A DNA stretch of 64,000 bases. It comes from Bradyrhizobium sp. ORS 278 (GTDB taxonomy: Bacteria > Pseudomonadota > Alphaproteobacteria > Rhizobiales > Xanthobacteraceae). Where the stretch lies: positions 3,844,001 to 3,908,000 of the forward strand of contig NC_009445.1 of assembly GCF_000026145.1 (NCBI RefSeq). The letters are read 5' to 3'. Within the stretch, counting starts at the first letter, position 1. The number at the start of each line of letters is the position of its first letter. Shown one piece after another: positions 1 through 64,000 of this stretch. A model generated the notes under the pieces. It was not told where the DNA came from. It did not search any database and saw only the letters and a list, made by a program, of their open reading frames with translations. The position numbers and the translations under genes are program-made.

Positions 1-424
1 GGAAGCTTCTGATGGTGCGGACGCCGGGCAGGGCGGCAAATTGTCGGAGCTGCCGGCTCATGCCCTCGACCCCCGTCGACACGCATTTCAGCAGGAAGTC
101 AGCGTCGCCGGACAGCCGCCAGCATTGCTGGACCCACGGCAACGGCTTGATCGCCCCCTCGAAAGCCCCCAGGGCCGCCTGGGTCTGGCTGTCGAGCTGA
201 ATCGTCACGAACGAGACCACCTCATAGCCCAGCGCCCGTTCGTCGATGGTGGCCCGGATCGCCTTGATCACGCCGCTGCCGCGCAGCGCGCGCACCCGGC
301 GCAGGCAGTTCGGCTGCGAGATGCCGACGCGGTCGGCGAGCTCGTTGATGCGGATGCGGCCGTCGGCCTGGAGCTCCGCCAGGATCCTGCGGTCGATGAC
401 GTCGACGTCGGGCCGCTCCGCCAT
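1..424 (-). CDS. Lrp/AsnC-family transcriptional regulator (3' end outside window)
   Basis: The reverse strand reads from an ATG at 424 without a stop to the left edge, giving 141 codons of an Lrp/AsnC-type regulator. The N-terminus (MAERPDVDVIDRRILAELQ) leads into the usual winged helix with the ELADRVGISQPNCLRRV recognition helix. A RAM-type ligand-binding domain follows, with the typical phrase on the distance of the residue being read (VQQCWRLSGDADFLLKC). The family usually has 150-165 residues, so only the C-terminal tip is missing. It starts 5 nt after the stop of the TetR gene upstream on the same strand, so the two are probably cotranscribed. Target genes cannot be told from the window. 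Confidence 0.85.
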   Translation of the reverse strand, partial: MAERPDVDVIDRRILAELQADGRIRINELADRVGISQPNCLRRVRALRGSGVIKAIRATIDERALGYEVVSFVTIQLDSQTQAALGAFEGAIKPLPWVQQCWRLSGDADFLLKCVSTGVEGMSRQLRQFAALPGVRTIRSF

Positions 425-429
425 CGCCG

Positions 430-1074
430 CTAGACCTGTGCGTCGGCCGGACCGCCGGCGCCGTTCGGTCGCGAGGTCACGCGGTGCGGCATGACGCCGG
501 ACAGCACGAGCTTCTCATGCGCGGCGATGATGGCGTCCTTCGTGAGGCGACCGCCGGGGCGATACCAGCTGCACAACCCCGTCAGAAGCGCGATGATTGC
601 GAAGGTCGCGACCTGGACGTCGTCGACGTCGAATACGCCCTGCGCCACGCCATCGGCGAGAATCTCCGCCAGCCGCCGCTCATAGGCGCCGCGCAGCGCC
701 ACCACCGCCTGATAGTTGCGCGGCTCGAGGCTGCGCAGCTCGGAATTGGCGATGAAGACTTCGCGCTTGCGGGTCATGTGATAGCTGACATGAAAGGCGA
801 CGAACGCCCTGAGACGCTCGACGGGGCCCTCCTTGTCGTGCAACGCCTGCTCCAGCTCGCTGAGCAGATCGTTGATATGGTCCTGGATCAGCTCGGAGAG
901 CAGCTCCTGCTTGGTGCTGATGTGATTATAAAGGGAGCCAGGCTGGATGCCGACCTCGGCCGCGAGCTGACGCAGGCTCATCGCCTCGTAGCCATGCTCG
1001 AAGATCAGCCGCAGGCCGGCCTTGCGGATGGCCTCCATCGTCGTCGGACCATGCGACCCGATCGTGCGCGCCAT
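430..1074 (-). CDS. TetR/AcrR-family transcriptional regulator
   Basis: This 214-residue protein has a TetR N-terminal helix-turn-helix at about residues 12-58 (LRQLAAEVGIQPGSLYNHIS followed by TKQELL) and an all-helical C-terminal domain of the type found in regulators of acyl-CoA catabolism. It is divergent from the methylcrotonyl-CoA carboxylase operon that starts at 1398, with a 323-bp gap holding an inverted repeat. By position it is the likely local repressor of that leucine-catabolic operon; a TetR-type regulator of leucine degradation is known in other proteobacteria. The Lrp-type gene follows after 5 nt. The effector is unknown; an acyl-CoA intermediate is a reasonable guess. Confidence 0.85.
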   Translation of the reverse strand: MARTIGSHGPTTMEAIRKAGLRLIFEHGYEAMSLRQLAAEVGIQPGSLYNHISTKQELLSELIQDHINDLLSELEQALHDKEGPVERLRAFVAFHVSYHMTRKREVFIANSELRSLEPRNYQAVVALRGAYERRLAEILADGVAQGVFDVDDVQVATFAIIALLTGLCSWYRPGGRLTKDAIIAAHEKLVLSGVMPHRVTSRPNGAGGPADAQV

Positions 1075-1219
1075 GCTAACCTCGCCGGACTGGCCGGAAC
1101 GCGCCGCCGGAGGCGACAGGCGACGCGCGCTCGTTGTCTGAGTACAAAAACACTCGTCTTCTCAACAGGGTCAAGCTTAGCCCCGACTCTACAACAATCC
1201 GCTTGAGAATAGAATTTAA

Positions 1220-1235
1220 AAACGTATGATCGTTT
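1220..1235. promoter_or_regulatory. Candidate TetR operator between tetR and the leucine-degradation operon
   Basis: The sequence AAACG-N6-CGTTT is a perfect 5-bp inverted repeat inside an AT-rich stretch of the divergent intergenic region (1075-1397). This is the only AT-rich part of the gap, so it is also where promoters would be expected. Assignment to the adjacent TetR protein is by position only. Confidence 0.35.
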
Positions 1236-1397
1236 AATTCGAGAACGACGGACGGCGCGAAGAAGCCGCCGGGGACGGGAGGACAGCATGACGGCAGAGA
1301 TGGTACACCCGCCCGTGACGCGGCCTCCCGGGCCGCGGCCGGTCTGAAGCTTGCTCTCACGGCTTTTCCTCGGGCCCAAGCAACGAAGACGCCGATC

Positions 1398-3005
1398 ATG
1401 ACGCTTCATTCGACGATCGATCCTTCATCCGCGGATTTCGCGCGCAACGCCGAGTCCATGCGCGCACTCGTCGCGGACCTCAAGACCAAGCTGGCGCAGG
1501 TCGCCGAAGGCGGCGGCGAGGCGTCGCGCAAACGGCATCTGTCGCGCGGCAAGATGCTGGCACGGCAGCGGGTCGACCTGCTGCTCGATCCCGGCACCGC
1601 GTTTCTGGAGCTGTCGCCGCTGGCGGCGCACGGACTGTATGGCGGCGATGTTCACTCGGCGAGCATTGTCACCGGCATCGGCCGTATCGCGGGCCGTGAG
1701 TGCGTCATCGTCGCCAATGACGCGACCATCAAGGGCGGCACCTACTACCCGATGACGGTGAAGAAGCATCTGCGCGCCCAGGACATCGCGCGGCAGAACA
1801 ATCTGCCCTGCGTCTACATGGTCGATTCTGGCGGCGCCTTCCTGCCGCTGCAGGACGAGATCTTTCCCGACGAGCGGCATTTCGGCCGCATCTTCTACAA
1901 CCAGGCGCAGATGTCGGCCATTGGAATCCCGCAGATCGCGGTCGTGATGGGCTCGTGCACGGCCGGCGGCGCCTATGTGCCGGCGATGTCGGACGAGAGC
2001 ATCATCGTGCGCAATCAGGGCACGATCTTCCTCGGGGGGCCGCCGCTGGTGAAGGCGGCGACCGGCGAGGTCGTCAGCGCCGAGGAGCTCGGCGGCGCCG
2101 ATGTGCATTCGCGACAGTCGGGCGTCACCGATCACTACGCGCAGAACGACGCACATGCGATCGGCATCGCGCGCCGCGTCGTCGGCACGTTGAAGCCGCC
2201 GGGCGCGCGCACCGTGCTGAACATGCGCGCCGTCCGCGAGCCGCGTTATGCCGCGGAGGAGATCTATGGGGTGGTGCCAGCAGACGGCCGCAAGCCGTTC
2301 GACGTCCGCGACATCATTGCGCGTGTGGTCGACGGCTCGGAGTTCGACGAATTCAAGAAGCTCTACGGCCAGACGCTGGTGTGCGGCTTCGCCCACATCT
2401 TCGGCTACCCCGTCGGCATCATCGCTAATAATGGCATCCTGTTCAGCGAGAGCTCGTTGAAGGGCGCGCACTTCATCGAGCTGTGCTGCCAGCGCAACAT
2501 TCCGCTGGTGTTCCTGCAGAACATCACCGGCTTCATGGTCGGCAAGAAATATGAGGCCGGCGGCATCGCGCGCGACGGCGCCAAGCTGGTGACCGCGGTG
2601 GCGACCGCCTCTGTGCCGAAATTCACCGTCGTGATCGGCGGCTCCTATGGCGCCGGCAATTACGGCATGTGCGGCCGCGCCTACGCGCCGCGCTTCCTCT
2701 GGATGTGGCCAAATGCGCGCATCTCGGTCATGGGCGGCGAGCAGGCCGCGATGGTGCTGAGCCAGGTCCGCCGCGACGGCATCGAGGCCAAGGGTGAGAG
2801 CTGGCCGGCGGAAGAGGAAGAGAAATTCCGCGCGCCCATCCGCGAGCAATACGAGGCGCAGGGCAATCCATACTATGCGACCGCGCGGCTTTGGGATGAC
2901 GGCGTGATCGATCCCGCCGACACCCGCCTCGTGCTCGGGCTCGGATTATCTGCCGCCGCCAATGCCCCGGTCGAGCCGACCAAGTTCGGCCTGTTCAGGA
3001 TGTGA
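1398..3005 (+). CDS. liuB: Methylcrotonyl-CoA carboxylase, carboxyltransferase (beta) subunit
   Basis: This 535-residue protein is a biotin-dependent carboxyltransferase of the MCC-beta type. It moves CO2 from carboxybiotin to 3-methylcrotonyl-CoA in leucine degradation. The N-terminal crotonase-fold half carries [12 protein letters not shown] and the oxyanion-hole stretch [17 protein letters not shown]; the second half carries [20 protein letters not shown] and [16 protein letters not shown], all characteristic of MCC-beta rather than of propionyl-CoA carboxylase. The length fits the family. It is followed after 2 nt by the biotin-carrying subunit and then by HMG-CoA lyase, which settles the substrate assignment. 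Isovaleryl-CoA dehydrogenase and methylglutaconyl-CoA hydratase are not in the window. Confidence 0.93.
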
Positions 3006-3007
3006 TC

Positions 3008-5014
3008 ATGGCTCGTCCCGGATTGTATCGCCGTTTCCGCAAGCTCCTGATCGCCAACCGTGGAGAGATCGCCGTGCGCGTCATCCGTACCGCGCGCGCG
3101 ATGGGATTGAAGACCGTCGCGGTCCATTCGGAGGCGGACCGCAATGCGCTTCACGTCGCGTTGGCCGACGAGGCCGTGCTGCTCGGGCCGGCGCGCGCCC
3201 GCGATTCCTATCTCAATATCGAGCGGCTGATCGAGGCCGCGAAGGCGACCGGCGCCGAGGCTGTCCATCCCGGTTACGGCTTCCTGTCCGAAAGCGCCGA
3301 GTTCGCGCAGGCCTGTCTCGATGCGGGGCTGGTGTTCGTCGGTCCGACCGCGGCGATGATCACCGCGATGGGCTCGAAGTCCGGCTCCAAATTCCTGATG
3401 GAGCAGGCCGGCGTGCCGCTGGTGCCTGGCTATCACGGCGAGGCGCAGGACGAGGCGACCCTCGCCAATGAAGCGGCACGGATCGGCTATCCCGTGCTGA
3501 TCAAGGCCTCCGCCGGCGGCGGTGGCCGCGGCATGCGCGTAGTCAATGCGGCCGGCGATCTAGCAGACGCCGTCATCAGCGCCAAACGCGAGGCCAAGGC
3601 AGCCTTCGGCGACGACCGCGTGCTGATCGAGAAATTCGTCCAGAATCCGCGCCACATCGAGGTGCAGATCATCGGCGATAGCCATGGCAATCTGGTGTCG
3701 CTGTTCGAGCGCGAATGCACACTGCAGCGCCGGCACCAAAAGGTGATCGAGGAGGCGCCGTCGCCGACCTTGTCGCCAGCGCAACGCGAGACGGTCTGCG
3801 CGGCCGCACGCCGCGCGGCGGGGGCCGTGAACTATGTCGGCGCCGGCACGATCGAGTTCGTCTCCGACGGGCGCGACGTGTTCTTCATCGAGATGAACAC
3901 GCGCCTGCAGGTCGAGCATCCCGTCACCGAGCTGATCACCGGCGTCGATCTCGTCGAATGGCAGCTCCGCGTCGCGTTCGGCGAGCAGTTGCCGCTGAAG
4001 CAGGGCCAGATCGAGCTCAATGGTCACGCCATCGAGGCGCGGGTTTATGCCGAGAATCCCGCTAAGAACTTCATGCCCTCGGTCGGCACCATCACGACCT
4101 GGCGGACGCCGGCGGAGACCGGTGGCCTGCGCATCGATGCCGGCTATCGCGAACGCGATGCCGTCTCGCCTTACTACGACGCGATGCTCGCGAAGATGAT
4201 CGCCTGGGCGCCGACCCGCGAGGTCGCGATCGAGCGGCTCAATCGCGGCCTGGAGGACACCGACGTCCGTGGCATCGTCAGCAACATCCCGTTCCTATCA
4301 GCGCTGCTGACGCATCCGGACGTCCAGGCAAATGCGATCGATACCGGCTTCATCGAGCGCCATCTGTCGCTGCTGACGCAGTCGGGCGCAGTTGCCGGCG
4401 ATGTCGAACTGTGCGCCGCAGTGGCGGCTATCCTGATCGATGAGCAGATGGCGGCAGCGAACGAGCAGGGCTCGCCGTGGCGATCGTCCGGCTGGATGCC
4501 GGTGGGCTTGCGGCAGCGGGTGTTCTCGTTCCGCCAGGGCGTGGGGGCAGAACCGCAGACAGTGACGCTGGCTTATGGTCCGGACGTACAGACAGTGACG
4601 ATCGAGGATCGTGTGACGTCGTTTGCGGCCAATCCGACCGAGAATGGTGGCTTCGACCTTGTGCGCGACGGCATCAAGTCCCATGTGGTGGCCGTCATCG
4701 AGGGTCACGAGCTGTATCTGCGCACCCGCAACGGCCGGTTTGATCTACACTGGATCGATCCGTTCGGCGGGGACGATGAGGAGCAAGGGGGCGAGGACAA
4801 GATCGTCGCTCCGTTGCCCGGCACCGTGGTAGCTTTGTTAGCGCAGGAAGGCGCCGTTCTGGAGAAGGGAGCTGCGATCCTCACACTCGAAGTGATGAAG
4901 ATGGAGCAGACCCTGCGCGCGCCATTCGCGGGGGTGCTCAAGGCGATCAAGTGCAAGGTCGGCGACATCGTGCAGGAAGGCGTCGAACTGGCGGAAGTCG
5001 AACCCTCCGCCTGA
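3008..5014 (+). CDS. liuD: Methylcrotonyl-CoA carboxylase, biotin carboxylase/biotin carrier (alpha) subunit
   Basis: This 668-residue protein combines biotin carboxylase and biotin carrier. It begins with the biotin-carboxylase signature RKLLIANRGEIAVRVIRTA, has the ATP-grasp glycine loop KASAGGGGRGMR at about 166-177, the HIEVQI and EMNTRLQVEHPVTE motifs, and ends with a biotinyl domain whose EVMKMEQ puts the biotinylated lysine near residue 631. The ATG at 3008 is preferred, 2 nt after the stop of the beta subunit; a GTG at 3002 overlapping that stop is possible. Together with the beta subunit it carboxylates 3-methylcrotonyl-CoA in the cytoplasm. Confidence 0.93.
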   Translation: MARPGLYRRFRKLLIANRGEIAVRVIRTARAMGLKTVAVHSEADRNALHVALADEAVLLGPARARDSYLNIERLIEAAKATGAEAVHPGYGFLSESAEFAQACLDAGLVFVGPTAAMITAMGSKSGSKFLMEQAGVPLVPGYHGEAQDEATLANEAARIGYPVLIKASAGGGGRGMRVVNAAGDLADAVISAKREAKAAFGDDRVLIEKFVQNPRHIEVQIIGDSHGNLVSLFERECTLQRRHQKVIEEAPSPTLSPAQRETVCAAARRAAGAVNYVGAGTIEFVSDGRDVFFIEMNTRLQVEHPVTELITGVDLVEWQLRVAFGEQLPLKQGQIELNGHAIEARVYAENPAKNFMPSVGTITTWRTPAETGGLRIDAGYRERDAVSPYYDAMLAKMIAWAPTREVAIERLNRGLEDTDVRGIVSNIPFLSALLTHPDVQANAIDTGFIERHLSLLTQSGAVAGDVELCAAVAAILIDEQMAAANEQGSPWRSSGWMPVGLRQRVFSFRQGVGAEPQTVTLAYGPDVQTVTIEDRVTSFAANPTENGGFDLVRDGIKSHVVAVIEGHELYLRTRNGRFDLHWIDPFGGDDEEQGGEDKIVAPLPGTVVALLAQEGAVLEKGAAILTLEVMKMEQTLRAPFAGVLKAIKCKVGDIVQEGVELAEVEPSA

Positions 5015-5037
5015 TCCTCCAACTCATAGAGGTCAGC

Positions 5038-5952
5038 ATGAGCGAGAGCGTGCGCATCATCGAAATGGGCCCGCGCGACGGCCTGCAGAACGAGAAGACG
5101 TCCGTCAGTGTCGCCGACCGCATCGCCTTCGTCCGCGCGCTGGTCGACGCCGGCCTGACCACCGTCGAGGTCGGCGCCTTCGTCTCGCCCAAGGCGATCC
5201 CGCAGATGGTGGGGTCCGACGAGGTGATGCGCAGCGTCGCCGCGCTGCCCGGCGAGTTCCACGTCCTCGTGCCCAACGTGAAGGGCTACGAGGCCGCGCA
5301 TGCCGCGGGTGCCAAGGTGATCTCGGTGTTCACTGCCGCCTCCGAGAGCTTTTCCCGCGCCAACATCAACTGTTCGATCGAAGAGTCGCTGGAGCGGTTC
5401 AAGCCGGTGGTGGCGCACGCGAAGACCGACGGCATCAAGGTGCGCGGCTACGTCTCCTGCGTGCTCGGCTGTCCCTATGAGGGCGAGATCAAGCCGCAAG
5501 CGGTGGCCGATGTCGCCAAGGCGCTGTGGAACCTCGGCTGCTACGAGGTGTCGCTGGGCGACACGATCGGCGTCGGCACGCCCGTGAAGGCCAAGCAGAT
5601 GCTGCGCGCGGTCTGCGACGACGTGCCGGTGTCGCATCTGGCGATGCACTTTCACGACACCTATGGCCAGGCGCTCGCCAACCTCTATGCCGGGATGGAG
5701 GAGGGCGTTCGCGTCATCGATGCCGCCGCCGGTGGCCTTGGCGGCTGTCCGTTTGCACCGGGCGCGACCGGCAATGTCGCGACCGAGGATGTCGTCTACA
5801 TGCTCGAGGGCATGGGCATCCGGACCGGCGTCGACATGACCGGACTCCTGGCAGCCACCAATGAGATCAGCCGGCTGATCGGGCGTCCGCCGGTCAGCCG
5901 CGTCGCCGCGGCGCTGAATGCGAAGAACAGGCGAGTAGCGAATGGCGAGTAG
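5038..5952 (+). CDS. liuE: Hydroxymethylglutaryl-CoA lyase
   Basis: This 304-residue enzyme splits HMG-CoA into acetoacetate and acetyl-CoA, the last step of leucine degradation. It shows the family's EMGPRDGLQNE start (about 8-18), the metal-binding HFHDTYGQAL region, and the catalytic-cysteine loop GLGGCPFAPGATGN with the cysteine near residue 237. An AGAGG ribosome site precedes the ATG at 5038, 23 nt after the carboxylase gene, so this is the third gene of the operon. The last codons (RRVANGE) lie inside a palindromic repeat that begins at 5938, so the C-terminal tail may have been replaced or extended by the repeat. Confidence 0.93.
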   Translation: MSESVRIIEMGPRDGLQNEKTSVSVADRIAFVRALVDAGLTTVEVGAFVSPKAIPQMVGSDEVMRSVAALPGEFHVLVPNVKGYEAAHAAGAKVISVFTAASESFSRANINCSIEESLERFKPVVAHAKTDGIKVRGYVSCVLGCPYEGEIKPQAVADVAKALWNLGCYEVSLGDTIGVGTPVKAKQMLRAVCDDVPVSHLAMHFHDTYGQALANLYAGMEEGVRVIDAAAGGLGGCPFAPGATGNVATEDVVYMLEGMGIRTGVDMTGLLAATNEISRLIGRPPVSRVAAALNAKNRRVANGE

Positions 5953-6008
5953 CGAATAGGGGCCTGCCCCCTCGCCAATCTATTCGCTACTCCCTATTCG
6001 CCATTCGC
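5938..6008. repeat. Imperfect inverted repeat between convergent genes, probable terminator
   Basis: The left arm (5938-5959) pairs with 5980-6008, except that the right arm has a 7-nt insertion. The unit GCGAATAG recurs several times in both orientations. It lies between the convergent HMG-CoA lyase gene and the TRAP permease gene and includes the lyase stop codon. It could act as a bidirectional terminator, but no T-tract follows. This kind of repeat resembles the small dispersed palindromes of Bradyrhizobiaceae. Confidence 0.55.
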
Positions 6009-6016
6009 CAGCCGTG

Positions 6017-7375
6017 TCAGCGGCTCAGATCCGGTCCCATCACGAGGTTCGGCAGGCCGGTCGAGATCTGGGGAACGAAGCAGAGCAGCAGAACCGCGGC
6101 CATCATCAGGAGCACGAATGGTAGCGTGCCCCAGATCACGTCGCGCAGCGGGATGTCCGGCGCGACGTTGCGGATGACGAAGATGTTCAGCCCCACCGGC
6201 GGGTGGATCAGGCCCATCTCCATTACGATCGTCATGACGACGCCGAACCAGATGATGTCGAAATTCGCCGCCCGCAGCGGCGGCAGGATGATCGGGGCGG
6301 TCATCAGGATGATCGAGACCGGCGGCAGGAAGAAGCCGAGCACGACCACCATCAGCAGGATCGCGAACAGCAGCTCCCAGCGCGGCAGGTGCATCGCCAC
6401 GATCGACTCGGCAACCGACTGGGAGATGTGCAGATAGCTCATCACATAGGAGTAGAGCAGCGACATGCCGATGATCAGCATCAGCATCGTCGATTCCCGC
6501 AGCGTCGCCCGCATGATCGGCGCCAGATCGCTCGGGGTCCACACCCGGTAGATGATCGCGATCAGCACCAACGCCAGTATGCCGCCGAGGCCCGCCGTCT
6601 CCGACGGCGTGGCGAAGCCGCCATACAGCGCGACCATCACGCCGGTCAGCAGCAGCACGAAGGGAATCACGCGCGGCAGCACCGAGAAGCGCTGCGCCAT
6701 GGTGAAATCGTCCTTGGTCAGGATGTCCGACCAGGCGCCCGACTTCTCATAGGCGGCCTTGGCTTGCGCGTATTCCTGACGGAAGCGCACCACGGCGTAA
6801 ACGCCGAACAGCGTGACCAGCAGCAGGCCCGGGCCGATGCCGGCGAGGAACAGCCGTCCGAGCGACTTCTCGGCCGCGATCGCGAACAGGATCATCGTGA
6901 TCGACGGCGGCAGGAGGATGCCGAGCGTGCCGCCGGCGGCGATGATGCCAGCCGCGAAGCCGCCGGAATAGCCGCGCTTGCGCATCTCGGGAATGCCGGC
7001 GGAGCCGATCGCCGAGCAGGTTGCCGGCGACGATCCGGCCATCGCCGCGAACAGAGCGCAGGCGAACACATTGGCGACGCCAAGACCGCCGGGCACACGG
7101 TGCAGCCACGCATGCAGCGCCGAGTACAGATCCTGGCCGGCGCGCGAGCGGCCGATCGCTGCGCCCTTGAGGATGAACAGCGGGATCGACAGCAGCGTGA
7201 TCGACGCCATCTCCTCGTAGACATTCTGCGTCACCGTATCGAGCGAGGCGGTTGGCATGTAGATCGCCATGAACACCACGGCGACCGCGCCGAGCGCGAA
7301 CGCGATCGGCATGCCCGCGAACATCGCAAACAGGGTGGACAGCCCGTAAGCGATTCCAATTCCAAATACGCTCAT
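6017..7375 (-). CDS. dctM: TRAP transporter large permease subunit (DctM family)
   Basis: This 452-residue inner-membrane protein is made almost entirely of hydrophobic helices and is the ion-coupled channel subunit of a TRAP transporter. Family features include the N-terminal GLSTLFAMFAGMPIAFALG segment, the AGSSPATCSAIGSAGIPEM stretch and IIAAGGTLGILLPPSITMI. The ATG at 7375 overlaps the stop of the small permease gene by 4 nt (ATGA), a hallmark of translational coupling. Substrate cannot be inferred; the adjacent leucine-catabolic genes hint at an organic or branched acid, but that is only proximity. Confidence 0.9.
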   Translation of the reverse strand: MSVFGIGIAYGLSTLFAMFAGMPIAFALGAVAVVFMAIYMPTASLDTVTQNVYEEMASITLLSIPLFILKGAAIGRSRAGQDLYSALHAWLHRVPGGLGVANVFACALFAAMAGSSPATCSAIGSAGIPEMRKRGYSGGFAAGIIAAGGTLGILLPPSITMILFAIAAEKSLGRLFLAGIGPGLLLVTLFGVYAVVRFRQEYAQAKAAYEKSGAWSDILTKDDFTMAQRFSVLPRVIPFVLLLTGVMVALYGGFATPSETAGLGGILALVLIAIIYRVWTPSDLAPIMRATLRESTMLMLIIGMSLLYSYVMSYLHISQSVAESIVAMHLPRWELLFAILLMVVVLGFFLPPVSIILMTAPIILPPLRAANFDIIWFGVVMTIVMEMGLIHPPVGLNIFVIRNVAPDIPLRDVIWGTLPFVLLMMAAVLLLCFVPQISTGLPNLVMGPDLSR

Positions 7376-7917
7376 CGACGCGCTCCGGAGAGCGGCGACA
7401 GGATCTGCAGCAGCATCTGAATACACAGCAGGGTCATGCCGGCAGCCATCAAGCCGTAGGGAATGGCGAGCGGCGGCGACCACATCGAGTTGGACACCTG
7501 ACCGTCCTCGAACGCCTCATGGGTGAGGGTCCAGGACTTCCAGGTGAAGAAGGCGCAGAACAAGAAGCTGGCAACGTCGACCAGCCAGAGCCGGATTCGG
7601 TTCGCCGTCGGCGACATCAGGCCGACGAAGGCCTCGATGCTGACATGGCCACGATGCTCCTGCACATAGGCGGTGGTCATGAAGGTGGCGCCGACGAGGA
7701 GGAACACGGCCGCTTCATCCTGCCAGTAATTGGCGGCCTTGAAGAGCGCACGGCCCGCGACGCTGTAGCTGAGGATGACGCAGGCCGCGATCAGAGCGAT
7801 CGCGGCGAACACCACGATGATGCTGTTGAGCGCGGAGATCACACGCTGAACCGGCGCCAGCGGTCCGCTGGCGCCGGTGGTCGGCGTGGCCTCACTGTCG
7901 GAGACGGGTACGTGCAT
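7372..7917 (-). CDS. dctQ: TRAP transporter small permease subunit (DctQ family)
   Basis: This 181-residue protein has four hydrophobic helices and the NYWQDEAAVFLLVGATFM pattern of DctQ proteins. DctQ links the periplasmic binding protein to the large permease. The ATG at 7917 lies 3 nt after the stop of the binding-protein gene; an in-frame TTG directly upstream is less likely. The order P-Q-M with tight spacing shows one operon. Confidence 0.88.
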   Translation of the reverse strand: MHVPVSDSEATPTTGASGPLAPVQRVISALNSIIVVFAAIALIAACVILSYSVAGRALFKAANYWQDEAAVFLLVGATFMTTAYVQEHRGHVSIEAFVGLMSPTANRIRLWLVDVASFLFCAFFTWKSWTLTHEAFEDGQVSNSMWSPPLAIPYGLMAAGMTLLCIQMLLQILSPLSGARR

Positions 7918-7920
7918 CAA

Positions 7921-8943
7921 TCAGGCCGCGACATCGGAGGCGAGCTTGAGGAGCTTCGCGCAATTCGCAGACTTTCCGCCATAGTCCTTCCAGGCGGTGT
8001 CTCGGGCAATGTCTCGCCATTTGTTGACGATCTCGACATCGAGCTCCACCACCTTGGCGCCGGCCTTTTCGTAGACCTTGGCGACCTCGATGTCGTCCTC
8101 CTGTGCGCCCTTGCGTCCGAACGCCTCCATCTCCGCGCCGACCGTCATCAGGATGTCCTGCTGGTTCTTCGGCAACTTGTCGAACGAGGCCTTCGACATC
8201 ATCAGCGGCTCGAGCATGAACCAGTACGACGCCTTGGCGCCGGAGGTCAGCGCCTTGGCCACCTCCTCGAGACGGAACGAGATCAGGCTGGTCGACGAGG
8301 TGAGGCCGGCGTCGCAGGCGCCGGTCTGCATCGCGGTATAGATTTCATTGGATGGCACGGAGAGCACGGACGCGCCCGCGGTCTGCAGCACCATGTCCAT
8401 CTCGCGCGAGCCGCCGCGCACCTTCATGCCCTTGGCATCGTCTGGGGTCAGCAACGGACGCGAGCGGCTGGCGACGCCGCCCGCCTGCCAGACCCAGGTG
8501 AGCAGGATGATGCCCTTGTCTGCGAGGAAGTCGCTCAGCGCCTTGCCGACCGGCTCGTTCTTCCAGCGCATGCCCTGGTCGTAGGTGGTCACGAGTCCCG
8601 GCATCAGTCCGATGTTGGTCTCCGGAAGCTCGCCGCCAGCGTAGGGCATCGGATACAGACTGATGTCGAGCGCGCCTTTCCGCATCGCCGAAAACTGTGC
8701 CACCGTCTTGATCAGTGACGAGTTGGGATAGATCTCGGCGGCAATCTCGCCGCCTGAGCGCTTGGACACTTCCTCGGCGAACACCCGGCACAGCCGGTCG
8801 CGGAAGTCGCCCTTGTCGATGGTCCCACCGGGGAACTGGTGGGAGATTTTCAGCGTCGTTGCCGCATGGGCCGTGCCGGTTCCGAACCGCAGAATGGCAG
8901 GCGCAGCAAGCGCGGAGGCGATGACGTGACGGCGTGAAAGCAT
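7921..8943 (-). CDS. dctP: TRAP transporter substrate-binding protein (DctP family)
   Basis: This 340-residue periplasmic solute receptor begins with a twin-arginine-like signal (MLSRRHVIASALAAPAILRF, cleavage probably after AHA). The mature part has the DctP pattern LKISHQFPGGT, then KGALDISLYPMPY and GMKVRGGSREMD, where the conserved arginine normally binds the ligand carboxylate. The ATG at 8943 is chosen because AGGGGA precedes it at the right distance. Longer upstream in-frame starts would destroy the signal peptide. It heads the dctPQM operon. The ligand is unknown. Confidence 0.9.
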   Translation of the reverse strand: MLSRRHVIASALAAPAILRFGTGTAHAATTLKISHQFPGGTIDKGDFRDRLCRVFAEEVSKRSGGEIAAEIYPNSSLIKTVAQFSAMRKGALDISLYPMPYAGGELPETNIGLMPGLVTTYDQGMRWKNEPVGKALSDFLADKGIILLTWVWQAGGVASRSRPLLTPDDAKGMKVRGGSREMDMVLQTAGASVLSVPSNEIYTAMQTGACDAGLTSSTSLISFRLEEVAKALTSGAKASYWFMLEPLMMSKASFDKLPKNQQDILMTVGAEMEAFGRKGAQEDDIEVAKVYEKAGAKVVELDVEIVNKWRDIARDTAWKDYGGKSANCAKLLKLASDVAA

Positions 8944-9306
8944 GAGATTTCCCCTGGACAACTCTGGGTTGGGTTCCCGACCCTGGTTCGCTGGCATTAT
9001 CGATACGAGCCAATCTGCCGGGTTACCTCTAGCCGAACTCGACAGTCCGTTCGAGGTGAAATGCAAGAGAAGCGGCATATTGCTGCAACGCAACTGTCAC
9101 GATCTGAATCCCTTGCGGCGGTTGTACTAACATCGGTCTGCCGGGGCGAAATTGTGTCGACCGTTCAAACACCGCAGAACACGATTCAAATTTGATCGAC
9201 AAAAATTATTTCGCTGGTCCGTAACAACGGAGCTGTACGCAGCGTCGAGATCAGGGAGCGGCGCATTGATCGCCGTCCAACCCCGCACCTCGAAGGAGCG
9301 ATCACC
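8944..9306. other. Divergent intergenic region, dctP / MXKDX gene
   Basis: These 363 bases hold the promoters of the TRAP operon (minus strand) and of the MXKDX gene (plus strand). No credible gene was seen. The part from 9130 to 9230 is AT-rich compared with its surroundings. The only suggestive motif is GTAAC-N17-CGTC at 9221-9246, about 60 nt before the MXKDX start. It loosely resembles alphaproteobacterial ECF sigma promoters (GTAAC plus CGTC or CGAA), with a spacing that is not exact. Confidence 0.3.
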
Positions 9307-9543
9307 ATGACGTCTCGCAACCGCCTTATCCTCGCTTTGTCCGCCGCCGCTCTCGCCTTCAACGTCGCCGCCGCGCCAGTCGCGTTCGCGGAGGACAAGA
9401 TGAGCAAGGACGGGATGAAGAAAGACGCGATGTCCCACGACGGGATGAAGAAGGACACGATGGCCAAAGACGGCATGAAGAAGGACGATGCCATGTCCAA
9501 GGACGGCATGAAGAAGGACGACGGCATGATGAAGAAGAACTGA
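9307..9543 (+). CDS. Exported pentapeptide MXKDX repeat protein
   Basis: This 78-residue protein has a clear signal peptide (hydrophobic residues 6-25, cleavage after VAFA) and a mature part built from repeats of the form (D/K)GMKKD, (K/H)DAMS and KDTMA, that is, the MXKDX family. It is rich in Met, Lys and Asp, and contains no Cys. A strong GAAGGAG ribosome site lies before the ATG. Relatives often occur near ECF sigma and anti-sigma genes, but none is adjacent here. The role is unknown; metal binding through Met and Asp or a buffering role in the periplasm is possible. Confidence 0.88.
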   Translation: MTSRNRLILALSAAALAFNVAAAPVAFAEDKMSKDGMKKDAMSHDGMKKDTMAKDGMKKDDAMSKDGMKKDDGMMKKN

Positions 9544-9606
9544 GCCGCATCGCTCGCAGCAATGCCGGGTCCATGAGGCTTACATCGGATCCTCGCGACA
9601 TCGGGA

Positions 9607-9637
9607 GGCGCCATGGCGGGCAACCGGCCATGGCGCC
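9607..9637. terminator. Hairpin between convergent small genes
   Basis: An 11-bp perfect stem (GGCGCCATGGC / GCCATGGCGCC) with a 9-nt loop lies between the stops of the convergent MXKDX and DUF6481-type genes. It has no T-tract, so rho-independent function is plausible but not certain. Confidence 0.55.
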
Positions 9638-9643
9638 GCTCCA

Positions 9644-9997
9644 TCACTTCTTCTTGCCGCGCGCCTTGCGGGCGGCGTAACGCGCGTCGCGCTTGGCCTT
9701 CTGCTCGGCTTCGAGCTCGGCGGCGCGGGCGGCCGCTTCTTCCGCCTCACGGGCGAGCCGTGCCGTCTCAGCGGCCTTGGCCTCCTCCTCGATTCGCTTC
9801 TGCTCGGCCTTCGCAGCCTCACGCTCGAGTCGCTGCTGCTCGCGGCGCGCCGCCGCCGCCTCGCGCTCCTGCCGTCGCTTCACGACCTCGGGATCGTCAG
9901 GCCCGGGCTGCGACTTGAATTTCTGCAGGATGCTCTGTCGGGCCTGCTGCGCGGCCTTCTGCCGATCGGCAAATCCGGGTTCCTTGAATCCTCTCAT
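9644..9997 (-). CDS. Small highly charged helical protein (DUF6481-type)
   Basis: This 117-residue protein is one long Ala/Glu/Lys/Arg-rich helix, predicted coiled coil from about residue 38 to 110, ending in a basic tail (ARKARGKKK). The N-terminal phrase with GFADRQKAAQQARQSILQKF is the part I recognise from the DUF6481 family of Rhizobiales. There is no signal peptide, so it is probably cytoplasmic and perhaps nucleic-acid-associated because of the basic end. Function is unknown. Confidence 0.75.
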   Translation of the reverse strand: MRGFKEPGFADRQKAAQQARQSILQKFKSQPGPDDPEVVKRRQEREAAAARREQQRLEREAAKAEQKRIEEEAKAAETARLAREAEEAAARAAELEAEQKAKRDARYAARKARGKKK

Positions 9998-10333
9998 GGA
10001 AACGTCGTCACTTCGCTACTGGTGTGGTTTGGGTATGGTTTGATCGGCGTGGTTCGGTCAGGGGCGGCATCTGCCGCCAAGCCATTCCTCCACGGTGTCG
10101 TGAACACGAGCGAAGGCTGACGCGAGGCCGTGTGTATAGGATCGCATGCGTCGATGACAAATGCTTTATCGACAGTCCTCCACATCGCGCCCGCCGGGCG
10201 CTTGCATGCTTTGTAGCGATCGCTATGTAAGCATCCCCGTCGTGTCGGCGAAGGTCGGCCGGTTGTGAAATTTATCACACCCCACGGGCGTTGGCGCACC
10301 ATCCGGGTGCGACATCCAAGGGAGTTTACCGGC
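9998..10333. other. Intergenic region without a credible gene
   Basis: These 336 bases lie between the DUF6481-type gene and a small membrane-protein gene. Short open frames exist, but none has a ribosome site or protein-like composition. The feature of note is the CRP-like palindrome at 10264-10279. Confidence 0.6.
10264..10279. promoter_or_regulatory. Perfect CRP-type palindrome (TGTGA-N6-TCACA)
   Basis: TGTGA, six AT-only bases, then TCACA matches the CRP/FNR-superfamily consensus exactly. It lies 55 nt upstream of the start of the small membrane protein at 10334, a usual activator distance. Which family member would bind (CRP-like or another) cannot be told from the site. Confidence 0.55.
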
Positions 10334-10585
10334 ATGGCCTCTGTATTTTGGGGGCGCGGGCGCATGTTGCTCGCCGTCGCTCTTTTTGCTTTCCTCGTCA
10401 GTGCCGGTGTGATGACGGCCGTGTTCGCCCGGCCCATCCCCGTTGCGCCCGGTGTGTTGGGTGTCGAATGGGAATGCGCGCAGATGTTCTGGGTGACGAG
10501 CTGCACGCGTTTGACGCCGTTGACGCCGGCCGCGCGTCAGCATCACGGGCCGCATGGCGAGGCGGCCGACCTGCGCTCCGCCTAG
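10334..10585 (+). CDS. Small single-pass membrane protein, unknown function
   Basis: This 83-residue protein has one hydrophobic helix at about residues 10-31 and a short polar tail with two cysteines (WECAQMF and TSCTRL). The ATG at 10334 is preferred because GGGAG precedes it; an earlier in-frame GTG lies inside the CRP-like palindrome. A second tiny membrane protein gene follows after 12 nt. I do not recognise a family. Confidence 0.55.
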   Translation: MASVFWGRGRMLLAVALFAFLVSAGVMTAVFARPIPVAPGVLGVEWECAQMFWVTSCTRLTPLTPAARQHHGPHGEAADLRSA

Positions 10586-10597
10586 GCTCGGCATGGC

Positions 10598-10774
10598 ATG
10601 AGCGCACAGGACAGCGGTGGCGGACGGGGCGGCGCGATCGCGGCGCTGGTGTTCGCGGCGGTCATGGTCGGCTTCGGCCTGTGGCTGGCTCACAGCCTGA
10701 CGGCGGCGAGCAAGATGCAGGATTGCCTCATGTCGGGCCGCAGCAACTGCAACGTCATTGCGCCGGAGCGCTGA
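10598..10774 (+). CDS. Small single-pass membrane protein with C-terminal cysteine pair
   Basis: These 58 codons encode a Gly-rich start, one transmembrane helix (about 13-31), then a short tail of the form KMQDCLMSGRSNCNVI. The two cysteines spaced by seven residues, next to the membrane, look conserved in similar small Bradyrhizobium proteins I recall. It is too short for many gene callers. It probably forms an operon with the gene ending at 10585. Function is unknown. Confidence 0.6.
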   Translation: MSAQDSGGGRGGAIAALVFAAVMVGFGLWLAHSLTAASKMQDCLMSGRSNCNVIAPER

Positions 10775-10987
10775 CGGTCCTCGCAGCGGCGAATCAGCGC
10801 GATTTCCGCGTATCCTGTTGTTCGCGCAGGGAACCGGCCGCAAAATCGTCTGGATTTTAACGGCCTGTCGCGAAGATTGTGGAATTGGTGGTCGCGTTCG
10901 GCAGATGATCGAGCGAGCGCTCGGCGCGCCACGGTGTTGGCCTGGACGGAACCACTGCGGATGATTGGCCAGCGAGGGGTAGGCAGC

Positions 10988-11920
10988 ATGACGTCGTTCG
11001 ATGACACCAGATCTCCACGCCGATCCTGGCTGGCGGCTGCAGCGATCCTGGCTGCTGTGGCATTGCCGAGCGCCGGCTATGCCCAGGGGCCAGGGCAGGG
11101 GCTGGACCAGGGTGGCCCGGGCCATCCGCCGCAGGGCCGCCCGCCGAGTGTCATTCGTCAGGGGCAGGGCGGCCAGCCCGCCGGTCAGCCTCAGGCACAA
11201 CAGGCGCCGCGCCAGCAAGGCCCCATGGTCGGACAGCCCAGTGGACCTCCGCCGCGCGCCGCCATGCAGCCTCAGATACCGCCCCAGGGGCGTCCGCCGG
11301 CGCCGGTGGCGCAACAGGGCCGGCCGCCCGGCGTGGCGTATGATCGCGGCCATGGCTATCCCGCCGGGTCCGGACCCGCGGCCGTGGGACGCGGGCCGGA
11401 TGTGCGCTTCGCCCGGGGCGCCATCGGTGTTCGCGACTATGGCGGCCAGCCCTATCGCGGCCGGGTCGGCTGGGAAGGCGGCCGCTGGCGTCACGAGGTT
11501 CACAATGGACGGCCCGGCTGGTGGTGGGATGTCGGCGGCGTCTGGTATTATTATCCTGAGCCGATGGAGGGCCCGCCGACCTACGTGTCCGATGATTACG
11601 CCGACGATGTCGTCTATGCGCCGGCCACGGCGTATGAGGCGCCACCGCCGCCGGTCGCCTATGAGCCCGCGCCGCCGCCCTCCGATCCCGATCCCGCGGC
11701 AAGCGCGCTGGGTGGCGCCATCATCGGGGGTGTGCTCGGCGGCATCCTGACCGGGAAGGCGGGAGGCGCAGCCGCTGGCGCCGTGCTCGGCGGAGCCACG
11801 GGAGCGATCGCCGGCGCCACCGCCGCGTCGCGGCCGGGTTATTACCTGTCGCAAGGCAATTGCTATTATCGCTATCCGTCGGGCGAGTATGTCGCGGTCG
11901 ATTCACGCTCCTGCTACTGA
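10988..11920 (+). CDS. Exported Pro/Gln/Gly-rich protein with glycine-zipper segment
   Basis: This 310-residue protein has a signal peptide (residues about 12-32, ending in AGYAQ) and a Pro/Gln/Gly-rich stretch (about 33-130). Next comes a Tyr/Trp-rich part with GRPGWWWDVGGVWYYYPEP, then a glycine zipper of repeated GG/AG steps (about 238-278). It ends with a compact motif (QGNCYYRYPSGEYVAVDSRSC) that likely forms a disulfide. Glycine zippers of this kind occur in envelope proteins that insert in or associate with the outer membrane. The ATG at 10988 is preceded by a GGGGTAGG-like site. Function is unknown. Confidence 0.75.
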   Translation: MTSFDDTRSPRRSWLAAAAILAAVALPSAGYAQGPGQGLDQGGPGHPPQGRPPSVIRQGQGGQPAGQPQAQQAPRQQGPMVGQPSGPPPRAAMQPQIPPQGRPPAPVAQQGRPPGVAYDRGHGYPAGSGPAAVGRGPDVRFARGAIGVRDYGGQPYRGRVGWEGGRWRHEVHNGRPGWWWDVGGVWYYYPEPMEGPPTYVSDDYADDVVYAPATAYEAPPPPVAYEPAPPPSDPDPAASALGGAIIGGVLGGILTGKAGGAAAGAVLGGATGAIAGATAASRPGYYLSQGNCYYRYPSGEYVAVDSRSCY

Positions 11921-12097
11921 GCCGATGCTGCTCTCCGTCACTCTGCGTCGCGCCCTGAACCTGGACGACGTGCGCGCGACTGATGACTGAGGCGGATCCG
12001 ATTCCGGCCCGCCCGGACCTCCGCAAAGGTCCGGAGCGGGACTTGCACCGAATCCTGTTAGGCTTTGCTTCAAGGTGAGGTGAGAGTTTCCGGAACG

Positions 12098-12484
12098 ATG
12101 GCCAAGGCGTCCAAGCTGGTTGCCGCCAAGGGCGGCAGGGTTCTCCTGGTCCGGCGTCGCATCGACGGCCGCTGGATGTTTCCGGGCGGCCGCAAGCGGT
12201 CGCGCGAAACCGAAAAGGACTGTCTCAAACGCGAGATCAAGGAGGAGCTGCCGAAGCTCAAGCTCGGCCGGCTTCGCCTCTGGAAGGAAGTCACCACCAA
12301 GAACAAGCGCTCCGGGCGCAGGATGAGCGATGCGATCTTCATCGCCAAGCATGCCAAGGGACGGCTCGAGATCGGCGACAAGAAGGAGATCGATCGGGCG
12401 GTGTGGCAGAAGCCCTACGGCCTGAGCCTCACGCCGACCTCGCGCTACATCCGCGACCGTCTGTTCCCGCGCAAGGCGGACTGA
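12098..12484 (+). CDS. NUDIX hydrolase
   Basis: This 128-residue protein contains a NUDIX box, GGRKRSRETEKDCLKREIKEEL, at about 29-50, with the REIKEE metal-binding core intact. The glycine that normally follows two residues after the core is a proline here. NUDIX enzymes cleave nucleoside diphosphates linked to another group; the substrate is not predictable. The ATG at 12098 is preferred, with GAGGTGAG about 12 nt upstream. An in-frame GTG at 12080 would add six residues. Confidence 0.8.
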   Translation: MAKASKLVAAKGGRVLLVRRRIDGRWMFPGGRKRSRETEKDCLKREIKEELPKLKLGRLRLWKEVTTKNKRSGRRMSDAIFIAKHAKGRLEIGDKKEIDRAVWQKPYGLSLTPTSRYIRDRLFPRKAD

Positions 12485-12532
12485 CCTTCCGGATCGTCGG
12501 GAACGCCTCGCGATCTCCGGCGTTATCTGGTC

Positions 12533-12727
12533 ATGACTTACGAGAGCACAGCCAGACCGCCACGCGTCCTCACGCCTGAAGAGCGTCGGGCGCGCGATGC
12601 CATGCGCAGGGCCGATGCCGAGCAGGCCATGCGCGAGCACGAGGAGGCCCAGCGGGCCTTTTACAAGAACCGCGAGAGACTGCGTGCCGAACGTCTGGCA
12701 CGCGAAGCCGCCGACAAGCAAGGCTGA
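12533..12727 (+). CDS. Small charged helical protein, unknown function
   Basis: These 64 codons encode an Arg/Glu/Ala-rich protein predicted to be helical from residue 15 onwards (EERRARDAMRRADAEQAMRE). There is no signal or membrane segment. It follows the NUDIX gene on the same strand after 48 nt and converges with the hemoglobin gene. Composition and codon use are gene-like; function is unknown. Confidence 0.5.
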   Translation: MTYESTARPPRVLTPEERRARDAMRRADAEQAMREHEEAQRAFYKNRERLRAERLAREAADKQG

Positions 12728-12738
12728 GCCGGAACGAC

Positions 12739-13161
12739 TCAGCCGGCTGCGCGCGTGCGGAAGGCGTTCGCCATGCGCAGGAACGCCCGATCGAGCAGGT
12801 CGTACATGTCGCCGGTGATGTCGCAATCGAACATCGCCCTGCGCATGCACGTCATCCACTCGTCGCGTTCGGCATCGCCGATCGGATACGGGCGGTGCGC
12901 GGACATGATGCAGCGGTGTTCGGCACGCTCGAAATAGAGCGGCGGACCACCCAGCCATCCGCTCAGGAACTCGAACAGCATTTGCCGGATCGGACCGAGA
13001 TCGGCATCGTGCATGGCGCGGATGCGGCGCGCATCCGGCTCGTCGTCCATGATCGCATAGAAGCGATCCGCGAGGCGTCGCACGCCTTCTTCTCCGCCGA
13101 TCAGCTCGTAGGGCGTCGCCTCGACTGCCACTACTTCGCTGGAATGCTCCGCTGCCGTCAT
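12739..13161 (-). CDS. Group II truncated hemoglobin
   Basis: This 140-residue globin carries the truncated-hemoglobin II pattern: PYELIGGEEGVRRLADRFY (helices A-B with Tyr B10 near 35), SGWLGGPPLYFE, then the proximal histidine near 89 in MSAHRPYPIG and the family's tryptophan G8 near 102 (DEWMTCM). Group II globins bind O2 tightly and handle NO, peroxide or O2 delivery. A FixK/FNR-type box lies 54 nt upstream of the start, which supports low-oxygen control. The 15-residue N-terminal extension is unremarkable. Confidence 0.88.
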   Translation of the reverse strand: MTAAEHSSEVVAVEATPYELIGGEEGVRRLADRFYAIMDDEPDARRIRAMHDADLGPIRQMLFEFLSGWLGGPPLYFERAEHRCIMSAHRPYPIGDAERDEWMTCMRRAMFDCDITGDMYDLLDRAFLRMANAFRTRAAG

Positions 13162-13214
13162 CGCATCTCGTTTCCGTTCGTCCCGCAGCCAACAGGCCGC
13201 GCGCGCCCCTCGCC

Positions 13215-13228
13215 TTGATCTGCGTCAA
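13215..13228. promoter_or_regulatory. FixK/FNR-type box upstream of the truncated hemoglobin
   Basis: TTGA-TCTGCG-TCAA fits the rhizobial FixK/FNR consensus TTGA/C-N6-T/GCAA. Its centre is about 60 nt before the start codon at 13161 on the minus strand, leaving room for a start site some 41 nt downstream as in class II activation. Binding of a FixK2-like regulator is inferred. Confidence 0.6.
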
Positions 13229-13293
13229 AGGCGACGAGGCGATGGCTGGGACAGGGCGGAGCCGCGGATGTTCGTAACGAGCGCGCGGGGGCG

Positions 13294-13710
13294 CTAGCGC
13301 ATATTGTTGGCTTTGACGAAGCGCTGGCGGTCGGTGTCGGCTGCGATCTGGCGCAGCGTCTGGCGCAGCAGCGCGAGATCGACGGGCTTGGAGAATGGCG
13401 GGTAGACGTTGAGGCCGAGGATCTTTCCGGCCCGCACCGTGACGTCGCGGGTCTGGTCGTCGGAGCCGCTGATGATCAAGATGGGCGTCCGCGATTTCAT
13501 GTCGGCGAGCAGCTGCAGCACCTCGGTGCCCGACCGTTCGCCGAGGTTCAGGTCGAGGGTGATGCACTCGAAATTGCGCCGGCGCAGCACGTTCATGGCG
13601 CCGTCCACCGAGTTCACGCCGGTGGTCGCAAAGCCCGCTTGCACCGCGATCTTGCGCAGGATCGACAGATGAACGTCGGCATCTTCGATCACGAGAAGTT
13701 CGTTCAGCAT
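13294..13710 (-). CDS. Single-domain response regulator (receiver only)
   Basis: This 138-residue protein is a CheY-like receiver domain with no output domain. The acidic pair is E9-D10, the phosphoacceptor is D53 in CITLDLNLGERSG, the switch serine lies in LIISGSDD, and the conserved lysine lies in PFSKPVDL. Such proteins act by protein contact or as phosphate relays. No sensor kinase is adjacent in the window, so the partner is unknown. Confidence 0.88.
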   Translation of the reverse strand: MLNELLVIEDADVHLSILRKIAVQAGFATTGVNSVDGAMNVLRRRNFECITLDLNLGERSGTEVLQLLADMKSRTPILIISGSDDQTRDVTVRAGKILGLNVYPPFSKPVDLALLRQTLRQIAADTDRQRFVKANNMR

Positions 13711-14031
13711 GGTCCCCGCGCGGCTGTGTGTCGGCTTCTGATGGGCGCTGGGAGCTTAAGAGTCGGTTTCTGAGTTCCACGTAAATTTTCAATCCCGTAG
13801 AATTACGGAAGATTCTGCACGGCATCGTGTGTTGTTGGGTGAGGCGGCGAACACTCCCCCGGCAATCGATCTGTCGCGATGCGACCGCCCCGGATCGGTG
13901 TCGTCCCGGCCAGCGGCGATAGGGGCGCGCCAGGTTGTGACCGCACCCTGCGCCGAGACGTGAGCAATCGTCATCGCAGCGCCTCCGGCGCCCGAGCTTT
14001 GCGGGTCGGCTCGCCCTCGACAACAGAGGGC
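13711..14031. other. Gene-free region upstream of the structured element
   Basis: These 321 bases hold the promoter side of the response-regulator gene (AT-rich near 13770-13810) and the approach to the palindromic element that starts at 14032. Open frames are short and lack protein-like composition. Nothing else was recognised. Confidence 0.5.
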
Positions 14032-14300
14032 GCGGGGAATGCCGGGTGAAGGCCTCACCCATGGCCCGCCTGCAGCAAGAAAAGCAGGCGGCAGTCACCA
14101 CAGGTTCAGCCGGTTCGACCCGGCATTCCCCGCACGATGGTCTTCACGCTTATACGCGATCTCCCCGGTGTCCGGCCTGGTAGCCACCGTCGCCCAAGGG
14201 GTCATCATCCCCCTAAGACTTGGCGCCAGCTTCGGGGCGCCAGGACCACGCGATTTCACGTCCGCCGACTGTCGTTCGTCCGCACAGCGTACTGTGCTGC
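14032..14300. repeat. Strongly structured intergenic element (candidate dispersed repeat or structured RNA)
   Basis: A 16-bp perfect inverted repeat (GCGGGGAATGCCGGGT at 14032-14047, complement at 14118-14133) closes a 70-nt loop. Inside it is an 8-bp perfect hairpin (CCGCCTGC 14066-14073 / GCAGGCGG 14084-14091). More hairpins follow: GGGG/CCCC near 14198-14212, TGGCGCC at 14221-14227 with 14236-14242, and GCACAG at 14282-14287 with 14292-14297. The out-of-frame translations look like spurious proteins I recall from many Bradyrhizobiaceae intergenic regions, so I think this is a recurrent noncoding element, but that is memory and was not searched. Confidence 0.55.
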
Positions 14301-14394
14301 GACAGGCCGGCGGCCACCGCATCCCGCGCCCAACGTCCGTGACGATCGCGATCCGCCCCTCTCGAGGAGCACGGGACGACCGCAGTAGGCCCCA

Positions 14395-14433
14395 GTTTTT
14401 GAAAAAACGAAAGCCCATTTTTTCTGTGATGGG
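14395..14433. terminator. Two AT-rich hairpins at the end of the structured element
   Basis: GTTTTT-G-AAAAAAC (14395-14408) is followed by CCCAT / ATGGG (14414-14433), which encloses a run of T. They may end a transcript that crosses the structured element on the plus strand, or they may be its distal boundary. From 14434 to 14752 no gene was seen; AT-rich stretches near 14615-14650 are the likely promoter region of the outer-membrane protein gene at 14753. Confidence 0.4.
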
Positions 14434-14752
14434 ACCGGACAAGGGTGATGTCCATGAGACGCCAGCGAAAACCGCCGTTCCGGCGCAGCGCGCTTTGTTA
14501 GTTCACGGCCGCCGGCTGCGGGCAGGCAGCCGCTCTCGTCGACCCGCCGGGCAAATCACTTGCGACGGGGCCGGCGATCGATGGCGCCCGGCTCCTATCA
14601 AGCTGCTCAATACATCAAATCAAAACGATCAATTTTACGAATGTTCCGAATTCGCGCATCAATCGCCGGATCGGTCGGGCGCGGGCGCGCCGCCGGCCGG
14701 TCGATAGGGCAAGCTCGTTTCAAGAGAAAGCGCGCCGCCGAGAGGGGGGAAT

Positions 14753-15736
14753 ATGGGACGAGGACTGAAGCAGTCCGCTCTGATGGCATTGGTGCTGGCC
14801 GGTATGCTCCAGGGAGCGCGGGCTGCAGAGAACGGGACGACCAACTATCCGGCGGGATCACCCGGCGTGTTCATCGGCACCATGCCGCCGATCCCCGGCC
14901 TGTTTGCGATCAGCCAGACCAGCTACACCAGCGCCAACGGGCTGTATGACGGGCAGGGCAACAAGCTGCCGATCAATTTCAAGCTGTCGTCGGTGTCGGA
15001 GACCATGCGATTCCTGGCCAGCTATCCCGGCGAATTCTTCGGGGCGCACGTCTACTCGCAGCTCGTCGTCCCCTTCGTCCACCTCGAAAGCTCCAATCCT
15101 GCCGGATCTTTCCAGGCCAACGGGCTTGCGAACATTACCTTCTCGCCCGTCATCCTGCGCTGGGCCTTGTCGCCCGCTCAGAGCGTGACGGTGGGGCTCG
15201 ACCTCATGCCGAATACCGGTACCTATTCGGCGCGGCAGCCGCTGAACGTCGGTACCAACTACACGACCATCTCGCCGGTGGTCGCCTATCGCTATGCCGA
15301 TCCGAAGGGGTTCGAGTTCGCCGTCTCGCCGCGTCTCTTGCTCAACACCACAAATACGGACTCTGTCAACGCGTTCACGCAACTGGGCCAGCAATATCGC
15401 AGCGGCGACGCGCTGGTAGTCGACTTCAACGCCGGCTACAACATTGGCGCGTGGAAGCTCGGCGTGGTCGGCGGCTACACGCATCAATATCAGGACGACA
15501 AGATCAACGGCGTCAAGGCATTCAATCTGGCGGGCGTCCAGGACGGCAATCGTCTCAAGTCGCTGAATCTCGGCCCGTCGCTGAGCTATGACGGCGGAGC
15601 CTTTCAGATCAATGTGAACTATCAGCACACATTCCATGTCGAGAACGGCAGCCGCAGCGATACGGTCTGGGCGAACCTGGCGTTCCCGATCTGGGTGCCG
15701 GCACCCCCGCCGGGCGCCGGACCGGGCAAGCGCTGA
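14753..15736 (+). CDS. Outer-membrane channel of the SphA / phenol-degradation MetA-like family
   Basis: This 327-residue protein has a signal peptide (about 1-24, ending in ARAAE). A beta-rich body follows with alternating aromatic strands, such as FKLSSVSETMRFLASYPGEF, the motif VTVGLDLMPNTGTY and AYRYADPKGFEFAVSPRLLL, as in outer-membrane proteins found in aromatic-degradation operons. It ends with a proline-rich tail. A strong AGAGGGGGGA ribosome site precedes the ATG. It is convergent with the NodD-like regulator of the next cluster and may be the outer-membrane entry for its substrate; that link is inference from position and family. Confidence 0.8.
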   Translation: MGRGLKQSALMALVLAGMLQGARAAENGTTNYPAGSPGVFIGTMPPIPGLFAISQTSYTSANGLYDGQGNKLPINFKLSSVSETMRFLASYPGEFFGAHVYSQLVVPFVHLESSNPAGSFQANGLANITFSPVILRWALSPAQSVTVGLDLMPNTGTYSARQPLNVGTNYTTISPVVAYRYADPKGFEFAVSPRLLLNTTNTDSVNAFTQLGQQYRSGDALVVDFNAGYNIGAWKLGVVGGYTHQYQDDKINGVKAFNLAGVQDGNRLKSLNLGPSLSYDGGAFQINVNYQHTFHVENGSRSDTVWANLAFPIWVPAPPPGAGPGKR

Positions 15737-15773
15737 GCCGCGCTGCAAGTCCCGACATTCGAGACGTGCGAAT

Positions 15774-15794
15774 GGCCGGCGCCTTGCGCCGGCC
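15774..15794. terminator. Bidirectional hairpin between convergent genes
   Basis: A 9-bp perfect stem (GGCCGGCGC / GCGCCGGCC) with a CTT loop lies between the outer-membrane protein gene and the LysR gene, which face each other. There is no long T-tract. Confidence 0.6.
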
Positions 15795-15822
15795 GTTCGT
15801 CATGACAGGTACGGGATGTCGA

Positions 15823-16731
15823 TCACGGCAACTCGGCGACGACCTCGCGCATCAGGTTGCGCAGCCACAGCAGGCCGGCATCGTTGGAGCGATAGCGGTG
15901 CCACTGCACGCGCTGGCGCAACACCGGGAGCTTGATGGGCAGCTCGATGATGCGGATCGGCAGGCTGCGCTGGGCGGCGACAGCGAGCTTGCGGTGCACG
16001 GTGGCGATGCGGTCCGTCCCGGCGATGAGATGAGGGATCGCAGTGAAGGCGTAGACCGAGATGTCCTCGCGGCGGCTGGTGTCGCGCTGCTCCAGGTAAT
16101 GGGTTTCGAGCGACTGCGCGGCGATCGCGGGCCGCATCACGACATGGGACGCGCTGGCGAAATCCTGCCGTGACAGCTTGACCTTGCCGTACTTCCCCTT
16201 GCTCCAGGCGATGACGCAGAAATCGTCCTCGAAGATGACTTCGGACGGATGCAGCTTCGAGCTGAACTCCTCGGGAATGATCAAGAGGTCGACATCGCCG
16301 CGCTCGAGCGCGCGCTCCGGCCGCTGCACCTGCTGCAGGAAATCGAAGCGGATTCCGGGGGCGAGGGCTTCGCTGCGCGCCAGCAGCCGCGGGATCAGCG
16401 TCACCAGCGTGTAGTCCGAGGCCAGGATCTTGAAGCAGCGGTCGGATTGCGCCGGGTCGAACTCCGAGGATGCGGCGATCGCCCAGTCGACCCGCACGAG
16501 AAGGTCCCTGATCGAGTCCTTGAGCACCTCCGCCCGCGGCGTGAGCTCCATCTTCCGGCCGATCTTCACCAGCAGTTCGTCGTCGAAATAGGTGCGCAGG
16601 CGGAGCAGGGCGTTGCTCATCGCCGACTGCGTCATGTTCATGCGCGCGGCCGCGCCGCTGACGCTGCGCAGGTGCAGCAGATGGTCGAGCGCGACCAGCA
16701 GATTGAGATCGAACTTGTTGTTGAACCGCAT
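15823..16731 (-). CDS. fdeR: NodD/NahR-clade LysR-type regulator, probable FdeR (flavonoid sensor)
   Basis: This 302-residue LysR protein has a NodD-like N-terminus: RFNNKFDLNLLVALDHLLHL, helix-turn-helix GAAARMNMTQSAMSNALLRL, and RTYFDDELLVKIGRKMELTP. NodD and NahR proteins share exactly this pattern, and they sense flavonoids or salicylate. The C-terminal effector domain is full length. It is divergent from a catabolic operon whose gene order matches the fde naringenin-degradation operon of Herbaspirillum, where FdeR is a NodD-like, naringenin-responsive activator. A nod-box-like sequence lies in the shared 144-bp gap. The effector is inferred. Confidence 0.72.
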   Translation of the reverse strand: MRFNNKFDLNLLVALDHLLHLRSVSGAAARMNMTQSAMSNALLRLRTYFDDELLVKIGRKMELTPRAEVLKDSIRDLLVRVDWAIAASSEFDPAQSDRCFKILASDYTLVTLIPRLLARSEALAPGIRFDFLQQVQRPERALERGDVDLLIIPEEFSSKLHPSEVIFEDDFCVIAWSKGKYGKVKLSRQDFASASHVVMRPAIAAQSLETHYLEQRDTSRREDISVYAFTAIPHLIAGTDRIATVHRKLAVAAQRSLPIRIIELPIKLPVLRQRVQWHRYRSNDAGLLWLRNLMREVVAELP

Positions 16732-16758
16732 CGGCCGCCTCGCGGGAGGTATTTAGAG

Positions 16759-16797
16759 GATCAATGCCACCGATCTTGATAATCAATTTTTCGAAAT
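16759..16797 (+). promoter_or_regulatory. Nod-box-like LysR operator
   Basis: The gap between the LysR gene and the catabolic operon contains ATC-N9-GAT at 16760-16774, the core motif of NodD-type promoters. It continues into ATCTTGATAATCAATTTT (16773-16790), which resembles the 3' half of the nod box (ATC-N-AAACAATC-R-ATTTT). TTGAT-A-ATCAA at 16776-16786 is also a perfect palindrome. The site lies about 80-115 nt before the first gene of the operon. Confidence 0.6.
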
Positions 16798-16875
16798 GGT
16801 CAAACGGCGCTACTCCAGATCCCGGGAAGAAACCTCAAGGGGACGCGCGGCCGGTCTGCGCGTCGCGAGTGCAGC

Positions 16876-18030
16876 ATGTTCAAATATTTTCCGACCAACT
16901 ACGTCTGGAATCTGTCGGTCGATCTGGCGATCGAGATGGGCGCCAGGATCGGCGAGATCGAGGAGATGTGCGCGCCGTTGCAGGACGCGGCACGGCAGCC
17001 CGACGCCAGCGGCACCCGGGCGTTTCGCGAGACCTGGGCGCGGATGGCGGACAAGCTCTGCGAGCTTGCCGCCGAGGATGAGGCGAAGGGCCGGCTGCTC
17101 TCGGCCGGCGAAAAGTATGGCCGCGCTGCGAGCTATCTCATGACCTGCGAGCGTCTGCAGGCGCATGACGCGCCAGGCCGGCTGGCGCTATACCGCAAGT
17201 GCCTCGACACCTTCGCCAAGGCAATTGCGCTGGCGCGGGAGAACTGCGAGCGCGTCGAGATCCGCTATGAAGGCAGCCACATCGCGGGCCTCCTGGTGCG
17301 CGCGGAAGGCTGTGATGGACCGGCGCCGCTGCTGGTGCAGGTCAACGGCTTGGACTCGACCAAGGAGATGAAATACCGCGTCGGCCTGCCGGCGTGGCTG
17401 GCCAAGCGCGGCGTGGCATCGCTGGTCATCGATCAGCCCGGCTCGGGCGAGGCGCTGCGGCTGCAGGGCCTCACCGCGCGCTACGACAGCGAGCACTGGG
17501 CCTCGCGCGTCGTCGACTGGCTGGAGACGCGCAGCGACGTCGATCCCAGGCGCATCGGCCTCGAGGGAGTATCGCTCGGCGGCTATTACTGCCCGCGCGC
17601 CGTGGCGTTCGAGCCGCGCTTCGCCTGCGGCGTCGCCTGGGGCGCCAATCATGACTGGCGCGACGTGCAGAAGAAGCGCCTGCAGAAGGAAGGCAACTTC
17701 CCGGTCCCGCACTACTGGGCGCATGTGCGCTGGGTGTGGGGTGCGCGGGATCAGGACGATTTCATGCGGATCGCCGAGCGGGTTCACCTCGACGGTATCC
17801 TCGACCGCATCAAGGTGCCGTTCCTGGTGACGCATGGCGCCAAGGACTCGCAGATCCCGCTGCATTGGGCGGAGCGGACCTTTGAGCAGCTGGTCAATTC
17901 GCCGAAGCGCGAGCTGAAGATCTTCACCGATCGCGAAGGCGGCGCGCAGCATGCGAGCTTCGACAACAGCATCAACGCCGGCCACTACATCGCGGATTGG
18001 GTGGCCGAGACCTTGAACGCGAGACCTTGA
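16876..18030 (+). CDS. Alpha/beta hydrolase of the C-C bond hydrolase type (first gene of fde-like operon)
   Basis: This 384-residue protein has a helical N-terminal cap (about 1-130) and an alpha/beta-hydrolase domain with nucleophile elbow GVSLGGY (Ser near 233), an acid in VTHGAKDSQIP and a histidine in GGAQHASFD. The architecture matches 2,6-dihydroxypseudooxynicotine hydrolase, which cleaves a carbon-carbon bond next to an aromatic ketone. In the fde pathway a gene of this kind follows ring opening. It starts the operon downstream of the nod-box-like site. The exact step is inferred; hydrolysis of a ring-fission product of a flavonoid is the best guess. Confidence 0.8.
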   Translation: MFKYFPTNYVWNLSVDLAIEMGARIGEIEEMCAPLQDAARQPDASGTRAFRETWARMADKLCELAAEDEAKGRLLSAGEKYGRAASYLMTCERLQAHDAPGRLALYRKCLDTFAKAIALARENCERVEIRYEGSHIAGLLVRAEGCDGPAPLLVQVNGLDSTKEMKYRVGLPAWLAKRGVASLVIDQPGSGEALRLQGLTARYDSEHWASRVVDWLETRSDVDPRRIGLEGVSLGGYYCPRAVAFEPRFACGVAWGANHDWRDVQKKRLQKEGNFPVPHYWAHVRWVWGARDQDDFMRIAERVHLDGILDRIKVPFLVTHGAKDSQIPLHWAERTFEQLVNSPKRELKIFTDREGGAQHASFDNSINAGHYIADWVAETLNARP

Positions 18031-18069
18031 ACGGAAGGGTCGCCTGAGCGGCAGGCGGAGAGGAAAGCC

Positions 18070-19023
18070 ATGAAAATTTTCGGACTGGAAAGCCTGATCT
18101 TCGCTGTCGACGACGTCAGGGGCGCGGCGCGCTTCCTGGTCGATTACGGCCTGACGGCGGTCGACGTCTCCGAACGCGGCGGCCGCTTCGAGGCGATGGA
18201 CGGGACGGCTGTCGTGATCGCGCGGCAGGACGAGCCGTCGCTGCCGCCGGGACCGACGCCGGGCTGCCGCCTGCGCAAGACGGTCATGGGCGTCGCCGAC
18301 GAGATCACCCTGGGCGCGATTGCCGCCGAGTTGCGGCGCGACCGCGAGGTCCGGCGGCTGCCGGACGGCTCGATCGAGTCGATCGACGATTGCGGCTTCG
18401 TGATCGGATTCCAGCTCACGGCGCGGCGGCCGTTCGTTCTCGCCGGCGAGATCTCGAATGCGCCGGGGGGCGTGGTGTTCAGGCCCGTCAACAGTCTCGG
18501 CGTGCCGCCGCCGGGCAGCGTGATCCGTCCGCGCTCGCTGTCGCATGTCGTGTACTTCGTGCCAGACGTGATGAAGGCGGAGGCGTTCTACGTCAACCGC
18601 CTGGGCTTCCGCTGCACCGATCGCTTCACCGGCACCGGGCCGTTCCTGCAGCCCGCCGGCTCGCTCGATCATCACACCCATTTCCTGATCGGCGCGCCGC
18701 CGCACATGCATGGCGTCGAGCACTTCACCTTCCATTTCGGCGGCCCCTCGGAAATGATCACCAACGGCTATCGCTTCGTCGAGAAGGGCTACCAGGCGTT
18801 CTGGGGCCCCGGCCGTCACATCCTCGGATCGAACTGGTTCTGGTACTTCAACAGCCCGTTCGGCTGCCACATCGAGATGGACGCCGACATGGACCAGCAC
18901 GATGCGAGCTGGCAGCCGCGCGAGGCCACGGCCTCGGCCGACAACTCGCAGACCTTCCTGCTGAAGATGCGCAAGAAATGGTACCCCGGGCCAGGAATCT
19001 CCGAGAATGGCGACTACGCATGA
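18070..19023 (+). CDS. fdeC: Two-domain extradiol dioxygenase (VOC superfamily), probable FdeC
   Basis: This 317-residue protein has two glyoxalase/VOC domains (about 5-115 and 155-280). The second contains an Fe(II) triad in the expected places: H159 in SLSHVVYF, H218 in HGVEHFTFH, and E269 in CHIEMDADMD. The stretch around HILGSNWFWYFNSPFG matches the type I extradiol dioxygenase signature. Such enzymes open a catechol-like ring next to the hydroxyls. In Herbaspirillum, FdeC opens the A ring of 8-hydroxynaringenin. The gene overlaps the next gene by 17 nt. Confidence 0.8.
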   Translation: MKIFGLESLIFAVDDVRGAARFLVDYGLTAVDVSERGGRFEAMDGTAVVIARQDEPSLPPGPTPGCRLRKTVMGVADEITLGAIAAELRRDREVRRLPDGSIESIDDCGFVIGFQLTARRPFVLAGEISNAPGGVVFRPVNSLGVPPPGSVIRPRSLSHVVYFVPDVMKAEAFYVNRLGFRCTDRFTGTGPFLQPAGSLDHHTHFLIGAPPHMHGVEHFTFHFGGPSEMITNGYRFVEKGYQAFWGPGRHILGSNWFWYFNSPFGCHIEMDADMDQHDASWQPREATASADNSQTFLLKMRKKWYPGPGISENGDYA

Positions 19024-19372
19024 GGGCGCGCCGTCAGGCCTCGTTCGCCTGTGCCATTCGGATGAGATCGGCGAGGCGCAGTCGCGGGGATTCGATCCCC
19101 GGGATGAAGGGCAGGACAGCCTTTTCGTCGTCCGATGGCAGGGAGAACTCCACGCCTGGCGCAACGCCTGTCCGCATGTCCAGGGCGCGCCGATGGCGTG
19201 GCGCAGGGATGCCTACCTGAATGCGGCGGGCACGCGCATCGTCTGTCACGCACATGGCGCCGAGTTCATGCCCGACAGCGGGCTGTGCGTGCAGGGGCCG
19301 TGCCGCGGTGAGCGGCTACATCAACTCGAGCTCGTCGTCGATGCCGACGGCGAGCTGTTCGTGAAGTCATAA
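19007..19372 (+). CDS. Rieske [2Fe-2S] protein (fde-like operon)
   Basis: This 121-residue ferredoxin-like protein has the Rieske ligands C55-P-H57 and C80-x2-H83 (RIVCHAHGAEF). The spacing between the two halves is longer than usual and includes MAWRRDAYLNAAG. It is probably a soluble electron donor for an oxygenase in the pathway, or a stand-alone Rieske protein as found in the fde operon (FdeD position). The start lies inside the end of the dioxygenase gene, so translation is probably coupled. Confidence 0.82.
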   Translation: MATTHEGAPSGLVRLCHSDEIGEAQSRGFDPRDEGQDSLFVVRWQGELHAWRNACPHVQGAPMAWRRDAYLNAAGTRIVCHAHGAEFMPDSGLCVQGPCRGERLHQLELVVDADGELFVKS

Positions 19373-19411
19373 CAAGCCCGCAAGGGTGGACTCTAGAGGG
19401 AGGAGGGCGCC

Positions 19412-20542
19412 ATGGCAGTGGTGAGCAGGGTGCTGACGATCGGCGGCGGATTTTCAGGCATGGCCGCAGCGATCCAGATGCGCAAGGCGGACATCGCGGT
19501 CGATCTCGTCGAGATCGATTCCAGCTGGCGGCCGGAAGGCGCCGGCATCACCGTCAGCGGCCCGACCTTGCGGGCGCTCGACCAGATCGGCGTGTTCGGC
19601 GAATTCAAAAGGCGCGGCTATCTGTCTGATGGCGTCGAGCTGTTCACGCCGGCAGGTCATCGCATCGGCGAGATTCCGACGCCGAAGCCGGTCGGATCGG
19701 ACGTGCCCGGTGGCGGCGGCATCATGCGCCCCGAGCTCGGCCGAATTCTCGCCGATGCGACGCGTGAAGCCGGCGTCAGCGTCCGGGTCGGCTGCAGCTA
19801 TACTGAGATCACGCAGCACGACAGCGACGTCGAGGTCACTTTTACTGACGGCACGAAAAGGCGCTACGATCTCGTCGTCGTTGCCGACGGCGTGCATTCG
19901 AAGACGCGGGCGCTGCTGTTTCCGGAAGTGAAGCCGCCGCAATATATCGGCCAGGTGGTCTGGCGCGCCGTGCTGCCGCGGCCGGACGAGATCGTGCGGC
20001 CGCGGATGTGGCTGGGTGGCACCGTCAAGGCCGGCGTCAATCCGGTGTCGCCGAGCCACATGTACATGTTTGTCACCGAGGCGCGGCGCGACAAGCAGCA
20101 GATCGAACGATCGGCGTGGCCGCAGCTGGTCGCGGACATGCTGGCGCCGTTCAGCGATCCCGTGCTGACCGCGTTTCGGTCGCATCTCCTCGCCGCGGAC
20201 GCGGCGATCGACTATCGGCCGCTTGCGAACCTGCTGGTGCCGGCGCCGTGGAATCGCGGGCGCGTCATCCTGATCGGCGACACCGTGGCGGCAACCACGC
20301 CGCATCTCGCCTCCGGTGCCGGCATCGGCATCGAGAGCGGGATCGTGCTGGCCGAGGAGCTCGCGCGGGCGGCGACGTTACAGGACGCGTTCGACCGCTT
20401 CCATGCGCGCCGCTGGGAGCGCTGCCGCATGGTGATCGAGAACTCCGCGCAGCTCTGCCGCATCGAGATGGAAAACGGCGACAAGGCCGAGCAAGCCCGC
20501 GTCATGCGCGAGTCGACCGTCGGGCTGACGCAGCCGATCTGA
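19412..20542 (+). CDS. fdeE: FAD-dependent aromatic monooxygenase, probable FdeE
   Basis: This 376-residue class A flavoprotein monooxygenase has the FAD-binding GGGFSGMAAA (11-20), the DG motif in VVVADGVHSKTRALLFP and the GD motif in VILIGDTVAATTPHLASGAG, where the last part binds the FAD ribityl chain. Relatives hydroxylate salicylate and other phenols with NAD(P)H. In the fde pathway the equivalent enzyme adds a hydroxyl at C8 of the naringenin A ring, which prepares it for extradiol cleavage. Gene order and family support that role; the real substrate is not proven by sequence. AGGGAGGAGGG precedes the start. Confidence 0.8.
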   Translation: MAVVSRVLTIGGGFSGMAAAIQMRKADIAVDLVEIDSSWRPEGAGITVSGPTLRALDQIGVFGEFKRRGYLSDGVELFTPAGHRIGEIPTPKPVGSDVPGGGGIMRPELGRILADATREAGVSVRVGCSYTEITQHDSDVEVTFTDGTKRRYDLVVVADGVHSKTRALLFPEVKPPQYIGQVVWRAVLPRPDEIVRPRMWLGGTVKAGVNPVSPSHMYMFVTEARRDKQQIERSAWPQLVADMLAPFSDPVLTAFRSHLLAADAAIDYRPLANLLVPAPWNRGRVILIGDTVAATTPHLASGAGIGIESGIVLAEELARAATLQDAFDRFHARRWERCRMVIENSAQLCRIEMENGDKAEQARVMRESTVGLTQPI

Positions 20543-20589
20543 GCCGGCAACGAACACAGAAAAACAACGATCAAGGGGAGGACGCAAAG

Positions 20590-21750
20590 ATGGTGACGAC
20601 GGAAACCTGGCGCGGGCGCATCGCCCTGATGGTCGCGCATTGCGCCGGGATGGTTGACCTCGTGGCGCTTCCGGTGTGGGTGGGCACGCTGATCGCGCGC
20701 TACAATTTCAGCCCGCAGCAGGCCGGACTGCTCGCCACCTTGTTCCTGCTCGGTGCCGTGCTCAGCAGCCTGTTCTTTGCGCCGCGCTTCAACCGCCTGA
20801 ACGCCCCGCTGTCGGCCGCTGCGGGATACGCCGCGGCCGCGCTGGTGTTCGTAGCCGCGAGCCAAACGTCGGAGTTTCCGCTGCTCGCGCTGCTGCACGC
20901 GCTGGCGGGGGCGACGGCCGCCTGCGGCCTGAGCTTCACCCATGGCACCATCGCGCGCAGCGCCAATCCGCACCGGCTGTTCGCGATCGTCGGGATGGCG
21001 CTCGGCGTGTTCGCAATCCTGTTCCTCGGCCTGACACCCAATCTCGTCGCGAGCTTCGGCGGGCCGGCGCTGTTCATCGTGTTCGCCGGCGTCATGGCGG
21101 TGGCGGCGCTGGCGTCCGCGGTGTCGTTTCCCAAGGGCGTGGTGCGCAGCGAGGAGGATCTCATCGCCGAGGTCAGTCATCTGCCGCGCGCCGTCTGGTT
21201 CGGCATCGCCGGCATCAGCTGCATGGCTTTGACGCAGGCGATGCTATTCAGCTTCATCGAGCGCATCGGCATCGATCACGGCTTCGGTGCGGAGACGGTC
21301 ACCGGCGTGCTGATCGCACTCGGCTTCGTCAACCTGCTGCCGGCGCCGCTCGCGGCGGTCCTTGAGACGCGGCTGCCGGCGCGCCACGTGCTGCTGGCGG
21401 GTCCGGTCTGCCAAGCGATCATCGCCGTGACGATCACCTTCGGCTCGGGCTTCCTCGCTTATGCCGTGCCGACGGCGGTGTTTGCCGCCGTGATGATCTT
21501 CACTCACACCTTTGCCTTCGGCCTGTTGTCGCGGCTCGACCCGACGGCGCGCGCGCTCGCCGGTACGCCGGCGATGCTGATGATCGGCGCCGCGATCGGG
21601 CCGATCCTCGGCGGCACGCTGGTGCAACTGTTCGGCTATCCCGCGCTCGGGCTCGGCGCCGTCGTCATCTCGTCGGCCGCCGTCATGATGTTCTCGCGCG
21701 TGTTCGCCGCGCGCGGCGCCGCGACCACGACCACTCTCGAAATCGCCTGA
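20590..21750 (+). CDS. MFS transporter (fde-like operon)
   Basis: This 386-residue integral membrane protein has about 12 hydrophobic helices and an MFS-like loop after helix 2 (FFAPRFNRLNAP). A GGGGAGG ribosome site precedes the ATG at 20590. It sits in the middle of the catabolic operon and is probably the inner-membrane uptake system for the aromatic substrate, or an efflux valve for it. Sequence alone does not decide direction. Confidence 0.82.
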   Translation: MVTTETWRGRIALMVAHCAGMVDLVALPVWVGTLIARYNFSPQQAGLLATLFLLGAVLSSLFFAPRFNRLNAPLSAAAGYAAAALVFVAASQTSEFPLLALLHALAGATAACGLSFTHGTIARSANPHRLFAIVGMALGVFAILFLGLTPNLVASFGGPALFIVFAGVMAVAALASAVSFPKGVVRSEEDLIAEVSHLPRAVWFGIAGISCMALTQAMLFSFIERIGIDHGFGAETVTGVLIALGFVNLLPAPLAAVLETRLPARHVLLAGPVCQAIIAVTITFGSGFLAYAVPTAVFAAVMIFTHTFAFGLLSRLDPTARALAGTPAMLMIGAAIGPILGGTLVQLFGYPALGLGAVVISSAAVMMFSRVFAARGAATTTTLEIA

Positions 21751-21766
21751 TCAGGAGACCTGTTCC

Positions 21767-22342
21767 ATGACCCTTCCGCAGATCCGCCGCGTCGTCACCG
21801 GGCATGACGCCGAGGGCGCCGCCGTGATCTCGTCCGACGGCGCGCTGCCGACCGTGACCGAGCTCGCCGCGATCCCCGGCACCTTCTTCCACGAGGTCTG
21901 GAGCACGCAGGCGACGCCCGCGCCGATCGACAACGGCCCCGATCCGACGGTGGGGCCGCTGCGTCTGCCGCCGCCGGCACATGGCAGCCGCATCCGCTTC
22001 GTCGACATTCCGCCGGATACCGAGGACTTCCTGCGCAACGGCGCCGCGCGGATGCAGGCCGCCTTCGGCCAGATCGGTGATCCTCATGCCTCGACGGTGA
22101 CGACGGAATCGCCGCATCCGCTGATGCATCGCACCGAGACCATCGACTACGGCATCGTCATCTCGGGTGAAGTCACGCTGGTGCTCGACAAGGGCACGGC
22201 GGATCTCAAGGCGGGCGACGTCGTGATCCAGCGCGGCACCAATCATGCGTGGGCCAATCGCAGCGACCAGCCGTGCCGGATGCTGTTCATCCTGGTCGAC
22301 GGCAAGTTCGGTCCCGACGCCAATCCCGGCAAGGCCGCCTGA
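21767..22342 (+). CDS. Cupin-domain protein (fde-like operon)
   Basis: This 191-residue protein ends with a single cupin_2 fold (about 120-175). It has an HRTETIDYGIVISGEVTLVLD strand pair and a second motif near GDVVIQRGTNHAWANRS, with histidines suitable for one metal. Single-domain cupins in aromatic operons may be isomerases, decarboxylases or dioxygenases. It occupies the FdeG position in the order of the fde operon. Its stop overlaps the next start by 1 nt (TGATG). Confidence 0.78.
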   Translation: MTLPQIRRVVTGHDAEGAAVISSDGALPTVTELAAIPGTFFHEVWSTQATPAPIDNGPDPTVGPLRLPPPAHGSRIRFVDIPPDTEDFLRNGAARMQAAFGQIGDPHASTVTTESPHPLMHRTETIDYGIVISGEVTLVLDKGTADLKAGDVVIQRGTNHAWANRSDQPCRMLFILVDGKFGPDANPGKAA

Positions 22343-23340
22343 TGAAGCTCGCGACCTATCAGAACGGCAGCCTCGACGGCCGCCTCGTGATCGTCTCCAG
22401 GGACCATGCGCGCGCCGTCGATGCGGGCGCGATCGCGCCGGATCTCGCGAGCGCGCTGCGGCGCTGGGCCGAGGTCGAGGCGCCGCTGCGCGGCTTGGCC
22501 GGCCGGCTCGAAACCGGGGCGGCGCCAGGCGTCTTCGCGTTCGATCCCGCGCGCTGCGCTGCGCCGCTGCCGCGCGCGCCGCAATGGCTGGACGGCTCGG
22601 CCTTTCTCAACCACGGGCACCTGATGGACGTCGCCTTCAGCAAGCCGCCGATCCCGGATTTCGAGACCATTCCGGTCATGTACCAGGGCGCGAGCGACGA
22701 CTTCCTTGGCCCGCATGCCGACGTCCCGTTCGTGTCCGAAGCGGACGGCATCGACTGCGAGGGCGAGTTCGGGGTGATCGTCGATGATGTCCCGATCGGC
22801 GTTTCGGCGGAGCAGGCCGAGCAGCGGATACGGCTGCTCGTGCAGATCAATGATTGGAGCCTGCGCGCGGTCGGCGCGCGCGAGGTGCGCACCGGCTTCG
22901 GCTTCCTGCAGGCCAAGCCGTCCACCAGCTTCGCGCCCATCGCGCTGACGCCCGACGAGATCGGTGCGGCCTGGCACGGCGGCCGTGTGGACATGGCGCT
23001 GCATGTTCAGCGCAATGGCGAGCGGATCGGAGCCGCGTCGGGGGGCGAGATGGCGTTCTCGTTTTCGCAGTTGATCGCCCATGCCGCGCGGACGCGCCGG
23101 CTGAGCGCGGGCACAATCATCGGCTCGGGCACCGTCTCGAACGCCGATCGCGCAGCCGGATCGAGCTGTCTGGCCGAGCGCCGCGCGATCGAGATGATCG
23201 AGTTCGGCGAGGCGAGGACGGCGTTCCTGCGCTTCGGCGAGCACGTCACGATGGAGGCCCGCTTCGCCGACGGCAGCCCGGGGCCGTTCGGACGCATCCA
23301 CCAGCAGGTGGTGCGCGCGTCCAGCGCGACGCGGGACTGA
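22342..23340 (+). CDS. Fumarylacetoacetate hydrolase-family enzyme (fde-like operon)
   Basis: This 332-residue protein has the FAH fold with an N-terminal domain (about 1-85) and the C-terminal catalytic part. The metal-binding acid cluster is seen in DCEGEFGVIVDDVPIG, the phrase LLVQINDWSLRAVG and AGTIIGSGTVSN. FAH-family enzymes hydrolyse C-C bonds of acylpyruvates or hydrate dienoates, so it would act after ring opening. It starts by overlapping the cupin stop and is followed after 3 nt by an epimerase-type gene. Confidence 0.85.
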   Translation: MKLATYQNGSLDGRLVIVSRDHARAVDAGAIAPDLASALRRWAEVEAPLRGLAGRLETGAAPGVFAFDPARCAAPLPRAPQWLDGSAFLNHGHLMDVAFSKPPIPDFETIPVMYQGASDDFLGPHADVPFVSEADGIDCEGEFGVIVDDVPIGVSAEQAEQRIRLLVQINDWSLRAVGAREVRTGFGFLQAKPSTSFAPIALTPDEIGAAWHGGRVDMALHVQRNGERIGAASGGEMAFSFSQLIAHAARTRRLSAGTIIGSGTVSNADRAAGSSCLAERRAIEMIEFGEARTAFLRFGEHVTMEARFADGSPGPFGRIHQQVVRASSATRD

Positions 23341-23343
23341 GCG

Positions 23344-24267
23344 ATGCGTATCCTCGTCACGGGCGCTGCGGGATTCATCGGCAGCGCGCTGCTGCGGCGA
23401 TTGCTCGCGGACGCGACCATTGCCGAGATCACCGCGATCGATCTCGCTGCGCAACCGTGGTCGTCACTCGATCCTCGTCTGCGCTGGATCAGCGGCGCGC
23501 TCGACGCAGGCATGTTGGCCCCGCTCGGCGCCGCCTCATTCGATCTGGTGTTTCATCTTGCCAGCGTTCCCGGCGCGCGCGCCGAAGCCGAGCCCGGGCT
23601 CAGCCGCCGCGTCAATCTCGATGCCTCGCTCGACCTGCTGCAATGGCTTGCCGGATCGGGACATCGCCCTCGCGTCGTCTATGCGAGCAGCATCGCCGTG
23701 TATGGGCCGCTGGGGGAGGCTGGCGTGAGCTCGACGACCGAGCCGCGGCCGGCCGCCACCTATGGCGCGCACAAGCGGATGGTCGAGGTTGCGCTCGCTG
23801 ATCACACAAGACGAGGCGAGCTCTCAGGCGTATCCTTGCGCCTGCCGGGGATCGTCGCCCGACCGCGTCCGGTGAGCGGCTTCGGCTCGGCCTTCATGAG
23901 CGAATTGCTGCATGCGCTGGCCGAGGGCCAGCGTTATGCCTGTCCGGTCTCTGCGACGGCGACCTGCTGGTGGTTGTCGCGGACGGCGGTCGTCGACAAT
24001 CTCGTTCTGGCGGGCGCAGCCGAGATCTGCGGACAACTGCAATTGCCGGCGCTGCATCTTTCCATCGCCGATGTGGTTGAGGGGCTGGCCCAGCTCTATG
24101 GTGCCGAGCGAACGCGGCTCGTCACCTTCCACCCCGACGAGCGCATCGAGACCGCATTCGGCCGCTACCCGGCGCTCGATGCGACGAATGAACTGGCGCT
24201 GGGCTTCAACCATGATGGATCGGTCGCGACGCTGCTGACGAACGCGCTCGCAGGCCAGGCCGGGTGA
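23344..24267 (+). CDS. NAD-dependent epimerase/dehydratase family protein (fde-like operon, last gene)
   Basis: This 307-residue extended SDR has the nucleotide-binding GAAGFIGSALL (7-17), the VFHLAS motif and the catalytic YGAHK. Overall it resembles D-erythronate dehydrogenase-type proteins. In this context it is more likely an oxidoreductase or dehydratase for a pathway intermediate than a sugar epimerase. It closes the eight-gene plus-strand operon and is convergent with the membrane protein at 24318. A small GC palindrome at 24284-24297 may help termination. Confidence 0.82.
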   Translation: MRILVTGAAGFIGSALLRRLLADATIAEITAIDLAAQPWSSLDPRLRWISGALDAGMLAPLGAASFDLVFHLASVPGARAEAEPGLSRRVNLDASLDLLQWLAGSGHRPRVVYASSIAVYGPLGEAGVSSTTEPRPAATYGAHKRMVEVALADHTRRGELSGVSLRLPGIVARPRPVSGFGSAFMSELLHALAEGQRYACPVSATATCWWLSRTAVVDNLVLAGAAEICGQLQLPALHLSIADVVEGLAQLYGAERTRLVTFHPDERIETAFGRYPALDATNELALGFNHDGSVATLLTNALAGQAG

Positions 24268-24317
24268 CCCGCGCATGAGCACAGCCGCTGCAGCGGCGAC
24301 GAGCCGTCAGGCCGGGA

Positions 24318-24728
24318 TCAGAGTGGCCGGCGGCTCGCGATCGGCCCGGGCGAACCGGGCAGGCCCTTGATTGGCGCCGCAGGGGCGGGACGGTCGCGCC
24401 GGCCCGAATGGCGCCATTGCCGGACGTTCACGAGAATTCCGGCGAGCAACAGCGGGGCGACGGCCAGAACAGCCATCAGAGGCGAGAGGGGTTTCGGCGA
24501 GATCATCTCCAGCACCATCTCGGAGACCATCCAGAGCGTGCCGAAAACCACGGCGTAATCGAGCGCGGGGATGCGCAGCCAGTACAGCAAGCCGGCGACG
24601 AGGACGGCCGGCGCGATCGCCGGACCGATCATGTAGAAGGTCAGCTCCGGCGGCGTCAGGGCGTCGAGAAGCATCGATGCCAGCAGCCAGAGGCTGAAGA
24701 ACATCACTGCACCGTCGAGATATCGCAT
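24318..24728 (-). CDS. Small membrane protein, unknown function
   Basis: This 136-residue protein has about four hydrophobic helices (for example FFSLWLLASMLLDAL and LMAVLAVAPLLLAGILV) and a proline-rich polar tail. The ATG at 24728 is chosen because GGAGG lies 7 nt before it; an ATG at 24749 would add seven residues but lacks a ribosome site. No family was recognised. Confidence 0.65.
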   Translation of the reverse strand: MRYLDGAVMFFSLWLLASMLLDALTPPELTFYMIGPAIAPAVLVAGLLYWLRIPALDYAVVFGTLWMVSEMVLEMISPKPLSPLMAVLAVAPLLLAGILVNVRQWRHSGRRDRPAPAAPIKGLPGSPGPIASRRPL

Positions 24729-24913
24729 GGCCAACCTCCGCCGCGACATTTTGGCGCAATCTTTGGCCGGTTTGTGGCTGGTTCGTCAAGCCGGGAACTT
24801 TCGGATTGGGGCTTCGGCCACGACGCGAACGGACAGCGGGACACGGCTCCCGGCCCGTTGGCCGGCAGCCGCGTAACCGCGCGGAGGGCAGATGAGTCTG
24901 GTCCGATGGGCGC

Positions 24914-24938
24914 AAGGCGGCGGCAGGACCGCCGCCTT
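24914..24938 (-). terminator. Hairpin downstream of the SDR gene
   Basis: AAGGCGGC pairs perfectly with GCCGCCTT around a 9-nt loop, 16 nt after the end of the SDR gene on the minus strand. No T-tract follows, so this is a moderate candidate. Confidence 0.45.
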
Positions 24939-24953
24939 CGCCCCCGCAGGAGA

Positions 24954-25760
24954 TCAAGGCGCGTGGTGGTTCGCGACGGCGGCCTCGAGTCGCGGCTTCA
25001 GCAGGCGGAAGCGCTCGTCGATCTGCTCCGGGTGATCGCGGTTCAGCGCAATCATCGCGCGCCGCGTTTCGTTGGCGCGGATGACCTCGCGGGCGCCGGT
25101 GACGAGTCCCTCGACCAGGGCATCGGCGACCATCTCGGGCGTCTCCCGCGCGAAGCCGAGATCGGGACCGGCCTTGTTGCTGGCCATCATCGGCGTCTCG
25201 GTGGCGCCGGGATAGACCGTCAGCACCCGCACGCCCTCGTCGAGCAGCTCGCGATGCAGCGCCTCGCCGAACCGCGCCAGGCCCGCTTTCGCCGCCGCGT
25301 AGGTGGCGTAGAAGGGCGCGCCGACCAGAGCGATGCCAGAGGCGACGTTGACGATCGCGCCATCGCCACTGGCGCGCAGCAGCGGCAGCGCTGTGCGTGT
25401 CCACAGGATGGGCGCGAGCAGGTCGACCTCGATCATGGCGCGGATGTCGGCGACGTCGGTCGCCTCCAGCCGGCCGGCACGGACATTGCCGGCATTGTTG
25501 ACCAGCACGTCGAGCCGGCCGAAACGCTCGCGCGCCAGAGCGAGCGTGCTCGCGCAGGCGGCCTCGTCGCTGACATTGCCGCCGAGCGTCTCGGTTCGCA
25601 CGCCGTGGCTGGCAGCGAGCGCCGCCGTCTCGGCGAGCTTTGCCCGGGTTCGGCCGAACAGGACGAGGTGAGAGCCGCGCCTGGCGAGCGCGAGAGCCGT
25701 GGCGCGGCCGATGCCGCTGCCGGCGCCGGTAACCAGGGCGACCTTGCCGTCGAGTGTCAT
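24954..25760 (-). CDS. Short-chain dehydrogenase/reductase
   Basis: This 268-residue classical SDR has TGAGSGIG (11-18), the NNAG motif (NNAGNVRAG), a catalytic serine in NVASGIALVG and Y-A-A-A-K. Cofactor specificity is unclear. It follows the peroxiredoxin-like gene on the same strand after 23 nt, and both are downstream of a crotonase-family gene, which suggests a small catabolic operon. The substrate is unknown. Confidence 0.88.
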   Translation of the reverse strand: MTLDGKVALVTGAGSGIGRATALALARRGSHLVLFGRTRAKLAETAALAASHGVRTETLGGNVSDEAACASTLALARERFGRLDVLVNNAGNVRAGRLEATDVADIRAMIEVDLLAPILWTRTALPLLRASGDGAIVNVASGIALVGAPFYATYAAAKAGLARFGEALHRELLDEGVRVLTVYPGATETPMMASNKAGPDLGFARETPEMVADALVEGLVTGAREVIRANETRRAMIALNRDHPEQIDERFRLLKPRLEAAVANHHAP

Positions 25761-25783
25761 GGGACTGCCTCCTCTGAGCCTGA

Positions 25784-26440
25784 TCAGGCGGCGGCGACCG
25801 TTGCAGGCGAGGTGAGCGCGGCCAGCGCGGCCTCCGGCTCCAGCCGCGTGCGATAGTCCGGGCTGACATGCGCAAGCAGGATGCGGCCGCCCTTGGCGAC
25901 GACATAGGTCGCGGGCATCGGCAGCGACCAGCGGCCGTCGCCATTGCGCACCGGCAGGTCGTGGCCGAACTTCTGGTACAGCGCCTTGATCGGAGCCGTC
26001 AGCTCGTAGCGGATACGAAGCGCATCGGCGAGACGTCCCTCGGTGTCCGACAGCACCTCGAAGAGAAGCGCGTTCGTCTCCGCCGTGGTCAGGGTATTGT
26101 CCGGCGTCTCCGGCGAGACCGCGACCAGACGCGCGCCACGCGCCGTGATCTCAGGCAGCAGCGCCTGGTAGGCGCGCAGCTCCAGATTGCAGTAGGGACA
26201 CCAGCCGCCGCGGTAGAAGGTCACGATCAGCGCGCTCTCCGCCATCAGCGCCCCGAGGTCGGTGACGCCGCCTTTGTGGTTGCGGAGGGTGGGGGCGGGG
26301 AAGGCGGCGCCTTCCTTGACGGCGCGGTCCGCGAGGTCTTGGAGGGCTGCGTTGTCGGTGTCGACCAGCGTGGCGATGTCGTCGCCGACACGCGAGGTCC
26401 AAGCAGATTTGAAGGCGTCGAGTTCGGATTGCAGAGACAT
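25784..26440 (-). CDS. AhpC/TSA-type peroxiredoxin-like protein
   Basis: This 218-residue thioredoxin-fold protein has the active-site stretch FYRGGWCPYCNLEL, which is typical of the atypical peroxiredoxin-like family. The family's peroxidatic cysteine comes first in CxxC. Further AhpC/TSA features include VAVSPETPDNT. It probably reduces peroxides or acts as a thiol-disulfide oxidoreductase in the cytoplasm. It lies between the SDR and crotonase genes. Confidence 0.85.
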   Translation of the reverse strand: MSLQSELDAFKSAWTSRVGDDIATLVDTDNAALQDLADRAVKEGAAFPAPTLRNHKGGVTDLGALMAESALIVTFYRGGWCPYCNLELRAYQALLPEITARGARLVAVSPETPDNTLTTAETNALLFEVLSDTEGRLADALRIRYELTAPIKALYQKFGHDLPVRNGDGRWSLPMPATYVVAKGGRILLAHVSPDYRTRLEPEAALAALTSPATVAAA

Positions 26441-26494
26441 GATGACGGGTCCTTGTCGGGCTGTGGCGTCGGAATTGAAGCGTGCTTGTGGTGG

Positions 26495-26520
26495 ATCTCT
26501 CCCCGCCTGCGGGGAGAGAT
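26495..26520. repeat. Palindromic repeat/hairpin in a 259-bp gap
   Basis: ATCTCTCCCCG and CGGGGAGAGAT form an 11-bp perfect stem with a 4-nt loop. A related half (GGGGAGAGGG) recurs at 26641-26650, so the gap 26441-26699 looks like a compound dispersed repeat that I associate with Bradyrhizobium intergenic DNA. It may also terminate the crotonase transcript coming from the right. Confidence 0.55.
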
Positions 26521-26699
26521 CGGATCGTCAGATGCGATCCGGGTGAGGGGGGACAGGTCTGACGACGAACACGTCCCGTGCGGCTGCCCCTCAACCCAGC
26601 CCTCTCAGCGCGAGCGAAGCTCCTCACGTGCGCCCAAGAACGGGGAGAGGGAGCGCAGCGTTGTTGAGGATGAGCTCGGTTCACATCGAGCGGACGAAC

Positions 26700-27467
26700 T
26701 CAGCGCTGTCCCGCCATCATCTGCTGCACCAGGGCGTTGGCGCTGGCGCCCTCGAGGGCGAGGCCATAGCCGACCTCGCGGACGATGCGCTCCTTCAGCG
26801 GCTGGACGAAATGGATGCGGCTGTTGCGGCGGGTGACCTCGGGCTGGCGCAGATAGAGCGCGGCGAGCTCGCGGGCGAAGGCGACCGTGGTGCCGTCGTC
26901 GACGACGTGGTTGACGACGCCCCAGTTCGCGGCCTCCTGCGCCGACAGCGGCTGCGGGTTCAGGAGGAAGGCCTGGGCGCGGCCGGCGCCGGCGCGATAC
27001 GACCAGGTCGTGAAGATGCCGTCGCCCGGCACGATGCCGCCGGCGAAGTGCGGCAGATCGTGGAAGGTGGCGCCGCGGCCGGCAATGACGACGTCGGCGA
27101 ACAGCGCGTATTCGGTGTGGATGTGGGCGCGGCCCTCGATCGCGGCGATCAGCGGCACGCGGATGTTGGCGATGTTCTCCAGGATCTGCGTGCCCTCGTC
27201 ATGGACCCGCGACCAGGCGTTGGCATCGCCGACATTGCCGAAGCTCGCGAAGTCGATCTCGGCCATGTAGTCGCCGACGCCCGTCAGGATCACGATCTTG
27301 TTGTCGCGGTCGCGGCCGATCTCATAGAAGGCGTCGGTAAATTCGGTGTGGTCGCGCGCATCGAAGCGGATCGGCCCGCCGTCGCTGTGCATCTCGACCA
27401 GGAGCACGCCCTGGGCATCGCGGGTCAGCCGCAGATGGGCGAAGCGGGTGAAATAGGACGGGGTCAT
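26700..27467 (-). CDS. Crotonase-family protein resembling 6-oxocamphor hydrolase (retro-Claisenase)
   Basis: This 255-residue crotonase-fold protein is closer in pattern to 6-oxocamphor hydrolase than to ordinary enoyl-CoA hydratases. It shares the opening LRLTRDAQGVLLVEMHSDGG, the D-x2-N-K-x-V-I-L-T-G stretch, EIDFASF, a His in the HIHTEYALFADV region, and DLPHFAGGIVPGDG. The last contains the His and Asp equivalents of the catalytic residues of that enzyme. Such enzymes cleave beta-diketones without CoA. The ATG at 27467 has GGAGAGAG before it. It is divergent from a LysR gene. Confidence 0.75.
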   Translation of the reverse strand: MTPSYFTRFAHLRLTRDAQGVLLVEMHSDGGPIRFDARDHTEFTDAFYEIGRDRDNKIVILTGVGDYMAEIDFASFGNVGDANAWSRVHDEGTQILENIANIRVPLIAAIEGRAHIHTEYALFADVVIAGRGATFHDLPHFAGGIVPGDGIFTTWSYRAGAGRAQAFLLNPQPLSAQEAANWGVVNHVVDDGTTVAFARELAALYLRQPEVTRRNSRIHFVQPLKERIVREVGYGLALEGASANALVQQMMAGQR

Positions 27468-27569
27468 GGCTCTCTCCGTGGCGGTTGCCGGCGATGCGCC
27501 GGCCGTTGCTGATGGGAGGAGCATGGCTCATTCGGTGCCCTTGGATAATTCTCGTCGGATCGATATCAT

Positions 27570-27588
27570 TCATACGTTTTGTGTATGA
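27570..27588. promoter_or_regulatory. Candidate LysR operator
   Basis: TCATAC-N7-GTATGA is a perfect 6-bp inverted repeat with a T-N11-A core, placed 9 nt before the LysR start codon in the divergent gap (27468-27597). This position fits autoregulation plus control of the crotonase-SDR group. Confidence 0.5.
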
Positions 27589-27597
27589 GAGGCAGCG

Positions 27598-28509
27598 ATG
27601 GACCTGCTTGGACCGATGCGGACCTTCGTGCGGGTGGTGGAGGCCGGCAGCTTCACCGCCGTCGCCGACGAGTTGAACACCACGCAGCCGACCATCAGCC
27701 GCCAGATCGGCGCGCTGGAGGAGCATCTGCGCACCCGCCTGTTCACGCGGACGACCCGGGCGCTGACGCTGACCGACGACGGCCGGGTGTTCTACGAGCA
27801 CGCGCTGCGGGCGCTGGAGGCGGTGTCGGAGGCGGAGGGCGCCGTCGGACGCCGCCGGCAGAAGCCCTCCGGGCTGTTGCGGCTGGCGGCGCCGGTGGTG
27901 TTCGGGCGGCTGCATGTGGTGCCGCGGCTGCCGGCGTTCCTGAAGCGCTATCCCGACGTGTCGATCGATCTGATCATGAGCGACGGCTTCGCCGATCTGG
28001 TGGAGCAGGGCATCGACGTCGCCATCCGTGTCGGCGACATCACGGATCCCGGCCTGATCGCGCGGCGCATCGGCACGGTGCAGCGGGTGACGGTGGCTTC
28101 GCCCGCCTATCTCAAGGCACATCGCGCGCCCAAGGTGCCGGCCGATCTCGCCTTGCATCAGTGCATCGTCTACTCCAGGCTCGCCACCGGCAATCGGTGG
28201 CTGTTCGAGAGCAAGGACGGGCCCGTCGCGGTCGAGGTGAGCGGGCGCTACCGCGCCGACAATTCGGAGGCTGTGCGCGACGGCGTGCTCGGCGGGCTCG
28301 GCATCGCCGTGATCCCGACCTTCGCCTTCGTCAGGGAGATCGAAAGCGGCGCGGTGAAGGTGCTGCTGCAAGACTACGCGCCGCGGCCGCTGCCGATGCA
28401 CGCGGTCTACGCCTCGCGCCGCTTCGTGCCGCTGAAGGTGCGCGCCATCATCGATCATCTCGCGCACGAATTCTCGCTCGATGCGCGGTTGTCGTCCTAC
28501 ACGGCGTGA
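27598..28509 (+). CDS. LysR-family transcriptional regulator
   Basis: This 303-residue regulator belongs to the common LysR type with the MDLLGPMRTFVRVVEAGSF start, helix-turn-helix DELNTTQPTISRQIGALEE and a full effector domain (LIMSDGFADLVEQGIDVAIR, GDITDPGLIARRIG). It is divergent from the crotonase-family gene, which it probably regulates. Confidence 0.9.
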   Translation: MDLLGPMRTFVRVVEAGSFTAVADELNTTQPTISRQIGALEEHLRTRLFTRTTRALTLTDDGRVFYEHALRALEAVSEAEGAVGRRRQKPSGLLRLAAPVVFGRLHVVPRLPAFLKRYPDVSIDLIMSDGFADLVEQGIDVAIRVGDITDPGLIARRIGTVQRVTVASPAYLKAHRAPKVPADLALHQCIVYSRLATGNRWLFESKDGPVAVEVSGRYRADNSEAVRDGVLGGLGIAVIPTFAFVREIESGAVKVLLQDYAPRPLPMHAVYASRRFVPLKVRAIIDHLAHEFSLDARLSSYTA

Positions 28510-28602
28510 TGTCGCAGCCTTGCAGCATGGAACGGCCGTGCTGCGCCATGCGTTCGACCTGGAGCGGCCGGCGTCGCCGGTGACAAGCCAGGAGAGACGG
28601 GA

Positions 28603-28908
28603 ATGGAACATACGATCATCGGCCACTTCGCCACGCGCCGTGAGGCCGAGCTTGCCGTCGAGCACCTCGTGCAGGATCACGGCATCGCCCGTACCGACGT
28701 GTCCGTGCGGGCGGCCGGTCCGGCCAACAGCGCCGGCTCGCAAGCCTCCGGCGCCGACGTCGAGAGCGGCCATCCCGGCGTCGGCAAGAAAGGTGCGCCG
28801 GAGCTCGAAGGCGAGATCGAGGTGGTGGTCGGTGGCTTCACCGCGGGCTCCGCCGACATCGAAGGAGTCCTGAAGGAAGCGGGCGCCCGCAGCGTCGGCC
28901 AGCGATAA
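28603..28908 (+). CDS. Hypothetical protein, possibly stress-related
   Basis: This 101-residue soluble protein has a ferredoxin-like beta-alpha-beta start (HTIIGHFATRREAELAVEHL), a Ser/Gly/Ala-rich linker and a second strand-helix unit (EVVVGGFTAGSADIEGVLKE). Proteins of this shape exist widely in Bradyrhizobium, and the ends recall general-stress proteins that sense or bind small ligands. A GGAGAG ribosome site precedes the start. It converges with the RNA-repair gene at 28918 after only 9 nt. Confidence 0.65.
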   Translation: MEHTIIGHFATRREAELAVEHLVQDHGIARTDVSVRAAGPANSAGSQASGADVESGHPGVGKKGAPELEGEIEVVVGGFTAGSADIEGVLKEAGARSVGQR

Positions 28909-28917
28909 GCGCCGTCC

Positions 28918-31476
28918 TCACAGCCGCGGGTCGATCGGCTCGCTTTCGAGAGCCAGCACGGCGAACACGCATTCATGCACGCGGCGCAACGGCTCGCGGG
29001 CGACGAAGCGGGTCAGCGCCTCGTGGCCGAGCGCGAACTCGCGCAGCGCGAGGGCGCGCTTGCCCTCGAGCTTGCGCTGGCGCAGGCGGGCGATGTGCTC
29101 GGGCGCATCATATTCCGGGCCGTAGATGATGCGCAGATATTCGGCGCCCCGCACCTTCAGCGCCGGCTGGATCAGGCCCTTCGGCCCGCGCGCGACGAAG
29201 CTCATGGGTTTCACCACCATGCCCTCGCCGCCGCCGGCCGTGAGCTGCTCCCACCAGGCGGTGGCGTCGTTCACTGCGGTCTCGTCGGCCAGAGTCACAA
29301 CGCGCCATCGCGTGCGCCTGATCACGGGATCCGCCGCCGCCAGGCGGTCGGCCAGCGACATGTGCCAGACGTGATCCTGGTCGAACCAGACACGGCCTTC
29401 GCTGGCGAGCAGGTGGAACGGCGCGACCTTGAGATCGTCGATCCCGCCGACCGGCCAGACATAGGGCGCCCACGCAGCGCCATAGCGCCGCGCGCGGGCC
29501 GCGCGCGCGTCGAACTGGTCGCGCAGCGCCGTGACGTCGAGGCCGCGTGCAGCGGCCCGCGCCAGCGCATCGGATGCGGCGTCGAGACCCGCGACAGAAG
29601 ATGCCGCCACCGGTGCGTATTGACTCTCGATCAGGGCGCCGGCCTTGGCCGACCACGGCATGATCTCGGCGTCGAGCAGCAGCCAGTCGGTCTGCAGCTC
29701 CTGCCAAAGACCCGCACTTTCGACGGCGCTCCGCAGCCGCGCCAGCAATGCCTCGGTCATCGCCGCGTCGTTGAAGAACGCGCGGCCGGTCCGCGTCCAG
29801 ATCGCGCCGCTCTCCGCGCCTGTGATGCCGAACCGCGCGTTAGCGACGTCGGCGCTGCTGCACAGCGCGATGACGGCGCGCGAGCCCATGTGCTTCTCCT
29901 CGCACACCACCTCGGCGACGTTGCGCGCGCGGAAATGCGCGAACGCCTCCTCGGGCCGCTCGAGCCAGCCGTCGCGCGCGCTCGTCTCCGACGGCGACAT
30001 CGTCGGCGGCAGGTAGACCAGCCATTGCGGCGGCAGCGCGAAGCGGCTCATCACCTCCAGCGCGGCTGCTGCGTTCTCCTCGGCGACGACCATGCGGCCG
30101 CGCAGCGTGGTCTCGATCCACCGCCGACCGCTGACGTCGTCGATGTCGAGCAGCTGATCCGCTTCGGCCTGCGCGGAGGCGCTGCCTGCGCGCAGGCCGA
30201 GCGGCCGTACCGGCTCGCACCAGACGCGCTCGGCCTCGACCTCGACCAGCTCGCGCTCGGGCCAGCGCAGCGCCGTCAGCCGTCCGCCGAACACGCAGCC
30301 GGTGTCGATGCAGATCGTGTTGTTGACCCATTCGGCATGCAGCATCGGCGTGTGGCCATAGACCACGGCGGTCGGCCCGCGATAGTTCGCGGCCCAGTCG
30401 GCGCGCACGGGCAGGCCGAACTCGTCGATCTCGCCGGTGGTCTCGCCATACAGTGCGAACTCGCGCACCGCGCCGGAGCCGCGGCCGATCATCTCCTCTT
30501 TCAGCCCGGCATGCGCCACCGCGAGCCGGCCGCCGTCGAGCCAGACATGGCTGCGCAGGCCGTCGAGGAAATCGGGCAGGCCGTCGCGGAAGCTGCGATC
30601 CTCATTCGCGAGCTGGTTGATGGTGTCCTGCAGGCCATGCGCGATCGTGACCTTGCGGCCGGCCAGCCAGCGCTGGAATTTGCGATCATGGTTGCCCTGC
30701 ACGGCATAGGCCACGCCGGACGCGACCATGCTCATGACGATGCGCAGCACGTCCGGCGATCGTGGTCCGCGGTCGACGAGATCGCCGACGAACACAGCCT
30801 TGCGGCCTGCCGGCGGCGTCACCGTGACGGCGCGCCGGCCATCCTGCTCGCGCCACTCGACCTGATAGCCGAGCCTGGCCAGCAGCGCCTGCAATTCGCT
30901 CGCGCAGCCATGAACGTCGCCGATGATGTCGAACGGACCGGTGTCGTGCCGCTTGTCGGTCCACAGTGGCTGCCGCGCGATCGTCGCGGCCTCGATGCGC
31001 GAGACGCTGTCGAGCTTCCACACCTGGCGAAAACCCTCGCGCTGCAGGCCACCGAGGCCGCGGCGGATCTCCGAGACCATGCGCTGCACGACTGGGCCGC
31101 CGAAGCTGCGCTCGGGACGCGACCTGTTGCGTTCGATGCAGATGTCGATGCCGGGATCGAACACAATCGCGACCGGCAGCGCATGCCATTTGCGCGCCAG
31201 CTCGACCCAGCCCTTGCGGTCGGCGGGACGCACATTGGTAGCGTCGATCACGGCAAGGCGGCGATGCTTGAGCCGCCGCCCGGCGATCTCGCGGACGATA
31301 TCGAAGGCGTCGGCCGAGACGCTCTGGTCGGTCTCGTCATCGGCCACCAGCGCGCGGCAATGGTCCGAGGAGATCACCTCGGTCGGCAGGAAGTGTTTGG
31401 CGGCGAAGGTCGACTTGCCGGAGCCGGTCGAGCCGATCAGCACGACCAGCGCGAAGTCGGGGATGTCGATGTTCAT
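28918..31476 (-). CDS. pnkp: Polynucleotide kinase-phosphatase/ligase (bacterial Pnkp), RNA repair
   Basis: This 852-residue protein has the three-domain bacterial Pnkp layout. The kinase comes first, with P-loop GSTGSGKST at 15-23 and a lid with RNRSRPERS. The binuclear metallophosphatase follows: GDVHG at 186-190, GDLVDRG at 231-237, GNHD at 261-264. The C-terminal ligase/adenylyltransferase domain has its nucleotidyl lysine near 528 in EEKHMGSR and the conserved EGMVVKP further on. Pnkp heals 5'-OH and 2',3'-cyclic phosphate ends and, with Hen1, seals RNA cut by ribotoxins. The start at 31476 lies 8 nt after the Hen1 stop, so the two genes form an operon. Confidence 0.93.
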   Translation of the reverse strand: MNIDIPDFALVVLIGSTGSGKSTFAAKHFLPTEVISSDHCRALVADDETDQSVSADAFDIVREIAGRRLKHRRLAVIDATNVRPADRKGWVELARKWHALPVAIVFDPGIDICIERNRSRPERSFGGPVVQRMVSEIRRGLGGLQREGFRQVWKLDSVSRIEAATIARQPLWTDKRHDTGPFDIIGDVHGCASELQALLARLGYQVEWREQDGRRAVTVTPPAGRKAVFVGDLVDRGPRSPDVLRIVMSMVASGVAYAVQGNHDRKFQRWLAGRKVTIAHGLQDTINQLANEDRSFRDGLPDFLDGLRSHVWLDGGRLAVAHAGLKEEMIGRGSGAVREFALYGETTGEIDEFGLPVRADWAANYRGPTAVVYGHTPMLHAEWVNNTICIDTGCVFGGRLTALRWPERELVEVEAERVWCEPVRPLGLRAGSASAQAEADQLLDIDDVSGRRWIETTLRGRMVVAEENAAAALEVMSRFALPPQWLVYLPPTMSPSETSARDGWLERPEEAFAHFRARNVAEVVCEEKHMGSRAVIALCSSADVANARFGITGAESGAIWTRTGRAFFNDAAMTEALLARLRSAVESAGLWQELQTDWLLLDAEIMPWSAKAGALIESQYAPVAASSVAGLDAASDALARAAARGLDVTALRDQFDARAARARRYGAAWAPYVWPVGGIDDLKVAPFHLLASEGRVWFDQDHVWHMSLADRLAAADPVIRRTRWRVVTLADETAVNDATAWWEQLTAGGGEGMVVKPMSFVARGPKGLIQPALKVRGAEYLRIIYGPEYDAPEHIARLRQRKLEGKRALALREFALGHEALTRFVAREPLRRVHECVFAVLALESEPIDPRL

Positions 31477-31484
31477 GACGGTGC

Positions 31485-32864
31485 TCAGCGGGTGAAGACG
31501 GCCATCTGTGTCGGCGCGCCCAGGGTCTCGTCGTGATGGCCGATGCCGGAGAAGGCGACCTGGCAATTGAAGGTTTCGCAGACGCGCTGCGCCCACGCAG
31601 CGAATTCGGCGCGCGTCCATTCGAAGCGGTGGTCGCGGTGCCGGAACTGGCCGGCGGGCAGGCTCGGAAACAGCGCATTGTAGTCGGCATTCGGCGTGGT
31701 CACGATGACCACGCGCGGCCTCGCCGCGCCGAACACGACACGCTCCACCATCGGTAGCCGGTCGGGATCGAGATGCTCGATCACCTCGACCAGCGCGGCC
31801 GCATCGGCGTCGGCCCAGCGCGCATCGCGATAGGTGAGCGAGCCGTGCAGCAGTGTGACACGTCCCTCGGGCGGGCCGCCGGGCGCGCCGAGCTTGAGCC
31901 GCTTGGCCGCGCGCTCCAGCTCGCGCGCGGCGGGATCGAGGCCGATCAGGCGCTCGGCAAAGCGCTCGCGCAGCAACAGCTGCAGCAGCTTGCCTTCGCC
32001 GCAGCCGAGATCGGCGATCGTCCGGGCGCCGCTGTCGCGCAGAGCTTCGACGACGGCGGCGAGGCGCAAATCGTTGAGCCGGATCGGCGCCTCCAGCGTC
32101 TCCTCGGACTGGCTCTGCGTCTCGGTCTCCAGCGCCTCGTCCTGCGTCTCAGGTGCGAGCCGCGCCAGCGCCGCACGCGCGAGCACGCCGCGATGGCGAA
32201 GATAGCGGCGGACGATCAGCTCCTTGGCCGGATGGGCATCGAGCCAGCCTTCGCCGCGCTTGAGCAGCTTGTCGATCTCCTCGTCGCCGACCCAGTAATG
32301 CTTCGCGTCGTCCATCACCGGGATCAGCACATAGAGGTGGTTCAGCAGGGCGCTGAGCCTGTTGGTGCCGCGCAAGGTGAGGCGGACGTAGCGGCTGGTC
32401 GTGTCGCCTTGGGGACCCGCAATGGGCGTGAGCGAGACGTCCCAGCCGAGCGGCTCGAACAGCTGGCGCACCACGGTTTCACCGCCGCGCAAGGGCAGGG
32501 GCGTCACCACCGCCTCCAGCGGAATCGCGCTGTCGGCTAGTTCCTGGCGCGCGCTGCTGACGCCGTTCATCGCGGTCCGGAACGCCTTATTGAGCGCCAC
32601 CGACAGGAACGAAGACGCGGCATACGGGCGGTCGTTGACATATTGATCGAGCAGTCCGTCGCTCTGGCCCTTGCCGCGAACGAGCCCGATCGGATCGACG
32701 TCGAGCACCAGCGCCGCCTCGCAGCGGGCCTCGCTGGCCTCGGGATAGAAGATCAGCGCCTTGCCCGAGGTGAGCTCGAACTCGTGCAGCCGGTCCGGAT
32801 GCTTGTTGAGCAGGAAGCCGAGATCGGTGGCGGGCTGATGGGTGGTGGCGATCGAGAGAAACAT
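31485..32864 (-). CDS. hen1: 3'-terminal RNA ribose 2'-O-methyltransferase Hen1
   Basis: This 459-residue protein has the bacterial Hen1 start (MFLSIATTHQPATDLGFLLN) and an N-terminal domain that activates the Pnkp ligase. The C-terminal methyltransferase has DLGCGEG at 285-291, the metal-binding EVIEH at 360-364 and RHRDHRFEW near 408. It methylates the 2'-OH at the 3' end of the break before Pnkp seals it, which makes the repaired site resistant to the same nuclease. The ATG at 32864 fits the canonical start; its ribosome site is weak. A palindromic repeat fills the gap to the TROVE gene upstream. Confidence 0.93.
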   Translation of the reverse strand: MFLSIATTHQPATDLGFLLNKHPDRLHEFELTSGKALIFYPEASEARCEAALVLDVDPIGLVRGKGQSDGLLDQYVNDRPYAASSFLSVALNKAFRTAMNGVSSARQELADSAIPLEAVVTPLPLRGGETVVRQLFEPLGWDVSLTPIAGPQGDTTSRYVRLTLRGTNRLSALLNHLYVLIPVMDDAKHYWVGDEEIDKLLKRGEGWLDAHPAKELIVRRYLRHRGVLARAALARLAPETQDEALETETQSQSEETLEAPIRLNDLRLAAVVEALRDSGARTIADLGCGEGKLLQLLLRERFAERLIGLDPAARELERAAKRLKLGAPGGPPEGRVTLLHGSLTYRDARWADADAAALVEVIEHLDPDRLPMVERVVFGAARPRVVIVTTPNADYNALFPSLPAGQFRHRDHRFEWTRAEFAAWAQRVCETFNCQVAFSGIGHHDETLGAPTQMAVFTR

Positions 32865-32897
32865 GGCGTCACGGAAATCCCAGGGAGTCACAACCAC

Positions 32898-33044
32898 CGT
32901 CATTCCGGGGCAAGGCCGACAGGCCTTGAACCCGGAATCTCGACATTGTCTTGCGTCTGTTTTGAACAATCTCGAGATTTCGGGTTCAATCGTCAACGCA
33001 TCGCCGCTTCGCCTCGATGCATCGACGATTGCCCCGGAATGACG
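32898..33044. repeat. Nested palindromic repeat (CGTCATTCCGGGG family, copy 1)
   Basis: A perfect 16-bp outer stem (CGTCATTCCGGGGCAA at 32898-32913 with 33029-33044) encloses a second inverted repeat (32926-32943 with 32972-32989, 17 of 18 positions paired). The same design occurs at 57718-57822 and, reduced, at 60809-60851. It sits between the TROVE gene and hen1, so it lies within any transcript that joins them. Confidence 0.85.
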
Positions 33045-33154
33045 GCGCAATCACGCAGCTCAGCTCCTCGTGAACAAGAATGCTGAACCAGCGAGTCCTA
33101 GCCCTTGTGCAATGAGACCCGGGCGCGTCTGTGACGCGTCCGGGTCATTTGTCG

Positions 33155-34495
33155 TCAGTGCAGCGTGGCGCTGCGCAGCGACTGCTCCTGCGCCGCGATC
33201 CAGGCGATCACGGACTCGGAGAAGCCGTCGACCCGCGTCCAGGGCCCGTAACCGACCCCGTGCTGGTACGACGCCACGTTCACCATGGTCCCGCGCGCCC
33301 TCGGCGCCGGCACCGCATCGTGGCTCTGCTCGTCGGTGAAGACGATCAGGCGGTCTCCCTTGCGGTCGACCTCCTTGACCGCCCGGCCGAGATAGGTCCC
33401 GGAATGCGGCTGCGACCGGAGGATCGTATCGCGCAGCGCGAAGCCACGCCGCGGCGGCACCTTCACGACAGCGTCGCTGAACGTGAAGATCTCCACCTCG
33501 TCGCAGACCTCGCGGGCGAGGACCGCCAGTCCGCACGCCGCATCCGCGCGCGTCATCTCAGACTTCGCAGACAGCGCCGCGAACATCGAGCCGGAGACGT
33601 CGATCAGGAGCCGCGTGCGGCCCTTGAGCCGCGCATGGCCCTTGATCGACCGCAGCATCGCCTGCTCGAGCTCGGGCTCGACATCAGGCGCATGCCGCGC
33701 CGCCGTGATGAACCGATACGGCAGGATCCGGTCCGTTCGCATCGACACGATCGCTTCCGCGATCATGTCGCGCGGCACTCCGGCCTGCAGCATCAGCCGC
33801 AGGTTGCGCAGCAGCGCAAGCGCTCCAAGCCGCCGCTCGGCAAGCAGCCGCTCGAAGCTCGCACGCTTGTCCGCACCCGCCGACAGCGCGACCTCCCAGG
33901 TGTCGGGCGAGGGCAGCTCGCCGTCGACGAGCTGCTTCCACACCGCTTCCTGAGCGTCGTCCTTGGGCCTGGCGTGAACCAGGAACAGGACGTCGCGCAG
34001 CCGCACCGGCCCCTCGCGGTCATACTTCGCGAGCTGATAGGCGTCGAACTTTGCGAACGCCTTCGCCAGCCCCTTCTTGACCTGCGCCGAGACCGGCTGC
34101 CGCTTGCGCTGCTGCTGCGGACCGAGCGCGTCGGCCCAGTAGATTGCGAGCAGCTCGGTCATCTCGTCCGGCCGCTGGATGATGCGCGCCAGGGTCTCGG
34201 CCACCAGCGCGCGGTGCTGCGGCAGCCGCGCCATTTCGCGAGCAACGAGCAGCGGCGCATGCCGCAGCTTCATCTCCTCGCGCGCACTCACGGCGAGCCG
34301 AGCCGCCTCGCGCGGCTCGACCGCAGCTACGAGAACCTTGATCCGATCGGCGATCGCGACCCCGTCCTCGTAGAACTGGTCCTCCCAGAGCAGGCAGCTC
34401 ATCAGCGTACGCTGCAGCGCCTCGAGCGGCGCGAGCTGTCGGGATGGCGCACCCTCATGGGTGAAGGCGCGCAGGACCTTGTTGAGCCTGACCAT
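33155..34495 (-). CDS. rsr: TROVE-domain RNA-binding protein, bacterial Ro60 (Rsr)
   Basis: This 446-residue protein starts with the TROVE (HEAT-repeat ring) domain, about 1-285, including LNKVLRAFTHEGAPSRQLAP and the EMKLRHAPLLVAREMARLP region. It ends with a von Willebrand A domain whose MIDAS motif is D299-V-S-G-S303. Ro60 proteins bind misfolded RNAs in the ring cavity and Y RNAs on the outer surface; the bacterial form works with exonucleases under stress. GAGGAGG lies before the ATG at 34495. It lies upstream of hen1-pnkp on the same strand and downstream of two tRNA-like RNAs, a setting that agrees with an RNA quality-control and repair role. Confidence 0.92.
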   Translation of the reverse strand: MVRLNKVLRAFTHEGAPSRQLAPLEALQRTLMSCLLWEDQFYEDGVAIADRIKVLVAAVEPREAARLAVSAREEMKLRHAPLLVAREMARLPQHRALVAETLARIIQRPDEMTELLAIYWADALGPQQQRKRQPVSAQVKKGLAKAFAKFDAYQLAKYDREGPVRLRDVLFLVHARPKDDAQEAVWKQLVDGELPSPDTWEVALSAGADKRASFERLLAERRLGALALLRNLRLMLQAGVPRDMIAEAIVSMRTDRILPYRFITAARHAPDVEPELEQAMLRSIKGHARLKGRTRLLIDVSGSMFAALSAKSEMTRADAACGLAVLAREVCDEVEIFTFSDAVVKVPPRRGFALRDTILRSQPHSGTYLGRAVKEVDRKGDRLIVFTDEQSHDAVPAPRARGTMVNVASYQHGVGYGPWTRVDGFSESVIAWIAAQEQSLRSATLH

Positions 34496-34589
34496 GATGG
34501 CCTCCTCTGTTTGGGTTGATGTTGGATGGATGGCCGGCACACGGCCGACGCGCGTCACCTCGCGGGAGATCACGCGTGATGAGATCCAC

Positions 34590-34667
34590 ACGCCGGGAAC
34601 GAGCGAATGCTGAGGTCCGCTCCACTCGCGTGGAGCGGATAGCGCTCTGCCGCTGAGCTACCGGCGC
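34590..34667 (-). ncRNA. tRNA-like RNA 2 (acceptor and D arm kept, anticodon arm replaced by GNRA hairpin)
   Basis: On the minus strand 34667-34661 (GCGCCGG) pairs with 34596-34590 (CCGGCGT) over 7 bp like an acceptor stem. A textbook D arm follows: TAGCTC-AGCGGCA-GAGC. In place of an anticodon arm there is a 9-bp perfect hairpin, CCGCTCCAC-GCGA-GTGGAGCGG (34638-34617), with a GNRA loop. A T arm is weak or absent. It begins 6 nt after tRNA-like RNA 1 ends and stops about 95 nt before the TROVE start codon. Bacterial Y RNAs carry tRNA-like modules and often lie next to the Ro60 gene, so it may be a Y-RNA-type partner. No promoter or terminator was seen for it. Confidence 0.5.
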
Positions 34668-34672
34668 ACGGA

Positions 34673-34743
34673 ACGCCGGGTGGGACTCGAACCCACGACC
34701 TCTCGATTAGCAATCGAAGTATCAGCACTCTTCACCACGGCGC
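34673..34743 (-). ncRNA. tRNA-like RNA 1 (cloverleaf with GCU anticodon, short variable loop)
   Basis: The minus strand folds as a cloverleaf. The acceptor GCGCCG/CGGCGT has 6 of 7 pairs. The D stem is short (GTG/TAC). The 5-bp anticodon stem TTCGA/TCGAG carries the loop TTGCTAA, which gives anticodon GCU. A 5-nt variable loop follows, then a perfect T arm GTGGG-TTCGAGT-CCCAC. GCU is a serine anticodon, but serine tRNAs need a long variable arm, which is missing; the 3' side reads TTCC instead of CCA. So this is unlikely to be a working tRNASer and is better read as a tRNA mimic. The position directly upstream of the TROVE gene supports a Y-RNA-like role. Confidence 0.55.
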
Positions 34744-34810
34744 GTGGCAACAGAATTGTGGATGAACCGAGCTCCGTCTCGCCGCGCGACGAGCAAGGTT
34801 TCGAACCTCA

Positions 34811-34942
34811 CCTTGAGGAGCCCGCCAGAGGCGGACGTCTCGAAGGGCGAGGCCTCGCTGGGGCCTCATGGTTCGAGACGCGCCGCGAGCGACGACCTGA
34901 CCGGGAATTGTCAGAATTGGCGCGGCGCTCTTCACCATGAGG
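34811..34942. repeat. Two palindromic repeat units of the CCTCATGGTTCGAGACG family
   Basis: Unit 1 (34811-34845) is a hairpin with a CCGCC-AGA-GGCGG core between CCTTGAG and CTCGAAGG arms. Unit 2 (34864-34942) has perfect 9-bp arms CCTCATGGT/ACCATGAGG and inner CGCGCCGC-like arms, but about 33 nt of unrelated sequence interrupts its centre. Similar units occur at 55751-55886. Confidence 0.7.
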
Positions 34943-35149
34943 GGCGGGTCAGAGACCGGCAATGTCTTCGGCGGGGAACGGGCGATGCTGTTGCTGCCCA
35001 AGGGGCAGCTATTGCTGCCCAAGGGGGCGCTCGGTTTCAACGAAGTAACAGACATCCTCACCACCGCCTGGCCGCCTGGCGGTTGCCGGGCGGCGTTGAT
35101 GGCATGCTGGGGAACGGGCGATCACGGTCATACGACGATCGAAACGCAG

Positions 35150-35197
35150 GCTTGGCATCAGGCTTGGCATGATGCTTGGCATCAGCCTCGGCATCGG
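35150..35197. repeat. 12-nt tandem repeat, four units
   Basis: GCTTGGCATCAG, GCTTGGCATGAT, GCTTGGCATCAG and CCTCGGCATCGG follow each other directly. There are no spacers, so this is not a CRISPR array. The function, if any, is unknown; it lies in the gene-free DNA upstream of the tRNA-like pair. Confidence 0.8.
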
Positions 35198-35561
35198 CCT
35201 CACCGCAACCCGCGACTCACCCGTCTCGCTTGACGGATTCCACGGTACGATCGATCGAAGGCGGCGCGTGGCCGCATTGGCGCGAAGGATCCGCGATCTT
35301 CACCACCAGCAGCACCCGGCCGCGAGCGGCCGGGCATTCAAATAGCTTGTCTGCGGCGCTCGGCGGCGCCGCATGGTGCGAGCTCCAGGGAAGCTCGCTC
35401 TGTCATCGGTGTCCGGCGCTTGACGCCTCGTTCCCTCCGACAGGCCCCGCGCTCTTGGGCACGCGCATGACAGCGCGAGCCCCGGGATCCGGGTCTCCCG
35501 TTCCGGCTGATTGCCGGGATATTTGTGAGTTCGCCGTGCAGGCCGCTCGCGCGAGGGCAAT

Positions 35562-35595
35562 AAAAAACCCTCCGGAGCGGCTGGCTCGGGAGGGT
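35562..35595 (-). terminator. Rho-independent terminator, minus strand
   Basis: On the minus strand ACCCTCC (35595-35589) pairs with GGAGGGT (35573-35567) and is followed by TTTTTTATT. This is the clearest intrinsic terminator in the window. It ends a short transcript that starts from the promoter at 35761-35789. Its 5' arm overlaps the branched structure at 35584-35647, and an upstream GGAGCGG (35640-35634) can pair with CCGCTCC (35580-35574) inside its loop, so the pairings compete. Confidence 0.8.
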
Positions 35596-35647
35596 CCGTA
35601 TGATACGGACTGTTGATCTTGCCTCAAGCAAGACCGCTCCCCCGAGC
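35584..35647 (-). ncRNA. Branched (three-way) RNA structure overlapping the terminator
   Basis: The outer 7-bp stem GCTCGGG/CCCGAGC (35641-35647 with 35584-35590) encloses two hairpins: TCTTGC/GCAAGA at 35617-35633 with a 5-nt loop, and the perfect GTCCGTAT-ATACGGAC palindrome at 35594-35610. The closing stem and the terminator stem share bases 35589-35590, so the two folds exclude each other in part. This looks like an attenuator or a small regulatory RNA; I could not match it to a known riboswitch class. Confidence 0.45.
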
Positions 35648-35713
35648 ATGGCGTGCGCCATCCGACGGCCCGAAGCCGCTGGCGGTGCAGATCATGTTTA
35701 TATCGAAGGACAT
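35624..35713 (-). CDS. Possible 29-residue leader or small protein
   Basis: An ATG at 35713 opens 29 codons (MSFDINMICTASGFGPSDGA and nine more residues, then TGA). It lies wholly between a sigma-70-type promoter and a terminator, and its stop codon falls in the loop of the TCTTGC hairpin. That arrangement resembles leader peptides that control an attenuator. The ribosome site is weak (GAGCGA), and no amino acid is strongly repeated. It may not be translated. Confidence 0.3.
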   Translation of the reverse strand: MSFDINMICTASGFGPSDGARHARGSGLA

Positions 35714-35760
35714 CGTTTCGCTCGTGATTGTCGCGGACGCAGTCATCCGCGAGGCCGCGG

Positions 35761-35789
35761 TACCTACGCTCGTTTGTTGTTGCTGTCAA
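35761..35789 (-). promoter_or_regulatory. Sigma-70-type promoter for the small minus-strand transcript
   Basis: On the minus strand TTGACA (35789-35784) and TAGGTA (35766-35761) are separated by exactly 17 nt. Transcription would start near 35754 and run about 190 nt to the terminator at 35562. It is divergent from the Acg-family gene at 35899. Confidence 0.55.
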
Positions 35790-35898
35790 CGGCGCTTCGC
35801 GAAGAATTTTGGTCGAAGGTGGTGCTGTTGATCTGAAGCAACACGGAGGCACGAGGCACGTTTATCCTCATCCTCATCAGTTCGGCGAGCATGTGGTC

Positions 35899-36981
35899 AT
35901 GAACCGACGGCAGATCCTGCTAGGAGCGAGCGGCGCGCTGACGGCGGCTGCGGTCGGCGCGGGCACCTGGCGCTCCGCGACCGGATCGATGTCCGCCTAT
36001 GACGATTACAGCGCGCGGCTGCGCGCGCCGTTGTCGGGCGAGATCACCGACGTGATCCGCTACGCAACACTGGCCGCCAACGGCCACAACACGCAGCCAT
36101 GGCGCTTCGCCGCATCAGCCGATGCCATCACGATCAAGCCCGACCCGTCGCGCCGCACGCCGGTGGTCGATCCCGACGATCATCATCTGTATGTCAGTCT
36201 CGGCTGTGCGGCGGCCAACCTCGCGATCGCCGCCGCGGCCAGCGGCCGTCCGGGCGAACTGATCATCGATGGTCCGATGGTGCGCTACAACTTCACCGGC
36301 GGCCGGCGCGATGACGTCGATCCGCTGCTGGCCGCAATCGTCCGCCGACAGTCGACGCGCGCGGAGTATGACGGACGCGAGGTGGCGCCGCGCGACCTCA
36401 CGGCTCTGCAGGTTGCTGCGGCCATTGCAGGTGTCGACCTCATCATCATTACGGCGCCCGCTGTCATCGCTGCGATCCGCGATCTCGTCGTGGCCGGCAA
36501 CAGCGCGCAGATACGCGACATCGCGTTCATGCGCGAGCTCAAGGACTGGATCCGGTTCAATCCGCGCAGTGCGATGACGACGGGCGACGGCTTGTTGGCG
36601 GCGGCGAGCGGCAATCCGTCCTTGCCGACGACGCTGGGTGGCTTCGCCTTCGATCGCCTGTTCGATGCATCCGCCGAGAACGACAGATATGCGCGGCAGA
36701 TCGCGTCATCGGCAGGACTTGCCGTGTTTGTTGCCGACCAGGCCGATCCCGCCCATTGGATCAGGGTCGGGCAGGCGTGCCAGCGCTTCGCGCTCGAGGC
36801 GACGCGACTCGGGCTGAAGCTCGCCTTCATCAACCAGCCGGTGGAGGTTGCCGCGTTGCGGCCCGAACTGGCGCGCCTGCTCGGGACGACGCGGCGACCG
36901 GATCTCGTGCTTCGCTTTGGCTACGGGCCCGCGCTGCCATTCTCGCCGCGCCGGCCTGTCGATGCCGTGCTGAGTTCATGA
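35899..36981 (+). CDS. Acg-family FMN-binding nitroreductase-like protein, twin-arginine signal
   Basis: This 360-residue protein starts with MNRRQILLGASGALTAAAVG, a twin-arginine-type signal, and continues as a two-lobed nitroreductase-like fold (LAANGHNTQPWRF for FMN phosphate binding; later FVADQADPAHWIRVGQACQR). This is the pattern of the Acg family, known from hypoxia-induced mycobacterial proteins. Members may sequester flavin rather than reduce nitro compounds. The ATG at 35899 is chosen because it starts the signal. The upstream open frame is longer but has no protein-like sequence. Confidence 0.8.
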   Translation: MNRRQILLGASGALTAAAVGAGTWRSATGSMSAYDDYSARLRAPLSGEITDVIRYATLAANGHNTQPWRFAASADAITIKPDPSRRTPVVDPDDHHLYVSLGCAAANLAIAAAASGRPGELIIDGPMVRYNFTGGRRDDVDPLLAAIVRRQSTRAEYDGREVAPRDLTALQVAAAIAGVDLIIITAPAVIAAIRDLVVAGNSAQIRDIAFMRELKDWIRFNPRSAMTTGDGLLAAASGNPSLPTTLGGFAFDRLFDASAENDRYARQIASSAGLAVFVADQADPAHWIRVGQACQRFALEATRLGLKLAFINQPVEVAALRPELARLLGTTRRPDLVLRFGYGPALPFSPRRPVDAVLSS

Positions 36982-37033
36982 GTCGTTCCTGTCAATCTTG
37001 ACGGAGAGGCGACTCGGTGCATTGCTTCAGCGC

Positions 37034-37288
37034 ATGTTCGAGAACACCCGATTGGCACGCATGAGCGATGGGCATTATTGCCTGGTGCGCGACCTTGGCC
37101 TGGTCAAGGGCGGCAAGGGCATGCGCCATCATGAGGTGGTGGTCGACTTCAGCGCGCGCGGCATGAAGCTGCTGGCGAAGCAGGGCGCGTCCTCGCTGAT
37201 GCGCCGCGTCGCCGCCAGGCTCGCGCAGCATGAGGCGACGTCGAAGCTGCCGGCGCTGTTGCGCGTGCGCCTGCGCGAGCCGCAGTAA
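37034..37288 (+). CDS. Small basic protein, unknown function
   Basis: This protein of about 84 residues has alternating strands and helices (HYCLVRDLGLVKGGKGMRHH, then HEVVVDFSARGMKLLAKQ) and a basic C-terminal half. The start is unsure: ATG at 37034 or TTG at 37022, the latter with GGAGAGG 12 nt upstream. It converges with the broken gene at 37291 with only 2 nt between them. No family was recognised. Confidence 0.5.
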   Translation: MFENTRLARMSDGHYCLVRDLGLVKGGKGMRHHEVVVDFSARGMKLLAKQGASSLMRRVAARLAQHEATSKLPALLRVRLREPQ

Positions 37289-37290
37289 GC

Positions 37291-37645
37291 TCAGCGCTTG
37301 GTCTTGCGCGACTGCGCGATCCGCTTCGGGCCGGACGGGCTGTCCGGATTCACATCGAGGTCGACGTCGGCAACGCAATGTTGCGGTTGACTGTGGCTGC
37401 GCCCCGCATGCCAGCGACCGTCGCACAGTTCGACCTCGCTCATCTCGGCGATGTCGAAGCACGTCCATTGACCGCCCGGCGACAGGGCGCTGCTCGCGCC
37501 GCCTGCGAACTGGAAAGCGAGGACCCGCTCGCGGCCTGCGGTGTGGCCGAGGGCAGACCGCGCGGGCAAAGCCGCGATACATGCACAGCACCTGCCGCCG
37601 CTTCGTCATCGCCTGCACGATCAACTGGTAGGTTGCACTGCTCAT
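37291..37645 (-). pseudogene. Frameshifted small gene (conserved hypothetical family)
   Basis: The reading frame from the ATG at 37645 gives MSSATYQLIVQAMTKRRQVL and on to YRGFARAVCP, then turns to Arg/Pro-rich nonsense. The next frame continues the expected protein as LGHTAGRERVLAFQFAGGAS, GGQWTCFDIAEMSEVEL, HSQPQHCVADVDLDVNPDSP to a TGA at 37291. Both halves match a small family I recall from Bradyrhizobium (about 110 residues with CP-H, G-x3-G-W and a C-terminal HxQPQ-C). Compared with it, roughly 8 nt are missing after the CP codons near 37550. It may be a true pseudogene or a sequence error. Confidence 0.6.
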
Positions 37646-37771
37646 GCTGGATCTCTGCACATGTGCTGCACCACAAGATGATTCCGCCAAGCGAGTTCCC
37701 CCTCATGGCTTGCGGCGGCTCTGCCCTGGCTTAGATTGATGTCTCCACGCAACAGGCGAGCAACAGCCCCC

Positions 37772-38476
37772 ATGTCCGATCTCTCCAGCTTCCCGATCAC
37801 CCAGCGCTGGCCGGCGCAGCATCCGGATCGCATCCAGCTCTATTCGCTGCCGACGCCTAACGGCGTGAAGGTCTCGATCATGCTGGAGGAGACGGGCCTG
37901 CCTTACGAGCCGCACACGATCGATTTCGGCAAGGACGACCAGAAGACCCCGGAATTCCTGTCGCTCAATCCGAATGGCAAGATCCCCGCGATCATCGATC
38001 CGGACGGACCCGGCGGCCAGCCGCTCGGCCTGTTCGAATCCGGCGCGATCCTGCAATACCTTGCCGAGAAGACCGGCAAATTCTTGCCCGCCGATCCGGC
38101 GCGGCGCTGGCAGACCATCCAATGGGTGCATTTCCAGATGGGCGGCATCGGGCCGATGTTCGGCCAGCTCGGGTTCTTTCACAAGTTCGCGGGCCGTGAA
38201 TATGAAGACAAGCGGCCGTTGCAGCGTTACGTCGCCGAGAGCAAGCGGCTGCTGAGCGTGCTCGAGGCGCGGCTCGGCGGACGCGAGTGGATCATGGATC
38301 TCGACTACACGATCGCCGACATCGCCAGCCTCGGCTGGGTGCGCAACCTGATCGGCTTTTACGGCGCGCGCGAGCTGGTGGCGTTCGATGAGCTCAAGCA
38401 TGTGCCGGCCTGGCTGGAGCGCGGCCTGGCGCGGCCGGCGGTGCAGCGCGGGCTGGAGATCCCGAAGCGGCCGTGA
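37772..38476 (+). CDS. Glutathione S-transferase family protein (YghU/YfcG-like)
   Basis: This 234-residue protein has a thioredoxin-like N-terminal domain (IQLYSLPTPNGVKVSIMLEE, then LNPNGKIPAIIDPDG and FESGAILQYLAEK) and an all-helical C-terminal domain (DLDYTIADIASLGWV). The TPNGVK site and extended N-terminus match the nu-class disulfide-bond reductases YghU/YfcG, which bind two glutathiones and reduce organic disulfides. Its stop overlaps the GTG start of the next gene by 4 nt. Confidence 0.88.
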   Translation: MSDLSSFPITQRWPAQHPDRIQLYSLPTPNGVKVSIMLEETGLPYEPHTIDFGKDDQKTPEFLSLNPNGKIPAIIDPDGPGGQPLGLFESGAILQYLAEKTGKFLPADPARRWQTIQWVHFQMGGIGPMFGQLGFFHKFAGREYEDKRPLQRYVAESKRLLSVLEARLGGREWIMDLDYTIADIASLGWVRNLIGFYGARELVAFDELKHVPAWLERGLARPAVQRGLEIPKRP

Positions 38477-39447
38477 TCGTCAGCGAGGCCGATTTCGAGC
38501 GCTGTCTCGACGAGGTGCTGTCGGCCCCCGCCGTGGCGGGCGGTGGCGTGGTCGGCCCCGATAGCATGATGTGGCGGGTGCATCGCGAGGCCGCGCTGTT
38601 TCTCGGCGCCGGCCGCGCGCTGCTGCTGCAGCTCGCCCATCCCTGGGTGTCGGCCGGCATCGCCGAGCAGTCGAAGGTGTTCGCCGATCCGCTCGGCCGC
38701 TTCCACCGCACCTTCAGCATCGTCTACACGATGGTGTTCGGCACGCGCGAGCAGGCCGTGGCGGTGGCGCGGCGGCTCAACCGGCGCCACGGCGCGGTCG
38801 AGGGCCTGATGACGGAGACGGCGGGACCGTACACAGCCGGCTCGCGCTTCCTCGCCAACGATGTCGACGCCTTGCGCTGGGTTCATGCGACGCTGGTCGA
38901 GACCGCGATGATGTCCTACGGACTGCTGTGTCCGCCGCTGAGCCCAGCCGAGCGCGAGCAATATTGGCGCGAGGCGATGCGCTTCGCGGGCCTGTTTGGA
39001 ATTCCGCGCGCGGCGCTGCCGTCCGATTGGACCTCGTTCAAGGCCTATACGGCTGCGATGATGGATCAGGAGACGCTGACGGTCAGTACGGCGGCGCGCG
39101 ATATCGCGCAGCGCATCTTCGCGGGCGAGGCGACCTGGATCGGTCCGCCGCGCTGGTTCACCGCGCTGACGGCCGAGATGCTGCCGGAGCGGCTGCGCCT
39201 CGCATTTGACCTGCCATACGGCGCACGTGAGCGCCGAAGCGCCTCGCGGGCGCGCATCTGGCTGCCGCGGGCCTACGCGGCGTTGCCGGACCGGCTACGA
39301 ACCGTCGGTCCCTATCAGGAAGCGATGGCACGCATCCGCGGCGAGCCGTGTCCGTCAATCACGCGGCTGCTCAACCGCGCCTGGATCGGACAGCCCATGA
39401 TGCCAGCAGCAGGCGCCAGAGCGCCGCAGCGCAGCGCGGCCGGCTGA
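38473..39447 (+). CDS. Oxygenase MpaB-family protein (DUF2236)
   Basis: This 324-residue, mostly helical protein has the DUF2236 features: VHREAALFLGAGRALLLQLAHP with a likely heme-ligand histidine, the FGTREQAVAVARRLNRRH segment and WVHATLVETAMMSY. The family includes the rubber-degrading latex clearing protein and fungal MpaB, all heme-binding oxygenases. The GTG start overlaps the GST stop by 4 nt, so translation is coupled; a detoxification pair is plausible. The substrate is unknown. Confidence 0.85.
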   Translation: MIVSEADFERCLDEVLSAPAVAGGGVVGPDSMMWRVHREAALFLGAGRALLLQLAHPWVSAGIAEQSKVFADPLGRFHRTFSIVYTMVFGTREQAVAVARRLNRRHGAVEGLMTETAGPYTAGSRFLANDVDALRWVHATLVETAMMSYGLLCPPLSPAEREQYWREAMRFAGLFGIPRAALPSDWTSFKAYTAAMMDQETLTVSTAARDIAQRIFAGEATWIGPPRWFTALTAEMLPERLRLAFDLPYGARERRSASRARIWLPRAYAALPDRLRTVGPYQEAMARIRGEPCPSITRLLNRAWIGQPMMPAAGARAPQRSAAG

Positions 39448-39553
39448 AGACTTCCGCGTGCAACCTGTGAACGAGTTCATAGGACGGTCTCCGGGTGAAC
39501 ACTAGCCTGTTGGCCGTCGGCATCGAAGACGCCGTCTGCATGCGGAGGATACC

Positions 39554-40144
39554 GTGAATGCGCTCACACTTCTGATCATCCGCCACGCCGAAAAGCCGGA
39601 TGGCGACGCGACCGGCCCCGGCCTGACGCATAAGGGCAAGGACGATTCGAAATCGCTGGTGATATCAGGCTGGGAGCGGGCAGGGGCCTGGACCGCGCTG
39701 TTCGGCAGCGGCTTGGGCGGCGCCGACTATCCGACACCACAGGCGATCTACGCCGCCGATCCCGACACGACCAAGGACAGCTCGGACCCGAGCCGCCGGC
39801 CGTACGAAACGGTGCTCGATCTGGCCGCGCGCATCGGGCTCGCCAGGCCGAACACGACATTTGCAAAGGGGCAGGAGGCGGCGCTGGTCGATGCGCTGTT
39901 GCCGCTGTCCGGCACGGTGCTGGTGGCGTGGGAGCACAAGGCGATCATCTCCGGCATCCTGCCGCGGCTTCCGGTCAGCAATGCCGGCCAATTGCCGACG
40001 CATTGGTCGCACAAGCGCTTCGACGTCGTGCTGCGGTTCGATCGCGCCGCCGGCGGAACCGGCTTCGTGTTCAACGAGCTTCATCCCTGCCTGATGCCCG
40101 GCGACTCCGCCAAGCCGCTGAAAAGCGATCCGGTGGATGAGTGA
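39554..40144 (+). CDS. Histidine phosphatase-family protein
   Basis: This 196-residue protein has an RHAEKP catalytic motif (IIRHAEKPDG at 8-17) and a second histidine in VAWEHKAIISGIL, the core of the histidine phosphatase fold. The canonical RHG is RHA here, as in many members. Length is normal. A GTG start at 39554 follows GGAGG at good distance. The substrate is unknown. Confidence 0.8.
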   Translation: MNALTLLIIRHAEKPDGDATGPGLTHKGKDDSKSLVISGWERAGAWTALFGSGLGGADYPTPQAIYAADPDTTKDSSDPSRRPYETVLDLAARIGLARPNTTFAKGQEAALVDALLPLSGTVLVAWEHKAIISGILPRLPVSNAGQLPTHWSHKRFDVVLRFDRAAGGTGFVFNELHPCLMPGDSAKPLKSDPVDE

Positions 40145-40264
40145 GGCGGCTGCGAGCTTAGCGAGGATGGCTCGTGGCCCATCCCATCCCGACATCGCCG
40201 CCCGGATCTGCAGATCGACGATCAGGCCCGGATCACGCCTGGCATTTTGTATTGCATGCTCTGA

Positions 40265-40465
40265 TCAGACCAGGGCAATCCGCTCTCGGTCGCGGCTTTC
40301 TACCACCCAGGCATGGGCGGCGAACCATTCATGATAGGTTCGGCAGTGCGGGCAGTAGGCGCGCGAGAAGAACACGGGCATGCGCTGAAAGCGCTCGGCA
40401 TCCATGTCCATCCCTGTCTCGATGCTGCGGCCGGTCTGCGGACAACGCACCATGATCTTGCCCAT
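40265..40465 (-). CDS. Small zinc-ribbon-like protein
   Basis: This 66-residue protein has a Cys pattern typical of small zinc ribbons: VRCPQTGRSIETGM and later AYCPHCRTYHEWF, then AHAWVVES. I recognise this as a common small family in Bradyrhizobium. Only three cysteines plus histidines are available for metal, so the site may be degenerate. Function is unknown. Confidence 0.7.
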   Translation of the reverse strand: MGKIMVRCPQTGRSIETGMDMDAERFQRMPVFFSRAYCPHCRTYHEWFAAHAWVVESRDRERIALV

Positions 40466-40683
40466 TCGCGGTCTCCTGTTCGCGCGCCAGATACGCCGGG
40501 GATGCGAAGAAAATGTAATGCTCAGCCGACACTTTCATGGCAAAGCTCCGTATGAATTCCGACTGTGGAACGCGCGGGCTGTCCGCATCAAAAGCGAGTG
40601 AATCGCACTGCAAAATGCGGGTCCGATTGTCGCAACATGAGACATTCGCTGCAGTCGCACACGAAGGGTTGAGGACGGCTGGC

Positions 40684-41040
40684 ATGAGCATCACGATCTA
40701 CGGAATCAAGACCTGCGACACGATGAAGAAGGCGCGCGCCTGGCTCGACGAGCATGGCATTGCCTACGACTTCCACGACTACAAGACCGCAGGAATCGAC
40801 AAGGCGAAGCTCAAGGCCTGGAGCGACGAACTCGGCTGGGAGGTGCTGCTCAATCGCGCCGGCACGACGTTCAAGAAACTTCCCGACGCCGACAAGGAGG
40901 GGCTCACCGAGAGCAGGGCGATCGCGCTGATGGTGGCGCAGCCTTCGATGATCAAGCGCCCGGTGCTCGACCTCGGCGGCAAGCGCGTGGTCGGCTTCAA
41001 GCCGGATACTTACGCGAAGGAGGTTAAGGCCGCGAAATAG
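40684..41040 (+). CDS. ArsC/Spx-family reductase-like protein (YffB type)
   Basis: This 118-residue protein has the thioredoxin-like start TIYGIKTCDTMKKARAWLDE with a single active-site cysteine (C-x-x-x-K), and the C-terminal SMIKRPVLDLGGKRVVGF of the ArsC/Spx family. It lacks the CxxC of Spx and the arginine triad of true arsenate reductases, which points to the YffB group of unknown thiol function. The ATG at 40684 fits the family's length. Confidence 0.85.
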   Translation: MSITIYGIKTCDTMKKARAWLDEHGIAYDFHDYKTAGIDKAKLKAWSDELGWEVLLNRAGTTFKKLPDADKEGLTESRAIALMVAQPSMIKRPVLDLGGKRVVGFKPDTYAKEVKAAK

Positions 41041-41145
41041 CGCCCCGGGGATTGTCGGATCCGCCGCCCGCTGTCCCCCCTTTGTGGGTCGCGAGGCAAC
41101 GCGCTGCGGAAACCTGTTGCCGGAAACCTGTGATTGAGCGACAAT

Positions 41146-41159
41146 CTGTAGCGTTACAG
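41146..41159. promoter_or_regulatory. Candidate BlaI operator upstream of blaI-blaR1-like genes
   Basis: CTGTA-GCGT-TACAG is a perfect palindrome 21 nt before the BlaI-family start codon, the usual place for autoregulation. The core GTAGCGTTAC recurs in the right arm of the operator at 44219-44245, before the DUF1800 gene. Confidence 0.65.
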
Positions 41160-41180
41160 CGCTCAACGCAAGGACGGATC

Positions 41181-41597
41181 ATGGACGCGAGCCTCCCCGA
41201 ACTCGGCGACCTCGAACGCGAGGTCATGCAACTGGTCTGGGAGCATGGTCCGGTCACCGCCGAGACGGTTCGGGAGAATCTGTCGCGCAAACTGAAAGAA
41301 TCGACCGTGCGCACGGTGCTGCGCCGGCTCGAGGACAAGGCCTATGTGACCCACACGGTCGACGGGCGCACCTATGTCTATAGCGCGGCGGAGCCGCGGG
41401 CGCGGGTCGCCGCCAAGGCGGTGCAGCGCATCGTCGATTGGTTCTGCAACGGGTCGGTCGAGGAGGTGCTGGTCGGCATGGTCGACAACGCGATGCTCGA
41501 CCAGCGCCAGTTGCAGGCGCTCGCCGACCAGATCGCGAAGGCCAAATCGAACAAGCCAGGCAAGCCGACAGGAAGGTCAACGGGCGGAGGGAAATAA
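41181..41597 (+). CDS. BlaI/MecI/CopY-family repressor
   Basis: This 138-residue protein has a winged helix (LGDLEREVMQLVWEHGPVTA, then SRKLKESTVRTVLRRLEDKA) and a helical dimerisation tail, the whole of the BlaI family. These repressors are cleaved by a partner M56 metalloprotease when it senses a signal. The start at 41181 follows AAGGA. Its stop overlaps the start of the M56 gene by 1 nt (TAATG), so the two form a repressor-sensor pair. Confidence 0.92.
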   Translation: MDASLPELGDLEREVMQLVWEHGPVTAETVRENLSRKLKESTVRTVLRRLEDKAYVTHTVDGRTYVYSAAEPRARVAAKAVQRIVDWFCNGSVEEVLVGMVDNAMLDQRQLQALADQIAKAKSNKPGKPTGRSTGGGK

Positions 41598-44131
41598 TGC
41601 TCGCGGTTGTGGCTGAAGCGGCACTGCGCACGGTCTTGCTGGGAGGCGTCGTCGGGCTTGCTCTGTGGCTGTGCCGCGTCCGCCATCCGCAACTGCAGAT
41701 GACGGCTTGGCTGGTCGTGCTGCTTTCGTCGCTGGCCATGCCACTCGCGATGCATTGGAGCACGGTCACGATCACCGTCCAGCCGGCAATCGCGCCGGCC
41801 GCGTCCTCCGGCTGGCTCCCGGACGAGGGCGCCCGGGCGCCTGCCACGATTCCGCTCGCGCCCATCGCCGAGGACATCCCCATGGCCCAGCCGGAGCCGG
41901 TTCCGGCCACGCGCGCGGCGGAGCTCGCGGCCGCTGCGACGCTGGCCTATGCCGGCGTCGCGGGCCTCATGTTGCTGCGTCTGGCGATGGGCCTGGCTCT
42001 GAGCTGGCGGCTGGTGCGCCGGGCCCGGCCGCTCGCTGGCGGCGCGCTGAAGCTGCGTCTGAGCGATGCGATCACGAGCCCTGTCACCATTGGCTCCACC
42101 GTGTTGGTGCCGCCGGATTGGCTGTCCTGGGACGCGCGCAAGCAGCGCGCCGTCCTGGCGCATGAAGCCTCGCACATCGCCAGCCGGGACTTCCATGTGC
42201 TGACGCTCGCCGCCGTCAACCGTGCCATATTTTGGTTCAGCCCCTTCGCCTGGTGGCATCACCGGCGGCTGGCCGATCTCGCCGAGATGATCAGCGACGT
42301 CAGCGCGATTGCGGCCTTGGACGACAGGGTGTCCTACGCCGAGATTCTGCTCGACATCGTCCAGGCGCCGCGAGGCCGCCTGGCGGCGCTGGAGATGGCG
42401 CGGCCGTCGACCGTGATGGCGCGGATCGAGCGGATCCTCTCGGATGCCGCCGCGCTGCCGGCGCTCGCGCCCCGCCGCCGGATCGCGCTGGCCGTGCTGC
42501 TGATGCCGTTCGCGGTGCTGTCCGGATTGGCGATCGCGACGCGCAGCGATCTCGCAATGGCCAAGGCGGTGCCCGGCGCCGACGATGCCGCCGGCGCAAC
42601 GGGGCGCGCCGATCATGTCGCATTCTATGCGGCGGGGGCGCGGGGCGTCTTCACGGTGTCGCGACACGGCGGTGCGCTGTTCGGCCAACTGACGGGAGCG
42701 CCGCAGCTGCGGCTCGCTTCCGCCGAGCCCGGCCGTTACGACTACGCCGACAGTCTCGGCCTGCTCAGCTTCATGATGGACGAACCAGCGCCGCGCGAGC
42801 TGGTGCTGCATCAGCTCGAACGCGACATGAAGGCGGCGCGGATCGCCGAGTTCGCTCCGTGCGCCGCCCAGGTCGAAAACGTCGCCGGCGAGGACTATGC
42901 GGGCCTCTACGAACTCAACAGCAGCCGCGTCCTGACGGTCAGCCCCGCGGTCGCGGGGTTGCAGATGTCGGAGACCGGGCGCGGCGGCTTCGCCGTCACC
43001 TCCGACTGCACCGACTCCTTCGCCGGCAATGGCGGCGAGCTCGTGCTGTTCCTGCGCGACGGCAAGGGCCGTGTGAGCCGGGTTCTGCTGCAGGACCCGC
43101 TGCTCGGCGCCCGGGTGGCGCGCCGGATCGACGAGGACAAGGCCAGGCGGATCGAGGAGACCTTCGCACGCCGCATGGCCGAGGTGCCGGAGCGCTTCCG
43201 TGAGCAGGTCCCGAGCCCCGGCAGCCGCGAGATGGTGCTGCGCGGCATCGCCGATCTCAGGCGTGGCGAGCCAAACTACGCGCTGATGACGGCGTCGATG
43301 GCTGCCAACATCCGTCAGCACGCGAGCTGGCTGCAGACGACTTTCAAGACGCTGGGCGAGGTCGAGACGATCTTCTTCCGCGGCGTCGGCGCCGGCGGCT
43401 ACGACATCTATGGCGTCAAATTCGCTAATGGCAGCGCGGAGTTCCGCCTGCTGATGACGCCCGATGGCAAGGCCGACGACGTGATCTTCCGTCCCGACGG
43501 CAACCAGGCGCCAGGCGAGGTGCTCGCTTGCACCAGCGAGTCCTCGCTCCGTGCGCGGCCGGATGCGACGCCGATCCGGCTCACCATCTACAATGCAAGC
43601 CGCCAGCAGATTCAGCTGAACCGGCTGGACGGGAACGGCCGGCGCATCGCGCATGCGGTGGTCGGCGACGACCAGTCGTCATTCTTCACCACCGAGATCG
43701 GCAGCCCCTGGGTGGTGACCGATGCGTCGGGCCGCTGCCTCGAGATCATCCTGCCGGGGCGGCGCACGCGCTTCCACACCGTCGAGATCGCACGGCCCGG
43801 TGAGGCGTCCGATCGTTTCGGTGCGCAGCGGTCGGCACCGCTGCCCGACACCGAGGAAAAGCTGCGCGACTACATCTCTGGCGTGGTGCGCGGCGAGCCC
43901 GATTACGGGCGGATGACGCCGGAGGTCGCGACCTGGACACGGCAGCAATTGTCGATGAACCAGGCGATTTTGGCCCGGCTCGGCGAGATCAGGGCCGTGA
44001 GCTTTCGCGGCGTGTCGGGACTCGATAACGACATCTACATGGTTCATTTCGTCAACGGGACCGCCGAGTGGCGCATCGGTCTCGCGCGCAACGGCCGCAT
44101 CGGCCGCATCGCGCTCGGACCCTCGTTCTGA
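41597..44131 (+). CDS. M56 (BlaR1-type) membrane metalloprotease with novel C-terminal sensor
   Basis: This 844-residue protein has N-terminal hydrophobic helices and a zinc protease motif HEASH near 189-193 followed by LAEMISD near 230, then a further helix near 296-315. Instead of a penicillin-binding domain, the C-terminal part (about 340-844) holds two copies of a module (about 543-632 and 752-840, both with RGEPxY and FRGV-x-G and DIY-x-V-x-F-x-NG). Between them is a region resembling the VHL beta domain (about 645-725, with GSPWVVTDASGRCLEI). It probably senses an extracytoplasmic signal and cleaves the BlaI-type repressor. The ligand is unknown. Confidence 0.85.
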   Translation: MLAVVAEAALRTVLLGGVVGLALWLCRVRHPQLQMTAWLVVLLSSLAMPLAMHWSTVTITVQPAIAPAASSGWLPDEGARAPATIPLAPIAEDIPMAQPEPVPATRAAELAAAATLAYAGVAGLMLLRLAMGLALSWRLVRRARPLAGGALKLRLSDAITSPVTIGSTVLVPPDWLSWDARKQRAVLAHEASHIASRDFHVLTLAAVNRAIFWFSPFAWWHHRRLADLAEMISDVSAIAALDDRVSYAEILLDIVQAPRGRLAALEMARPSTVMARIERILSDAAALPALAPRRRIALAVLLMPFAVLSGLAIATRSDLAMAKAVPGADDAAGATGRADHVAFYAAGARGVFTVSRHGGALFGQLTGAPQLRLASAEPGRYDYADSLGLLSFMMDEPAPRELVLHQLERDMKAARIAEFAPCAAQVENVAGEDYAGLYELNSSRVLTVSPAVAGLQMSETGRGGFAVTSDCTDSFAGNGGELVLFLRDGKGRVSRVLLQDPLLGARVARRIDEDKARRIEETFARRMAEVPERFREQVPSPGSREMVLRGIADLRRGEPNYALMTASMAANIRQHASWLQTTFKTLGEVETIFFRGVGAGGYDIYGVKFANGSAEFRLLMTPDGKADDVIFRPDGNQAPGEVLACTSESSLRARPDATPIRLTIYNASRQQIQLNRLDGNGRRIAHAVVGDDQSSFFTTEIGSPWVVTDASGRCLEIILPGRRTRFHTVEIARPGEASDRFGAQRSAPLPDTEEKLRDYISGVVRGEPDYGRMTPEVATWTRQQLSMNQAILARLGEIRAVSFRGVSGLDNDIYMVHFVNGTAEWRIGLARNGRIGRIALGPSF

Positions 44132-44218
44132 TCGCAGGCGGCCGAGACGCGCCGGCGTGCTCGGCCGTACGACGGTGTCGAGGATGATGAACACAATCTC
44201 GGCTTGAACGGCTCGCCC

Positions 44219-44245
44219 CGTAATGCTACGGTATGTAGCGTTACG
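44219..44245. promoter_or_regulatory. Second candidate BlaI operator upstream of the DUF1800/DUF1501 operon
   Basis: CGTAATGCTAC and GTAGCGTTACG form an 11-bp inverted repeat with one mismatch and a 5-nt spacer, 23 nt before the DUF1800 start. It shares GTAGCGTTAC with the palindrome before the BlaI-type gene, which suggests one regulon. Confidence 0.6.
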
Positions 44246-44268
44246 TTTCGTCATCAAGGGGTGCGGCC

Positions 44269-45714
44269 GTGGTGAGCTCGAGCAAGGCTGACGCGCTGCT
44301 GGCGCTGAACCGCTTCGGGATGGGGCCGCGGCCGGGTTCGATCGCCGCCATCGCATCGGATCCCAGAGGCGCGCTGCTGGAAGATCTCGACCGCCACGTG
44401 GTGAGCCTCGACAGCGCCGCCGCGCTTCCGAACGCGGCGAAGGCGTTCCGCGTCGTCAACGAGGCCAATGCGCGGCGGCAGGCCAAGACGATGGCTGCCC
44501 GAAAGGCGCGGGAGGAGGCAAAAAAGCAGCAGGTCGCCGCCGCCGCGATGGCACCGCCGGCGGCGAGCGAAACCCAGGCCGATGCAGATGCCAAGGCAGC
44601 CGCCGAGGCGGTGCCCGATCCCGGCCGTCAGTTCTATCTCGACGAGGCCAAGGCGCGGACCGAGGCGGCGCTGATGGCCGAGATCGGCTTCGCCGAGCGG
44701 CTGGTGTGGTTCTGGTCCAACCATTTCTGCATCTCCGCGGACAAGATTCAGAGCATGTCCGGCGCCTATGAGCGCGAAGCAATCCGTCCGCATGTGCTCG
44801 GCCGCTTCAGCGACCTGCTGCTCGCCGTCGAGAGCCATCCGGCGATGCTTTTCTACCTCGACAACACGGTGTCGATGGGCGCGAGCTCGATCGCCGGCCT
44901 GAACCGCAGCCTCGGCCTCAACGAAAATCTCGCGCGCGAGATCCTGGAGCTGCACACGCTCGGAGTCCGCAGCGGCTACGGTCAGGACGACGTCATCGCC
45001 TTCGCCAACATCCTGACCGGCTGGACGCTGCTCGCGCCCGGCGCCGATCCGGAACGGGGTGGCGAGTTCATCTTCAACCCGCGCCTGCACGAGCCGGGCG
45101 CGCAGAGTGTGCTGGGGAAGAGCTATGCGGATGAAGGCGTGGAGCAGGGGCGCGCTGTCTTGCGGGATCTCGCCGCTCATCCGGCCACGGCGACGCATGT
45201 GGCCGGCAAGCTGGCCCGTCATTTCATCGCCGATCAGCCGCCTCAGGAGCTGGTTGACGCGCTGGCCGGCGTGTTTCGAGATACCGCTGGTGATCTCAAG
45301 GAAACGGCCAAGGCGATGGTCGCGGCGCCCGCGGCCTGGTCTCTGCCGCCGACCAAGCTGAGGCGGCCGAGCGAGTGGGGCGTGGCCATGGTGCGCGCCG
45401 CCGGGATCACCCGCCTCGACGGCCTGCGCTTCACGCAGGGACAGCGGCTGCTCGGCGAGCCGCTGTGGCGTCCCTCGTCGCCGAAGGGATACGCCGATGA
45501 CGAGCCGAGCTGGATCGACGGCCTCGGCCGGCGCATCGACATCGCCAACATCTTTGCCGAGCGCATCAGCGGCGCGGTCGATCCGCAATTCGTCACCGAG
45601 ACCGTGCTGCATTCCTGCGTGTCGTCCGAACTGACGCAGGCGGTCGCCCGCGCCGAGAGCCGCCAGCAGGCCCTGGTGCTGCTGTTCATGTCGGCCGATT
45701 TCCAGAGGAGGTGA
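44269..45714 (+). CDS. DUF1800-family protein
   Basis: This 481-residue protein is of the DUF1800 family: LNRFGMGPRPGS near the start, WFWSNHFCIS, NENLAREILELHTLGV, FANILTGWT and KLARHFIAD. An Ala/Lys/Glu-rich insertion (about 65-115) interrupts the N-terminal part. The GTG start has no clear signal peptide. Members nearly always pair with a DUF1501 protein, as here; their biochemical role is not established, but they are often exported and linked to cell-envelope or surface functions. A BlaI-like operator precedes the gene. Confidence 0.88.
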   Translation: MVSSSKADALLALNRFGMGPRPGSIAAIASDPRGALLEDLDRHVVSLDSAAALPNAAKAFRVVNEANARRQAKTMAARKAREEAKKQQVAAAAMAPPAASETQADADAKAAAEAVPDPGRQFYLDEAKARTEAALMAEIGFAERLVWFWSNHFCISADKIQSMSGAYEREAIRPHVLGRFSDLLLAVESHPAMLFYLDNTVSMGASSIAGLNRSLGLNENLAREILELHTLGVRSGYGQDDVIAFANILTGWTLLAPGADPERGGEFIFNPRLHEPGAQSVLGKSYADEGVEQGRAVLRDLAAHPATATHVAGKLARHFIADQPPQELVDALAGVFRDTAGDLKETAKAMVAAPAAWSLPPTKLRRPSEWGVAMVRAAGITRLDGLRFTQGQRLLGEPLWRPSSPKGYADDEPSWIDGLGRRIDIANIFAERISGAVDPQFVTETVLHSCVSSELTQAVARAESRQQALVLLFMSADFQRR

Positions 45715-45716
45715 GC

Positions 45717-46955
45717 ATGGGCCGCATTCATCTGCCGAGCCGGCGCGACGTGCTGCGCGGCTCCGGCGCATTGTTCGCCTGGAGCCAGATGCCACGGCTG
45801 GCGCGCGCCGAGGGGCGTGATCCGCGGCTGCTCGTGATCGTGCTGCGCGGCGCGCTCGATGGGCTCGGCGCGGTGGCGCCGGTCGGCGATCCCGACTGGG
45901 TGGCGCTGCGCGGCGATCGCGCGCTACTGCTCGATGGCAAGCCGGCGGCGTTGCCACTCGACGGGTTTTTTGCGCTCAATCCGGCGATGCCCCAACTGCA
46001 CCGGCTCTATGGCGCGGGGCAGGCGGCGATCGTGCACGCCACGGCAACGCCGTATCGCGATCGCTCGCATTTCGACGGCCAGGACGTGTTGGAGAGCGGC
46101 ATGCTGCGCCCGGGCACGACCGACAGCGGCTGGCTCAACCGCGCGCTGGCCGAGCTCGATTCAGACGGCCGCGTCAACACCAATGGCAGCCGCGTGCTCG
46201 GCATCGGCGCGGTGACGCCGCTGGTGGTGCGCGGTCGCGCGCCGGTGCTATCCTGGGCGCCGCAACGGGTGCTGCCCGCCAGCGACGACACGCAGATGCG
46301 GCTGCTCGATCTCTACAGCCACACCGACGCCAAGCTCGCCGCGGCGATGGAGTCCCGGCTGAAGCTGGCTTCGATCAGCGGAAGCCCGGCGATGATCGAG
46401 GAGGAGCCGGACGTGGCGCTGCCCGGCTTCGCCCGCGTACGGGCCTTCTTCGCGGACACGGCCGGAGCCGCGGGACGCTTCCTGGCACGGGCCGACGGTC
46501 CGCGCGTCGGCGCGCTCGGCTTCAATGGCTGGGACACGCACATCAACGAGGGCGCCGGCGGCGGTCAGCTTGCCAATCTGCTCGGCGCGCTCGACGGCGC
46601 GATCGCGGCGATCGAGACCGCGATGGGTCCGGCCTGGAGCGAGACCGTCGTCGCCGTCATCACCGAGTTCGGTCGCACCGCCCATATCAACGGCACCAAC
46701 GGCACCGATCACGGCACCGGCACGGTGGCTTTCCTTGCCGGCGGCGCGGTGAAGGGCGGCCGTGTGATCGCCGACTGGCCGGGGCTCAAGCTCGCGCAAC
46801 TCCATGAGCAGCGCGATCTGCGTCCGACCATCGACCTCAGGGCCGTGCTCAAGGGGCTGTTGAAGGATCACCTCCGTGTCGATGACATCGCACTTGCGAC
46901 GCGAATCTTCCCAGGCAGCGCCGACGTCGCGGCCATGCCGGGGCTGCTGATCTGA
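45717..46955 (+). CDS. DUF1501-family protein with twin-arginine signal
   Basis: This 412-residue protein has a twin-arginine signal (LPSRRDVLRGSGALFAW) and the DUF1501 (sulfatase/alkaline phosphatase-like) motifs VIVLRGALDGLGAVAP, GWDTHINEGA and TEFGRTAHINGTNGTDHG, the last a metal-binding loop. AGAGGAGG ends in the stop of the DUF1800 gene and leads to the ATG at 45717, so the genes are coupled. The pair probably works in the periplasm after Tat export. The substrate is unknown. Confidence 0.88.
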   Translation: MGRIHLPSRRDVLRGSGALFAWSQMPRLARAEGRDPRLLVIVLRGALDGLGAVAPVGDPDWVALRGDRALLLDGKPAALPLDGFFALNPAMPQLHRLYGAGQAAIVHATATPYRDRSHFDGQDVLESGMLRPGTTDSGWLNRALAELDSDGRVNTNGSRVLGIGAVTPLVVRGRAPVLSWAPQRVLPASDDTQMRLLDLYSHTDAKLAAAMESRLKLASISGSPAMIEEEPDVALPGFARVRAFFADTAGAAGRFLARADGPRVGALGFNGWDTHINEGAGGGQLANLLGALDGAIAAIETAMGPAWSETVVAVITEFGRTAHINGTNGTDHGTGTVAFLAGGAVKGGRVIADWPGLKLAQLHEQRDLRPTIDLRAVLKGLLKDHLRVDDIALATRIFPGSADVAAMPGLLI

Positions 46956-47033
46956 TCCGGCCAGTTCGGCTCGAACCGGGCGCCGTATCGAGCATTCAAC
47001 GCATCGACAGATGCTATCCTTTGAGAGATTTTG

Positions 47034-48989
47034 ATGAGCCAAGGCCTCATTCCCCGCCGCGTCCTGTTCGACAATCCGACCTTCTTCAATGCCAAGCTGT
47101 CGCCGGACGGCCGATTGCTGTCCTGGCTGGCGCCGGTCGACGGCGTGCTCAATGTCTGGGTCGCGCCGGTGGACCGGATCGCCGATGGCGAGCCGGTGAC
47201 GCGCACCGCAGGGCGTCCGATCGCGTGGCAGGAATGGAGCCCGGACGGCCGCTACGTCATGTTCCTCAAGGACGAGAACGGCGACGAGAATTTTCATCTC
47301 TTCGTCGTCAATGTCGGCACCCGCGAGGTCCGCGATCTCACGCCCTATCCTGGCGTGCGCGCCATTCCGACGCTGTGGTCGCATGTCACGCCGGACCGGA
47401 TCGCGGTGACCTTGAACGATCGCGATCCCGCCAGTCCCGACGTCTACGCGCTCCATCTGGACAGCGGTGCGCGCACGCTGCTCTGGCAGAACATGCAACA
47501 GCTCGATTTCGTCGGACTGGATTGGCAGCTGCGCCCGCGTCACGCCCGCAGCAATGCGCCTGACGGTGGTGCGCGGCTGTGGCGGATCGAGGACGGCATG
47601 CTCGTGCCCTGGTGCGACGTGCCGTATGAAGCGAGCTGGAGCACGCGCGTCGCGACGTTCGACGCGAGCGCGCGGCATGTCCATCTGTTCTCGTGCCTCG
47701 ACCGCGAGACCACCGCGCTGGTGCAGATGGACTGGCTGACCGGCGAGGAGCGGGTGCTGTTCGAAAGCACGGCGGCTGACGTGACCGGCTGGATCTGGGA
47801 TGAGAGCTTCCGGCCGGTGGCGGCGGCGATCGATCCGGGACGGCAGAGCTGGCACGCGCTGTCGACGCAGATCGAGCACGATCTGGCGCTGATCGGCGAG
47901 GCCCTGCCGGGGCACGCGTTCCACGTGACCAGCCAGTCGGACGATGATCGCCGCTGGATCCTGATGAGCTATACGCCGCAGCAGCCCGGCACATTCCATC
48001 TCTACGATCGCGATCGCGGCACGGTGACCGAGCTCTTCACGGCGCGTCCCGATCTGATGCGGTACCGGCTCGCGCCGATGCAGGCGATCAAGACCAAGGC
48101 GCGTGACGGCCTCGATCTGGTCTCCTATCTCACCCTGCCGGCCGCGATCACGGCGGACCGGCCGTCGGAGCCGTTGCCCATGGTGATGGTCGTGCATGGC
48201 GGGCCGTGGGGGCGCGACATCTACGGCTATCGCGGCGACCATCAATGGCTCGCCGATCGCGGCTACGCCGTGCTCTCGGTCAACTACCGTGGCTCGAGCG
48301 GCTTCGGCCGCGCCTTCCTGGCCGCGAGCGAGAAGGAGCATGCCCGCAAGATGCATGATGACCTGATCGACATGGTCGAATGGGCCGTTGCGGAAGGCAT
48401 CGCGCAACGCGACAGGATCGCGATCACCGGCACCTCCTATGGCGGCTACGCCTCGTTCGTCGCCGCCACCTTCACGCCCGATGTGTTCTGCTGCGCGGTG
48501 CCGGTGGTCGGCATCACCAACCTGCAGACGCTCCTGGAGTCGATGCCGCCCTACTGGTCGGGATTCGCCGAGTTCATGTACCGCAGCTATGGCGATCCGC
48601 GCACTCCGGCGGGCAGGGCGCTGCTCGCCGAGCGCTCGCCGATTCACAAGGTCGACGCCATCAGCAAGCCGATGCTGATCTTCCACGGCGCCAACGATGT
48701 GCGCTGCCTGATGGCCGAGAGCGACACGATCGTGTGCGCCATGCGGCAGCGCCGCATTCCCGTGATCTACATCGTCTATCCCGATGAAGGCCATGGCTTC
48801 CAGAAGCCTGAGAACCGGCTGTCCTATATCGCCATCGCCGAGGCGTTCTTCGCTCATCATCTCGGCGGGGCGTGCGAGCCGGTCGGGCGGGACTTCGACG
48901 GCTCGAGTCATGAGGTGAGGGCAGGCGCTCCGCTGCTGGCGCGCCACTTGTCTTCAACTGACGACGTCAGCGCGCCGCGCTGTGCGTGA
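47034..48989 (+). CDS. S9-family (prolyl oligopeptidase/acylaminoacyl) peptidase
   Basis: This 651-residue protein has an N-terminal beta-propeller (repeated LSPDGRLLSW, WSPDGRYVMF blocks, to about 370) and a C-terminal alpha/beta-hydrolase domain with the catalytic Ser near 468 (GTSYGGYAS), Asp near 555 (HGANDVR) and His near 587 (DEGHGF). No signal peptide was seen, so it is probably cytoplasmic. It cleaves short peptides or blocked N-termini. The last 40 residues after the hydrolase fold are low-complexity. Confidence 0.9.
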   Translation: MSQGLIPRRVLFDNPTFFNAKLSPDGRLLSWLAPVDGVLNVWVAPVDRIADGEPVTRTAGRPIAWQEWSPDGRYVMFLKDENGDENFHLFVVNVGTREVRDLTPYPGVRAIPTLWSHVTPDRIAVTLNDRDPASPDVYALHLDSGARTLLWQNMQQLDFVGLDWQLRPRHARSNAPDGGARLWRIEDGMLVPWCDVPYEASWSTRVATFDASARHVHLFSCLDRETTALVQMDWLTGEERVLFESTAADVTGWIWDESFRPVAAAIDPGRQSWHALSTQIEHDLALIGEALPGHAFHVTSQSDDDRRWILMSYTPQQPGTFHLYDRDRGTVTELFTARPDLMRYRLAPMQAIKTKARDGLDLVSYLTLPAAITADRPSEPLPMVMVVHGGPWGRDIYGYRGDHQWLADRGYAVLSVNYRGSSGFGRAFLAASEKEHARKMHDDLIDMVEWAVAEGIAQRDRIAITGTSYGGYASFVAATFTPDVFCCAVPVVGITNLQTLLESMPPYWSGFAEFMYRSYGDPRTPAGRALLAERSPIHKVDAISKPMLIFHGANDVRCLMAESDTIVCAMRQRRIPVIYIVYPDEGHGFQKPENRLSYIAIAEAFFAHHLGGACEPVGRDFDGSSHEVRAGAPLLARHLSSTDDVSAPRCA

Positions 48990-49226
48990 ACCGAGATCGC
49001 GTCACTCTCTCGGAGAGCGCGTGGGACGATACCGGCGCAACGCCAGGTGCATTCGCCGGCTCGCGGCCGCATGCCCAGCTTTCCGCCTTGCCTAACTCCC
49101 TCGATTGACGGCATATTCCGCCGCGAAGCGGTCGCGCGCGGCACCGGCCTGGTCCGGATGTCGCAGAGCCGCGTTATCAGAAGAAGCGAGGGCCGGGCCG
49201 TGCGCGCCGGCTCGGGGGGAATCTGT

Positions 49227-49982
49227 TTGGCCGACGAGTTCATTCTCGAGACCCACGGATTGACGAAGGAATTCGCGGGGTTCTTTGCCGTACGCGATGT
49301 TTCGCTCAAGATCCGCCGGGGTACCATTCACGCGCTGATCGGTCCGAACGGGGCCGGCAAGACGACGTGCTTCAACCTTCTGACCAAGTTCCTTCGGCCG
49401 TCGGCGGGTAAGATTCTCTATAAGGGACAGGACATTACCGCGACTGCGCCGGCCGACGTCGCGCGCCTCGGGCTGGTCCGCTCGTTCCAGATCTCGGCGG
49501 TGTTTCCGCATCTGACCGCGCTGGAGAACGTCCGCGTTGCCCTGCAGCGCCAGCACGGCTCGTCGTTCGACTTCTGGCGCTCCAAGAGCGTGCTGAACCG
49601 GTTCAACGGCCGGGCGCTGGAGCTGCTGAACGACGTAGGCCTGAGCGAATTCGCCAATATTCCGGCGGTCGAAATGCCCTATGGTCGCAAGCGCGCGCTG
49701 GAGATCGCGACCACCCTGGCGCTTGATCCCGAGATGATGCTGCTGGACGAGCCGATGGCCGGCATGGGCCACGAGGACATCGACAAGATCGCCGCGTTGA
49801 TCAAGCGTATCTCGGCCAAGTACACGATCCTGATGGTCGAGCACAATCTCAGCGTCGTCGCCAACCTCTCCGACACCATCACCGTGCTGACGCGCGGGCA
49901 GGTGTTGACCGAGGGACCTTATTCCGAGCTCTCCAAGGACGAGCGCGTCAAGGAAGCCTATCTGGGAGCCGGACATGCCTGA
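49227..49982 (+). CDS. livG: Branched-chain amino-acid-type ABC transporter ATPase (LivG family)
   Basis: This 251-residue ATPase has Walker A GPNGAGKTT, the LivG-type long insertion (QRQHGSSFDFWRSKSVLNRF), a modified signature (MPYGRKRALEIATTLA instead of LSGGQ-like) and Walker B MMLLDEPMAGM. A TTG at 49227 (ADEFILETHG) is taken as the start because a GGGGGGA site lies 7 nt before it and it matches the family's N-terminus. An ATG at 49158 and a longer frame are possible. It overlaps livF by 8 nt and is the first gene of a complete uptake operon. Confidence 0.9.
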   Translation: MADEFILETHGLTKEFAGFFAVRDVSLKIRRGTIHALIGPNGAGKTTCFNLLTKFLRPSAGKILYKGQDITATAPADVARLGLVRSFQISAVFPHLTALENVRVALQRQHGSSFDFWRSKSVLNRFNGRALELLNDVGLSEFANIPAVEMPYGRKRALEIATTLALDPEMMLLDEPMAGMGHEDIDKIAALIKRISAKYTILMVEHNLSVVANLSDTITVLTRGQVLTEGPYSELSKDERVKEAYLGAGHA

Positions 49983-50721
49983 GGTGATGACCGCTGCAAA
50001 GCTTGGGCAGCCAGCTGCCACCAACACGATTCTCGACGTCAAGAACCTCGAGAGCTGGTATGGCGAGTCCCACATTCTCCACGGCATGAACTTCAACGTG
50101 AATGCCGGCGAGGTCGTCACCCTGCTCGGGCGCAACGGCGCCGGCAAGACCACGACTTTGAAGTCCATTATGGGCATCATCGGCAAGCGCACCGGGTCGG
50201 TCGCGTTCAATGGCCAGCAGCTGATCCGCATGACTTCGGACAGAATCGCCCGGCTCGGCATCGCGCTGTGCCCGGAGGAGCGCGGCATCTTCGCGAGCCT
50301 GGACGTGCGCGAGAACCTGCTGCTGCCGCCGGTGGTGCGCCCGGGCGGGCTGTCGCTCGACCAGATCTTCGAGCTGTTCCCGAACCTGAAGGAGCGGCTG
50401 AAGAGCCAGGGCACCAAGCTGTCCGGCGGCGAGCAGCAGATGCTGGCGATCGCGCGCATCCTGCGTACCGGCGCGAGCTTCCTGATGCTGGACGAGCCGA
50501 CCGAAGGTCTGGCGCCGGTCATCATCCAGCAGATCGGCCACACCATCGCGCGGCTGAAGAAGGAGGGCTTCACGATCCTCCTCGTCGAGCAGAACTTCCG
50601 CTTCGCCTCGACCGTCGCCGACCGCTATTACGTCGTCGAGCACGGCAAGGTCATCGATGGTTTCGCCAATGCCGATCTGTCCGCCAACATGGACAAGCTG
50701 CATACTTATCTTGGCGTCTGA
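49975..50721 (+). CDS. livF: Branched-chain amino-acid-type ABC transporter ATPase (LivF family)
   Basis: This 248-residue ATPase has Walker A GRNGAGKTTT, signature LSGGEQQMLAIARIL and Walker B LMLDEPTEGLAP. It is the second nucleotide-binding subunit of the transporter and begins 8 nt before the end of livG. Confidence 0.93.
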   Translation: MPEVMTAAKLGQPAATNTILDVKNLESWYGESHILHGMNFNVNAGEVVTLLGRNGAGKTTTLKSIMGIIGKRTGSVAFNGQQLIRMTSDRIARLGIALCPEERGIFASLDVRENLLLPPVVRPGGLSLDQIFELFPNLKERLKSQGTKLSGGEQQMLAIARILRTGASFLMLDEPTEGLAPVIIQQIGHTIARLKKEGFTILLVEQNFRFASTVADRYYVVEHGKVIDGFANADLSANMDKLHTYLGV

Positions 50722-50760
50722 CCGGCGCCGCGACTGTTTCTTGGAATTGGGAAGTTGGAA

Positions 50761-51984
50761 ATGAAGACTGAATTGATTGCGTCATTGCTGCTGGGCACCG
50801 CGCTCACGCTTGCGGGCGGCAGCATCGCGTCGGCCGGCGACAAGACCGTCAAGATCGGTGCGCTGTCCGATCAGTCGGGCCTGTATTCGGACCTCGGCGG
50901 CCCCGGCTCGACGCTTGCGACGCAGATGGCGATCGAGGACTCCGGCCTCACCGCCAAGGGTTGGAAGATCGACGTGATCTCCGGCGACCACCAGAACAAG
51001 CCCGACATCGGCACCTCGATCGCGCGGCAGTGGTTCGACGTCGACAAGGTCGACATCATCGTCGACGTGCCGAACTCCGGCGTGGCGCTCGCCGTCAACA
51101 ACGTCGTCAAGGAAAAGAACGGCGTTTACATCAATTCGGGCGCGGCGACCTCCGACCTCACCAATGCGCAGTGCTCGCCGAACACCGTGCACTGGACCTA
51201 CGACACCTACATGCTGGCGCACACCACCGGCCAGGCGCTGGTGAAGGCGGGTGGCACGAGCTGGTTCTTCCTGACCGCGGACTATGCGTTCGGTGCGGCG
51301 CTGGAGCGCGACACCACGGCGGTCGTGACCGCCAACGGCGGCAAGGTGATCGGTGGCGTCAAACACCCGCTCAACACCTCCGACTTCTCGTCCTTCCTGC
51401 TGCAGGCGCAGTCGTCGAACGCCAAGGTCATCGGTTTGGCCAACGCCGGCGGCGATACCACCAACTCGATCAAGCAGGCCGCCGAGTTCGGCATCACCAA
51501 GGGCGGCCAGAAGCTCGCCGCGCTCCTGCTGTTCCTCACAGACGTCAAGTCGATCGGGCTCGACATCGCCCAGGGTCTCAATTTCACCGAGACCTTCTAT
51601 TGGGACATGAACGACCAGACTCGCGCGTTCTCCGACCGCTTCGCCAAGCGGATGAAGAACGGCGCGCCGCCGACGATGGTGCAGGCCGGTGTCTATGCCG
51701 GCCTCCTGCATTACTTCAAGGCGCTGGAGGCGCTCGGCGATAACCCGCATGACGGCGTCAAGGTCGTCGACAAGATGAAGTCGATCCCGACCGAGGATGC
51801 GCTGTTCGGCAAGGGCGAGATCCAGCCGAATGGCCGCACCATCCACACTGCCTATCTGTTCGAGGTCAAGAAGCCGTCGGAATCGAAGGCGCCGTGGGAT
51901 CTCTACAGACTGGTCGGCTCGGTGCCGGGCGACCAGGCCTTCACGCCGCTCGACAAGAGCGCCTGCGCTCTGTTGAAGAAATAA
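50761..51984 (+). CDS. ABC transporter substrate-binding protein (LivK type)
   Basis: This 407-residue periplasmic protein has a signal peptide (ending in GSIASAG near 23) and the type I periplasmic-binding fold of the branched-chain amino-acid/amide class (TVKIGALSDQSGLYSDLGGP, then SGAATSDLTNAQCSPNTVHW). It sits between livF and livH. Such proteins bind amino acids, amides, urea or aromatic acids; in Rhizobiales many are not specific for leucine. A tie to the flavonoid or leucine genes is not supported. Confidence 0.9.
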   Translation: MKTELIASLLLGTALTLAGGSIASAGDKTVKIGALSDQSGLYSDLGGPGSTLATQMAIEDSGLTAKGWKIDVISGDHQNKPDIGTSIARQWFDVDKVDIIVDVPNSGVALAVNNVVKEKNGVYINSGAATSDLTNAQCSPNTVHWTYDTYMLAHTTGQALVKAGGTSWFFLTADYAFGAALERDTTAVVTANGGKVIGGVKHPLNTSDFSSFLLQAQSSNAKVIGLANAGGDTTNSIKQAAEFGITKGGQKLAALLLFLTDVKSIGLDIAQGLNFTETFYWDMNDQTRAFSDRFAKRMKNGAPPTMVQAGVYAGLLHYFKALEALGDNPHDGVKVVDKMKSIPTEDALFGKGEIQPNGRTIHTAYLFEVKKPSESKAPWDLYRLVGSVPGDQAFTPLDKSACALLKK

Positions 51985-52060
51985 GCCGCCGCGGCCCCCG
52001 GCGGTCCGCCGCCGGGCTGTTGTTGACGTCAGGAAACGCCGAGAGAAACAGAACAAGACG

Positions 52061-52924
52061 ATGCAGGCCCTCTACGCACAGCTCCTTGTCGGACTGATCA
52101 ACGGCTCGTTCTACGCGCTGCTCAGTCTGGGGCTTGCCGTCATCTTCGGCATGCTCAACATCATCAACTTCGCCCATGGCGCGCTCTACATGATGGGCGC
52201 GTTCTGCGCCTATTTCCTGCTGAACCTCGGCGGCATCAATTATTGGTGGGCGCTGCTGCTGGCGCCGATCATCGTCGGCGCATTCGGCATGGTCCTGGAG
52301 CGCACGCTGCTGCAATGGTTGACCGGGCTTGACCATCTCTACGGCCTGCTCTTGACCTTCGGCATCGCGCTGATCGTGCAGGGCATCTTCCAGAACTATT
52401 TCGGCTCCTCGGGCCTGCCTTACGCGATCCCGGATCAGCTGCGCGGCGGCATGAATCTCGGCTTTATGTTCCTGCCGGTCTATCGCGGCTGGGTCGTGGT
52501 GTTCTCGCTGGTGGTGTGTCTCGCCACCTGGTTCCTGATCGAGCGCACCCGGCTCGGCGCCTATCTGCGCGCCGCCACCGAGAATCCCACCCTGGTTCGC
52601 GCCTTCGGCATCAACGTGCCGCGCATGATCACGCTCACCTACGGGCTCGGCGTCGGCCTTGCCGCGCTCGCCGGCGTGCTGTCGGCCCCGATCAACCAGG
52701 TGCGGCCGCTGATGGGCGCCGACCTGATCATCGTCGTGTTCGCGGTCGTCGTGATCGGCGGCATGGGCTCGATCATGGGCTCGATCATCACCGGCTTCGC
52801 GCTCGGCGTCGTCGAGGGACTGACCAAATATTTCTATCCCGAGGCTTCCAACACCGTGGTCTTCGTTCTGATGGTCCTGGTGCTCCTGGTGAAGCCGACG
52901 GGTCTGACCGGACGGGCGGCCTGA
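52061..52924 (+). CDS. livH: Branched-chain amino-acid-type ABC transporter permease (LivH family)
   Basis: This 287-residue membrane protein has about eight helices and the LivH signature GMLNIINFAHGALYMMGAF and YLRAATENPTLVRAFGINV, where the latter contacts the ATPase. It is followed by livM after 1 nt. Confidence 0.92.
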   Translation: MQALYAQLLVGLINGSFYALLSLGLAVIFGMLNIINFAHGALYMMGAFCAYFLLNLGGINYWWALLLAPIIVGAFGMVLERTLLQWLTGLDHLYGLLLTFGIALIVQGIFQNYFGSSGLPYAIPDQLRGGMNLGFMFLPVYRGWVVVFSLVVCLATWFLIERTRLGAYLRAATENPTLVRAFGINVPRMITLTYGLGVGLAALAGVLSAPINQVRPLMGADLIIVVFAVVVIGGMGSIMGSIITGFALGVVEGLTKYFYPEASNTVVFVLMVLVLLVKPTGLTGRAA

Positions 52925-52925
52925 C

Positions 52926-53894
52926 ATGACATCGATCACCGACGAGACATTGCCGATCACCCCGCGCGCGATGCGCGACGAGATGATCGCGTTCGTCATC
53001 ATGGCGGCGCTGCTCGCCATCGTGCCGTTCACCGGCCTGTACCCGTTCTTCGTCATGCAGGCGCTGTGCTTCGCGCTGCTGGCCTGCGCCTTCAACCTGC
53101 TGATCGGCTATGGCGGCCTGCTGTCGTTCGGCCACGCGATGTTCTTGGGAACGGCCGGCTATTGCAGCGCGCATGCGCTGAAGGTCTGGGGTTTCCCGCC
53201 GGAGCTCGGCATCCTCACCGGCATCGCCGGCGCCTTCGTGCTGTCGATCGTCACCGGCTACATTTCGATCCGCCGCCAGGGCATCTATTTCTCGATGATC
53301 ACCCTGGCGCTGTCGCAGCTCCTCTATTTCGTCTATCTGCAGACGCCGTTCACCCATGGCGAGGATGGCATCCAGGGCATCCCGCAGGGCAAGCTGTTCG
53401 GCTTCATCGACCTGTCGAAGCCGTTCACGCTGTACTACGTCGTGCTGGTCGGGTTCCTCGCTGGCTTCTTGCTGATCTTCCGCACCATCAACTCGCCGTT
53501 CGGCGAGGTGCTGAAATCGATCCGCGAGAACGAGCAGCGCGCGATCTCGCTCGGCTACAAGACCGACCAGTACAAGCTGCTGGCCTTCATCCTGTCCGGT
53601 ACCATCGCCGGTTTCGCCGGCTCGCTGAAGGTGTTCGTGGCCCAGAACGCCTCGCTGACCGACGTGCACTGGTCGATGTCCGGCGAGATCGTGCTGATGA
53701 CGCTGGTCGGCGGCCTCGGAACGGTGTTCGGGCCCGTTGTCGGCGCCTTCGTGATTATCGCCATGCAGCAGTATCTGGCTGGGTTCGGGCAGTGGGTGAC
53801 GGTGATTCAGGGCGTCATCTTCGTCGCTTGCGTGCTCACCTTCCGCCGCGGCGTGGTCGGGGAAGTCGCTCATCTGTTCAAGCGATCCCTCTAA
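52926..53894 (+). CDS. livM: Branched-chain amino-acid-type ABC transporter permease (LivM family)
   Basis: This 322-residue membrane protein has the LivM pattern FNLLIGYGGLLSFGHAMFLG and the ATPase-contact loop LKSIRENEQRAISLGYKTDQ. It closes the livG-F-K-H-M operon; no terminator hairpin was seen in the 143 nt before the DUF47 gene. Confidence 0.92.
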   Translation: MTSITDETLPITPRAMRDEMIAFVIMAALLAIVPFTGLYPFFVMQALCFALLACAFNLLIGYGGLLSFGHAMFLGTAGYCSAHALKVWGFPPELGILTGIAGAFVLSIVTGYISIRRQGIYFSMITLALSQLLYFVYLQTPFTHGEDGIQGIPQGKLFGFIDLSKPFTLYYVVLVGFLAGFLLIFRTINSPFGEVLKSIRENEQRAISLGYKTDQYKLLAFILSGTIAGFAGSLKVFVAQNASLTDVHWSMSGEIVLMTLVGGLGTVFGPVVGAFVIIAMQQYLAGFGQWVTVIQGVIFVACVLTFRRGVVGEVAHLFKRSL

Positions 53895-54037
53895 GTCATT
53901 GATCTAGATGAAATTTGTCGGAGAGGCAGAAAGCGGTGGATGAGCCGGCCACCGCTTCTGCTGCGGCGTGATCCGGAGTATGACAGTTCTGTGACGGGTC
54001 AGCCCTGGCCTGTTTCGGAATGGATGGATCTCGTCTC

Positions 54038-54682
54038 ATGCTGAACTGGTTCCGCGCCGTCCTCCCCAAGGAGGAGCGGTTCTTCGATTTGTTCGCCCGC
54101 CACAACAAGGTGGTGATCCAGGGCGCCCATGCGCTTGTGGACATGCTCAAGGGCGGCGACGACGTGCTGACGCATTGCCAGCGCGTCAGCCAGTTCGAGA
54201 ACGACGCCGACAACATCACCCGCGAGGTGCTGACCGCCGTCCGCCGCACCTTCATTACGCCGTTCGACCGCGGCGACATCAAGAACCTGATCACCTCGAT
54301 GGACGACGCCATCGACCAGATGCAGCAGACCGCCAAGGCCGTGGTGCTGTTCGAGGTCAAGGCGTTCGAGCCGACGATGCGGGAGATGGGCACGCTCCTG
54401 GTCGACTGCGCCAATTTGATCGGCCGCGCGTTGCCACTGTTGCAGGCCATCGGCCAGAACGTGCCGATGATCACTGCGATCACCGAGGAGATGACCAAGC
54501 TCGAGGGCCGCGTCGACGACCTCCACGATATCGGCCTGAAGGAGCTGTTCCTCAAGCACCGCAACGCCAACACCATGGACTTCATCGTCGGCGCCGAGAT
54601 CTACGACCATCTGGAGAAGGTCGCCGACCGCTTCGACGACGTCGCCAACGAGATCAATTCGATCATGATCGAACAGGTCTAG
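54038..54682 (+). CDS. DUF47 (PhoU-like) protein associated with phosphate transport
   Basis: This 214-residue protein is all-helical with the DUF47 start LNWFRAVLPKEERFFDLFARHN and conserved acidic helix (ENDADNITREVLTAVRRTF, then DRGDIKNLITSMDDAIDQMQ). DUF47 proteins are PhoU-like partners that control the adjacent Pit phosphate transporter. The ATG at 54038 matches the family start; one at 54020 is also in frame. pit follows after 14 nt. Confidence 0.92.
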   Translation: MLNWFRAVLPKEERFFDLFARHNKVVIQGAHALVDMLKGGDDVLTHCQRVSQFENDADNITREVLTAVRRTFITPFDRGDIKNLITSMDDAIDQMQQTAKAVVLFEVKAFEPTMREMGTLLVDCANLIGRALPLLQAIGQNVPMITAITEEMTKLEGRVDDLHDIGLKELFLKHRNANTMDFIVGAEIYDHLEKVADRFDDVANEINSIMIEQV

Positions 54683-54696
54683 GGTAGGGCCGCGCC

Positions 54697-55704
54697 GTGG
54701 ACGCTCAACTCGGCCTGCCCATCCTGGTCGGCCTCATCGCCGTCGCGCTCGCCTTCGACTTCCTGAACGGCCTGCACGACGCCGCCAACTCGATCGCGAC
54801 CATCGTCTCGACCCGCGTGCTGCGGCCGCAATATGCGGTGTTCTGGGCCGCGTTCTTCAATTTCGTCGCCTTCGGCGTGTTCGGCCTGCATGTCGCGCAG
54901 ACCATCGGCACCGGGATCATCGACCCCGCGATCGTCGATGCGCAGGTGATCTTCGCAGCCCTCGTCGGGGCCATCGTCTGGAACCTCGTCACCTGGGCGG
55001 CCGGCATTCCCTCGTCGAGCTCGCACGCGCTGATCGGCGGCCTGGTCGGGGCTGGCGTCGCCAAGGCCGGCATCTCGGCCGCGGTATGGAGCGGCCTGTC
55101 GAAGACGGTGCTGGCGATCGTGCTGTCGCCACTGGTCGGCCTGGTGCTGGCGATGATCCTGGTCGCGATCGTGTCCTGGGCCTCGGTGCGCTCGACGCCC
55201 TTTGCGGTAGATCGCGCCTTCCGCATCCTCCAATTCGCCTCCGCCTCGCTGTACTCACTTGGCCATGGCGGCAATGACGCGCAGAAGACGATGGGCATCA
55301 TCGCTGTGCTGCTGTATTCGCAGGGCCATCTCGGCGAGCATTTCACGGTGCCGTTCTGGGTCGTGCTGTCGTGCCAGGCGGCCATGGCGCTGGGCACCCT
55401 GATGGGCGGTTGGCGCATCGTCCGCACCATGGGCCTGCGCATCACCAAGCTGAACCCGATGCAGGGCTTCTGCGCCGAGACCGGCGGCGCCATCACCCTG
55501 TTCCTGGCGACCTTCCTCGGCGTGCCCGTCTCGACCACCCACACCATCACCGGCGCTATCGTCGGCGTCGGCGCCGCCCGCCGCGCCTCGGCGGTGCGCT
55601 GGAACGTGGCCGGATCGATCGTTTACGCCTGGATCTTCACGATCCCGGCCTCGGCGATCGTCTCGGCCGCGACGTTCTGGCTGGTGTCGGTGCTCCGGCA
55701 CTGA
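54697..55704 (+). CDS. pit: Low-affinity inorganic phosphate transporter (Pit family)
   Basis: This 335-residue membrane protein has two copies of the PiT signature: FDFLNGLHDAANSIATIV near the start and SLYSLGHGGNDAQKTMGIIA in the second half, with about ten helices. It imports metal-phosphate driven by protons. The GTG start follows the DUF47 gene by 14 nt, a standard pair in Rhizobiales. Confidence 0.93.
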   Translation: MDAQLGLPILVGLIAVALAFDFLNGLHDAANSIATIVSTRVLRPQYAVFWAAFFNFVAFGVFGLHVAQTIGTGIIDPAIVDAQVIFAALVGAIVWNLVTWAAGIPSSSSHALIGGLVGAGVAKAGISAAVWSGLSKTVLAIVLSPLVGLVLAMILVAIVSWASVRSTPFAVDRAFRILQFASASLYSLGHGGNDAQKTMGIIAVLLYSQGHLGEHFTVPFWVVLSCQAAMALGTLMGGWRIVRTMGLRITKLNPMQGFCAETGGAITLFLATFLGVPVSTTHTITGAIVGVGAARRASAVRWNVAGSIVYAWIFTIPASAIVSAATFWLVSVLRH

Positions 55705-55750
55705 CCCGGTAGGCCGATAGGACAGTGCCTGTAGTTGGGCGGGTTTGGGG

Positions 55751-55886
55751 CCTTACGGTTCGAGACGCGCCGCAGGGGCGGCGCTCCTCACCATGAGGGT
55801 TGGCGCTGGATCTCGCCGCCGGACATCGCCACGCCCTCCGCCCTCGTCCTGAGGAGCGCGCCCTTGGCGCGCGTCTCGAAGGACGG
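55751..55886. repeat. Two palindromic repeat units in the pit-prfC gap
   Basis: Unit 1 (55751-55798) has a GCGCCGC-AGGG-GCGGCGC core with CCTTACGGT/ACCATGAGG arms. Unit 2 (55842-55886) has a GCGCGCC-CTT-GGCGCGC core with CGTCCT/AGGACG arms. Both contain the phrase GAGACGCG or GCGTCTC and are the same family as 34811-34942. The rest of the 348-bp gap (55705-56052) holds no gene. Confidence 0.75.
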
Positions 55887-56052
55887 GCGCAGGCGGGTGT
55901 GGCAGCCTCGACGCGCCGTCGCCCGCCCGGTGAACTCACCGGTTGGAGTTGCGGTGCAAAACGCCTATATGGGGGATGCGCGGCGGCCGTGAGCCCGCGC
56001 TTTTCCCATGACATCGCCCGCTCTCCGGCCCTGAAACGACGTCCGCCGCCCC

Positions 56053-57672
56053 ATGTCCGATATCGCCGTCACCACCGACCAGCCGTCCCGTTCGCCTCTC
56101 GCCGACGAGGTCGCGCGCCGGCGCACCTTCGCCATCATCTCGCATCCGGACGCCGGCAAGACCACCTTGACCGAGAAGCTGCTGCTGTTCGGCGGAGCCA
56201 TCAACCTCGCCGGCCAGGTCAAGGCCAAGGGCGAGCGCCGCAACACCCGCTCTGACTGGATGAAGATCGAGCGCGAGCGCGGCATCTCGGTCGTCACCTC
56301 GGTGATGACCTTCGAGTTCGAAGGGCTGGTGTTCAACCTCCTGGACACGCCGGGCCACGAGGACTTCAGCGAGGACACGTACCGCACGCTGACCGCGGTC
56401 GACTCCGCCGTGATGGTGATCGACGCCGCCAAGGGCATCGAGGCGCGGACGCGAAAGCTGTTCGAGGTCTGCCGCCTGCGCGACATCCCGATCATCACCT
56501 TCATCAACAAGATGGACCGCGAGAGCCGCGACACGTTTGATCTGCTCGACGAGATCGAGAAGACGCTGGCGCTCGACACCACGCCGATGACCTGGCCGGT
56601 CGGCCGCGGCCGCGACTTCATCGGCACCTATGACGTCCGCGATGGCGGCGTGCGCCTGCTCGAAGGTGGCGGCGCCAAAACCGGCGCGGCACAGCAGATT
56701 GCAATCTCCGAGCTCGGCAAGCTCAACGCCAATCTCGACATGGGCCAGATCACCGACGAGCTCGAGCTCGTCAAGGAGGCCTGCAAGCCGTTCGAGCTCG
56801 ACGCCTTTCGCGAGGGTCATCTGACGCCGGTCTATTTCGGCAGCGCGCTGCGCAATTTCGGCGTCGGCGATCTGCTCGAAGGCCTCGGCCGCTACGCGCC
56901 GTCGCCGCGCGCCCAGGATTCAAACCTGCGCAAGGTCGACGCCGCCGAGCCGCGCATGAGCGCTTTCGTGTTCAAGATCCAGGCGAACATGGACCCGAAC
57001 CACCGCGACCGCATCGCCTTCGCGCGGCTGTGCTCGGGCAAGCTCAACCGTGGCATGAAGGCGAAGCTGGTGCGCACCGGCAAGACCATGCCGCTGTCGA
57101 GCCCGCAATTCTTCTTCGCGCAGGACCGCTCGGTCGCGGACGAGGCTTTCGCCGGCGATGTCGTCGGCATTCCCAACCACGGTTCGCTTCGCATCGGCGA
57201 CACGCTGACCGAGGGCGAGGATCTGACCTTCGTCGGCGTTCCCAGCTTTGCCCCGGAAATCGTCCGCCGCGTTCGGCTCACGGACGCGATGAAGGCGAAG
57301 AAGCTCAAGGAGGCCTTGCAGCAGATGTCAGAGGAGGGCGTCGTACAAGTGTTCCGCCCGCGCGACGGTGCGCCGGCGCTGGTCGGCGTCGTCGGCCCGC
57401 TGCAGCTCGACGTGCTGAAGGCGCGGCTCGATGCCGAGTACTCGTTGCCGGTCGAGTTCGAGATCTCCGAATTCTCGCTGGCGCGCTGGATCTCCTGCGA
57501 CGACAAGAAAAAGCTGGAGGCGTTCATCGCCTCCAACAATTCCGGTGTCGCCGACGACGTCGACGGCGATCCGGTGTTTCTGGCCAAGAACGAGTTCTAT
57601 CTCGGCTACACCAAGGAACGCGCCGAGGGCATCGTGTTCTCCAACGTCAAGGACGTGAAGAAGAAGGCGTGA
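56053..57672 (+). CDS. prfC: Peptide chain release factor 3
   Basis: This 539-residue translational GTPase has ISHPDAGKTT (P loop), ERERGISVVTSVM (switch 1), DTPGHEDFS (G3) and INKMDR (G4), the pattern of RF3. RF3 recycles RF1 and RF2 after termination. The C-terminal domain FEISEFSLARWI is present and the length is normal. A palindromic repeat follows after 45 nt. Confidence 0.96.
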   Translation: MSDIAVTTDQPSRSPLADEVARRRTFAIISHPDAGKTTLTEKLLLFGGAINLAGQVKAKGERRNTRSDWMKIERERGISVVTSVMTFEFEGLVFNLLDTPGHEDFSEDTYRTLTAVDSAVMVIDAAKGIEARTRKLFEVCRLRDIPIITFINKMDRESRDTFDLLDEIEKTLALDTTPMTWPVGRGRDFIGTYDVRDGGVRLLEGGGAKTGAAQQIAISELGKLNANLDMGQITDELELVKEACKPFELDAFREGHLTPVYFGSALRNFGVGDLLEGLGRYAPSPRAQDSNLRKVDAAEPRMSAFVFKIQANMDPNHRDRIAFARLCSGKLNRGMKAKLVRTGKTMPLSSPQFFFAQDRSVADEAFAGDVVGIPNHGSLRIGDTLTEGEDLTFVGVPSFAPEIVRRVRLTDAMKAKKLKEALQQMSEEGVVQVFRPRDGAPALVGVVGPLQLDVLKARLDAEYSLPVEFEISEFSLARWISCDDKKKLEAFIASNNSGVADDVDGDPVFLAKNEFYLGYTKERAEGIVFSNVKDVKKKA

Positions 57673-57717
57673 TGAAGGATTATCGCGTTAGTCCAGCGAT
57701 CCGTCCCCACGCTCTCT

Positions 57718-57822
57718 CGTCATTCCGGGGCGCGACGAAGTCGCGAGCCCGGAATCCATTTCGCCGCTCGTGATGCCGCCCGATGGATTCCGGGCTCGCC
57801 CTGCGGGCGCCCCGGAATGACG
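57718..57822. repeat. Nested palindromic repeat (CGTCATTCCGGGG family, copy 2)
   Basis: The outer arms CGTCATTCCGGGGCGC (57718-57733 with 57807-57822) and the inner 17-bp arms (57743-57759 with 57783-57799) are perfect. This is the most regular copy of the family seen at 32898-33044. It lies between convergent genes and could terminate both. Confidence 0.88.
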
Positions 57823-57840
57823 TGGGCAGAGACGTGAGCC

Positions 57841-58242
57841 TCACAGCTCGATGATACCTCGCCGCGCCGCATGCGCCACCGCATCCGTGCGGCCGGTGGC
57901 ATCGAGCTTGTCGAGCAGCGAGCCGACGTGGAATTTGGCGGTGTGCACGGAGATGCCGAGGCTGCGCGCAATCTCCTTGTTGGAGCAGCCCTCGGCCATC
58001 AGCGCCAGCACGTCGCGCTCGCGCGCGGTGAGCTGAAAGGCGTCGCTGTCGCGACCGTGGGTCTCGCCATTCTCGGTGGCATCGCTGCCGCCCGGACGAA
58101 TGACCGCAACGTCGGCGCTCTCGCCGGGTGCGACCAGCCGCAGACCGGCGACGCCGCCGAGCAGCGCCGCCAGCCGATCCGCCAGCTCGGCATCGTCGAC
58201 CGCGATGGCGAGCGTGATCGCTGCGCTGTCGTCCGCGCTCAC
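57841..58242 (-). CDS. LuxR-family DNA-binding regulator with degenerate receiver-like N-terminus
   Basis: This 133-residue protein ends in a LuxR/GerE helix-turn-helix (LTARERDVLALMAEGCSNKE, then SLGISVHTAKFHVGSLLDKL). The N-terminal 65 residues begin like a receiver (ITLAIAVDDAELADRLAALL) but are too short and have no phosphoacceptor, so phosphorylation control is lost or the domain is vestigial. The start overlaps the stop of the upstream pseudoprotease gene by 4 nt (ATGA), so translation is coupled. Targets are unknown. Confidence 0.85.
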   Translation of the reverse strand: MSADDSAAITLAIAVDDAELADRLAALLGGVAGLRLVAPGESADVAVIRPGGSDATENGETHGRDSDAFQLTARERDVLALMAEGCSNKEIARSLGISVHTAKFHVGSLLDKLDATGRTDAVAHAARRGIIEL

Positions 58243-59105
58243 GCGGGCCTCTCGCCAATGGTCAACGCGAGCCGCAGCGGCTCGCCTGCGCGCAATGCGG
58301 CGATGTCGACGATCGCGCCGACGCTGTCCGGCCCGAGCTCGCGCATCAGGGCGCGCATGCCCCTGAACGGCTCGTTGTTGAGCGCGGTGATGACGTCACC
58401 CTGGCGCAAACCCGCCGCGGCGGCGGGACCAGCCTTGTCGATGCTCATCACCATCGCGCCCATCCCGTCATCGAGCCGTACCGGCTGCAGGCCGGCGCCG
58501 AGATAGCCGCGCGCGATGCGTCCATGAGTTTCGAGCTTGCCGGCGACGCGCGCCACGGTCGCGGAGGGGATCACGAGTGTCCGGCGCGGGCCACGCACGG
58601 CCATGCCGATCGCGTGTCCCTCGGCATCGAGCACGAGGCCGCCCTCCGAGCTGTGACGCAGCCTGATGTCGAGCTCGATCCGCGCGTTGATCTCGCCACC
58701 GCGCAGGCTGCGCCAGGCGCCGGCGGATTTCGACACCATCGTCAGCGATGCGACCGGCGTGCCATGATCGGCGGCAACGGTCACCGCCAGTGCACCGATC
58801 AGCGGTACCTTGGCGGCAATCGGAGCAGCCTTTCCGTCTTTGCCATCGAAGCGGAGCAGGGCGATGTCCGTCGTGTGATCGCGCCCCGCGATGGCGGCAG
58901 GCCGCGTCGTGCCATCAGCGAACACGAGCGACACCTCTCCCTCGTCGGCGAGCGCCTCATCGGCGGTGATGACCAAGCCGGGCTTCCAGACGAAGCCGGA
59001 GGCGCGCGAGCGGTGCGAGTGGACGGAGACGAGCGAGGGCGCGGCCGCGGCGACGCTCGCGGCGAGCGCTGAGGACAGCGCGGAGAGAGCAGAGAGATCG
59101 GACAT
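58239..59105 (-). CDS. HtrA-like trypsin-fold pseudoprotease with PDZ domain
   Basis: This 288-residue protein has the S1C (DegP/HtrA) arrangement: a trypsin-like domain (about 25-190) and a PDZ domain (about 198-285, RGYLGAGLQPVRL, then AAAAGLRQGDVITAL). The catalytic aspartate is present (HTTDIALLRF, D80). The TNHHV-equivalent region reads TADEA without histidine, and GNSGG reads SSEGG, which replaces the serine by glutamate (154). So it should be inactive as a protease and may act as a peptide sensor or scaffold. There is no clear signal peptide with the ATG at 59105 (GGAGCC upstream). It is translationally coupled to the LuxR-type gene. Confidence 0.78.
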   Translation of the reverse strand: MSDLSALSALSSALAASVAAAAPSLVSVHSHRSRASGFVWKPGLVITADEALADEGEVSLVFADGTTRPAAIAGRDHTTDIALLRFDGKDGKAAPIAAKVPLIGALAVTVAADHGTPVASLTMVSKSAGAWRSLRGGEINARIELDIRLRHSSEGGLVLDAEGHAIGMAVRGPRRTLVIPSATVARVAGKLETHGRIARGYLGAGLQPVRLDDGMGAMVMSIDKAGPAAAAGLRQGDVITALNNEPFRGMRALMRELGPDSVGAIVDIAALRAGEPLRLALTIGERPA

Positions 59106-59184
59106 CGAAGGCTCCATGGGTTGAGCCCAATGTGGAGCGTCGATGATCGTTTCGGAACTCCCCGGGTGGGCAGGCTCCATCTCT

Positions 59185-59267
59185 GTAGCCCGGATGAGCG
59201 CAGCGACGTCCGGGTTCACATCTGCAGTTCGTGAGACCCCGGATATCGCTGCGCTCATCCGGGCTAC
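59185..59267. repeat. Palindromic repeat with 22-bp perfect arms
   Basis: The arms 59185-59206 (GTAGCCCGGATGAGCGCAGC and two more bases) and 59246-59267 are exact complements around a 39-nt loop that contains a further CCGGG/CCCGG pair. It lies between the pseudoprotease promoter and the stop of the racemase gene. This is another dispersed repeat design I associate with Bradyrhizobium. Confidence 0.85.
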
Positions 59268-59273
59268 GGCAGT

Positions 59274-60002
59274 TCAAATCGTCGTCCGCGCCTTCGGAAG
59301 CGGAAACGCGAGGTCGCCATGCTTCGAGGTTTTCAGCCCGAGCCCGACCAGCGCCTCGGCGAAGCGGACGGCGGCGGCGACGCCGTCGATTACGGGAATG
59401 CCGAGCTCAGTCGAAAGATCATGCGCCAGATCGGCCATGCCGGCGCAGCCGAGCACAATGGCGCCGATGCCGTCCTCGCGCAGTGCCGCTCGGCATTCGC
59501 CGAGCAGGGTGCCGCGCACATTCGCCTCGGGCTTGTCGAGATCGAGCACGGCGACATCGACGGCGCGCACCTTCCGGCAGTGATGCTCCATGCCATAGTT
59601 GCGCACGAGATGCTCGGCAATCACCTTGGTGCGCGACAGCGTGGTGACGACGCTGAAATGGGTCGCGACGAAGCTCGCCGCGTGCATCGCCGCCTCGGCA
59701 ATGCCGAGCACCGGCACGGCCGACATTTCGCGCGCTGCCAGCAGGCCGGGATCCCCGAAGCAGGCGATGACATGCGCGTGGCAGCCCTCGGCATCTCCGG
59801 CCTCGACCTCCTTGAGCATGCCGACCGCGGCGATCGCTTCATCGTAATGTCCCTCGATCGAGGCGGCGCCGAACCGCGCGGTGCGGCCGACGATGCGCGT
59901 CATGGGGCTCGCGCTGGCCTGGGCCGCCTTCGCGATCAGATCGGTCATCGACGCGGTCATGTTTGGGTTGATGACGTTGATCACGGTCTCGCTGCGGCTC
60001 AT
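59274..60002 (-). CDS. Asp/Glu/hydantoin racemase-family protein
   Basis: This 242-residue protein has the racemase family start INVINPNMTASMTDLI and both cysteine-centred active-site regions: IACFGDPGLLAARE with one cysteine and IVLGCAGMADLAHDL with the other. A two-base mechanism on amino acids, hydantoins or maleate is expected. The start is uncertain (60002 or 60014). The substrate is unknown. Confidence 0.85.
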   Translation of the reverse strand: MSRSETVINVINPNMTASMTDLIAKAAQASASPMTRIVGRTARFGAASIEGHYDEAIAAVGMLKEVEAGDAEGCHAHVIACFGDPGLLAAREMSAVPVLGIAEAAMHAASFVATHFSVVTTLSRTKVIAEHLVRNYGMEHHCRKVRAVDVAVLDLDKPEANVRGTLLGECRAALREDGIGAIVLGCAGMADLAHDLSTELGIPVIDGVAAAVRFAEALVGLGLKTSKHGDLAFPLPKARTTI

Positions 60003-60163
60003 CGGTCCATCCATCTGCTATGATTCGCCGTGTTCTAGCCGAGTTCCCGTGGCAGGGTCGAGAGGGGGCGATGCGGCGGGAACCCGCGGATGTGACCAGC
60101 ATTGGGCTTGCGGTCATTGCGTTCAACGACCAACTCGACTGTCATCTCCTCCCGAGTGTCACC

Positions 60164-60760
60164 ATGCTCCGCGTCGTCGTCCTGATCCTGCTGATGCTGG
60201 CAGCCCCCGCCACCGCCGATGCACGCCGCCGCCAGATCAACCCGGTGCCGTTCGCGCACACCCCGTGCAGCGTCTTCGACGAGCAGCCGTGTACGCCGTC
60301 GTTCTGCAGCGTCTACGGGCCCTGGCCCTGCTTCCCCGAGATGAACTATCCCTACGGCGAGAACCTGCAGCTGACCATCGAGAGCCGGCCGGCCAAGGAC
60401 CAGCAAGCCAAGTATCAGAAGCCCGATCACGATCTCGACACGATCGGCGATCTGTTCGCCGCGCTCCGATCGTGCTGGACGCCGCCGCCGGAGGATGACG
60501 CCCGCGCCGGCATGCAGATGACCGTGCGCTTCAGCTTCAAGCGGACCGGCGAGATGGTCGCGCCACCGCGCCTGACCTTCGCGACATCCGGCGTTTCGGC
60601 GGACACGCGTGCGACTTATCTGAAAGCGATCAGCACCTCCCTCGACGCCTGCCTGCCGTTGAAATTCACCTCGGGCCTGGGCGGCGCGCTGGCAGGCCGG
60701 CCGATCGCCATCCGCTACGTCGACAACCGTGATCTGAGCAAGACATCGCAGCAGCAGTAG
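60164..60760 (+). CDS. Exported protein with TonB-C-like end, unknown function
   Basis: This 198-residue protein begins with a signal peptide (MLRVVVLILLMLAAPATADA), then a Cys/Pro-rich part (HTPCSVFDEQPCTPSFCSVY). It ends in a beta-alpha-beta segment (VRFSFKRTGEMVAPPRLTFA, then ATYLKAISTSLDACLPLKF) that resembles the C-terminal domain of TonB-like proteins. The ATG at 60164 gives the signal peptide; longer in-frame starts do not. No membrane partner is adjacent. Function is unknown. Confidence 0.65.
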   Translation: MLRVVVLILLMLAAPATADARRRQINPVPFAHTPCSVFDEQPCTPSFCSVYGPWPCFPEMNYPYGENLQLTIESRPAKDQQAKYQKPDHDLDTIGDLFAALRSCWTPPPEDDARAGMQMTVRFSFKRTGEMVAPPRLTFATSGVSADTRATYLKAISTSLDACLPLKFTSGLGGALAGRPIAIRYVDNRDLSKTSQQQ

Positions 60761-60808
60761 CGGATCCAGCGTTGCAGGGGTTTCCGCCGTCGTGCCCGCC
60801 ACCCCCGC

Positions 60809-60851
60809 CGTCATTCCTGGGCGGCGCGTCAGCGTCGAACCCGGAATGACG
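60809..60851. repeat. Reduced copy of the CGTCATTCC palindromic repeat
   Basis: CGTCATTCCTGGG pairs with CCCGGAATGACG with one mismatch, and the central hairpins are nearly lost. It appears to be a decayed or half-size member of the family at 32898-33044 and 57718-57822. Confidence 0.65.
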
Positions 60852-60944
60852 ATGAGCCGCAAGGGATCACGGGTCACGTTGCGAGCTTGCCCCTGAAGAT
60901 GATACCCAGTTCCCCTGATGTCGCGTGCACAAGAGGGGGACGCC

Positions 60945-61532
60945 GTGGGACTTGTGGTGATGGTGGTGGGGCTCGCGCTGTTTCTCGGCGCGCATGTGTT
61001 CACGACGCGGCGCGAAGCACGGGCACAGGTCATCGCGCGGCTGGGCGAGGGCACCTACAAGCTCGCCTACACCATCGTCGCGCTCGCGGGCCTTGCGCTG
61101 ATCGTCTGGGGTTTTGCCGAGTACCGCAATGGCGGCGGCTGGATCCAGCTCTGGACGCCGCCGAAGGCGCTCAAGCACATCAATCTCGCCTTGATGCTCC
61201 CCGCCGTCATCATGATCGTCGCCGCCTACATCCGTGGCCGCATCTACACCACGCTGAAGCATCCGATGCTGTCCGGCGTGAAGCTGTGGGCATTCGGCCA
61301 TCTGCTCGCCAACGGCGATCTCGGCGGGATCATCCTGTTCGGCTCGATCCTGGCCTGGGCGGTGTTCGACCGCATCTCGCTGAAGCGCCGCGCCGACGCC
61401 GGCGGCCCGCCGATCCCGGTCGGCGGCGTTGGCAACGACGTCATTGCCGTCGTCGTCGGTATCATCGTTTATCTCGCGCTGGCCTTCGCGTTCCATCCTG
61501 TCGTGCTCGGCATTCCCGTCATCGGCAATTAG
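60945..61532 (+). CDS. NnrU-family membrane protein
   Basis: This 195-residue protein has six hydrophobic helices and the NnrU features: GLVVMVVGLALFLGAHVFTT, YKLAYTIVALAGLALIVWGF, HPMLSGVKLWAFGHLLANGD, which holds a conserved His pair, and an AFAFHP tail. NnrU relatives occur with denitrification or nitrite/NO metabolism, and related proteins methylate or isomerise lipids. The GTG at 60945 is preferred over the ATG at 60918 because AGAGGGGGA lies just before it. No denitrification gene is adjacent. Confidence 0.85.
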   Translation: MGLVVMVVGLALFLGAHVFTTRREARAQVIARLGEGTYKLAYTIVALAGLALIVWGFAEYRNGGGWIQLWTPPKALKHINLALMLPAVIMIVAAYIRGRIYTTLKHPMLSGVKLWAFGHLLANGDLGGIILFGSILAWAVFDRISLKRRADAGGPPIPVGGVGNDVIAVVVGIIVYLALAFAFHPVVLGIPVIGN

Positions 61533-61643
61533 AACTGGTCGGCCGGCCGATTCGGCCACACATTCCTGGCGTCGCTCTCCGGAGCGGCGCCGGCTGCGCG
61601 AGCGCTGCGCAATCAACGAGAACACATCAAGGGAGGCGATCCG

Positions 61644-63239
61644 ATGGAGTGGTCGCAACATGCCGCCATCAGGCCGATGCGCCGCGAGCAGCGTTTCGGC
61701 GACCGCGTGGTGCCGCTCTTCGCGGAGCGCCCGGCCAGCATCTGGGCCATGGTCGAGGAGGCGGTTGCACGGAACGGTGACGGCGAGGCCTTGATCTGTG
61801 GTGCGCAGCGGCTCTCCTGGCGCGACGTCGCCGACCAGGCAGCGCGCATCGCCGGCGGACTTCGGGCGAAGGGGTTGCGCAAGGGCGATCGCCTGGCCAT
61901 GCTGCTCGGTAACCGCATCGAATTCGTCCTGACGCTGTTCGCCGCCGCCAAGCTTGGCCTTATCGCGGTGCTGCTGTCGACGCGGCAGCAGACGCCCGAG
62001 ATCGCCTACGTTCTGAGCGATTGCGGCGCGCGCCTGCTGTTGCATGAGGCCGCGCTGGCGGACCGGCTGCCGGCCGCAGCTGAGATGCCCGACCTCGCGG
62101 GCCGCCTCGCGGTCGACAATGATCCCGTTCGGTCGAATTTCGCCGAACTCGCCGATCACGAGCCCGATGCCACGGAAGCCACTGTGGCCGAGGAGGACAT
62201 TGCAATGATCCTCTATACGTCGGGCACGACCGGCCGGCCGAAGGGGGCGATGCTTGCCCACTGCAATATCGTCCACTCCTCGATGATCTACGAGGCGTGC
62301 CTCGGCCTGACGCCCTCCGACCGGTCGATCGCGGCCGTGCCGCTCGGCCACGTCACCGGCGTGGTCGCCAACGTGACCAGCATGGTGCGCTGCGCCGGCA
62401 CCTTGATTATCATGCCGGAGTTCAAGGCCGGCGACTATCTCAAGCTCGCCGCGCGCGAGCGCGTGACCTACACGGTGATGGTGCCGGCGATGTATAATCT
62501 CTGCCTGCTGCAGAGCGATTTCGACAGCCACGATCTGTCGTCGTGGCGCATCGGCGGCTTCGGCGGCGCGCCGATGCCGGTCGCGACGATCGAGAAGCTG
62601 GCGGCGAAGATCCCGGGCCTGCGCCTGGTCAACGCTTACGGCTCCACCGAGACCACCTCGCCCTCGACCCTGATGCCGCCCGCGCTGACGGCTCGCCACA
62701 TCGACAGCGTCGGCTTGCCCTGTCCCGGCGCCAGTATCCTGGTGATGGATGCTCAGGGTCGGGAGTTGCCGCGCGGCGAGATCGGCGAGATCTGGATCGG
62801 CGGCGGCCAGGTCATCAAAGGCTATTGGAGCCGTCCGGAGGCGACAGCCGAGAGCTTCACGGCGGGCTACTGGCATTCGGGCGACCTCGGGTCCATCGAT
62901 GCCGATGGCTTCGTCAGGGTATTCGACCGCCAAAAGGACATGATCAACCGCGGTGGGCTGAAGATCTACTCGGCCGAGGTCGAGTCTGTGCTTGCTGGCC
63001 ATCCGGCCGTGATCGAGAGTGCGATCGTCGCGCGCCCGTGCCCGGTGCTGGGCGAGCGGGTCCATGCCGTCGTGGTGACCCGCGCGCCGGCCGAAGCGGA
63101 GGATCTGCGCCGCTGGTGTGCCGAGCGGCTGTCCGACTATAAGGTGCCGGAAACCCTGATCGTGACGCCGGACCCTTTGCCGCGCAATGCCAACGGCAAG
63201 GTGATGAAACGGCAGTTGCGCGAAGCCTTGACTGCGTGA
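61644..63239 (+). CDS. AMP-dependent acyl-CoA synthetase/ligase
   Basis: This 531-residue adenylate-forming enzyme has the P-loop-like ILYTSGTTGRPKGAML, the VNAYGSTETTSPSTL core, the hinge HSGDLGSIDADGFVRVFDRQ and the catalytic lysine in NGKVMKRQLRE. It makes acyl-CoA from a carboxylic acid with ATP and CoA; the substrate could be a medium or aromatic acid. It is monocistronic here. Confidence 0.92.
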   Translation: MEWSQHAAIRPMRREQRFGDRVVPLFAERPASIWAMVEEAVARNGDGEALICGAQRLSWRDVADQAARIAGGLRAKGLRKGDRLAMLLGNRIEFVLTLFAAAKLGLIAVLLSTRQQTPEIAYVLSDCGARLLLHEAALADRLPAAAEMPDLAGRLAVDNDPVRSNFAELADHEPDATEATVAEEDIAMILYTSGTTGRPKGAMLAHCNIVHSSMIYEACLGLTPSDRSIAAVPLGHVTGVVANVTSMVRCAGTLIIMPEFKAGDYLKLAARERVTYTVMVPAMYNLCLLQSDFDSHDLSSWRIGGFGGAPMPVATIEKLAAKIPGLRLVNAYGSTETTSPSTLMPPALTARHIDSVGLPCPGASILVMDAQGRELPRGEIGEIWIGGGQVIKGYWSRPEATAESFTAGYWHSGDLGSIDADGFVRVFDRQKDMINRGGLKIYSAEVESVLAGHPAVIESAIVARPCPVLGERVHAVVVTRAPAEAEDLRRWCAERLSDYKVPETLIVTPDPLPRNANGKVMKRQLREALTA

Positions 63240-63416
63240 TAGCCGGCCTCCGACCCTCGGCAACGGGGAACGCGCGTAACGCCTTGATTCGGCTGCACGT
63301 GCCTTGCCACCGCCATACCGATGCGGTATCCGCGCCGGCGCGTGGGCAGTGGGCGGCTCGCGCGGCACTTCAAATCCATTCGCGCGCTCGCGGCGAACCC
63401 TATGGGATATCTTTAA

Positions 63417-64000
63417 GTGTCTGAATTTATTGATGAAGTTGATGAAGAGGTCCGCCGGGAACAGCTCAAGAAGCTGTGGGACCGCTATTCGATCTTTATC
63501 ATCGCCGTCGCGGTTCTGATCATCGCCGGTGTCGGCGGCTGGCGCGGCTACCAGTATCTGGAGGCCCAGAAGGCTGCCGAGGCCGGCGCGGCCTTCAACA
63601 AGGCGCTCGAACTGTCCGAGCAGAACAAGCACGCCGAGGCCGAGAAGGCGTTTGCCGACGTCGCGGCGACCGCCCCCTCCGGATACCGTATGCTGGCCCG
63701 CTTCCATCAGGCGGCTGAAGCTGCTGTGCGCGACAAGGCCGCCGCAGTGAAGCTGTATGATGACCTCGCGGCCGACCGCGGCATCGGTGCCGAACAGCAA
63801 TCCATGGCGCGCCTGCGGGCCGCGGGCCTGCTTGTCGACACCGCGCCTTACGCTGACCTCAAGCCGCGGTTGGAGGGTGAGACCGCCGCCGGGGCTCCAT
63901 TCCGTCATGCCGCACGCGAGCTTCTGGCGCTGTCGGCGTGGAAAGCCAATGATGCGGCCGCCGCCCGCCAATGGCTCGACATGATCGCATTGGATGGTGA
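63417..64000 (+). CDS. Tetratricopeptide-like membrane protein (YfgM-type), 3' end outside window
   Basis: From a GTG at 63417 an open frame of 194 codons runs off the right edge. The protein starts with a charged stretch (MSEFIDEVDEEVRREQLKKL), then one transmembrane helix (SIFIIAVAVLIIAGVGGW), then helix-turn-helix TPR-like repeats (AGAAFNKALELSEQNKHAEA). This is the layout of YfgM-type proteins, which anchor in the inner membrane and assist secreted proteins at the translocon. In Bradyrhizobium such genes often precede a BamB-like gene and der; that could not be seen here. The 177 bases before it (63240-63416) hold no other gene. Confidence 0.78.
   Translation, partial: MSEFIDEVDEEVRREQLKKLWDRYSIFIIAVAVLIIAGVGGWRGYQYLEAQKAAEAGAAFNKALELSEQNKHAEAEKAFADVAATAPSGYRMLARFHQAAEAAVRDKAAAVKLYDDLAADRGIGAEQQSMARLRAAGLLVDTAPYADLKPRLEGETAAGAPFRHAARELLALSAWKANDAAAARQWLDMIALDG

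Follow-up and report, generated by a model that had tools for sequence, protein, structure and literature searches.

Why should a relative of Ro60, a pair of tRNA-like sequences and two RNA-repair genes lie together on one strand of the Bradyrhizobium sp. ORS 278 genome? The locus stands in a stretch of 64,000 nt (hereafter, the window), and the original prediction was that its parts form one functional unit. The reading that we favour, with about as much confidence as doubt, is that the window encodes a Ro60/Y-RNA ribonucleoprotein, with RNA-repair genes as an optional addition to the locus; the RNA would act as tether or bait and the enzymes would repair RNA ends.

The genes and the RNA beside them

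Ro60 is a human autoantigen. Its relative in the window, a TROVE and vWA protein of 446 aa (33155..34495, minus strand), is followed in tandem on the same strand by hen1, encoding a 3′-terminal RNA ribose 2′-O-methyltransferase of 459 aa (31485..32864), and, after a gap of 8 nt, by pnkp, encoding a kinase-phosphatase-ligase of 852 aa (28918..31476). Pfam and NCBIfam profile matches bear out this tandem, which had been read from the sequence. Hen1 matches PF12623 and reaches the TIGR04074 equivalog level (685 bits vs a cut-off of 340), and E360, E363, H364, H409 and H412 fall in columns that are invariant across 11 sequences. Pnkp does the same for TIGR04075 (1410.5 bits vs 750), and its AAA_33, Metallophos and PNKP_ligase domains account for kinase, phosphatase and ligase. 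No rtcB was found adjoining the window TROVE gene, the two genes downstream being hen1 and pnkp, and a PADLOC scan for known defence systems gave no match to TROVE and, to Hen1 and Pnkp, weak partial ones only (mad2, mad3).

How close is the first of these proteins to Ro60? The TROVE domain is recognised by PF05731 (61.8 bits, cut-off 23; E 9.2e-17), and the vWA_Ro60 Pfam match remains under its cut-off (20.9 vs 27.7). The NCBIfam Rsr equivalog NF041674 gives 17.9 bits against a cut-off of 900, and thus the protein is Ro60-like and not an Rsr equivalog. Its AF2 model (pLDDT 80) is predicted to adopt a helical-repeat ring with a vWA fold, since Foldseek matched it to the TROVE domain 9kop (TMq 0.72), the phage Ro60 9l5y, the D. 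radiodurans Rsr 2nvo (TMq 0.62) and Ro60. The vWA MIDAS motif consists of DxSxS plus a later T and D, and these residues are found as D299, S301, S303, T387 and D388 in invariant columns of 17 sequences.

Directly upstream, two tRNA-like sequences had been noticed. The signal is real, as ARAGORN calls a tRNA-Ser(gct) at 34670-34743 and the Rfam tRNA model scores 29.1 bits (cut-off 29), but the count is not: both pieces belong to a single class U3 Y RNA at 34586-34748 on the minus strand, one forming its anticodon/T half and the other its acceptor/D half. Rfam YrlA (RF02553) matches it with 38.5 bits (E 1.6e-6), short of the gathering cut-off of 69, so that this YrlA variant escapes the threshold that Rfam now uses. 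Its fold is unusually stable (z -5.5; 0 of 200 shuffles equally stable). In a scan with our RNA model R1 it scored 89 bits and the next best match in its own genome 33.8, so that the RNA is present as a single copy, adjoining TROVE. Together with the covariation described below, the YrlA, PF05731 and Foldseek matches support the original assignment of a Ro60-like protein with an adjoining Y RNA.

Two further elements lie upstream of the region covered by the original prediction and were missed there: a second Y RNA, described below, and a conserved leader (35395..35662, minus strand) made of a terminator-like hairpin and a structured stretch. Within the genus, all 11 genomes with TROVE that were compared contain a strong match to the leader, and the 25 lacking TROVE contain nothing beyond one weak 34-base match.

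Recurrence of TROVE beside RNA-repair genes

Are these genes partners or only neighbours? It is doubtful, although quite conceivable, that they share a site without cooperating, TROVE and the Y RNA serving in RNA decay or quality control, like the Rsr-Y RNA-PNPase machine of Deinococcus, and hen1-pnkp being an independent ribotoxin-repair pair. Such independence would fit the distribution of the genes within the genus, where 57 of the 61 Bradyrhizobium genomes that match TROVE lack any full-length match to Pnkp, G410 carries hen1-pnkp and lacks a TROVE match, and the cassette is cleanly absent from G473, whose next conserved gene follows about 89 bp after TROVE. It would also fit a 14-pair hairpin located after the TROVE stop codon (33116-33146, minus strand) and found as well in relatives without hen1. 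Because this hairpin stands between both genes, a single TROVE-hen1 transcript is doubtful, and the suggested cotranscription across 32865-33154 draws no support from the sequence.

Independence accounts less well for the recurrence of the same gene order. Full-length pnkp occurs in 5 genomes of the genus, and TROVE lies beside it in 4 of them, contiguous in three and deduced from contig ends in the fourth, in which hen1 is split over two of these ends. In distant bacteria, TROVE is found upstream of hen1 on the same strand in 4 of 80 Hen1 loci (two Asticcacaulis, one Rhodospirillaceae and Cesiribacter, all Pfam-confirmed) and probably in a fifth from Chloroflexia (L055), compared with a class-wide TROVE frequency of 7/289. 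The L055 protein matched the TROVE profile with E 9e-6 before joining it and was downgraded because it has no Pfam match; iteration also let the profile drift, as the entry of a second vWA protein from locus L080 (5891-7345) shows. Among the same 80 loci, 73 of which have a pnkp, R1, trained without any of them, exceeded 40 bits only at the five TROVE loci (L055 included) and at L087, where the contig stops 94 nt beyond the RNA, and ARAGORN saw no tRNA pair at any of these. On the Hen1 tree, TROVE linkage (L055 included) requires 6 changes against a shuffled mean of 7.8, and at least 4 of the 6 are forced by well supported branches. Finally, of 12 other Pseudomonadota genomes with TROVE, 9 have another RNA ligase, RtcB, next to it, and none has Hen1 there.

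What remains, then, of the single locus? The check set in advance, namely whether TROVE and hen1-pnkp are neighbours in related genomes, gave recurrence but not constancy. The two are recurrent neighbours; the stronger notion of an obligate functional unit does not survive the genomes without Pnkp, the TROVE hairpin and the RtcB neighbours. The link is real but optional, and the best reading is a Ro60/Y-RNA particle whose repair-enzyme slot is filled by RtcB, by Hen1-Pnkp or by nothing.

A different origin, which we regard as unlikely, is that TROVE and the Y RNAs derive from phages as a counter-defence, the RNAs being tRNA mimics that blunt host anticodon nucleases and that the bacterium has kept as protection. 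TROVE matches are present in 78 phage records, YrlA-like RNAs lie beside TROVE in 7 of 10 phages examined, those phages infecting Xanthomonas, Brevundimonas, Caulobacter, Rhizobium and Streptomyces, and the tree mixes phage and plasmid TROVEs with bacterial ones, a pattern that does not fix the direction of transfer. The nearest solved folds to the window protein, with 24% identity, are the TROVE domain 9kop and the Ro60 of Thermus phage phiLo (9l5y), the latter being the nearest structure with a named source. However, R1 detected no such RNA within 2.5 kb of the TROVE genes of crAss001 and a Vibrio phage, Hen1 is represented in phages by two weak partial matches only, and the match in a Microcystis phage (L187) is an ordinary tandem tRNA-Arg/tRNA-Met pair. 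As this pair reaches 53.9 bits, a bit-score threshold by itself was not accepted as demonstrating a Y RNA, and R1 matches were checked against ARAGORN. Conversely, our results suggest that some 'tRNA' annotations adjoining TROVE genes in phages and bacteria are halves of Y RNAs.

The permuted tRNA core of the main Y RNA

The main Y RNA is, as read from its sequence and covariation, a whole tRNA with its parts rotated, anticodon arm included. In 5′ to 3′ order on the minus strand, it contains an anticodon arm (34702..34718; loop TTGCTAA, triplet GCT), a T-arm (34680..34696), an acceptor stem closed into a hairpin by the loop TCCGT (34661..34679) and a D-arm (34644..34658). In alignment A2, 97.9% of the cells are paired and 102 show double changes, vs 29.6 in shuffles; helix 1, the long stem that joins the 5′ and 3′ ends, is 97.7% paired. 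Covariation also supports the order T-arm, closed acceptor, D-arm that is typical of YrlA. As to the anticodon arm, Y32, U33 and R37 are present in 35 of 35 U3 units, whose 7-nt loops carry 14 different triplets, and outside Bradyrhizobium 13 of 25 RNAs pass the anticodon-arm test, vs 2.07 when shuffled (0 of 2000). Diversifying selection on the triplets was considered and is unsupported, because their rate of change is not clearly above that of other free sites in the loops (6, 9 and 12 parsimony steps vs 10 for the D-loop and 8 and 7 for the closing loop).

Alphaproteobacteria possess a permuted tmRNA, and a comparable idea would be that the RNA is the product of a permuted tRNA gene, whose closing loop is excised to give a two-piece chargeable tRNA. 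We consider this very improbable. Put back in tRNA order, 35 of 35 cores are called full-length tRNAs by ARAGORN, and 21 of the 35 have the closing loop NCCAT; but the loop varies freely, being TCCGT without CCA in the window, and the 14 triplets would place ten isotypes on the same body, Ser among them although the body is of class I. ARAGORN is moreover lenient, as shuffling of the anticodon arm left 647 of 700 called, so that its calls on rearranged cores support the D/T/acceptor layout only and were rejected as proof of the anticodon arm. That ordinary or decayed tRNA genes adjoin TROVE by chance can be practically discounted despite the ARAGORN and at-threshold Rfam calls, given that covariation of the closed acceptor hairpin (double changes in 7 of 7 pairs in alignment A3) and of the long enclosing stem rules out real tRNA genes and that the RNA recurs beside TROVE in the genus.

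The second Y RNA of the window (34965-35074, minus strand) belongs to class U2, which has the shared stem without a tRNA module. Its fold is weak by itself (z -1.76), but its core strands are the same as in 27 other U2 units, and covariation of the outer stem extends over 111 units from four classes. In relatives, as many as four Y RNAs are present. Class U4 is permuted too, without a convincing anticodon arm, as are two permuted cores of the genus (L121 and L125).

A possible role and its relation to known systems

How might such a locus work? The chemistry of Hen1 and Pnkp and the binding of Y RNAs by Ro proteins are established for these families elsewhere. What we infer for ORS 278 is binding of the Y RNAs, a role of the main one as tether or bait and cooperation with Hen1-Pnkp. 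The TROVE protein would most likely bind the stem common to the Y RNAs, and the main Y RNA would present a full tRNA shape, anticodon arm included, with the acceptor ends closed in a hairpin so that, as transcribed, it would have no free end for charging. In this form it would attract, divert or signal the presence of enzymes that process or cleave tRNAs. Hen1 and Pnkp, encoded just downstream, would heal, seal and 2′-O-methylate ribotoxin-cut RNA, possibly including RNA held by the Ro60/Y-RNA particle. A whole-tRNA Y RNA beside a Ro60 relative and repair genes suggests a role in the mimicry, protection or repair of tRNAs. A bolder and rather improbable version is that the particle carries a complete tRNA decoy whose anticodon is exposed and freely exchangeable. 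Common to bacteria and phages, this decoy would be sacrificed to anticodon nucleases, whether from phages, from rivals or from the cell's own defences, and where Hen1-Pnkp is present, mending and methylation would keep it reusable. A Y RNA with an anticodon arm allows a direct test of what bacterial Ro60 and Y RNAs contribute to RNA-repair operons, and the recurrence of hen1-pnkp or RtcB beside TROVE lets two repair chemistries be compared, in nature, on one particle.

Burroughs and Aravind (2016) reportedly proposed Rot/TROVE proteins as scaffolds that act with Y RNAs in RNA-repair systems. The idea is restated in PMC7824862. In the openly licensed literature, the titles gave nothing relevant on a Bradyrhizobium Y RNA, and the one paper that names TROVE, Pnkp and Hen1 together concerns Borgs, where they lie in separate clusters; these absences are weak evidence, because only openly licensed papers were covered.

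Among described systems, the Salmonella rsr-yrlBA-rtcBA RNA repair operon likewise groups a Ro60-like protein with tRNA-like Y RNAs and RNA-repair enzymes, and it has been proposed that the tRNA-like domain of YrlA may compete there for an anticodon nuclease (PMC7790460). Relative to the operon as described, the window has hen1-pnkp instead of rtcBA, and its Y RNA adds an anticodon arm. YrlA itself (RF02553, PDB 6CU1) is described as a permuted mimic of D-, T- and acceptor arms on a long Rsr-binding stem (PMC8394870, PMC11472068), as in the window; in the RF02553 consensus, however, the enclosing helix replaces the anticodon stem and flanks the T- and D-arms directly, whereas the window RNA has a separate anticodon hairpin, like all 35 U3 units, and its stem joins between positions 26 and 27. 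In Deinococcus, Rsr, whose fold (2nvo) the window TROVE model matches, forms with PNPase a machine in which the Y RNA is the tether (PMC8394870, PMC7790460), a part that the Y RNA may also play here. Bacterial RNA repair by Pnkp-Hen1, as two proteins, or by Pnkp1-Rnl-Hen1 has been reported (PMC4411300), and the window carries equivalogs of Hen1 and full-length Pnkp; compared with that account, it adds TROVE and a Y RNA alongside, as do the few Hen1 loci described above.

A permuted tRNA inside the main Y RNA

ARAGORN and Rfam gave a marginal tRNA signal in the window, and the Rfam model of the known Y RNA family YrlA (RF02553) matched at 38.5 bits, under its 69-bit cut-off. The original prediction placed two separate tRNA-like sequences just upstream of the gene for the Ro60-like TROVE protein; the likeness to tRNA held, the separateness did not, since both belong to one RNA (34586-34748; fold z-score -5.5). 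This RNA belongs to U3, one of four classes (U1 to U4) of Y RNA units at TROVE loci, defined by length and flanking pattern. Read from its 5′ end, U3 runs through a long stem, an anticodon arm, the variable loop AGGTC, a T-arm and the 3′ acceptor strand, followed by a short closing loop (NCCAT in 21 of 35 U3 RNAs, the window RNA being outside this group), the 5′ acceptor strand, TA, a D-arm, a side hairpin and the stem.

In an alignment of 28 of the 35 U3 RNAs, including that of the window, 97.9% of the cells in a 47-pair structure were paired, with 102 double-change cells versus 29.6 in shuffles (0/500 as high); when partners were slid by 1-3 columns, pairing fell to 30-47%. The closed acceptor showed covariation in 7/7 pairs in a wider set of 19 RNAs. 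Besides those of Bradyrhizobium, this set includes four from TROVE loci elsewhere and draws on none of the 80 Hen1 loci treated below; hen1 lies next to TROVE in three of the genomes sampled (the window's, G458 and G020). R1, a covariance model of the permuted core, found a single such RNA in the source genome (7.46 Mb, one contig), at the window locus, with 89 bits and a runner-up of 33.8 bits. Put back in tRNA order, 35/35 U3 cores were called full-length tRNAs by ARAGORN, as were 647/700 copies with the anticodon arm shuffled, so that these calls back the non-anticodon arms only.

In the anticodon arm, all 35 U3 RNAs, close relatives that comprise 29 distinct cores from 33 loci, have a 7-nt loop in which position 32 is a pyrimidine, 33 is U and 37 is a purine; 34 have all four inner stem pairs, and the triplet takes 14 distinct forms. 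On the TROVE gene tree of the 33 loci there were 0 changes at U33 and 6, 9 and 12 at the triplet positions, comparable to other free loop positions; thus, the frame of the loop is conserved and the triplet can vary freely, and these counts give no support to positive selection on the triplet. Might such an RNA decode? Judged from sequence, the constancy of the body speaks against it, as the triplets belong to ten isotypes, among them serine, here on a class I body. Among three more permuted Bradyrhizobium cores outside U3, L122 passes the same rule for the arm and L121 and L125 fail it, and a good anticodon stem is mostly absent from the 24 U4 units. Outside Bradyrhizobium, the fixed rule found the arm in 13 of the 25 RNAs with a recognisable T-arm (the first copy at L029, where none was found, was omitted), versus 2.07 after shuffling (0/2000), and in 4/7 further phage RNAs, taken from near relatives of two phages in the first set and from one new phage.

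The Y RNA array, its leader and the protein genes

The four Y classes have a common stem core and different interiors. Across 111 units, offsets 1-4 of the outer stem were paired in 95-100% through different base pairs, and shifted registers reached at most 69%; one U1 unit containing N (L140) was dropped and one unit lacked room. All four classes occur at 17/36 loci of this set, and the window has U2 (34965-35074) and U3; five units are unclassified, and at least one filed under U1 (the second at L139) looks like U4. A conserved minus-strand leader element (35395-35662), consisting of a terminator-like hairpin ending in TTTTTT and then a structured stretch, tracks TROVE in the genus: among 36 genomes, strong matches were found in 11/11 with TROVE, the source genome included, and in 0/25 that lack TROVE, one weak 34-base hit aside. 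An Rfam scan of the leader returned nothing significant.

The predicted minus-strand tandem of TROVE (34495..33155), hen1 (32864..31485) and pnkp (31476..28918) is borne out by consecutive coordinates and by domain and equivalog matches. Both Hen1 and Pnkp surpass their equivalog-model cut-offs; the TROVE protein is over the Pfam cut-off and does not reach that of the NCBIfam equivalog for Rsr, the bacterial Ro60. Its top matches are from Bradyrhizobium (strain STM 3809 first, 96%), and its AlphaFold model (mean pLDDT 80) matches a solved TROVE domain (9kop), a phage Ro60 (9l5y), Deinococcus Rsr (2nvo) and Ro60. An ARAGORN 'tRNA-Ala' within the hen1 coding sequence (32439-32524, minus strand) looks like a false call.

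RNA-repair genes beside TROVE

Across 195 Bradyrhizobium genomes, TROVE matches occur in 61 (a few are fragments) and full-length Pnkp in 5; many more have weak matches to a single Pnkp domain, and G033 a partial one (residues 173-429). TROVE, hen1 and pnkp are contiguous in three of the five (the window's genome, G458 and G020). In G488 the hen1 halves lie on two contig ends, one adjoining TROVE and the other pnkp, G410 has hen1-pnkp and no TROVE match, and in G473 the cassette is absent and the next conserved gene starts ~89 bp after TROVE. Therefore, the cassette is variably present, and its site is fixed. The persistence of TROVE and Y RNA without hen1-pnkp in most TROVE-bearing relatives suggests that the particle is useful by itself. 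Since a 14-pair hairpin lies 3′ of the TROVE gene, hen1-pnkp may form a separate transcript; similar hairpins occur in relatives without hen1, and the hairpin is followed by few U in the window and by TTTT in G020. The stretch between it and hen1 (32865-33130) is palindrome-rich and by eye looks like a repeat element, parts of which also occur in G458 and G488.

Beyond the genus, we read the best 80 of at least 594 stretches matched by Hen1, 61 of them with at least 3 kb of upstream sequence. In four of the 80 (two Asticcacaulis, a Rhodospirillaceae and Cesiribacter), a TROVE gene confirmed by Pfam lies upstream of hen1 in the same orientation. A probable fifth is a Chloroflexia MAG, L055, in which a vWA-type protein with a TROVE profile E of 9e-6 and no Pfam TROVE match is encoded 1.7 kb upstream of hen1, with other sequence in between. 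R1 exceeded 40 bits at six of the 80 loci, namely these five and L087; next came tRNA clusters (L050, L056; 34.6 bits). ARAGORN found no tRNA pair at any of the six. The score alone was rejected as proof of a Y RNA, as a phage tandem tRNA pair reaches 53.9 bits. In L087 (Chlorobiales MAG) the YrlA-like RNA (6049-6132) is downstream of hen1-pnkp and the contig ends 94 nt past it; TROVE may lie just beyond. In Cesiribacter (L101, 9050-9980) the interval from TROVE to hen1, and not the region upstream of TROVE, holds the Y RNAs: four Y-RNA-like units by eye, of which R1 matches three, one strongly. In Asticcacaulis a small ORF, of helix-turn-helix type by eye, runs from the TROVE stop ahead of hen1 (L070, 9751-10000; L080, 9553-9800).

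In a quickly built tree with 88 Hen1 proteins, TROVE linkage, with L055 counted, required 6 changes, at least 4 of them forced (mean 7.8 with shuffled labels; 8/500 as few). On a tree of 27 TROVE proteins, phage and plasmid rows split the hen1-linked rows, giving 3 changes counted against just six rows; deep placements are unsure because of long branches, L055 above all. With Hen1_L in 6/289 and TROVE in 7/289 genomes class-wide, it is very unlikely that the two came to be adjacent repeatedly by chance. In 12 non-Bradyrhizobium Pseudomonadota genomes with TROVE, nine have RtcB no more than ~2.5 kb from the TROVE match and none has Hen1 next to it, the Hen1 of G311 being on a different contig. 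The TROVE of G063 shares 74% identity with that of the window and has RtcB ~160 nt downstream. The slot beside TROVE therefore holds RtcB, Hen1-Pnkp or nothing. One small, tRNA-rich contig of 9.5 kb (G043 C110, read as L012/L212), with TROVE, RtcB and a YrlA-like RNA, is possibly a phage or mobile element.

Phages, and comparison with YrlA

TROVE matches occur in 78 phage records, and Hen1 gave two matches, weak and partial. Ten phages and one plasmid had their TROVE loci scanned with R1, which found YrlA-like RNAs above 40 bits in seven phages (two Xanthomonas phages, Kikimora, CcrColossus, CcrPW, RHph_TM61 and Kradal) and the D. gobiensis plasmid. The match in Mvi-JY20 was rejected as an ordinary tRNA pair, and crAss001 and a Vibrio phage had none within 2.5 kb of TROVE. 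Phage annotations upstream of TROVE as 'tRNA-Gln' (L185, 4128-4195), 'tRNA-Ser' (L184, 4784-4858) and 'tRNA-Thr' (L202, 2292-2359) overlap such matches, and are probably Y RNA halves rather than tRNAs.

By analogy with the family, the Ro60-like protein would bind the stem common to the Y RNAs, the tRNA mimic might act as a tether or as bait (the latter proposed for YrlA in PMC7790460) and Hen1-Pnkp would do the repair. Our search of openly licensed papers turned up no Y RNA described as holding a complete tRNA with its anticodon arm; it found TROVE, Pnkp and Hen1 together in one paper, on Borgs, where they are in separate clusters. Burroughs and Aravind (2016) reportedly gave TROVE and Y RNAs a scaffold role in RNA-repair systems, so this combination of genes may have been published before.

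A jumbo-phage review describes TROVE, in a small subset, as an RNA-repair platform with a tRNA-like partner (PMC7824862). TROVE genes are reported in 20/29 archaeal tRNA gene clusters (PMC6333295), and some 'tRNAs' of these might be Y RNAs. YrlA has been likened to the D, T and acceptor arms in a 2021 review (PMC8394870), and circular permutation superposes it on tRNA (PMC11472068). The RF02553 consensus has no anticodon hairpin, its enclosing helix directly flanking the T- and D-arms. Set against this consensus and these descriptions, the window Y RNA therefore differs from YrlA in its cut point, which lies elsewhere, between positions 26 and 27, and in its tRNA mimic, which is complete.
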